Below are positions 1 through 34,228 of a stretch of 34,228 nucleotides of DNA, piece by piece. This DNA comes from Eubacteriales bacterium. Its GTDB lineage: Bacteria; Bacillota; Clostridia; Saccharofermentanales; DTU023. The stretch's first letter is position 1. Each line of letters begins with the position of its first letter. The notes below the pieces were generated by a model. It saw only the letters and a list, made by a program, of their open reading frames with translations. It was not told the DNA's origin and did not search any database. The stretch is taken from assembly GCA_028706195.1 (NCBI GenBank), contig JAQWBU010000006.1, positions 1 to 34,228 on the forward strand, given 5' to 3'. The position numbers and the translations under genes are program-made.

Positions 1-617
1 TGTTATTGGATGATTCTATCGATGCCTGCGATGCCGTACGCAATGTGCGCCCCAATTTTGATTTGATTCCGGCAACAATAGACCTGGCCGGAGCGGAGAT
101 TGAACTGGTACCTATGCAGCAGCGCGAGCACAGGCTGCGCAAGTCGCTGGCGGCAGTGCACGATAAATATGATTACATAATCATGGATTGTCCGCCGTCA
201 CTGGGACTTCTCACACTGAATGGCCTGATTGCGGCCGAAGCGGTTTTGGTTCCGGTGCAGGCGGAATATTATGCGTTGGAAGGATTGATGCAGCTCTTTT
301 CAACGATGGACATCGTGCGCAAGACACATAATCCGAAATTGAGATTGGCGGGTGTGTTTATTACTATGTTCGATGTTCGTACCCAGCTGTCACAGCAGGT
401 TAAAGATGAAGTATCCTGGTATTTTGGAGAAAATTTCCTGCAGACGGTAGTGCCGCGAAATGTTCGTCTTAGTGAGGCGCCCAGTCATAGCCAGACCATT
501 TTTGAATATGACAAACGATCAAAAGGAGCCAAAGCCTACGCCAAGTTAACAGACGAACTACTGCAAAAGCTGGAGAGTGACGCCTGGAAGCAGGACAAAA
601 TAGGTCATTTCGATTGA
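1..617 (+). CDS. parA: Chromosome partitioning ATPase ParA/Soj, 5' truncated by window edge
   Basis: Translation has the ParA motif 'YDYIIMDCPPSLGLLTLNGLIAAEAVLVPVQAEYYALEGL' and C-terminal 'VPRNVRLSEAPSHSQTIFEYDKRSKGAKAY'. The N-terminal Walker A lies upstream of the window. parB follows directly. Confidence 0.95.
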   Translation, partial: LLDDSIDACDAVRNVRPNFDLIPATIDLAGAEIELVPMQQREHRLRKSLAAVHDKYDYIIMDCPPSLGLLTLNGLIAAEAVLVPVQAEYYALEGLMQLFSTMDIVRKTHNPKLRLAGVFITMFDVRTQLSQQVKDEVSWYFGENFLQTVVPRNVRLSEAPSHSQTIFEYDKRSKGAKAYAKLTDELLQKLESDAWKQDKIGHFD

Positions 618-666
618 GATATGAATACCGACAATTTAGTCATTGAAGAATAGATGAGGTAAGTGT

Positions 667-1605
667 ATGACTGAAGCAGCTAAGAATAGTAAGACGGAAA
701 ATCCGGAAGAAAGACCTAAACGCAAATCCAGAGGTCTGGGCCGTGGATTAGACGCTCTGTTTGAGCCGGATTCTGTCCGCAGTGATTCAGATATAAGTCC
801 AGATCAGCAGCAAGTGGTCATGATTAATATAAATGATCTTGTGCAGAATCGCGCACAGCCTCGCAAAGATTTTGACCCTGATAAACTGGCGGAGCTGGCT
901 GAGTCCATAAAGAACCAGGGGGTAATACAGCCTTTAATCGTGGCTGCCAATGATACGGGAAAACCGCCGTATACAATTGTAGCTGGCGAAAGACGCTGGC
1001 GTGCGTCGCGTTTAGCCGGTCTGAGCGAAGTGCCATGCCTTGTCCGCCAGCTGGATAATTTGGAGATGCAGCAACAGGCCCTGATTGAAAACGTTGTGCG
1101 TGAGGATCTCAATCCCATAGAAGAGGCTGTCGCCTATGAAGAGCTGGCAAAAGAATACGGAATAACGCAAGAAACGCTGGCACGCGCCTTGGGAAAGAGC
1201 AGGTCCGCCATCAGCAATACGATACGCCTCTTGCAGCTGCCTGATCTGGTCCAGAGCTATGTCAGAAGCGGGCAAATTTCCGCAGGTCATGCCCGCACGC
1301 TTCTTCCGTTGTCTCCGCAGGAACAGGAAGCTACTGCGAAGCTGATCAAAGATAAGCAACTTTCAGTGCGCGAGACTGAGGAATTGGTTAAAAAAATTCT
1401 CAACCCTGTGCAGAAAGTAAAGCCCGGACAAAGTAAAAATAACGCTTTCACACTGCACGCTAAAAAAATGGAAGATGAGATGACGAGAGCAATGGGAACT
1501 AAAGTTCGCATTAACTCCAAAGGGGGGAAAGGCAATATCGTAATCTCCTATTCTTCTGCAGATGAATTAGAGCGTATCATTGATAAAATAATAACGGAAA
1601 GATAG
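667..1605 (+). CDS. parB: Chromosome partitioning protein ParB/Spo0J
   Basis: 'KRKSRGLGRGLDALF', 'IVAGERRWRASRLAGLSEVPCLV', 'ENVVREDLNPIEEAVAYEELAKEYGITQETLARALGKSRSAISNTIRLLQLP'; adjacent to parA. Confidence 0.96.
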   Translation: MTEAAKNSKTENPEERPKRKSRGLGRGLDALFEPDSVRSDSDISPDQQQVVMININDLVQNRAQPRKDFDPDKLAELAESIKNQGVIQPLIVAANDTGKPPYTIVAGERRWRASRLAGLSEVPCLVRQLDNLEMQQQALIENVVREDLNPIEEAVAYEELAKEYGITQETLARALGKSRSAISNTIRLLQLPDLVQSYVRSGQISAGHARTLLPLSPQEQEATAKLIKDKQLSVRETEELVKKILNPVQKVKPGQSKNNAFTLHAKKMEDEMTRAMGTKVRINSKGGKGNIVISYSSADELERIIDKIITER

Positions 1606-1647
1606 CGAACATACGTGCGGATTGCCGACGTTTAAGTTCATAAATAT

Positions 1648-3261
1648 ATGAGAAGTGAATCCAAATCTGAAGACGAGCGATATCGTCACAATAGAAATCT
1701 GAATAGCAATAATAATCCACAAGGCAAATCTCCTTCTCCTCGCAGAATGACTCGCTGGCCCTGGGGTATTATTATCATCTCTTTAAGCGCATTTCTTCTG
1801 GCTGCAACAATTTGGTATATGGGCAACATTGGGGATGTAAGCTTTGAACAGCTGCTTTTTCATATCAAGGTGCCTCTTGAGACCACGGGTTTTAATCCGC
1901 TGAACAGTTTTGCTTTGCAGGCATCAATCGCCGCGCTGCTCGCTGCAGCTATTTATTACATCATTGCCAGATTTATTTTGATAAAACATCGTGTCAGAGT
2001 CAGAAACGTCATACTAATAACGTCCGGAATTCTGCTTTTTGTAATTATCTTTGGACTGGCTCAACTCGGTGTCTTCAGCTACCTTCGCAATCTTTTCCAT
2101 GAATCTGATGGCTGGGAAGGATATTATACCGACCCGGAAAATGTGGAGTTAGTCTTCCCGGAAGAAAAGCGAAATGTTATTTATATCAATCTGGAATCCA
2201 TTGAAACAACTTATGCAGACGAGGTCAACGGCGGCGCCATGCAGCAAAACCTGATTCCAAATCTGACTGAACTCGCACTAGATCCGGATAACATTTCTTT
2301 CTCTCACAGCAAACGCATGGGCGGAGCGAAGCAATTCAACCCTCTCGGCTGGACTGCTGCCAGCCTGGTTGGCCAAATGGGCGGTATTCCACTCAAACTG
2401 CCTATTGCTGATCCCAATGCCTTCAATGCCAGCAACGATGAATATTTGCCTGGTGCGATCATGATCGGCGACATTCTGAAAGAAGAAGGCTATTATCTGG
2501 AAATGATGATGGGTTCCAGCTCACGTTTTGCTTCGCGGGATGATCTCTATGAAATGCACGGTGGATTTGTTATGACCGATTACAGATATTTAGCTCACAA
2601 CGGCTACATTCCGATTGTTAATGGGAAATATGAGTTTGATTTCTGGGGTATTAATGACAGAAAGTTATTCACGATTGCTCAGGAGCGTCTGCTCAAGGTT
2701 TCTCAGCAAGATGAGCCCTTTTTCTTCTCCATACTTACAGTGGACACTCATTTTCCGGATGGATACCAGTATGAAGACAGGGAGAGATTGCATCAAACAA
2801 ATTACGCCAATAGCATCATGTGGTCGGATCGGGATGTTGCTGAATTTGTAGATTGGTGTCTCAGGCAGAGTTTCGCCGATAACACGACTATAATTTTGTC
2901 CGCCGATCACCTTTCAATGGATAAGAGTTTCTTCGCTGAAATCCCCGCAGAGTATCAACGGCGTATTTACAATGTGATTCTGAACTCAGCTCAGGATCTG
3001 CCGCAAGAAAGGCAGTATCAGCGCTTATTTTCAGTCATGGATTTTTACCCCACAACCCTTGCGGCCATGGGTGTTGAGATAGAGGGTGATCGCCTGGCTT
3101 ACGGATGTAATTTATATTCGGATCAGCCCACTTTATATGAAATAATGGGTGAAGCAGAGTTTTCCGATATGCTGGACAGCCTTTCTACTTTCTATAATGA
3201 TAAATTCTTGTATAATATAGAACCAAGCACTAGCCGCCCGAATGCAAAAATACAGCCCTGA
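1648..3261 (+). CDS. Sulfatase-fold membrane phosphoglycerol transferase (MdoB/LtaS-like)
   Basis: N-terminal TM helices, then 'NVIYINLESIETTY', 'GWTAASLVGQMGGIPLKLP' (MdoB-like nucleophile region), 'SILTVDTHFPDG', 'NTTIILSADHLSM'. Confidence 0.85.
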   Translation: MRSESKSEDERYRHNRNLNSNNNPQGKSPSPRRMTRWPWGIIIISLSAFLLAATIWYMGNIGDVSFEQLLFHIKVPLETTGFNPLNSFALQASIAALLAAAIYYIIARFILIKHRVRVRNVILITSGILLFVIIFGLAQLGVFSYLRNLFHESDGWEGYYTDPENVELVFPEEKRNVIYINLESIETTYADEVNGGAMQQNLIPNLTELALDPDNISFSHSKRMGGAKQFNPLGWTAASLVGQMGGIPLKLPIADPNAFNASNDEYLPGAIMIGDILKEEGYYLEMMMGSSSRFASRDDLYEMHGGFVMTDYRYLAHNGYIPIVNGKYEFDFWGINDRKLFTIAQERLLKVSQQDEPFFFSILTVDTHFPDGYQYEDRERLHQTNYANSIMWSDRDVAEFVDWCLRQSFADNTTIILSADHLSMDKSFFAEIPAEYQRRIYNVILNSAQDLPQERQYQRLFSVMDFYPTTLAAMGVEIEGDRLAYGCNLYSDQPTLYEIMGEAEFSDMLDSLSTFYNDKFLYNIEPSTSRPNAKIQP

Positions 3262-3299
3262 TCATAATGGCTGAACAAATGATCGAGAGGATTTAACTG

Positions 3300-3965
3300 A
3301 TGGCACAATCAATTAAGTACCGTTTTGACGAAGTTATGCTCCGCTATGTCAAAGAACTGAGAATTAAGACGACTGCGTTCGGCGGTTATGACAGGGATGA
3401 CGTCTATGAAAAGATTAAAGACCTGATCTCTGAAGCGCGCACTGTCTGTGAAGAAGTCTATGAAGAAGCAGTCAGTGAACTTCAAGACGAGACAGCGGCT
3501 TTGGACGCAGCTCACGAAACAGCAGCTTCAGATATCTCGCTTGATCAGGATCGGATTGATGGTCTTCTGCAGGAGATAGTAGAACTCGAAGCCAGGGTTG
3601 TTGAACTTGAAGCTGTTGAGAGCAAATTGAGTCAGGAAGTTAAAGAGCTTCAAGCTAAGCTTAATTATTTTGATGAGAATGATGAGAAGCTGGAGCGAGC
3701 TAATGAGATCCTGCGTGAAGCTCGTTTAGAGGCTGACAGAATTATTGTTGATGCCAAAGAGAAAGGCGAACAGGAAGTCTTATTGGGTCGTGCCAGAAGC
3801 AGGGCGGAATCAGAAGAGGCTCAAAAGGATCTGGAAGATTTGCGAAAGAAGAGCGAAAAGCTTCGCGAATACCTCAAGAGCGGCGCAGAGATGCAAAAAC
3901 AAATGCAGACCTTCGCTGAGTCTTTTGTTCTGGATGACGATTTAGGTCTGACCAGCAAAGAATAA
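3300..3965 (+). CDS. DivIVA-like coiled-coil protein
   Basis: N-terminal 'KTTAFGGYDRDDVYEKIKDL' resembles the DivIVA 'F..R.GYD..EVD.FL' signature, followed by long Glu/Lys/Leu-rich coiled coil. Confidence 0.7.
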   Translation: MAQSIKYRFDEVMLRYVKELRIKTTAFGGYDRDDVYEKIKDLISEARTVCEEVYEEAVSELQDETAALDAAHETAASDISLDQDRIDGLLQEIVELEARVVELEAVESKLSQEVKELQAKLNYFDENDEKLERANEILREARLEADRIIVDAKEKGEQEVLLGRARSRAESEEAQKDLEDLRKKSEKLREYLKSGAEMQKQMQTFAESFVLDDDLGLTSKE

Positions 3966-3984
3966 TTCTGTTTTTTGCCCGACG

Positions 3985-4025
3985 CATTGAGCCTCTTCAG
4001 GGCTCTTCAGCAAGCCGTTTTTTAA
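3985..4025. terminator. Possible intrinsic terminator between convergent genes
   Basis: GAGCC-tcttcag-GGCTC hairpin with T-rich stretch downstream, between DivIVA-like (+) and tpl-like (-) genes. Confidence 0.35.
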
Positions 4026-4052
4026 ACTTTAATTTTCACAGCTATATTTAGC

Positions 4053-5498
4053 TCACAGCGAGTCGCCGAAATCCGACCTGAAACGCGCGACTAGTTTTTC
4101 CTGCCAGTCAGAGACGGCTTCCAGTTCTCCTGTGAAGAAACGTAAAATCTTGGGTTCTCTCGTGAAACGAAGCCCTGCAATCAGCTCTCGGTTTTGCCAC
4201 AGCCAGTGTACACGGTCGATGCAGTATTTAATCTGACTCAAGGTGAAGACTCGACGGGGCACAGCCAGGCGGAGAAGCTCCATCGAGGCATGGGCTTCAC
4301 TGCCATCTGCATGGCGATCTTCACTCAGCGTACCTCTTTCCATACCACGGATACCGCCTGCGATGAATAACGCAGAAGCCAGTGCGGCTGCCGGATATTC
4401 ATCAGAAGCAATGTGGGGAACAAATTCCTTAGCATTCAGATGACAACCTAAACCGCCGGCAGGTGTAACTACCGGCACCCCCAGTTTTGTCAGTTCCTCG
4501 ACCATATAGCGAATGAATTCAGGGCCTTGAGAAATGACGGATTCATCCATGGACTCTTCGAGCCCTACAGTAATTGCAGCCATTTCCCGCACCGACATAC
4601 CGCCATAAGTTAAAAATCCCTCATTCAAAACGATCAACTCCTGAAGAGGGTTGACCAGAGGGCTTTCTCTTAAAGCTATACCGCCACCCCTGGCGAAACC
4701 GAATTTCCTGGCGGAAAAGTAGATAATGTCGCAGCAGTCAGCAATAGCTCTCATGATCTCCCGAACAGACATCTCGCGACAGTTTGTCTCTCTGCTTTTA
4801 ATAAAATATAAATTATCCTGAACTAATGATGCATCAAGGACTAAAGGCACGTCATGTTCGCGACAGATCCCGGAGCATTCCTGCAGGTTGGCCAGGGAGA
4901 ACGGCTGACCGCCAATTAAGTTAGTGCCTGCCTCCATGCGTACAAAGGGAATATTTCTCTCACTATTTTTCAAAAGTGTTCGCAGAGCATCGTTGTCCAT
5001 GTTTCCTTTAAATGGCTTATCGCTGGTGTACACTTCGCCTTCTGCACACAGCAACTCCAGTACTTCGCCGCCGCAGCGCACAATGTGCGCTCTGGTCGTT
5101 GTGAAGTGGTAGTTCATGGGAATGAGATCACCGGGCCTGACTAATAAGTCTGCCAGAACCTTCTCACAACCGCGACCCTGGTGGGCCGGCAAAAAGTGCT
5201 CCATGCCAAAGAGATCCTGGACTTTTGCCTCTAATTGGAAAAATGTCTCGCTACCGGCATAAGCATCATCCGCATCCATCATGGCAGACTGCTGCTTGTC
5301 ACTCATGGCATTGACGCCACTGTCCGTCAGCATGTCCAGGAAGACATCCCGGTTTTTCAATAAATACAGGTTATTATGTGCTTCTTGCAGTTTACTTAAC
5401 CTTTCTTCAACCGGAAGCAGCTCCAATTTCTGGACTATGCGCACCTTGTGACGCTCCAGAGGTATCATCTCTCCACTAAATAAACGAATTTCCTGCAT
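4053..5498 (-). CDS. tpl: Beta-eliminating lyase, tyrosine phenol-lyase-like (tryptophanase/TPL family)
   Basis: 'MLTDSGVNAMSDKQQSAMMDADDAYAGSETFFQLEAKVQDLFG' is close to TPL. TPL-type residues: 'FTTTR' (TnaA has FDTTQ), 'MERG' and 'LRFFT' near the C-terminus. The ORF track starts at TTG 5513; the ATG at 5498 behind GGAGG is more likely. Confidence 0.85.
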   Translation of the reverse strand: MQEIRLFSGEMIPLERHKVRIVQKLELLPVEERLSKLQEAHNNLYLLKNRDVFLDMLTDSGVNAMSDKQQSAMMDADDAYAGSETFFQLEAKVQDLFGMEHFLPAHQGRGCEKVLADLLVRPGDLIPMNYHFTTTRAHIVRCGGEVLELLCAEGEVYTSDKPFKGNMDNDALRTLLKNSERNIPFVRMEAGTNLIGGQPFSLANLQECSGICREHDVPLVLDASLVQDNLYFIKSRETNCREMSVREIMRAIADCCDIIYFSARKFGFARGGGIALRESPLVNPLQELIVLNEGFLTYGGMSVREMAAITVGLEESMDESVISQGPEFIRYMVEELTKLGVPVVTPAGGLGCHLNAKEFVPHIASDEYPAAALASALFIAGGIRGMERGTLSEDRHADGSEAHASMELLRLAVPRRVFTLSQIKYCIDRVHWLWQNRELIAGLRFTREPKILRFFTGELEAVSDWQEKLVARFRSDFGDSL

Positions 5499-5544
5499 GT
5501 CTCTTTCCTCCAAATATTAGTTTTGTCGATGGCCATGGCGGGAG

Positions 5545-5835
5545 GATCCGGAAAAAAGAAAAACGTCCATCCTGCTATGGCGCAAGAGGACGTCATGAGA
5601 CGTGTTACCACCTCTGTTCACTTTCAACTCACATTGAAAGCCTCGACAGGTTCTCCACACTGAACAGATTTCTGTGCTTTTAAACCTTAACGCTGTTACG
5701 GGCGCACCCGTCGTCTCCTACTCTTAGTTCAGGACGCTGCTCCGGAGATGTATTCGCTCTGCTTTGACTTAATGCCTCGCACCACCCGGCATCTCTCTGA
5801 AAGTCTCGATACAAAGTTACTTCTTCTCCATCACT
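5545..5835 (-). ncRNA. T-box leader RNA with UAC (tyrosine) specifier, upstream of tpl-like gene
   Basis: Reverse complement shows Stem I (GGAGAAGAAGUAACUUUG...GACUU UCAGAGAGAUGCCGGGUGGUGCGAGGCAUU AAGUC...CAAAG...GCGAAUACAUCUCC), specifier GAA-UAC-A at 5750-5752, T-box core AGAGGUGGUAACACG (5600-5616), and terminator ACGUCC...GGACGUUUUUCUUUUUU. Confidence 0.92.
5551..5596 (-). terminator. T-box-controlled intrinsic terminator
   Basis: Reverse complement 'gacgtcctcttgcgccatagcaggatggacgtttttctttttt': ACGTCC/GGACGT stem followed by a T-tract, directly 3' of the T-box core. Confidence 0.85.
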
Positions 5836-5851
5836 GCATTTGCTTGAAAGA

Positions 5852-5880
5852 AAGATATCACATGCAAAATTATTTGTAAA
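5852..5880 (-). promoter_or_regulatory. Candidate sigma-A promoter for the T-box/tpl transcript
   Basis: Minus strand -35 TTTACA (5875-5880), 17-nt spacer, -10 TATCTT (5852-5857), just upstream of Stem I. Confidence 0.5.
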
Positions 5881-5889
5881 GCGAAGTGT

Positions 5890-6231
5890 TTACTCAGCAT
5901 CCGGAGGGAAAAAGACACAGAGCCAGAGGCAGGGATCGGACGTGCGTGTCACCTTATGCCTGCGGCCTGCTTCCAAATGGAAAAAATCACCGCTGCTTAG
6001 AGCTATAGTGTGGCCGTGCTCGTCTGGAAAAGTGATTTCAGCTTCTCCGACCAGAACTATGACCCACTCGTCATCGTCCTGGTCATAAACCACACTGGTC
6101 TGACCCTGGGAAAGAATGCGAGTTATACGCACAGAGCTCTTGCTCAGCAAGTCTTCGTCCCGTTCAAAGCGGCTTGCATCCGGCAGTCTTTGGAATATAT
6201 TAGTTAATTGATCCTTATCCACGAAACCCAA
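5890..6231 (-). CDS. Cupin-domain protein
   Basis: 'SVVYDQDDDEWVIVLVGEAEITFPDEHGHTIALSSGDFFHLEAGRRHKV' is a small cupin beta-barrel signature. Confidence 0.85.
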   Translation of the reverse strand: MGFVDKDQLTNIFQRLPDASRFERDEDLLSKSSVRITRILSQGQTSVVYDQDDDEWVIVLVGEAEITFPDEHGHTIALSSGDFFHLEAGRRHKVTRTSDPCLWLCVFFPPDAE

Positions 6232-6306
6232 CTTTCATTTTTTATCTATATGTATTTTAGCTTATAATTGCTGTATCTTATGATCAAGTAATTTTTGGAG
6301 GTGATT

Positions 6307-6759
6307 ATGCCGGAAAAAAAGATTGAAATCAGACCGATTGAATATGGCAGTGATGATTATAATCAGACTCTTTATCTGCGACACGAGGTACTGCGCAGAC
6401 CCTGGGGCAAGTCGATTGCGGAGGATGAACTTGAGCACGAAGTCAATGATTTGCTGATAGGTGCTTTCGACGGTGACAAACTTGTCGGCTTCGGATCTTT
6501 GCTCTTCCTGGAAGGCGATACCGGCCAGGCCCGCTACATGACAGTTGCCGAGGACTATCAGATTCACGGCATCGGTGCCCGCATTTTGCAGGCAATTGAG
6601 CAAGCTGCCCGTGATGCCGGCAAAAGTAAAATGATTCTTAACGCCAGAGAAAAGGCCATCCCGTTTTATGAGAAACAAGGCTATACCTTGATAAGTGAGC
6701 TCGAAGTTCCGCCTCACATCCCGATTCCGCATGCAATGATGGAAAAAGAGTTACTATAA
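6307..6759 (+). CDS. GNAT family N-acetyltransferase
   Basis: 'ARYMTVAEDYQIHGIGARILQAIEQAARDAGKSKMILNAREKAIPFYEKQGY'. Start taken at the ATG 6307 after GGAGGTGATT. Confidence 0.9.
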   Translation: MPEKKIEIRPIEYGSDDYNQTLYLRHEVLRRPWGKSIAEDELEHEVNDLLIGAFDGDKLVGFGSLLFLEGDTGQARYMTVAEDYQIHGIGARILQAIEQAARDAGKSKMILNAREKAIPFYEKQGYTLISELEVPPHIPIPHAMMEKELL

Positions 6760-6803
6760 GGATTTGGATATTCTGTTTTCCTGGGAACGGTATTGGAGGA
6801 ATA

Positions 6804-7898
6804 ATGTTACTTGATGTCAATAACATAGTACTTACAAAAGAATATGATGATTTTATAGCTAGGTCTGACTTTGGGAATTTTTATCAAAGCAGGCAATGGT
6901 CAGAGGTGAAAAACACCTGGAAACACTACTATTTTTATTTAAAGGATCAGGGCGAAATCTGCGCAGCAATGTCCGTACTGTCGATCTCAGACAGTATTGC
7001 CGGGAAAGAGTTCTTCTATGCTCCCCGTGGTCCTGTCTGTGACCTGCATGATCTTAAAACCGCCCGAACTTTAATTGAAGAAGTTAAAGAATTTGCTTCA
7101 AAAAGCAATGCCTTCCTTCTGCGCATAGACCCGGAAGTGGCTCACGACGACGAACTTGTCAGTCAATACGCTAACGAAGGACTACATTTTTCGAAAAATC
7201 CTGCTTTGACCAGCCAGCCTCTGATGAGTCTTATCCTCGAAATCAAGGGACGCAGTGCCGCTGAAATCTTATGGGATTTCGATAAAGGTACACGTTATGA
7301 AATACGCAGTTCCTATCGTAAAGGAGTTGAACCTTACGTCGGTGGACGCGAGGATATGGAAGCGTTCTACAAATTGATTGTTGAGATGTCCGAGAACAAG
7401 TCTATCGGTCATCGCCCTTTGGATTATTACTATCGAATCTATGACTCATATAGCAAAACCTCACGCCTGCATTTTGCCCGTTTCGAGGACGAGCTGCAGG
7501 CAGGTGCTATGCTGATAGGCTGTAACAGGACTCTGACCTATCTCTACGGCGCCGATCCCCTTCACATCAAGAAAAATCAGAGTGCGTTAATACAGTTTGA
7601 GAATATTACGCACGCAATTAATGCAGGCTATGACTTTTACGATATGGGAGGAATTTTCAGCTGCGACATTAACGACGGTTTGTATCAATTCAAGCGCAAA
7701 TTCACTGAGGACAATATCGTGCACTGGATCGGCAATCTGGATATCGTGCTTGATCAGGAAGCCTATAAGAAATATTACGCATACCACATGGAACATTTTG
7801 ACTGGTCAATAGTTGATGTTTCCAAAGAAGAATTTGAAAAAACCCGGCATGGAGGAGAATATGCACTTATTTGCGAAAAAAGAAATCGATCAATCTAA
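6804..7898 (+). CDS. FemAB-family peptidoglycan bridge aminoacyltransferase
   Basis: 'FGNFYQSRQWSEVKNTW', 'FFYAPRGPVCD', 'RYEIRSSYRKGVEPYVG', 'YDFYDMGGI...GLYQFKRKFTED'. Confidence 0.88.
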   Translation: MLLDVNNIVLTKEYDDFIARSDFGNFYQSRQWSEVKNTWKHYYFYLKDQGEICAAMSVLSISDSIAGKEFFYAPRGPVCDLHDLKTARTLIEEVKEFASKSNAFLLRIDPEVAHDDELVSQYANEGLHFSKNPALTSQPLMSLILEIKGRSAAEILWDFDKGTRYEIRSSYRKGVEPYVGGREDMEAFYKLIVEMSENKSIGHRPLDYYYRIYDSYSKTSRLHFARFEDELQAGAMLIGCNRTLTYLYGADPLHIKKNQSALIQFENITHAINAGYDFYDMGGIFSCDINDGLYQFKRKFTEDNIVHWIGNLDIVLDQEAYKKYYAYHMEHFDWSIVDVSKEEFEKTRHGGEYALICEKRNRSI

Positions 7899-9444
7899 AG
7901 CTTTAGCAGTAGTTTTTTCTGAACTTGGCGATTTAGACAATGCAGCTCAGGAAATTAAGGAAAAGGCGGAGCGTGACAGTGAACTGTTCACTAAAGATGA
8001 ATGCATGCAATATTATCGTCAGGCCTTGGCAGAAGGCGGCGATCTCTATTTACTGCGTCTGGATCCGGAAGACAGATCACACCGTAAACTGCAGAAGACC
8101 TTCCACGCATTAGCAAATGCTTTCACAAAAAATTCAGCAGCAGATTTACAGTTCTCGTTTCCGGCCGCTTTGAGTGATGAGCAGAAACTGCAGTGTCTGA
8201 AGGCTTTTCTGCTGGCTTTGCCTGTGTACAATCCCTATTCAGGCAGCGGTTTCAAGCCGGAGAAGGATTTGAAATCTGAGGACAAAGAAGATGTAAAAGC
8301 AGAGACAGAAGTAACTGCAGCCGGCGAAGCCGGACTGGCTGCCCAACTCCTGGAGCGGGCAAGAAAGCTGGAACTGGCCAACGGGAACTCTGAAAAGACT
8401 TTGAAAAATATTGCGCTGATACAAGAAACTGAGCTGTCAGGAGATAAACTCAACGAATTGCAGGCTCTGGTTTCGTCCGTATATTTAGGCCGCGAGCTGG
8501 TCAATGAGCGGGCCAACGTCATGACGCCGACTGAACTGGCAGCTGTAGCCGAACTCATTGGTAAGCAAAGCAATGTCGAGGTGGAGATCTTCGAACCCGA
8601 CGCTATAAAAGAACTGGGCATGAAAGCTTTCCTCGAAGTTGCCAAAGGCTCGGATGAAGAAGCGCGCCTGATCGTGCTGCGTTACCGCGGAAAGCCGGAC
8701 AGTGACAAGACTCTGGCACTTGTAGGTAAAGGCATGATGTATGACAGTGGCGGTTACGCTCTGAAAACAACTCAAGGTATGTTCAGCATGTTCGGAGACA
8801 TGGCCGGTTCTGCTGCAGTCATCTCTGCAATTCGCGCGCTGGCCGAAACTAAAGCCGAGGTCAATGTTACCGCGATCGTTGCTGCCTGCGAAAACATGGT
8901 CTCAGGCCGTGCCTACCGTAATGGCGACATCATCGGCTCCATGTCAGGAAAAACTATTGAAATATTCAGCACCGATGCTGAAGGTCGCCTGACTCTGGCT
9001 GACGCTGTAACTTATGCGAGCCAGAAGGAGCACGCCGATTACATTGTGGATATCGCCACCCTGACCGGCGCTGTCGTTGTTGCTCTAGGGGATCTTATGA
9101 CCGGAGCCATGTCTGATGATGAAGAGCTCTGGTCTGCCTTGAGCCTTGCCTCAGAAAAATCAGGAGATTTGGTCTGGCGTCTGCCTTTCCACGAGGAATA
9201 TGCCGAACTTAACAAGAGTGACCGCGCTGATATCAAAAATTCGGGTGGCCCTGCAGGCCGCGGAGCCGGCACGATTACAGCAGGACATTTCGTGCGGGCC
9301 TTCACAGGCAACACTCCTTTTCTACATCTGGATATTGCCGGAACTTCCTACTCCGGTTCCGCAACGGACAGAAAACCCATAGGTGCCAGCGGGATCGGCG
9401 TTGAACTGCTCTATAATCTGTCAAAAGAGATGTTTAGGGAATAA
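7861..9444 (+). CDS. Leucyl aminopeptidase (peptidase M17)
   Basis: 'ALVGKGMMYDSGGYALKTT', 'STDAEGRLTLADAVTYA', 'ATLTGAVVVALGD'. Start ATG 7861 after GGAGGAGAAT; overlaps the FemAB gene by 38 bp. Confidence 0.92.
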   Translation: MHLFAKKEIDQSKALAVVFSELGDLDNAAQEIKEKAERDSELFTKDECMQYYRQALAEGGDLYLLRLDPEDRSHRKLQKTFHALANAFTKNSAADLQFSFPAALSDEQKLQCLKAFLLALPVYNPYSGSGFKPEKDLKSEDKEDVKAETEVTAAGEAGLAAQLLERARKLELANGNSEKTLKNIALIQETELSGDKLNELQALVSSVYLGRELVNERANVMTPTELAAVAELIGKQSNVEVEIFEPDAIKELGMKAFLEVAKGSDEEARLIVLRYRGKPDSDKTLALVGKGMMYDSGGYALKTTQGMFSMFGDMAGSAAVISAIRALAETKAEVNVTAIVAACENMVSGRAYRNGDIIGSMSGKTIEIFSTDAEGRLTLADAVTYASQKEHADYIVDIATLTGAVVVALGDLMTGAMSDDEELWSALSLASEKSGDLVWRLPFHEEYAELNKSDRADIKNSGGPAGRGAGTITAGHFVRAFTGNTPFLHLDIAGTSYSGSATDRKPIGASGIGVELLYNLSKEMFRE

Positions 9445-9473
9445 GATCGCAAACAGTTTTAATTTAGCTCGAA

Positions 9474-9505
9474 CTAAAGGCGAGATGGGCTCGTCTCGCC
9501 TTTAG
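9474..9505 (+). terminator. Perfect 12-bp inverted repeat, probable terminator after the aminopeptidase gene
   Basis: CTAAAGGCGAGA-tgggctcg-TCTCGCCTTTAG; no long T-tract beyond the stem. Confidence 0.5.
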
Positions 9506-9531
9506 CCTTGAAGTCATAGGGGGTATGTTAA

Positions 9532-9927
9532 ATGCTTAAGAAATTTTCTCTCAAGACAGATCCTGAAGGTTTTTACAATATTACGGCAGCTGTCGAGTCG
9601 TATCTGCGTGAAAGCGGAATTGAAAGCGGTATCTGCCTGGTTTATTGTCCACACACAACCGCAGCTATTACCGTCAACGAAAACGCTGATCCGGATGTCC
9701 GGAAGGATATGCTCCTGGGCCTGAACCGGACCTTCCCGGATGATCCCGATTACCGCCATTACGAAGGAAATTCGTCTGCCCACCTGAAATCAAGCACTAT
9801 TGGCTGCAGTACCTTGCTGATTATCGAACACAACCAGCTTGTGCGAGGCACATGGCAGGGTATCTATTTCGTGGAGTTTGATGGTCCCCGCAACCGCCAT
9901 TACTATGTGAAGCTTATTTCGGATTAA
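9532..9927 (+). CDS. yjbQ: YjbQ/UPF0047 family protein
   Basis: 'GICLVYCPHTTAAITVNENADPDVRKDML', 'HLKSSTIGCSTLLIIEHNQLVRGTWQGIYFVEFDGPRNRHYYVKL'. Confidence 0.92.
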   Translation: MLKKFSLKTDPEGFYNITAAVESYLRESGIESGICLVYCPHTTAAITVNENADPDVRKDMLLGLNRTFPDDPDYRHYEGNSSAHLKSSTIGCSTLLIIEHNQLVRGTWQGIYFVEFDGPRNRHYYVKLISD

Positions 9928-9930
9928 GAA

Positions 9931-10968
9931 CTAAGACAGCAACTCACCCAACTTGTTTACAGCCAGCTCGATATCACTGCGGGTGATATCCTTGTGCGTG
10001 ACCCAGCGCCATTCCCCGTTTGTCTCCTGACCGTTAATGAGGATATCGTCCTTTGCCAGCAGCTCAGGAAGCTGGTTCAGCTGCTCTTCAGCCCTATCAA
10101 TTCTGAAAAAAACCATATTAATATCACGGCGTTCTGTCAGTACGGTTACCGAGTCGATTTCGCCTAATTTCTCTGCCAGATAGTCCGCGTTAAGGTGATC
10201 TTCCTTCAGGCGACGGGGCATCTCCTGAAGTGCCAGCAATGCAGGAGCAGCCAGGAAACCGGTCTGTCTCATGCCTCCGCCCAGCAGCTTACGCCACTTG
10301 CGGGCCCTTTTCACCAGATTGGCAGGACCTGCAAAAATGCTGCCCACCGGTGCACACAAAGCTTTTGAGAGACAGACATTGACGGTATCCGCATATTGCG
10401 TGATCTCTTTGACGTCAACACCAAGATAAGTCGCTGCATTGAACAGCCTGGCCCCATCCAAATGAACAGAGAGCCGGCGACGCCTGGATAGCTCGTAGAC
10501 TTCCTTCATCAAATGCAACGGTACAACCCTGCCATTGGACAATGCATTCTCAAGGCAAATCAAGCTTGTTTCGGGTTCATGTATATCTTCCGCGCGGATT
10601 GCAGCCTCAATCTTGTCCGGCTCAGGCAGATCCCCAGAATATTCAAGTGTTCTCATGCTGACGCCTGAAAGCACCGCAGCTGCTCCGACTTCGTGCACGA
10701 AAATATGAGCATTGGAGCCAAGAATAATCTCCTGTCCGCGTTGTGTGTGCACCAGCACGCCCAGCTGATTGCCCATCGTGCCACTGGGAACGAAGAGCGC
10801 AGCTTCCTTACCCAAAATCTCTGCGGCAAGCCTTTCCAGCTCATTGGTGGTCGGATCGTCACCATAGACATCATCGCCGACTACTGCTTCAAACATAGCC
10901 TGGCGCATCTCGGCTGTAGGATGGGTAACCGTGTCGCTTCTGAAATCAATTAATCCACGTTCATTCAT
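9931..10968 (-). CDS. ltaE: Low-specificity L-threonine aldolase
   Basis: '[70 protein letters not shown]', '[12 protein letters not shown]', '[12 protein letters not shown]'-type PLP region. Confidence 0.94.
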
Positions 10969-11152
10969 TATCTTGCTCCTTTAACATGAGTCTAATCGGA
11001 CTCTGCACTATCGAGTTTATTCTACACAAGAAAACTTGTCCACAAGTCACTGCACAGACGAAAGAGAAAGGTTAAAGTGTAGAGAATAAGAAAAATTAAA
11101 TTTTCGAGATGAACAGATCAAGTAAAAACATCAAAAGACTGAAGGAGAATAT

Positions 11153-12184
11153 ATGCGAATTTTTGAGCCCTTTAAAGTGAAAAACCTCGAGTTAAAAAAC
11201 AGAATAGTTATGCCTCCGATGTGCCTCTTTACAGCCAGAGACGGTCTGGTAAATGACAGGCATTTTGTCCATTACACAAGTCGCGCGCTTGGCGGAACCG
11301 CTTTGATTATTATGGAGGCGACTGCTATTATGCCCAACGGACGCATCACTGATGACTGCCTCGGCATCTGGGACGATAGCTATATCGACGGGCTGAAAAG
11401 AGTTGTTGATTCCTGCCATGACGAAGGCGCTCTCATGGCTCTGCAGTTAAACCATGCCGGACGCAAAAGTGAAGCAGAAGGCGAGAAAGAGAACTACACA
11501 ATTTCGCCCAGCCCGCTTGCTTCTGATGCGGAATACCGCACCCCCCGCGAGATGACGGCTGAAGATATGAGAGAAGTGAAACAGGCTTTCTGTGATGCAG
11601 CCATAAGAGCGGATGCGGCAGGCTTTGACGCTATCGAGATTCATGGAGCGCATGGCTATTTACTGAGCACCTTCCTGTCACCTGTATCCAATCAGCGCAG
11701 AGATGAATATGGCGGAAGTCTGGAAAACCGCGCCCGTTTCCTGTTGGAGGTGCTGGAAGCAGTTCGCGGGGTCTGGCCAGAGGAGAAAGCTTTGCTCCTG
11801 CGTCTGTCCGCAACAGATTATCTGGCGGGAGGAACTAATCTGGAGGAAACAGTGCAAGTTGTAAATATGGTAAAAAAATTCGTCGATCTCTTTCATATCA
11901 GTTCAGGTGGCATCGCTGAGGCTGAGATCGATGTTTACCCCGGTTATCAGATCCCGTTGGCAGAAACAATCAGGAAAGAATGTGATGTTCCGGTCATAGC
12001 TGTGGGTCTGATCCGTGAAAGAGAGATGGTGGAGGAAATTCTGGCCAATGGGCGCGCTGATTTAGTGGCTCTGGGCAGAGAACTGCTGCGTAATCCCTAC
12101 TGGGTGGCTAATAATGCCTGGGAAGCGGACGAGCCCTATGAATATGCCGATATCTACAAAAGAGGATTTGGCCGAAAATTCTAG
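11153..12184 (+). CDS. NADH:flavin oxidoreductase (Old Yellow Enzyme family)
   Basis: 'MRIFEPFKVKNLELKNRIVMPPM', 'LMALQLNHAGRKS', 'AGFDAIEIHGAHGYLLSTFLSPVSNQRRDEYGGSLENRARFLLE'. Confidence 0.95.
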   Translation: MRIFEPFKVKNLELKNRIVMPPMCLFTARDGLVNDRHFVHYTSRALGGTALIIMEATAIMPNGRITDDCLGIWDDSYIDGLKRVVDSCHDEGALMALQLNHAGRKSEAEGEKENYTISPSPLASDAEYRTPREMTAEDMREVKQAFCDAAIRADAAGFDAIEIHGAHGYLLSTFLSPVSNQRRDEYGGSLENRARFLLEVLEAVRGVWPEEKALLLRLSATDYLAGGTNLEETVQVVNMVKKFVDLFHISSGGIAEAEIDVYPGYQIPLAETIRKECDVPVIAVGLIREREMVEEILANGRADLVALGRELLRNPYWVANNAWEADEPYEYADIYKRGFGRKF

Positions 12185-12206
12185 TACAGACTTGCAGGAC
12201 AGGAAG

Positions 12207-13517
12207 ATGATTGATATTCAAAAATATCTTGATAAATCTCCGGCTTTAGCCGATGTACTGAAGCTAAAGCCGACGGTCTGGCTGAATCCCAACTTAATGC
12301 CAGCCAGCCAGGCCTGGGATGAGATCTCCTTTTCTTTGGAAGACATCATTGATGCTGATCAGAGGTTAAGACGTTTCGCTCCCCTCTTGATGGAGTATTT
12401 CCCGGACACCAGGGCAGATGGCGGACTAATCGAATCAGAGCTCAGAGAAATCCCTGAGATGGCTGGAAGCTTAAGCTCTCAATCGGACTTTCAGGGCAGA
12501 TTGTTTTTGAAAATGGATTCACATCTGCCGGTGGGAGGTTCCGTCAAGGCTCGCGGCGGGATCTATGAAGTTTTGCACTATGCAGAGCAGCTGGCTATGG
12601 AGCACAATCTGCTCAAGGAAGAAGATAATTACAGTGTGCTGGCGCAGCCGGAGCAGCGCAAACTTTTTTCACAATATACGATTCAGGTTGGATCCACCGG
12701 TAATCTGGGCTTGTCAATCGGAATCATTTCTTCTGCCCTTGCTTTCAAAGTTATCGTGCATATGTCAGCTGACGCCAAACAGTGGAAAAAGGATTTGCTG
12801 CGTTCAAAAGGCGTTGTTGTCAAGGAATATGCCGGAGATTTCAGCGCAGCTGTCGCACAGGGACGAGCGGATTCTTTAGCTGATTCCGGCAGTTATTTTG
12901 TGGATGATGAGAATTCAGTTAATCTTTTTCTGGGTTATGCTGTTGCCGCCTTGCGCATTAAAGAACAGATGCGCCAGTTAGATATTCTCCCGACTAACAA
13001 TCGACCTGCCATCTTCTATATTCCTTGCGGTGTGGGCGGCGCTCCCGGTGGCATAACTTTCGGTTTAAAGAAGCTGTTTGGAGATGCAGTTCATGTGTTT
13101 TTTGTCGAGCCGACTCACGTTCCCGGCATGTTGCTCGGCATGGCAACAGGCCTGCATAACGAAATCAGCGTGAAGGACTTCGGACTTGACGGGAAAACGG
13201 AGGCGGATGGCCTGGCAGTAGGACGTTCGTCAGGCTTTGTCGGTCGCCTCATGGAACCTTTGCTCAGTGGAATTTTCACAATTGAAGATGCGGATCTCTT
13301 CACTTACCTGCGCGCACTGGATCAGAGAGAGCAAATCAGGATTGAGCCTTCTGCAGCGGCCGCTTTCGCCGGCCCGGTCGGGCTTTTCCGATATGAATCA
13401 GCTAAACGATATCTGGCTGAGCTTCAGCTCGCTGACACTCACGACATTATCCATGTTGTCTGGGCCACCGGAGGTAATTTAGTACCGGCGGAGATCATGA
13501 ACGCTTATCTGGCATAG
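12207..13517 (+). CDS. dsdA: D-serine ammonia-lyase (dehydratase)
   Basis: 'LFLKMDSHLPVGGSVKARGGIYEVL', 'STGNLGLSIGIISSALAFKVIVHMSADAKQWKKDLLRSKGVVVKEYAGDFSAAV', 'IPCGVGGAPGGITFGLK'. Confidence 0.94.
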   Translation: MIDIQKYLDKSPALADVLKLKPTVWLNPNLMPASQAWDEISFSLEDIIDADQRLRRFAPLLMEYFPDTRADGGLIESELREIPEMAGSLSSQSDFQGRLFLKMDSHLPVGGSVKARGGIYEVLHYAEQLAMEHNLLKEEDNYSVLAQPEQRKLFSQYTIQVGSTGNLGLSIGIISSALAFKVIVHMSADAKQWKKDLLRSKGVVVKEYAGDFSAAVAQGRADSLADSGSYFVDDENSVNLFLGYAVAALRIKEQMRQLDILPTNNRPAIFYIPCGVGGAPGGITFGLKKLFGDAVHVFFVEPTHVPGMLLGMATGLHNEISVKDFGLDGKTEADGLAVGRSSGFVGRLMEPLLSGIFTIEDADLFTYLRALDQREQIRIEPSAAAAFAGPVGLFRYESAKRYLAELQLADTHDIIHVVWATGGNLVPAEIMNAYLA

Positions 13518-13550
13518 CTGGCCGGCGCTATCAAATTGAAGTTTGCTTGA

Positions 13551-14300
13551 GTGAAAGGACTGACATTGAACAAACCGACATCAAGCTCGGAGTCGAAAGC
13601 ACTGGATCGCGGCTTTCTTCATAGTCTGGCTGTACTCTACAGTATGTACGGATCTTTGGAGTGGTGGCCTGCTGAGACGGCCTGGGAGATGATGGCAGGA
13701 GCCATCCTGACTCAAAACACAGCCTGGTCAAATGTCGAACTGGCGTTGGCTAATCTTAAAGAGGCGGCCGGATTCGGTAATTTCACAGCCTCGTGGCTGG
13801 TGCAAGAGGACCCGGAAGATATTAAGGAATGGATACGGCCTTCAGGTTTTTTCAATCAGAAAACACCGCGTCTGTTTGATTTGGCCCAGTGGTTTCTTGA
13901 TCATGGTGAAGACACAAAAAAACTAAGCACTATGTCTCTTGATCTGTTAAGAACGGAATTGCTGTCAATTAATGGGGTCGGTCCCGAGACATGTGACTCG
14001 ATCGTTTTGTATGCAGCGCATCAGCCTGTATTTCTCATTGACAGCTACACCCGGAGATTTCTGGGAAGACTCGGTTATGTAGTGCCTCGTGGCTACGAGG
14101 CGCTGCGGTCAGATTTGGAAACTTTGGTCAGAGCTGAAGAGCCCTGGCTGGACGGCGATTTTAACCTCGGTGCCGCTTCAGCAGTGCCCTACCTGCAGGA
14201 AGCACATGCTTTGATTGTAGAACATTGTAAAACCCACTGTCTGAAGAAGCCGCTTTGTCCTGACTGTCCGCTTCGAGACAGCTGTGAACAGAGGATCTAG
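13551..14300 (+). CDS. Endonuclease III-related DNA glycosylase (HhH-GPD, FeS)
   Basis: 'EMMAGAILTQNTAWSNVELALANL', 'LLSINGVGPETCDSIVLYAAHQPVFLIDSYTRRFLGRLG', C-terminal 'CKTHCLKKPLCPDCPLRDSC' cluster loop. Confidence 0.9.
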   Translation: MKGLTLNKPTSSSESKALDRGFLHSLAVLYSMYGSLEWWPAETAWEMMAGAILTQNTAWSNVELALANLKEAAGFGNFTASWLVQEDPEDIKEWIRPSGFFNQKTPRLFDLAQWFLDHGEDTKKLSTMSLDLLRTELLSINGVGPETCDSIVLYAAHQPVFLIDSYTRRFLGRLGYVVPRGYEALRSDLETLVRAEEPWLDGDFNLGAASAVPYLQEAHALIVEHCKTHCLKKPLCPDCPLRDSCEQRI

Positions 14301-14770
14301 TTCGATTCATACAACTTTCTAGCCTCTTCCTGAAGCAGTATGTCTTCTTCGCTTATAGCTTCAATTGTGACACCGTGAGGAAAAGCGCGGCCTTCTTCAT
14401 CAACGTTCACAAAAGTAATGAAGCCGTTAACCATTTGTTCTCCGTCCACGCTAATGTCGATATTGGCGACAACGCTTGTTCTGCCTGCAAAAACAATTTT
14501 GCTGCAGAGCCTGATAATTTCCCCCGGCAATACCGGTCGTTTAAAAGTCATTTCATGAATTTTTACACAAACGATGTTTTCTGCAGGCAGATGTTGAGCT
14601 GCAGCCATTAGTCCGGTCTCAACAAACCATTCAGCTGCACGTCCGGCGTAAAGTGTCTTATGATGGTTTAAATCTTCACTCATAACAATACGATGCGAGA
14701 CGATTTCATTTACTTTCATACTTTGCCCCTTTCCGGATTTGCCTTGACCAATCAGGTATGCAAAGATCAT
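14297..14770 (-). CDS. Acyl-CoA thioesterase, hotdog fold
   Basis: 'ETGLMAAAQHLPAENIVCVKIHEMTFKRPVLPGEIIRLCSKIVFAGRTSVVANIDIS...FITFVNVDEEG'. Confidence 0.85.
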   Translation of the reverse strand: MIFAYLIGQGKSGKGQSMKVNEIVSHRIVMSEDLNHHKTLYAGRAAEWFVETGLMAAAQHLPAENIVCVKIHEMTFKRPVLPGEIIRLCSKIVFAGRTSVVANIDISVDGEQMVNGFITFVNVDEEGRAFPHGVTIEAISEEDILLQEEARKLYESN

Positions 14771-14881
14771 TTACCGAAAGTATACTAATTCGCTGACTTA
14801 TCTGACAACGTAATTGATACAAACAGACACAACTTAAATACTGTGTCAAATATAGATATTAATACATAATTGTGATTGATT

Positions 14882-14918
14882 ATTGATATTGTGCCCAAAC
14901 ATATGATAAAATATTGGT
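14882..14918 (+). promoter_or_regulatory. Candidate sigma-A promoter for the zinc-ribbon gene
   Basis: TTGATA, about 18 nt, TAAAAT upstream of the 15053 ORF. Confidence 0.4.
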
Positions 14919-15052
14919 ACAAAAAACCGAAGGCTGTTTGCAATTCGAAATCAGCAGCAAGTTCTGCTTAGGATGCACGTATCTGATACGCGCCGGGAAA
15001 ATCACCAGAGACAACAGAATATGACCGCGAGCGATCTAAAAGGAGGCGACTT

Positions 15053-15634
15053 ATGACAAAGCTGAAATGCCCCCATTGCGGCATGACGGATGTTATTGAT
15101 CTTCTTCCTCTGTCAACCGATCTCCTCTGGGAAAGGTTAGCAGAGGACGAAATTAAGTACAGGTACTATTGCAGCTCCTGCGATAAATATTTCGGCGCGA
15201 CAGCATACACCAAAGATGGCAGACAAGTAATTCCGTACATTAGCGGCTTGTGCTTTTACGCGGGGAACTACTACAAAGGCTTTTCCCAAATCAATTTTCG
15301 CAGACATTATCCAAATTGCTGTACCTACAAGATCTGCATGTGTAAGGACGACACTCATGAGGAAACTCTGGGCAGAAGACCTTGTGGAGAACTGTCCGCA
15401 CTAATTGACAGCCTCTATTACAATTTGTTTCTGGACGACTGGCTTGAGACTTATAATTCGGTCAGAAGTGAAGATGGTACCTACTGGAAGCTGATTGTTT
15501 ACATTGAGGACGAGGAAAAGCGTGAATACAGTGGCACTCAAGAGCATCCGGCATACTGGAAGGAGCTGATGGATCTCTTTCAACCCTATTTCGATTCTAT
15601 GGGCAGGAAATGTTCTCCATCAACAATGAAGTAA
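15053..15634 (+). CDS. Uncharacterised zinc-ribbon protein
   Basis: N-terminal CPHC...CSSC zinc ribbon, central Cys cluster 'NCCTYKICMC'; strong SD AAAGGAGG. Rest of sequence not recognised. Confidence 0.75.
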   Translation: MTKLKCPHCGMTDVIDLLPLSTDLLWERLAEDEIKYRYYCSSCDKYFGATAYTKDGRQVIPYISGLCFYAGNYYKGFSQINFRRHYPNCCTYKICMCKDDTHEETLGRRPCGELSALIDSLYYNLFLDDWLETYNSVRSEDGTYWKLIVYIEDEEKREYSGTQEHPAYWKELMDLFQPYFDSMGRKCSPSTMK

Positions 15635-15657
15635 ATGCATAATAAGCAGCAAATGAC

Positions 15658-15692
15658 AAAAAAGGGCGGCGATTGATTCGTCGCCTTTTTTG
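15658..15692 (+). terminator. Intrinsic terminator
   Basis: aaaaaagggcggcga-ttgat-tcgtcgccttttttg after the zinc-ribbon gene. Confidence 0.85.
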
Positions 15693-15821
15693 TACTAATC
15701 ACTTTGTCTTTCTATATAGGATCTGTCATTAGTAGAATTGCACAGCAATTTGACTGAAGATGTCGAAATTCTCAGACCGGAAAGTCTCGGTATTGCTCTC
15801 AGTTTTGCTATTATAGTATGA

Positions 15822-16250
15822 ATGTGTAGCTCTCCTGTTAAAAAGATCGCATCAGTTTTTCTCTTAGCCCTCTTCTTCTGTGCTTTGCCGCTGTTTACTG
15901 CCTGCAAGCAGGAGGAAAATCCGTTGCTGGGATTGTGGCAGTTGGAAAGCGGCAATATGGATGTTACTCACGGTGATGGCATTACTTTACTGGATTTTAA
16001 ATCAAATGGTGCCATTGAAATCTCAGCTGAGCTGCCGGCAGACTCAGAAAATGGGCAGGCTAAGGAGGATAGAATTGTCAGGTATCACACGGTTAAGATC
16101 AAATATGAGTTTCTTTCCGATAAGAGACTTAAGCTTTCCACAACACAGTTGGGTGAAACCATTGAAGAAGAGGCGAGCTTTTCTCTTCATGAAAACACGT
16201 TGACCATTAATGGAGAAAAATCGGGAACCTTGCTGCTCACCCGCCGCTGA
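15822..16250 (+). CDS. Small lipoprotein, unknown function
   Basis: Signal peptide 'KKIASVFLLALFFCALPLFTAC' with lipobox, mature domain begins near 'LLGLWQLESG'. Confidence 0.75.
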   Translation: MCSSPVKKIASVFLLALFFCALPLFTACKQEENPLLGLWQLESGNMDVTHGDGITLLDFKSNGAIEISAELPADSENGQAKEDRIVRYHTVKIKYEFLSDKRLKLSTTQLGETIEEEASFSLHENTLTINGEKSGTLLLTRR

Positions 16251-16269
16251 GAATGCACAGGAGATTACA

Positions 16270-16686
16270 ATGAAAAAATCACACATACCGACCTTGCTTT
16301 TGGCGCTGATCCTAATATTATTGCTAGGTCTTATAGCCTGTAAAGAAGAATCTACAATTTACGGAACCTGGCAGATAACAGGGGGAGCTGCGTTGGACGA
16401 AGCAGCTGCAGGCAATTTTGATGAACTCAAGCTTGTAATTACGGAGCACGACAATTCGATGAAGTATGTTCTGGCAGATCCTGATAGTGCTTCTCAGGAG
16501 GCACAGCTGGTACTATTACTGCTGGAGCCACTGACTCTGTCAATAGACAAGCTGACTGAGAGTACTTTCATCATGGTGGGTGAAATGGATGGCACGATCA
16601 ACAGGAACGTGATCGAATACAGGATTGAGGGAGAGCACATGGTGTGGATCGATGAGACCGGTGCAGAACTGAATTTTGCCCGCTAA
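16270..16686 (+). CDS. Small lipoprotein, likely paralogue of preceding gene
   Basis: 'MKKSHIPTLLLALILILLLGLIAC' lipobox, 'STIYGTWQITGG' after the Cys; start ATG 16270 after AGGAGATTACA. Confidence 0.8.
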   Translation: MKKSHIPTLLLALILILLLGLIACKEESTIYGTWQITGGAALDEAAAGNFDELKLVITEHDNSMKYVLADPDSASQEAQLVLLLLEPLTLSIDKLTESTFIMVGEMDGTINRNVIEYRIEGEHMVWIDETGAELNFAR

Positions 16687-16714
16687 TCAACATAATGACT
16701 TGAAACAAGGATAG

Positions 16715-16740
16715 TGCGTCCGAGCGGGCGCGCTTTTAAT
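16715..16740 (+). terminator. Possible intrinsic terminator after lipoprotein pair
   Basis: GCGTCC-gagc-GGGCGC followed by gcttttaat. Confidence 0.4.
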
Positions 16741-16767
16741 CTTAATTGATATACGTATGGAGGACAG

Positions 16768-17700
16768 GTGACACAAAGTAAAAAAGCACATCTGATGCTG
16801 CTTCTGACAGCCTTTCTTTGGGGTATGACTTTTGTAGCACAATCAGCGGGTCTGGAGCATGTCGGACCCTTTACTTTCAATGCTTTGCGCTATGGCATAG
16901 GAGTTCTGGTTTTAATTCCTCTGATCATAGCCCGCAAGCCAAGTTTGGATCGAAAATTCCTTAAAGCTGCTGTGATCATAGGCTTACTTCTTTTTGTTTC
17001 CAGTTCGCTGCAACAGATCGCACTACAGACAGCGAGCGCGGGGAAGGCAGGCTTTATCACCAGCCTGTACATAGTTTTCGTCCCAATCATCAGTCAGGCT
17101 TTTGGGAAAAAGGTGAATCCTCGCTTTTGGCTGGCTGTTGCTATTGCGGTAGCAGGGCTTTTCCTCATGACCTTTGGTGACAGTGGCAAGTTTGGTACAT
17201 CAGATATTCTGCTTCTGCTGGGCGCAGTCGGTTACAGTTTCCATATACTCGCGATAGCAAAATATGCCGGAGATGTGGATCCCATCGCTCTTAGTGCCTC
17301 ACAGTTTCTGATTGCGTCAGTCTTATCCTTTATTCCGGCGCTATTATTTGAAAACATGGATCCGGTGCTGATCAGGTCCGCGTTGTCACCAATACTTTAT
17401 GCCGGAGTTTTCTCCTGCGGCGTAGCATATACTTTGCAGATCGTCGCTCAAAAGCATAGCCAGCCTACTGTGGCCTCGATGATTATGAGTCTGGAAGCTG
17501 TCTTTGCAGCGATTGGAGGAGCGCTCATATTGGGACAGATGCTGAGTGTGAGAGAAATTCAGGGAAGCGTGCTCACGCTTGCTTCCGTTTTTTATGTTCA
17601 GTATTTAGAAAATAAGGAAACAAGCGAGTTGCCGGAAGAAGTAGAAGCGGAGAGCGATTCAGCTTCAGACGAAGCTGAGGCTGTCAGAGACAGTGATTGA
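16768..17700 (+). CDS. DMT-superfamily (EamA) transporter
   Basis: GTG start after GGAGGACAG; 'LLLTAFLWGMTFVAQSAGLEHVGPFTFNALRYGIGVLVL', 'VASMIMSLEAVFAAIGGALILGQ', ten predicted TM helices by eye. Confidence 0.92.
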   Translation: MTQSKKAHLMLLLTAFLWGMTFVAQSAGLEHVGPFTFNALRYGIGVLVLIPLIIARKPSLDRKFLKAAVIIGLLLFVSSSLQQIALQTASAGKAGFITSLYIVFVPIISQAFGKKVNPRFWLAVAIAVAGLFLMTFGDSGKFGTSDILLLLGAVGYSFHILAIAKYAGDVDPIALSASQFLIASVLSFIPALLFENMDPVLIRSALSPILYAGVFSCGVAYTLQIVAQKHSQPTVASMIMSLEAVFAAIGGALILGQMLSVREIQGSVLTLASVFYVQYLENKETSELPEEVEAESDSASDEAEAVRDSD

Positions 17701-17717
17701 AGCAAGCGCAGTCAATA

Positions 17718-19268
17718 TCATCCGGCCTTTATTTGCTCTGCGTCTGAGTCTTTTCCTACCATCCACATGGCGATATCTTTCATTTTGACCTTGTCACGGC
17801 TAACTTCACCTTTTATTTTTCCTTTATACATTACACCGATGCGATCACTTAAGGCCAGGATCTCTTCAAGATCCGTGGATATCAGCAAAACCGCGCAGCC
17901 TTCGTTTCTGGCAGCGATGATCTGTTTATGGATAAAGTCGATTGCTCCAATATCAACCCCACGGGTAGGGTGCATTGCCAAAAGCAATTTAGGTTTCTTC
18001 TCCAGCTCCCGGGCAACAAGCAGCTTCTGCTGATTACCACCTGACAATGAAGACAGCGGCGCTTCAACTCCGGGAGTTCTAATGTCATATTTCTCTACGA
18101 TTTTTTCAGCATAGGAGTTGATCTTCTTCCAGTCCAGAAGTCTATGATTGCGAAATTCCAGATTATCTATGTTGTGGAGCACCAGATTTTCCCCAACTGT
18201 CATACCCATAGCAGTACCTATACGCTGTCTGTCTTCGGGGATATGCGCTACATTGCAGTCCAAAACATCTTTTGGTGAACACATCAGCTCAAGCTGATTG
18301 CAATCGATGGCAATGCTCCCACTTTCATATTCACTTAACGAACTTATTGCCATGATCAGTTCAGATTGTCCATTTCCATCTACACCGGCAATGCCATAGA
18401 TCTCTCCTGAACGCACTTCCAAATTCAAATGGTCCACAGCTGTAGAGCCGCCAGATGACTTTGCAAGCAGGTCTCCTATTTGCAGAACAACGTCACCTTC
18501 GGGCTCATTATTTCGCTGCAACTGTATGTTTAAGCGTTTTCCAATCATCAGATAGGACAGTTCCTGCGCTGTAGTTTCTTCTATCGCCACTGTGTCAATA
18601 ATTTTCCCATCCCGTAACACAGTAATTCGGTCACAGATGTCCATTAACTCCTGAAGTTTATGTGAGATGAATATGACGGATTTTCCCATATCCCGCAATC
18701 GCTCAACGATGATGAAAAGTTCTGCCGCTTCATTTGGGTTAAGAACAGCAGTAGGTTCATCAAGTATCAGAATGTCAGAGTCATTGTAAACGGCTTTAAT
18801 AATTTCAACACACTGTTGTTGTCCTAAGCTTAAGTCTCGAACAAGCGCATTCGGGTCTACGTCCAGAGAGAAAATTTCGGAAAACTCCAGGATACGTTGT
18901 CTGACCTGATTTGCTTTCGGAAAAAAGCTTTTGTCTTCGTTACTCAACATTAAAAGCACATTTTCCAATACGCTGATTGTCGGCACCAACATGAAATGTT
19001 GGTGTACCATGCCTATGCCGTGAGAAATTGCATCAGCCGGTGAAGTGATTTGAACTTCCTGCCCGTCAATCAGAATTTTGCCGGAATCGGCAGCGAGGAG
19101 TCCATAGAGAACATTCATTAAAGTGCTTTTACCCGCACCGTTTTCGCCAAGGAGACCATGGACTTCGCCTTTTTTAACCATTAAAGATAAATCATCAACA
19201 GCCACTAAGCTGCCGAATGTTTTCGTAATGTTTTTCAGCTCCAATTTTATTTGGCTCTGTTCTTGCAT
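17718..19268 (-). CDS. Nucleoside/simple-sugar ABC transporter, duplicated ATP-binding protein
   Basis: Walker A 'GLLGENGAGKSTLMNVLYGL', first signature 'LSLGQQQCVEI', second 'LSGGNQQKLLVAREL', 'AMHPTRGVDIGAIDFIH'. Confidence 0.93.
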   Translation of the reverse strand: MQEQSQIKLELKNITKTFGSLVAVDDLSLMVKKGEVHGLLGENGAGKSTLMNVLYGLLAADSGKILIDGQEVQITSPADAISHGIGMVHQHFMLVPTISVLENVLLMLSNEDKSFFPKANQVRQRILEFSEIFSLDVDPNALVRDLSLGQQQCVEIIKAVYNDSDILILDEPTAVLNPNEAAELFIIVERLRDMGKSVIFISHKLQELMDICDRITVLRDGKIIDTVAIEETTAQELSYLMIGKRLNIQLQRNNEPEGDVVLQIGDLLAKSSGGSTAVDHLNLEVRSGEIYGIAGVDGNGQSELIMAISSLSEYESGSIAIDCNQLELMCSPKDVLDCNVAHIPEDRQRIGTAMGMTVGENLVLHNIDNLEFRNHRLLDWKKINSYAEKIVEKYDIRTPGVEAPLSSLSGGNQQKLLVARELEKKPKLLLAMHPTRGVDIGAIDFIHKQIIAARNEGCAVLLISTDLEEILALSDRIGVMYKGKIKGEVSRDKVKMKDIAMWMVGKDSDAEQIKAG

Positions 19269-19305
19269 TAATTATCCTCATAAGCCTGATGTCTGCAGGC
19301 TTGAT

Positions 19306-20385
19306 TTATTCCTCGGGAAGAGCAGCTACTTCGTCAGCTATGATAATCTTTCCCGCTTTTATATCCTCAATTATTGTATCCATCCGGCTTAGTACTTCTT
19401 CCGGAATGACTTCGAGTGCGTGTTCACCGTATTCAAGGAAATAAACGGCTCCTTCGACAATGCCATTCATGTATGGGATGGGCTGCAGCTCACCCTTTGC
19501 GTAAAGGGTGGCAGTATTCACAACTGCCGAGCCCCAGTCGGTAATAACGCTGTTCAGGACGGTCTCCGGATCAACTGAGGACCAATCGGATGAATTTCCA
19601 ACAAAGTACTTGCCTGCATCTGCTGCAGCTGAGATTACTCCAGGAGCGCCGGTGCCGGCAGTGGTGGAAAGGATATCACTGCCGCTATCCAACAAAGCAA
19701 CTGCTGCTTCTTTGCAGGCGGCCATATCAGCTCTTGCGTCCGTGTACACATTAGCAATTTCCACTTCGGGATTTATATATGCAGCTCCGGCACGCAAGCC
19801 ATCATAAATCATAACCAGGGGTGGGATTTCCGCACCGGATACCATACCGATCTTGTCAACATCAGGCATTTGAGCCATGAGAGCCCCACTGAGAAAACCG
19901 ACATCATGACTGCTGAGATTCATGCCTGAAATATTCTTCTCGTTTGTAGTAAAAGCACTGGTGACAGCAAACCATGTATCAGGAAACTCTTCTGCCACTA
20001 TCGTAACGGTCTCCAGGAATTGGTTACCGTGTGCAAAGATCAGATTGTAACCTTCCTGCGCATAGGTGCGAAGCACATTTTCATAGTCGGCGGGATCGAC
20101 CGATTCCGCATAACTGATTTCATAAGCAAGCTCGGATTCGATTCTCAACAAACCCTCGTAAGCAGGTCCGTTATAGCCTATATCACTGATGGGTCCGGGC
20201 AGGAGCATAGCAGCCTTCAAGCCTTCTCCGATTAAATCAGACGTTGGCTCAGGGGCGTCTGTTTCAGTCACCACAGTTGTAGTCTCATCCGGCTCAGATG
20301 CGTTATTATTACAGCCTGCCAGCGGGACGATTGTCAGTATCAGCGCCAGAAGTGCGATTATTGTAATGTTTATTTTTGTTTTCAT
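19306..20385 (-). CDS. BMP-family ABC transporter substrate-binding lipoprotein
   Basis: Lipobox 'IVPLAGC'; 'AAMLLPGPISDIGYNGPAYEGLLRIESELAYEISYAESVDPADYENVLRTYAQEGYNLIFAHGNQF'. Confidence 0.92.
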   Translation of the reverse strand: MKTKINITIIALLALILTIVPLAGCNNNASEPDETTTVVTETDAPEPTSDLIGEGLKAAMLLPGPISDIGYNGPAYEGLLRIESELAYEISYAESVDPADYENVLRTYAQEGYNLIFAHGNQFLETVTIVAEEFPDTWFAVTSAFTTNEKNISGMNLSSHDVGFLSGALMAQMPDVDKIGMVSGAEIPPLVMIYDGLRAGAAYINPEVEIANVYTDARADMAACKEAAVALLDSGSDILSTTAGTGAPGVISAAADAGKYFVGNSSDWSSVDPETVLNSVITDWGSAVVNTATLYAKGELQPIPYMNGIVEGAVYFLEYGEHALEVIPEEVLSRMDTIIEDIKAGKIIIADEVAALPEE

Positions 20386-20439
20386 GTTCTAAATGAACCT
20401 CCTTATATGGAATAAACTGATTTATATTTTGTCATAGAG

Positions 20440-21321
20440 CTAACGGCTTTTATAATAGGGTTTTCCCAGACTGGATGGTGAATTAGGGTTTTTGGCGAAT
20501 ACTACCAGTGCAATTACAGTCATCAAGTATGGGACCATCTGCGCGAATTGATGTGGGATAATATTGCCTGCTGCTTGCAGGCGGTATTGCAAAGCATCTC
20601 CGGTGCCGAATAAAACAACAGAGGCCAGAGTTCCGATAGGAGTGAATTTGCCAAAAGATACTGCTGTCATGGCTATATATCCGCGGCCGCTTGTCATGTT
20701 TTCCGCAAAAATTCCGGAAACGCCCAGTACAAAGAAAGCTCCGCCGATACCGATCAGAAGACTGCCTAAAAAGCCCGACATGTAACGCACTCTCTTAACA
20801 CTTAAGCCAATAGATTCGACAGCGCGCGGATTCTCTCCCACTGATCTGATCTTCAGACCGGGAGTAGTGCGCTTCAGAAATAAGCTTAGCAGCGGAACCA
20901 TCAGAAAAGCGACATATACAGGGATCGAGAAACCTGCCGGTCTGAATTCAAAAGTCGGAAGAATCGGATTCATCTCCATAACAGCAGCGTATTTTTGGCG
21001 GAACAGCAGGGAGGTAATTCCCAGCGCAAGTGTATTAAAGGAAAGTCCTACAATAATCTGATTCAAATGGAATTCCTGAATGAGCCAGATGTATATGACT
21101 CCGATGATTCCGGTGGCCAGTGTTCCGACAATTAATCCGATCCAGGCGCTGCCGGTATAAAAGGCGACAATAGCAGTTATGAAGCAAGATAAGAGCATTT
21201 TTCCTTCGGATGCCATTTCCAAAATGCCGGATGTCTGTATGACGAGCACACCAAGGGCAACGTAAAGAATGGGGACAGTTTGCCGGATTACAGAGGTTAG
21301 AAAACTAAGAACTAAATCCAT
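20440..21321 (-). CDS. ABC transporter permease (YufQ-like)
   Basis: Multi-TM 'TVPILYVALGVLVIQTSGILEMASEGKMLLSCF', 'NQIIVGLSFNTLALGITSLLFR', 'VRYMSGFLGSLLIGIGGAFFVLG'. Confidence 0.9.
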   Translation of the reverse strand: MDLVLSFLTSVIRQTVPILYVALGVLVIQTSGILEMASEGKMLLSCFITAIVAFYTGSAWIGLIVGTLATGIIGVIYIWLIQEFHLNQIIVGLSFNTLALGITSLLFRQKYAAVMEMNPILPTFEFRPAGFSIPVYVAFLMVPLLSLFLKRTTPGLKIRSVGENPRAVESIGLSVKRVRYMSGFLGSLLIGIGGAFFVLGVSGIFAENMTSGRGYIAMTAVSFGKFTPIGTLASVVLFGTGDALQYRLQAAGNIIPHQFAQMVPYLMTVIALVVFAKNPNSPSSLGKPYYKSR

Positions 21322-22397
21322 CAGTCAGAACTCCTTTTTCTCAAACTCTGATTACTGTGTTTTTTGCCCCAGATCGGTAAACGATCAAAGATTCTCATGA
21401 GAACCAAAATAATTACCAGTGACTGAACAACACTGGTAAGAGTGCTGGAGACATTGGTTTTCACCTGAATCATCAGCCCTCCGTTACGCAGTCCGCCGAA
21501 AACGACAGATGTGAGAATCATGCCCAGAGGATGCAGATTCGCCAGGATGGCCGCAAATATTCCATCAAAACCATAGCCTGAGGAAAAATTGTCAAATAAG
21601 CGGAATTGTACACCCAGTATCTCCAGCGCTCCGCCCAGACCGGCAAAGCCTCCGCCTATAGCCATAGCCGCGAACATATTTTTTCTGACATTATAACCGG
21701 CATATTCTGCATTCAGGCGGTTTTGACCAATGACACGCATCCGATAGCCACTAGATGTGTAACGATAATATATCCAGTAGAAAAAAAGACACAATAAGGC
21801 TACAAACAGGCCGGCATGCAGGCGGGTGCCAGTAAGAATTCTCGGAAGTTGAGCGCTGGTCGCAACACGATAGGAGTAAGGATATGTCTGGGACATATCC
21901 TTCATGGGTTCATGTACCAGATAGCTGACCACCAGAATCGCAATGTAGTTCATCATTAATGATGTGATTATCTCGTTGGCACCAAAGCGCTCCTTGAAAA
22001 AGCCGACAATGCCGCCCCAGATCATGCCGCCCACAAAGCCTGCCAGCAAAGCGGCAATTAAATGCAGGGCACCGGGTAAAAAAGTTCCGTAAATTCCAAC
22101 TGCGGCACTGCAGGCAGCTCCAATATACAGTTGTCCCTCAGCGCCAATATTAATCAGGCCGACCTTAGCAACAAAGGCATAGCTGAGTCCGGTCAGTAAA
22201 AGGATGCTGGATTTGATGAGGGTCTCGCTCAGATTGTTTTTGCCTATGAAAGCACCTTCAAATAATACTTTATAAGTATCTAATGCACTTTCTCCAGTCA
22301 GCTCAATAAGCAAGCCACCAAGAAAGAGTGCCAGTGCAAATGACAGGAGAGTTGAGATGACACGTTGGATCGTAGAGAAACTCTTAGTAATTTTTAT
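21321..22397 (-). CDS. ABC transporter permease (YufP-like); 5' end uncertain
   Basis: 'LLTGLSYAFVAKVGLINIGAEGQLYIGAACSAAVGI', 'GANEIITSLMMNYIAI'. The track starts at TTG 22313 but in-frame coding including an apparent TM1 ('VISTLLSFALALFLGGLLIELTG') extends upstream. Confidence 0.85.
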   Translation of the reverse strand: MKITKSFSTIQRVISTLLSFALALFLGGLLIELTGESALDTYKVLFEGAFIGKNNLSETLIKSSILLLTGLSYAFVAKVGLINIGAEGQLYIGAACSAAVGIYGTFLPGALHLIAALLAGFVGGMIWGGIVGFFKERFGANEIITSLMMNYIAILVVSYLVHEPMKDMSQTYPYSYRVATSAQLPRILTGTRLHAGLFVALLCLFFYWIYYRYTSSGYRMRVIGQNRLNAEYAGYNVRKNMFAAMAIGGGFAGLGGALEILGVQFRLFDNFSSGYGFDGIFAAILANLHPLGMILTSVVFGGLRNGGLMIQVKTNVSSTLTSVVQSLVIILVLMRIFDRLPIWGKKHSNQSLRKRSSD

Positions 22398-22583
22398 AGT
22401 ATCACCAAACCCTTCCGTACGCAGGATATGATGAACATCTTGCGTGCTAATCTAAATGCAATGCAGTTTTATATTAGTATTCAAATAATGCAAAAATTAC
22501 ATGTTAACAAAAGCACTCTGAATAACATTCCAAAACCACAGTATACATATTAATAAAGAATGCCACTTTCGAACAGACTGAAA

Positions 22584-23861
22584 TCAGATTCTATGTAAAT
22601 AAGTATTCGCCCTCTCCAGCAGGGTCGCTTTATCATTGGGAAGATTTTCGCAAAGGACAGCTTTATAAAGATTGTCTAGTGCAGCGCCGATAGCCTCGCC
22701 TTCGAAACCAAGCGCAATCAGGTCTTGTCCATCAATATCGAGACTCCTGAGACCGTTCAAATTGGCAGCGCTTAGTTCCTGATCAATTTTCCGGAACTCT
22801 TCAATATCTTCCAACGACTGGCCGAGCAAAGTTTTCAAAAGCAATAGATCTTCAAGGCTTCGTTCAAAGCGGCTCAAATGTTGACGTGCCTCGTCGACGC
22901 TCAGTTTGTTCACAGGTATCGCTCTAACTGCATATTCGCTTAGGCAGCTGACTTCCTTTGTTAAGCTTTTTGAACACTTCAAACGTTTACAGATTGTCGC
23001 AGCCGCATCCGCTGATCTATAAAGTAGAGCCAGAGCTGAGAGGTACGCCAGACGATCTGCAACTTGTGCCGGTAATTGATTTAGCTGAGGCAAGTAGCTT
23101 TTCCGGACATCACTGTCAGCGAGAATACTGAGTTCGGGCAGAAACACGGCAATAACGGACCAATACTTGTCCATAATCCGGGGGGAGTGGGCCGCTGTAA
23201 TCAGACGTAAGAATTCAACATTGAGTCTCTCGGCAGCGACAAGTGCCAGACGCTCACAACTAGCTAGTAGCGCTTGTTCCGTGTGTTCTTCGATGGAGAA
23301 ACCCAACTCCGCGGCGAAGCGCAGTGTGCGCAGAATGCGTAAGGCATCCTCCTGATATCTTTCTCGCGGCTTACCGACTGCCCTCAGGATTTCTGCTTTC
23401 AAATCTTGCTGTCCACCGTAGGGATCCAGAATCCCGCGATTAGGATGACAGGCCATGGCATTTATCGTCAAGTCGCGGCGGGCGAGATCTTCTTCAATTG
23501 AATTTGTGAATTCGACCTGATCCGGATGACGGGCATCGCTATAGGTGGACTCCAAGCGATAGGTGGTGATTTCCAGAAGTAATTCTGAATCGGCTGCCGG
23601 CAGGATTAAAGTTACTGTACCGTGCTTAATACCGGTATCCAGCACCTTGTGTGCTGAAAACACCAGATGTACTTCTTCCGGCAACGCAGAAGTTGCAAGA
23701 TCAAGATCTGAAATTTCCCTGCCTAAAAAAATGTCGCGGACGGTTCCGCCCACGACATATGCTTCGAAATTATTTGCTTCCAGTCTTTCGATACAGTACA
23801 AAGCTGCATCCCGGTAAGACTTCACTGGTTCAGGGCTTAGATCTTCTGAGTTAGAGCTCAT
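22584..23861 (-). CDS. cca: CCA tRNA nucleotidyltransferase / poly(A) polymerase family
   Basis: 'NNFEAYVVGGTVRDIFLGREISDLDLATSALPEEV', 'RRDLTINAMACHPNRGILDPYGGQQDLKAEILRAVG', 'EDALRILRTLRFAAELGFSIE'. Confidence 0.95.
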   Translation of the reverse strand: MSSNSEDLSPEPVKSYRDAALYCIERLEANNFEAYVVGGTVRDIFLGREISDLDLATSALPEEVHLVFSAHKVLDTGIKHGTVTLILPAADSELLLEITTYRLESTYSDARHPDQVEFTNSIEEDLARRDLTINAMACHPNRGILDPYGGQQDLKAEILRAVGKPRERYQEDALRILRTLRFAAELGFSIEEHTEQALLASCERLALVAAERLNVEFLRLITAAHSPRIMDKYWSVIAVFLPELSILADSDVRKSYLPQLNQLPAQVADRLAYLSALALLYRSADAAATICKRLKCSKSLTKEVSCLSEYAVRAIPVNKLSVDEARQHLSRFERSLEDLLLLKTLLGQSLEDIEEFRKIDQELSAANLNGLRSLDIDGQDLIALGFEGEAIGAALDNLYKAVLCENLPNDKATLLERANTYLHRI

Positions 23862-24871
23862 TACAGCTCCTCAACAGGCACAAACTCCAATTTGGGGCTG
23901 ACAAAGACTTCGCCTTTGTTGTTGACCGCAGAGTAAGCTAAAAATGCTCCCGTTTTTTCAGAAAGAACTTTCATGAATTTCTCGCCACGTTCCAAGCCTA
24001 TGAGAAAAAGCACAGTGGTCGTGATATCTGCCACCCAGGGTGTATCGGAGACGCAGGTGACACTGAACAGACCTGTTTCACGCTTCTCACCAGTGTAAGG
24101 ATTGATTAAATGACGATAAAGTCGCGTTCCCTTGACATAGCCGCGTTCATCAACAGTAGCGGATGCTATCGCTTCGTCCTCCAACTCGACTACGCCGATT
24201 GTATTGCCTTCATCCAGCTGGTTAATCAGGCTGGTGCGCCAGGAACTGCCATCAGGTTTTCGGCCGATCATGTGCAGGTTGCCGCCCATATTAATATAAC
24301 CGCTGGTAACGCCATTTTTAATGAGATGTTCCTTCATGTATTTCAAGGTATACCCTCTGTATGAAACACCGTGATCGAGACGCATATTAGGTAGTTTAAG
24401 AATAACAGATGAGGTTTCAGGAAGCAGTTCGACGTGCTGCGCTCCGACGCGAGACAAAGCTTCGCTCAGCATGTCACCATAATCTGTCAGTCCTTTTTCA
24501 TCTATTTCACGCCAGGCTATTGTCAGCGGTGCGACAGTGAAATCATAGTCGCCGTCCGAAAGATCATAAACAAGTAAGTTATATTCTAAAAATTCGTATA
24601 ACATAGGGCTGATTTTGAAAGGTTTGTTTACTTCATACCGGCGCATCAGCGAAGACATCTCGGCTCTGTTAATTGTGGTATTGAGACAACGTGATACTTT
24701 ATTGGCGATACCACGGCATTCACTCAATAAGACCTTTATATCTTTTCTGTCCTTGTCTGAAAGGGGATCTGCATCCTGCATGCCCCGCCCCTGAATGGAG
24801 TGAATTACAACCGTAATCAGATTATCAAATTCATTAAAAGTAGTGCTCTGTTCTTCAATACTCACTTCCAC
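23861..24871 (-). CDS. apbE: FAD:protein FMN transferase (ApbE)
   Basis: 'YINMGGNLHMIGRKPDGSSWRTSL', 'HLINPYTGEKRETGLFSVTCVSDTPWVADITTTVLFLIG'. Start probably the GTG near 24871 rather than 24928. Confidence 0.85.
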   Translation of the reverse strand: MEVSIEEQSTTFNEFDNLITVVIHSIQGRGMQDADPLSDKDRKDIKVLLSECRGIANKVSRCLNTTINRAEMSSLMRRYEVNKPFKISPMLYEFLEYNLLVYDLSDGDYDFTVAPLTIAWREIDEKGLTDYGDMLSEALSRVGAQHVELLPETSSVILKLPNMRLDHGVSYRGYTLKYMKEHLIKNGVTSGYINMGGNLHMIGRKPDGSSWRTSLINQLDEGNTIGVVELEDEAIASATVDERGYVKGTRLYRHLINPYTGEKRETGLFSVTCVSDTPWVADITTTVLFLIGLERGEKFMKVLSEKTGAFLAYSAVNNKGEVFVSPKLEFVPVEEL

Positions 24872-25117
24872 TAAACCTCTCTCACTGAAACATTTTGAAA
24901 CGATAATATTAATAATATAGATATACATATTTACATACGATTATTAGGCAAATTAACGATAACATTATAAATGACCTTATTGATTATTTCAATGAACATA
25001 AATTAAAGAAAACCCCTGATTTAAGAAAAGCATACTATGGTGAATAAAATTATCTTATAGATGTTAGTATTGCTAAAAGTGCTCATTTCAATAATTATTA
25101 CAATCAGATTACATTGA

Positions 25118-25193
25118 CTACGATATATTGAATTTATCTGTTGAACCACAATATGTAGTGGTATTATCTTTAACAAGACACAATATGTCGGTT
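25118..25193 (+). promoter_or_regulatory. NrdR-like boxes upstream of class II RNR
   Basis: CCACAATATGTAGTGG (25146-25161) and ACACAATATGTCGGTT (25178-25193), cores 32 bp apart; a third weaker core CGATATATTG at 25121-25130. Compare NrdR consensus acaCwAtATaTwGtgt. Confidence 0.75.
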
Positions 25194-25215
25194 ATGTTAT
25201 ATAGAGGAGAGAGCG

Positions 25216-28200
25216 ATGGAGACGAAAAAACAGCACATAAGGCGTTATTTTACAGCGGAGCTGGTGGATGGCGATAAATCGGTATTTGATCTTTTTCAAT
25301 GGAAAAAGGTCGATGTCTTTTTGCAGGATCATAAGACAGACCGTGTTATCTGCGATATGAAAGATCTTGAATTCCCTGAACACTACTCGCAGCAGGCCTG
25401 CGACATTATCGCCAGCAAGTATTTCCGTAAAGCCGGTGTTCCGACCGAAAGAGGATACGAACACTCTATGCGTCAGGTCACAGATCGCATGACTTCCTTT
25501 TGGGTGGAGGCCTTGCTCGATGAAGAAATGATCACAGAGGAAGAATCCGAAATTCTTTATGACGAAATTGTTTATGCCCTTCTGGCGCAAATGTTCGCAC
25601 CCAATTCACCGCAGTGGTTTAATACCGGGCTGAAATTAAAATATGGAATAAGCGGTGGCAACAACGCCCTATTCTACTATGATCAAGAAAAGGGCGAGGT
25701 TGTGGAGTCGAAAGACACATATACACGTTCTCAGGCCTCTGCCTGCTTCATCCTCTCCATTGAAGATAAATTGCTGGGTCCGCATTCAATTTCAGAAGCT
25801 TATGTAACTGAGACCAAATTGTTTAAAGGCGGCTCAGGGACAGGTAGTAATTTTTCTAACATCAGAGCAGAAGGCGAAGGCCTTTCAGGTGGTGGACGTT
25901 CTTCCGGCCTGATGAGCTTCCTCAAGGGGCTCGATCGCAATGCCGGAGCCATCAAATCCGGAGGCACTACACGCCGGGCCGCGAAGATGGTTTGTCTGGA
26001 TGTGGATCATCCTGAAATAGAAACCTTTATCTCCTGGAAAGCTAAGGAGGAGGACAAGGTCATCGCCTTATCCAAGATGGGATATGACGCTGACATCGAC
26101 GGAGAAGCCTATCTTACTGTCTCCGGCCAGAACTCCAACAACTCCATCCGCTTCAGCGATGAGTTCATGAAGGCTGTTGACTCGCTTGATCGCAAACCGG
26201 ACGCGAAATTTGAACTGCGTGGTCGTGTTGATAAGAGTGTAAATCGCGAAGTTTCCGTGAGTTCACTCTGGAAACTTTTCAATCAGTCAGCCTGGCGCTG
26301 TGCAGATCCCGCTCCTCAGTTTGATGACACATTCAACGCCTGGCATACCTGCCCTGCCGGCGAAGACGGAGACTACGGCGCAAAGCATAATCGTATTAAC
26401 GCAACCAACCCCTGCGGTGAATATGCTTTCCTCGATGACAGCAGCTGCAACCTCGCCTCAATTAACGTCTTAAATTTCTATGACATTGAGAGCCGTCATT
26501 TCGATGTCGTCGGGTTCACGCACATGATTACCCTCTGTCAATTTGTACTCGAAGCCTCGATTCACTGGGGTCAGTTTCCGACCGAAGCAATCGCTCGCAA
26601 AACCTGGGCTTTCCGCGCTACCGGTCTGGGTATGGCGAATCTGGCCGCGTTACTGATGTCACTTGGCCTTCCGTATGACTCAGATGAAGCTCGTCAAATC
26701 GGTGCAGCTTTGGCCGGCCTGATTACGGGACAGAGTTATCGCGTATCAGCAGAGATGGCGAAACGTTGCGGTGCTTTTGAACATTATGAAAAAAATAAAG
26801 TCTACATGCAGCGCGTTATTCGCAATCACAGTCGCGCTGCCGGAGTGCGTCAGGATGACACTGAAGGACTGAATTATGAATTACCACTGCTCTCACATGA
26901 GACTTTAGAGGATCAGGGCCTAGCTGAACTCAGCGATCAGTTAAGAGCGAGCTGGCAGCTGGCAGAGCAAGAAGGTGAATTATTCGGTTATCGCAATGCT
27001 CAGGTTACTGTCATGGCACCCACCGGGACAATATCCTTTGCCATGGATTGTTCTTCTACCAGTATTGAGCCTTTCTTCTCCCATGTCACTTACAAAAAGC
27101 TGTCCGGGGGCGGTTTCATGAAACTGGTTAATCCGGTGGTGGAAAATGGCCTCCTGGCTTTGGGTTACACAGAAGCTGAACGCAAAGATATCAAGGATTA
27201 CATCCTGAGAGAAGATGATTCCGGCATGATTCTGGATGGAAAGATTGAGGGAGCGCCACATCTTAAAGAAGAGGATCTGGCAGTCTTTGATACTGCCAAT
27301 CAGTGTGGAACAGGCGAGCGCTTTATCCATTATCTCGGCCACGTGAAGATGGTTGCAGCGATTTCGCCTTTGATCTCCGGCGCGATCTCTAAAACGGTAA
27401 ATTTACCCAATGATGCAACATTAGAAGATTTCTCGGATGTAGTGCTGACTTCCTGGAAAATGGGAATCAAGGGTATTACGCTATATCGCGATGGTTCGAA
27501 ATTCACACAGCCGCTCAACCTGCGTTTGGGTGCTGAAGAACGCAGTGACATTCCGCTGGCGGAGATGTCTTACCAACAATTGCTGAGTTATGCTGGGAAT
27601 ACCCGCTCATCTTTGGAAGAGTGTGAAGAAAAACTCTCTCACCCCGGAACCCATGAACGCATTAAGCCTGAGGGAATTCGCAGTGGTGTAACGCACCCGG
27701 CTCAGATTGAAGACGTCAAAGTCTATATTACGGTTAACCGGGATGAAGAAGGCAAAGTCGTTGAATTGTTCATGACCACTGACCGTGAGGGGACATTAAT
27801 CACAGGTTTGCTGAACTCGCTTTCCAAGACAATCTCGGTCATGCTGCAATACGGTATCGAACCCGAATCGATCTCAAAAATGCTGCGCGGCCAGAAATTT
27901 GAGCCTTATGGCTTTGTACAGCGCCATCCGTATATTAAATACTGTACTTCCGTTTCAGACTTGATCAGTAAAGTGATCGACATCGAGACTGGCGATTATT
28001 CCCGCGTTCAGGTAAAACCTGATGGCAGTGAACATCAAGGCACTGCCCCCGAAACACCAATTCAGATCAGTATGGATGAATATATACACGAGAGTGCCAG
28101 CGAAGCAGCCAAAAACGGTGAACGCCTCTATGATGGCTCTACCTGTTCCAACTGCTCCGGTACACGCATGGTTCGTAATGGGACTTGCAAGGTGTGTCTG

Positions 28201-28230
28201 GACTGCGGCGAGACTACAGGATGCTCATAA
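25216..28230 (+). CDS. nrdJ: Adenosylcobalamin-dependent (class II) ribonucleoside-diphosphate reductase
   Basis: 'MFAPNSPQWFNTGL', 'SQASACFILSIEDKL', 'FKGGSGTGSNFSNIRAEGEGLSGGGRSSGLMSFLKGLDRNAGAIKSGGTTRRAAKMV', C-terminal zinc ribbon 'CSNCSGTRMVRNGTCKVCLDCGETTGCS'. Confidence 0.96.
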   Translation: METKKQHIRRYFTAELVDGDKSVFDLFQWKKVDVFLQDHKTDRVICDMKDLEFPEHYSQQACDIIASKYFRKAGVPTERGYEHSMRQVTDRMTSFWVEALLDEEMITEEESEILYDEIVYALLAQMFAPNSPQWFNTGLKLKYGISGGNNALFYYDQEKGEVVESKDTYTRSQASACFILSIEDKLLGPHSISEAYVTETKLFKGGSGTGSNFSNIRAEGEGLSGGGRSSGLMSFLKGLDRNAGAIKSGGTTRRAAKMVCLDVDHPEIETFISWKAKEEDKVIALSKMGYDADIDGEAYLTVSGQNSNNSIRFSDEFMKAVDSLDRKPDAKFELRGRVDKSVNREVSVSSLWKLFNQSAWRCADPAPQFDDTFNAWHTCPAGEDGDYGAKHNRINATNPCGEYAFLDDSSCNLASINVLNFYDIESRHFDVVGFTHMITLCQFVLEASIHWGQFPTEAIARKTWAFRATGLGMANLAALLMSLGLPYDSDEARQIGAALAGLITGQSYRVSAEMAKRCGAFEHYEKNKVYMQRVIRNHSRAAGVRQDDTEGLNYELPLLSHETLEDQGLAELSDQLRASWQLAEQEGELFGYRNAQVTVMAPTGTISFAMDCSSTSIEPFFSHVTYKKLSGGGFMKLVNPVVENGLLALGYTEAERKDIKDYILREDDSGMILDGKIEGAPHLKEEDLAVFDTANQCGTGERFIHYLGHVKMVAAISPLISGAISKTVNLPNDATLEDFSDVVLTSWKMGIKGITLYRDGSKFTQPLNLRLGAEERSDIPLAEMSYQQLLSYAGNTRSSLEECEEKLSHPGTHERIKPEGIRSGVTHPAQIEDVKVYITVNRDEEGKVVELFMTTDREGTLITGLLNSLSKTISVMLQYGIEPESISKMLRGQKFEPYGFVQRHPYIKYCTSVSDLISKVIDIETGDYSRVQVKPDGSEHQGTAPETPIQISMDEYIHESASEAAKNGERLYDGSTCSNCSGTRMVRNGTCKVCLDCGETTGCS

Positions 28231-28260
28231 AAATAAACCGGGGCTGAAAGAGTGATTTAT

Positions 28261-28800
28261 ATGAAGGATATTCGTGAGAAACTAGGGAAAATACATCTCT
28301 ATGCCGGTGATGGCAAGGGGAAAACAACCGCTGCTGTCGGTCTGGCAGTGCGTGCGAGCGGGAACGGACTTAAGGTGCTTTTTGTGCAGTTTTTGAAGTC
28401 CGGTGATTCCGCAGAGTTGGCACAAATGGAAAAGTTGGGTATTTCAGTTGTTTCGGGTCAGCCCTCCTCAAAGTTTGTGTTTCAGATGAATAGCGCAGAA
28501 AAAGGGGAGTCTCGTGATTTCTTTGAGCATCGTCTGGAAGAAATTTTCCGGCAGGTCAAGGCAGGATATGACTTACTTGTGCTGGATGAGGTTCTGGGCG
28601 CAGTCTCTACCGGCATGGTTTCGGAAAAACGTCTGATCGACCTTCTGCAGTCAAAGCCTCCTCAGCTGGAAGTCGTAATTACCGGTCGCGATCCTTCAGA
28701 TGATCTGATTGCTCATTGTGATTATTATTCTGAAATAAAGATGCGCAAGCACCCCTATGTCAGTGAAGGTTTGAGTGCACGGGCGGGTATAGAATATTAA
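28261..28800 (+). CDS. cobO: Cob(I)yrinic acid a,c-diamide adenosyltransferase (CobO/BtuR type)
   Basis: 'GKIHLYAGDGKGKTTAAVGLAVRASGNGLKVLFVQFLKSG', 'YDLLVLDEVLGAVSTGMV', 'LEVVITGRDPSDDLIAHCDYYSEIKMRKHPY'. Confidence 0.95.
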   Translation: MKDIREKLGKIHLYAGDGKGKTTAAVGLAVRASGNGLKVLFVQFLKSGDSAELAQMEKLGISVVSGQPSSKFVFQMNSAEKGESRDFFEHRLEEIFRQVKAGYDLLVLDEVLGAVSTGMVSEKRLIDLLQSKPPQLEVVITGRDPSDDLIAHCDYYSEIKMRKHPYVSEGLSARAGIEY

Positions 28801-29589
28801 ATGAATGTAGATGAAGGTTGGTTTATGGAAAGTAGTCCTGCTAAATATGTAGAACGGGAAGATGGCCGTTACTATGAGGAACGTCTGATCATTACTGATG
28901 ATGTCGACTTTAATGCTAAATGGAAACTGCAATCGATACTGGCCTGGATGCAGGAAATAGCTGAAAGTCACAGCCGCGTTTATGATTACGGCTTTGAAGA
29001 TCTGAGAGCAAAAAACGCCTGCTGGGTCTGCCTGCGTTATCACTTGAAATTTGAATCTTATCCCCGTATATACGATAAGGTTCAGACTTATACCTGGGCA
29101 GAACCTGCACGACTGGGGGTATACCCGCGTATGTTTTCACTGGAAGACGGCTCCGGAACAGCAAAGATCAGGGCTGCCAGCATGTGGAGTATTATCGACC
29201 TGGACGAACGAGCCATGGTAAACCCGGTCAAACTTGGTTTGCCGCCCTATCCCACACGCAAAATTCAAAACTTTGCTGATCTCAAGCCTCTCAGCAAAAT
29301 AGTGATCCCTGATGGTGAGGAAATTCACTACAAATATAAACCGCTGTATTCGGATTTTGACATGAACGGACACGTTAACAACACCAGCTACCTGCTGTGG
29401 TTTGTCAATTGTTTTAGTCTTGAAGAACACAGAAAATACGAAGTGCGTGAATTGCTGATTCATTATAATCAGGAAGTGCGACCTGATATCGAACTGGATT
29501 TGAGATTTATCAGATCAAAAGATCAGGTTTATTTCTCCGCTGACAGCGAAGCGGGGAATCACTTCCAGATGCTTGCAGCCTTAGCTTAG
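28801..29589 (+). CDS. Acyl-ACP thioesterase (FatA-type, double hotdog)
   Basis: 'SILAWMQEIAESHSRVYDYGFEDLRAKNACWVCLRYHLKFESYPR', 'YSDFDMNGHVNNTSYLLWFVNCF'. Start could also be ATG 28825. Confidence 0.9.
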   Translation: MNVDEGWFMESSPAKYVEREDGRYYEERLIITDDVDFNAKWKLQSILAWMQEIAESHSRVYDYGFEDLRAKNACWVCLRYHLKFESYPRIYDKVQTYTWAEPARLGVYPRMFSLEDGSGTAKIRAASMWSIIDLDERAMVNPVKLGLPPYPTRKIQNFADLKPLSKIVIPDGEEIHYKYKPLYSDFDMNGHVNNTSYLLWFVNCFSLEEHRKYEVRELLIHYNQEVRPDIELDLRFIRSKDQVYFSADSEAGNHFQMLAALA

Positions 29590-29677
29590 AATTCCAATTT
29601 TTTAAAGCTCTTTTTCTTGCATCATGCGCATAAAGCAAGCTATTATTACATGAGCATTGTTGTAGAAGAGGTAAGCG

Positions 29678-30706
29678 ATGGAAGCAAAGAGAAGATTTCT
29701 CATTATTATCAGTGGAAAAGCAGGTCAGGGCAAGCATCGCTCGAAAGATTTTAGTGAAGAGATCAGACGCTCCTTTGAAAAAGCCGGTTTAACCTCAAGC
29801 TATGACATATTAATAACTCAGCACGAGGGACACTTGAGTGAAGCTGCGAAAATCTTCGCTGAACAATACGGCAAGCAGGGTGTTGTCTATGTGGCCGGAG
29901 GAGATGGCTCACTCAATGAAGTTGCCCAGGCAATTTACGGGAGTGAATGCGCCTTAGGGGCCATACCGGCCGGCACAGCCAACGATTTCGTCAAAACTAT
30001 TTACGGAAAGAAAAAAATCTCAATTAAAGACATTGTTAGAGCTATGCCGCTTCCTGAATTTGCGCCTCTTGATCTGGTACGTCTGGTCTTTCCGCCGGGT
30101 GCCTGTTTCTATAGTCAATATAGTGATGAAGAAAAACTGGTGGAATACTATCCTGAACCGGTTTCAGGCAAGGTCACATCTTATGCCTTGAATGTGGTAT
30201 CGTTCGGTCTTGATACGCTGGTTCTCCGCAGAGCATATGAATTAATGAAATCAAACCCCCGAATAGGAGGCAACGCCTACTACGTCAGCGTATTAAATAA
30301 TTTAGGCAGCAAAAAAAGTTTCCCGACAGAGTATAAACTGAAGCTCAGTAACGGCGAGATTATTTCGGGGCTGAAAGATTATGTCACTGTTGCCCTCTGC
30401 AACGGCGGCTTTTACGGAAACGGTTTTAATCCTGCACCGATGGCTGATCCTTTCGATGGGGTATTGAACCTCTGTGATGTTGTTTGGATGGGTAATCTGC
30501 GCTTTATTCCTCTGATCCTGCGTTACCTCAACGGCAAGCATTTAGGCAGCAGATTCATTAGCATGCATGATGTGCTGTCGGGAGAATTTGTGTCCGCGAC
30601 TGATGACGAAATCCTAGGGAATTTCGATGGACGTATTTTCCGCACTCCTTCATTCTCTTTCGAGATTATTCCTCAGGCGCTGTCCTTCGCCCGCTTGAAA
30701 ATTTAG
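29678..30706 (+). CDS. Diacylglycerol/lipid kinase family protein (YegS/DagK-like)
   Basis: 'FLIIISGKAGQGKHR', 'VVYVAGGDGSLNEVAQAIYGSECALGAIPAGTANDFVKTI', 'VALCNGGFYGNGFNPAPMADPFDGVLNLCDV'. Confidence 0.92.
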   Translation: MEAKRRFLIIISGKAGQGKHRSKDFSEEIRRSFEKAGLTSSYDILITQHEGHLSEAAKIFAEQYGKQGVVYVAGGDGSLNEVAQAIYGSECALGAIPAGTANDFVKTIYGKKKISIKDIVRAMPLPEFAPLDLVRLVFPPGACFYSQYSDEEKLVEYYPEPVSGKVTSYALNVVSFGLDTLVLRRAYELMKSNPRIGGNAYYVSVLNNLGSKKSFPTEYKLKLSNGEIISGLKDYVTVALCNGGFYGNGFNPAPMADPFDGVLNLCDVVWMGNLRFIPLILRYLNGKHLGSRFISMHDVLSGEFVSATDDEILGNFDGRIFRTPSFSFEIIPQALSFARLKI

Positions 30707-31281
30707 TTTTCTTCTTCCAGTCTTGCTACTTCCTCTGAGTTCTCAAACGGTTCAACTTTAGCAACGGGATCACGACGCAATACAGTGAGCAGCAGTATGC
30801 TGATACCGTCCAGAATTAAAGTTACTGCTATCGGTACAGTTAACTCTTTAATACCTATTCGCTGGTGCAAAATCAAGATAAGTCCCCCGGCCAGAATCAG
30901 TACACTGAGGACAATACTCACAATTTTTGAATTATGGTCCAGCAGGTACAGTGTGAAGAAGGACGCGACTGCATCAGCGATAAACCAGGCACCAACGAGA
31001 TATACAGCAATTGTGGAAGCCAGACTGGGACTGAGAAAGAGGAAGACAGCCAGCATAAGCAGGAGAATTCCCCAGACCAAAACAATATTAGGTCTGAAAC
31101 CGGATTTATCCTCAGTGCGGATATAAATCCAGATAATTCTGAGACCTTGAACCAGAGCTGCCGCACCCAATAGTATTCCAATTATCTCGGGAAGTCTGAT
31201 CATGTCTGCCAAAGCAATTATTCCTAAAACCACAAACAGGATTCCAACAATAAGAGAAATGACTTTGTTTGAATTTTTCAT
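30703..31281 (-). CDS. DUF308/HdeD-like membrane protein
   Basis: Repeated TM pairs 'ISLIVGILFVVLGIIALAD', 'IVLVWGILLLMLAVFLFLSP', 'VYLVGAWFIADAVASFFTLY'. Start taken as ATG 31281 after AGGAG. Confidence 0.8.
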   Translation of the reverse strand: MKNSNKVISLIVGILFVVLGIIALADMIRLPEIIGILLGAAALVQGLRIIWIYIRTEDKSGFRPNIVLVWGILLLMLAVFLFLSPSLASTIAVYLVGAWFIADAVASFFTLYLLDHNSKIVSIVLSVLILAGGLILILHQRIGIKELTVPIAVTLILDGISILLLTVLRRDPVAKVEPFENSEEVARLEEEN

Positions 31282-31343
31282 ATTATGTCTCCTCACAAAT
31301 TAATTTGCTTTATCCATGCATGGATTGAAACCGTTATGCAGTA

Positions 31344-31791
31344 TTAAAGCTCGTCAGTGTCCAGCCAGATAGTGAACGGTCCCTCATTAGTCAGAGTGAC
31401 TTTCATTTCCGCGCCGAATTCTCCTGTCTGAACGTTTTTGATATCTTTTTTTGCCAGCTCGACGAACAATTCATACAAAGAGTTTCCCTTTTCCGGAGCA
31501 GCTGAATAGGAAAAGCCGGGTCGGTTTCCTCGCCGCAGGTCGGCGTAAAGGGTAAACTGTGACACGATAAGACAGTCTCCGTTCACCTGAGAGATATCGA
31601 GATTTGTTTTACCATTCTCATCCGGGAAGATGCGCAGGCGCCGGATTTTGTTCCACAGCTTGCTGCAACTGTCAGCATCATCTTCGCTGCCCACACCCAA
31701 GAGAACAACGTAGCCCGGACCTATTTCTCCTGCTGTTTTTCCTTCTATTTGAACATCCGCACGTGAAACACGCTGAATCAAAGCCCTCATC
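31344..31791 (-). CDS. dtd: D-aminoacyl-tRNA deacylase
   Basis: 'MRALIQRVSRADVQIEGKTAGEIGPGYVVLLGVGSEDD', 'LIVSQFTLYADLRRGNRPGFSYSAAPEKG', 'GEFGAEMKVTLTNEGPFTIWLDT'. Confidence 0.96.
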
Positions 31792-32092
31792 ATAACCTCC
31801 AAACGTAAAACATCTGACTTTTTCATTATATATCTTATATTCTAGAGCATGTGAAAGAATCTTTGTGTCATGTTTTCGTAAACTAGGGTGACCTGCGATT
31901 TGTCATCAATTTGACAATAAAAGGCGTGTAACGCAGGGGATATAAGTTTCAAATGAAACTTTGTACAATACAATCGTATTTAGAAAGAAAGCTGATATAG
32001 CTCTAACGCGCAAGTAATAAATAGCGCTCTTGCGTTGCTAAGGTGAAGCTAAGAAAGCCGTTTAGCTTGCTATCTGAAAGGAGAGAAGTATT

Positions 32093-32908
32093 ATGCAACA
32101 GTGTCCATCATGCAAGACAGAAGTGTCTTCAGAAAATCAATACTGTCCCTACTGCGGGAAACGATTAAGAGACACCCGTCATACTGTGGATGTCCATCAC
32201 AATCCTCATCAACAGGTGACGATGCCTCCCGGATATTTGGAAGGTGAAGGACCCAGAGTACACAGCACTGAGCAACCTCTTAGATACAAAGCGGACTCAC
32301 CGCTGAAAATAGATTCTAAACGGTATTTCTCGTGGCTGCGCGAGGGGCTCTTAGGAAGCGAAGCATCCATACATCCTCTTCTCGCTGCCATTATTCCTTT
32401 TGTGATCACGCTTTTCAGCACCCTGGCCGCAGCTCCTTATTTCGCCTGGAGAGCCGGTCCATTCTTCCTCTTCTGGTTGCTGACCATAATTACATATGGA
32501 GTGATGTTATTTGGCGGTTATTTGGTGGAACGAAGCATACTTAAAGGAAACAAAGATCTGAAGCAATATTTCTCGCGCTTCTCATCATTGCAAACTATGA
32601 TCTTGCCACTGACCCTATTCGCTTTTGTCGTCAACCTGTTCACAAGCCCTGCTTACAAGGTCGCACATTATTACGCTGTTGGAGGAGAGTTCTGGTTTAT
32701 TTTCACCAGGCTGATTCCGATTTTGCTGTTAATTTCAACTTATCTTTCTCTTTCTTTTGAAAAAAGAGAGCGCAGGAAACAGGTATTTGCCACTTTAGTA
32801 GTGGCAGTGGTTTTCTGCTTGAGTCTGAGCCTGATTATTTATGTCTTTAACCATAATATCGCTGTTACTATGGCAAATAGAGTAGGAGATTTTTTCAACA
32901 TTTTCTAA
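32093..32908 (+). CDS. Zinc-ribbon membrane protein, unknown function
   Basis: 'CPSCKTEVSSENQYCPYCGKRL' followed by about five hydrophobic segments. Confidence 0.8.
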   Translation: MQQCPSCKTEVSSENQYCPYCGKRLRDTRHTVDVHHNPHQQVTMPPGYLEGEGPRVHSTEQPLRYKADSPLKIDSKRYFSWLREGLLGSEASIHPLLAAIIPFVITLFSTLAAAPYFAWRAGPFFLFWLLTIITYGVMLFGGYLVERSILKGNKDLKQYFSRFSSLQTMILPLTLFAFVVNLFTSPAYKVAHYYAVGGEFWFIFTRLIPILLLISTYLSLSFEKRERRKQVFATLVVAVVFCLSLSLIIYVFNHNIAVTMANRVGDFFNIF

Positions 32909-33012
32909 GGAGGGTTCACGACGTCAGCTGTCTTTTCCCAAATCAAACAAATGTAATGGTCATAATATAGTTTTCTAGTGCATAATAGGATTCAGGAGAA
33001 CTATAGCTTACG

Positions 33013-33031
33013 GCAGCGGTTCACCCGCTGC
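33013..33031 (+). other. Leader hairpin upstream of LCP gene
   Basis: GCAGCGG-ttcac-CCGCTGC perfect 7-bp stem, 24 nt upstream of the GTG start. Confidence 0.5.
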
Positions 33032-33054
33032 TGTATTTTCAGGAGAGTATTCCA

Positions 33055-34203
33055 GTGACCGATAAGAAGCCTAATCGAGCTCAGCAGCAAATTAAAAAGC
33101 GTAAGAGTTTGCTTGAAAAATTTAATCACATGTACCCGATGTACCTTGTCGTGGGTGGAGTCTTAGTCGGAATTCTCCTGTCAATTTTTACTGTCGGCGG
33201 AGTTGCACTGGCCGATCTCTATGGTCGTGTCCGGTCTCCTGAAGATATCCCCCAATTGAATAATCCCGACTGGCTGGATACAGATAGCAGTGATCCGTTG
33301 TGGCAGCCGGAAGAATTTGATCCTGAGACCGGCTGGGGAAATATTGATCATGCTTCCATACCAAGAGAAGAGCTTGAGGATATCTTTGGGGAGAAGATCG
33401 AAACGGGAGCAACGGAAGATAAAGCGGCTGTGAGCAAAGCGGGGAAATCCTACGAAGAAGTAGCTCAGGCTGTTCCGCTCCAAACCATGAACGGAATTGA
33501 AAACTTTCTCATTATAGGTACAGATACCGCCTCTTTCTCCGGCCGGTCGGATGTAATGATTGTCGCTTCACTCAACCACAATACCCGCAAACTTAATCTG
33601 GTTTCTCTCTACAGAGCCGCCAATGTGAATATTCCCGGCTATGGACAGAACTTGTTGAATGCTGCGTATGCTTTCGGCGGGGCTAATTTGCTGATACGCA
33701 CTATTGAATCCAACTTTCGCATTCCTATTAATGGATATGTAATCTTTAACTTCAAATCTTTCATCAAGGCAGTCGACGTCATGGGAGGCGTAAACATCTA
33801 TTTAAACAGCGCAGAAGCTGCAGCTCTTGGCATGAACCCTGGCAATAACCTGGCCAGCAGCTCGCAAGCCCTTGCCTATGCTCGTTTGCGTAAAATAGAC
33901 AGTGATTTTTATCGTATGGGCAGACAACGCCAGGTTTTGAATGCTGTTTTGAACCAGCTGTCAGCAAGCAGTGCTGCAACAATTTACAATGTAGCAACTG
34001 TGATACTTCCTTCTGTAGTCACTAATGTTAATGTGATGCCATATATTAACAATGCGCATAGCTATTTATCCTATGGCAGAAAGCAGATGCAGATTCCGCG
34101 CACATCAGACATGTGGATGTTCTATAACAGATACGGTCAGGAAGTCGGCGGGTTTGACCATACTTCGACTGCCAGAACGCTGATTAATTTCTTAACAAAC
34201 TAA
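33055..34203 (+). CDS. LytR-CpsA-Psr (LCP) family protein
   Basis: TM anchor, then 'NFLIIGTDTASFSGRSDVMIVASLNHNTRKLNLVSLYRAANVNIPGYGQNLLNAAYAFGG', 'VIFNFKSFIKAVDVMGGVNIYL', 'RMGRQRQVLNAVLNQL'. GTG start after AGGAG. Confidence 0.9.
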   Translation: MTDKKPNRAQQQIKKRKSLLEKFNHMYPMYLVVGGVLVGILLSIFTVGGVALADLYGRVRSPEDIPQLNNPDWLDTDSSDPLWQPEEFDPETGWGNIDHASIPREELEDIFGEKIETGATEDKAAVSKAGKSYEEVAQAVPLQTMNGIENFLIIGTDTASFSGRSDVMIVASLNHNTRKLNLVSLYRAANVNIPGYGQNLLNAAYAFGGANLLIRTIESNFRIPINGYVIFNFKSFIKAVDVMGGVNIYLNSAEAAALGMNPGNNLASSSQALAYARLRKIDSDFYRMGRQRQVLNAVLNQLSASSAATIYNVATVILPSVVTNVNVMPYINNAHSYLSYGRKQMQIPRTSDMWMFYNRYGQEVGGFDHTSTARTLINFLTN

Positions 34204-34228
34204 TATTTCAACTCACCTTTGTTTAGGT

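Follow-up and report, generated by a model that had tools for sequence, protein, structure and literature searches.

A tyrosine-specific T-box leader, followed by its terminator, precedes a gene of the tyrosine phenol-lyase (TPL)/tryptophanase family in a 34,228-nucleotide contig stretch of a Eubacteriales draft genome (hereafter the window), and the same pairing recurs in many related genomes. The coupling marks an uncharacterised enzyme clade and, as sequence comparison shows, extends the Tyr T-box regulon in a way that is widely conserved. We favor a role of the enzyme in tyrosine supply over a catabolic one. The most far-reaching possibility, at a probability of roughly 0.35, is a TPL-derived enzyme that serves tyrosine synthesis in nature and would use phenol, or some other precursor from outside the shikimate pathway, to form L-tyrosine under the control of tRNA-Tyr starvation.

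A complete tyrosine T-box upstream of a lyase-family gene

The elements of the regulated unit, all on the minus strand, are the following:

5852..5880, minus strand: promoter-like site TTTACA-17-TATCTT, its second hexamer preceded by TG (extended -10); consensus scan
5583..5843, minus strand: T-box leader RNA comprising Stem I, Stem II region, Stem III and antiterminator; RF00230
5749..5755, minus strand: 3' side of the specifier loop, GAA-UAC-A; covariance-model alignment
5752-5750, minus strand: specifier codon UAC (Tyr); covariance-model alignment
5601..5615, minus strand: antiterminator core AGAGGUGGUAACACG; covariance-model alignment
5610-5607, minus strand: UGGU bulge, complementary to the 3' ACCA of tRNA-Tyr; tRNA-Tyr sequence
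5548..5594, minus strand: intrinsic terminator hairpin and U-tract, mutually exclusive with the antiterminator; fold
5507..5511, minus strand: Shine-Dalgarno sequence GGAGG; read in the sequence
4053..5498, minus strand: gene for a PLP enzyme of 481 aa that belongs to a third TPL/tryptophanase clade; PF01212, NF009709

A first-pass annotation of this DNA had described a complete minus-strand Tyr T-box. Indeed, Rfam cmscan matched RF00230 at 5843-5583 (-) over the full model (1-219), with 117 bits against a gathering threshold of 93 (E 1.7e-25) and with UAC at the specifier position in the specifier loop. The window holds this one T-box, and no second one was found in the 1.67 Mb draft host genome. 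The second T-box of the genus is located before pheS (locus L084, contig C30 of genome G004, approximately 1327-2670); its absence from the draft host genome is probably due to incomplete assembly. The host tRNA-Tyr(GUA) gene ends in ...CCCCCACCA, i.e. it carries A73, so that the discriminator base pairs with the UGGU bulge, as had been anticipated.

The terminator hairpin (5594-5562) has a predicted free energy of -19.2 kcal/mol, which none of 200 shuffled sequences equalled; its 5' arm is also part of the antiterminator, whose fold is predicted at -10.6 kcal/mol. About 64 nt separate the end of the terminator stem from the start codon (ATG at 5498), and about 50 nt separate the end of the U-tract from it, a distance previously put at about 40 nt. 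The promoter-like site, recognized by its match to the consensus (9 of 12 positions), ends nine bases before the T-box, so that promoter, T-box, terminator, ribosome-binding site and gene look like a self-contained unit; the gene is apparently monocistronic. In T-box genes, uncharged cognate tRNA stabilises the antiterminator, and expression goes up.

The architecture from Stem I to the antiterminator, the UAC codon, the UGGU bulge matching A73 and the transcription terminator are those of the Tyr-class T-boxes, as exemplified by Bacillus subtilis tyrS; what differs is the target, here an enzyme of the TPL/tryptophanase family. The Tyr T-box targets listed in a 2008 survey are tyrS, the NhaC transporter, tyrosine biosynthesis genes and the phenylalanine hydroxylase of the Bacillus cereus group, with no lyase among them (PMC2494555). 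In the papers searched we found no report of T-box coupling to a third-clade lyase; one of them mentions both T-boxes and tyrosine phenol-lyase (PMC7461572).

The controlled gene falls in a third clade of the family

Membership of the family is clear: the 481-aa protein scores 160 bits with PF01212 (cut-off 27) and 568.8 bits with the subfamily model NF009709 (PRK13238; cut-off 285). However, it fails the TPL equivalog TIGR02618 (403.5 versus 720.7 bits) and both tryptophanase equivalogs (TIGR02617, 315 versus 826 bits; NF053783, 364 versus 750 bits), while sharing family and fold with tryptophanase (TnaA). NCBIfam scores the third-clade lyase genes as 'tryptophanase'. Among solved structures, TPLs come closest both in sequence (37-40% identity) and in predicted fold, and the model (mean pLDDT 91) superposes on TPL crystal structures with TM-scores of 0.87-0.90. 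In a maximum-likelihood tree, the 481-aa protein groups with relatives as distant as 48% identity, at 100/100 support, opposite TPL and tryptophanase when the root is placed at the midpoint. A true TPL exists in the same bacterial family as the host (locus L044 in genome G010, 892 bits with TIGR02618 against the cut-off of 720.7), and the second family member of the host itself (G000:C37) has a tryptophanase-type active site. The window also encodes a distant family relative of the lyase, a GntG-type PLP aldolase (9931-10968, minus strand; NF041359, 411.7 bits).

Judged by these sequence criteria, the controlled gene is not a TPL orthologue and belongs to a third clade of the TPL/tryptophanase family. 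Thus, the initial assignment to the TPL family holds, whereas the name TPL proper does not. Likewise, the regulation had been called paradoxical: a UAC T-box does precede a TPL-family gene, but the sense of paradox depends on the name TPL, which strictly speaking does not fit.

Residues of the ring pocket are kept and residues around the cofactor are changed

Residues are numbered as in Citrobacter freundii TPL (EC 4.1.99.2), which the third-clade enzyme resembles in fold, at about 38-40% identity. All third-clade members keep S51, Y71, Q98, R100, F123, T124, N185, D214, K257, Y291, M379 and R404; T49 is kept as well, with Ser in a few members, and R381, F448 and F449 are kept across the clade except in two diverged tandem copies (see below). 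In TPL, K257 is the PLP lysine, Y71 donates the proton to the phenol leaving group, and T124, R381 and F448/F449 are the phenol-binding residues. Since the latter are retained, the pocket still looks suited to a 4-hydroxyphenyl ring. Nor does the 481-aa protein look like a tryptophanase: it lacks the tryptophanase-type residues (D, C, I/V and H at positions 124, 379, 381 and 448), which are represented by the host paralogue L077.

By contrast with TPL, the clade uniformly has Leu for R217, Arg for K256, Phe for M288 and Asp for E69, and Leu for H343 (Val in two members). The TPL cation site, E69/N262, is not kept, with D at 69 and mostly R or K at 262. It therefore looks, from the alignment, as if the cofactor surroundings had changed while the ring pocket was kept. 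As the R217L, K256R, H343L and E69D replacements are near PLP and the cation site, the classical TPL reaction is not assured in either direction, and they may leave room for a different tyrosine-yielding reaction.

The same replacements could be read as the mark of a new activity, directed at tyrosine itself or at a compound closely related to it, that helps when tyrosine or charged tRNA-Tyr is short and involves no phenol-lyase reaction in either direction; the candidates would be a D-tyrosine racemase, an aldolase, or a lyase for modified or analogue tyrosine. Positions 217, 256, 288, 343, 69 and 262 are indeed replaced in all third-clade members with the phenol site left in place, and the enzyme forms a separate, fully supported clade. 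However, Y71, K257, R100 and R404 are all kept, as would be expected were ring transfer to Cbeta still the reaction, and we consider a new activity rather improbable.

The T-box and lyase pairing recurs with three dissimilar leader types

Recurrence was assessed in 399 genomes drawn across the phylum, 59 nearer relatives and named records; the third clade is present in 44 of the 399. The pairing was counted for genes with at least 59% identity and readable upstream DNA (n=66). A T-box lies just upstream in 49 of these and is absent in 17, and its specifier is UAC in 46 cases and UGC in three, so that the survey proposed in the first-pass annotation does find related lyases with UAC T-boxes. 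Carriers include Haloplasma and the Mycoplasmatota zrk6. No T-box was found upstream of the tryptophanase-type paralogues, the 48-51% identity subgroup, the true TPL L044 or the two betaproteobacterial lyases, one from Rhodocyclus purpureus and one from a Betaproteobacteria MAG. Most lyases without a T-box, L008, L009 and L012 among them, were also scanned permissively, with no T-box detected near the lyase (L129 was scanned at the gathering threshold only).

Three sequence types can be told apart: a large type A, type B in seven genomes of families f69, f77 and f111, and the singular T-box of L039. Identity between types is at most 56%, no higher than with the T-boxes of unrelated synthetase genes, and in the enzyme tree the types occupy separate branches, interspersed with lyases that have no T-box. 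These dissimilar types on different branches suggest repeated recruitment of tyrosine control; the simplest reading of the sequences is that it became attached to the third-clade enzyme at least two to three times, although one T-box may instead have been replaced by another.

Such a distribution speaks against the view that the enzyme simply degrades tyrosine in the ordinary catabolic way and that its T-box, inherited or neutral, matters little to physiology. The family resemblance to TPL and the members without a T-box would suit that view; yet the T-box is kept across families and phyla, three unrelated sequence types carry the same codon, and the true TPL of the same bacterial family has none. 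We regard an ordinary catabolic lyase as very unlikely.

UGC specifiers and tandem copies

The three UGC specifiers belong to the first tandem copies in genomes G030 and G033 and to L120. The lyase is duplicated in tandem at L078 (G030, 3453-4895) and L037 (G033, 673-2115). The first copies have UGC for UAC together with F448 replaced by Ser and, in one of them, R381 by His; the second copies keep UAC and, where complete (G030), an intact pocket. In these lyases, drift seems to have affected regulation and active site in parallel, and the two diverged copies may be drifting. L120 (G272) combines a UGC specifier with an intact active site, and its congener L121 (G247) has UAC.

A switch to cysteine was considered for the UGC T-boxes and rejected, because the bulge is UGGU here too, a match for A73 but not for U73, the usual base in tRNA-Cys; a pattern search for tRNA-Cys found none. 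Note that UGC can still pair with the GUA anticodon through a middle G-U. We make no claim that these T-boxes respond to a different amino acid.

Carriers of the T-box are enriched in genomes lacking prephenate dehydrogenase

Five genomes of the host genus (85-87% complete) show no chorismate synthase and no prephenate dehydrogenase (tyrA), and the genus is thus probably unable to form tyrosine through the shikimate pathway. Across the phylum draw, tyrA is absent from 12 of 15 genomes having a lyase with a type-A T-box versus 2 of 15 having a lyase without one (Fisher p 0.0007 uncorrected for relatedness, about 0.04 when counted by family), and from 20 of 44 lyase-bearing genomes versus 67 of 355 others, a comparison not fully corrected for kinship. 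This concentration in tyrA-less genomes, the recurrence of the T-box and its absence from the true TPL and the tryptophanases make a catabolic role of the third-clade enzyme unlikely.

The enzyme does more than stand in for a missing tyrA, since type-B genomes mostly have tyrA and so do seven family or order relatives with type A (tyrA accompanies a T-box lyase in G005, G011, G021, G024, G027, G044 and G052). A clean tyrosine-only gap, i.e. chorismate synthase present and tyrA absent, was sought and rejected: G088, G121, G433, G379 and G334 also lack prephenate dehydratase, which gives the tested tyrA-less T-box genomes the appearance of general Phe/Tyr auxotrophs.

The enrichment also bears on a defensive role, in which a tyrosine analogue inhibiting tyrosyl-tRNA synthetase would raise uncharged tRNA-Tyr and thereby induce an enzyme that destroys the inhibitor. 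This logic suits T-box induction, as does a retained specificity pocket with altered chemistry, but it does not predict enrichment in tyrA-less genomes, and the broad conservation comes without linked resistance, export or biosynthetic genes. We consider defence very improbable, even more so than an ordinary catabolic lyase.

Tyrosine supply as the best explanation

If the leader behaves as T-boxes do, uncharged tRNA-Tyr would switch the third-clade enzyme on, and the enzyme would raise the tyrosine supply rather than destroy tyrosine. Destruction under T-box control would worsen starvation, and the coupling has been kept or rebuilt many times, which makes tyrosine supply the best reading. That the enzyme serves tyrosine supply of some kind appears probable, by a modest degree. 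Counted against it are the 17 orthologues without a T-box and the T-box genomes with tyrA.

TPL is a catabolic enzyme that is run backwards industrially for tyrosine and L-DOPA, making tyrosine from phenol, pyruvate and ammonia (PMC12058496). Since TPL chemistry is reversible and is used in this way, synthesis from phenol ranks first among the candidates: the likeliest individual reaction would be phenol + pyruvate + ammonium -> L-tyrosine, with phenol presumably scavenged in anaerobic, protein-rich habitats. We hold synthesis from phenol to be plausible, at slightly less than even odds; the next option would be another tyrosine-yielding reaction or a salvage on a 4-hydroxyphenyl substrate. 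The first-pass proposal that the enzyme may run in the synthetic direction or act on another substrate fits the repeated T-box recruitment, the enrichment in tyrA-less genomes, and true TPL and tryptophanases devoid of a T-box. The phenylalanine-4-hydroxylase of the B. cereus group is likewise a non-shikimate tyrosine-making enzyme under T-box control (PMC2494555), but it is unrelated and oxygen-dependent, whereas here a PLP enzyme is found in apparent anaerobes.

If tyrosine synthesis is indeed its role, the third clade would be the natural counterpart of the industrial TPL run backwards, with a regulation that says 'make tyrosine'. It would provide a tyrosine route outside the shikimate pathway for many bacteria that lack prephenate dehydrogenase and are supposed auxotrophs, with a bearing on auxotrophy predictions from genomes, and T-box codons would gain a tested use in correcting enzyme annotation.

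Gene neighbourhood

No neighbour gene points to phenol or tyrosine metabolism. Deriving a pathway from the neighbourhood was tried and abandoned, because the neighbours vary by genome (a beta-lactamase-fold protein, PPK2, MFS and ABC proteins); EF-G adjoins the family paralogue. In the window, a small cupin protein (5890-6231, minus strand) adjoins the T-box upstream and is common to two congeners (L003, L005) among the compared loci. A cobalamin riboswitch occurs within about 1 kb of the T-box-less third-clade lyase at three loci of genus g47 (L124, L128 and L129), on the strand opposite the lyase in L124 and L128. Finally, in a Fusobacteriia MAG, a selenocysteine tRNA gene (L017, 3691-3783) lies just upstream of a TPL/tryptophanase-family gene.
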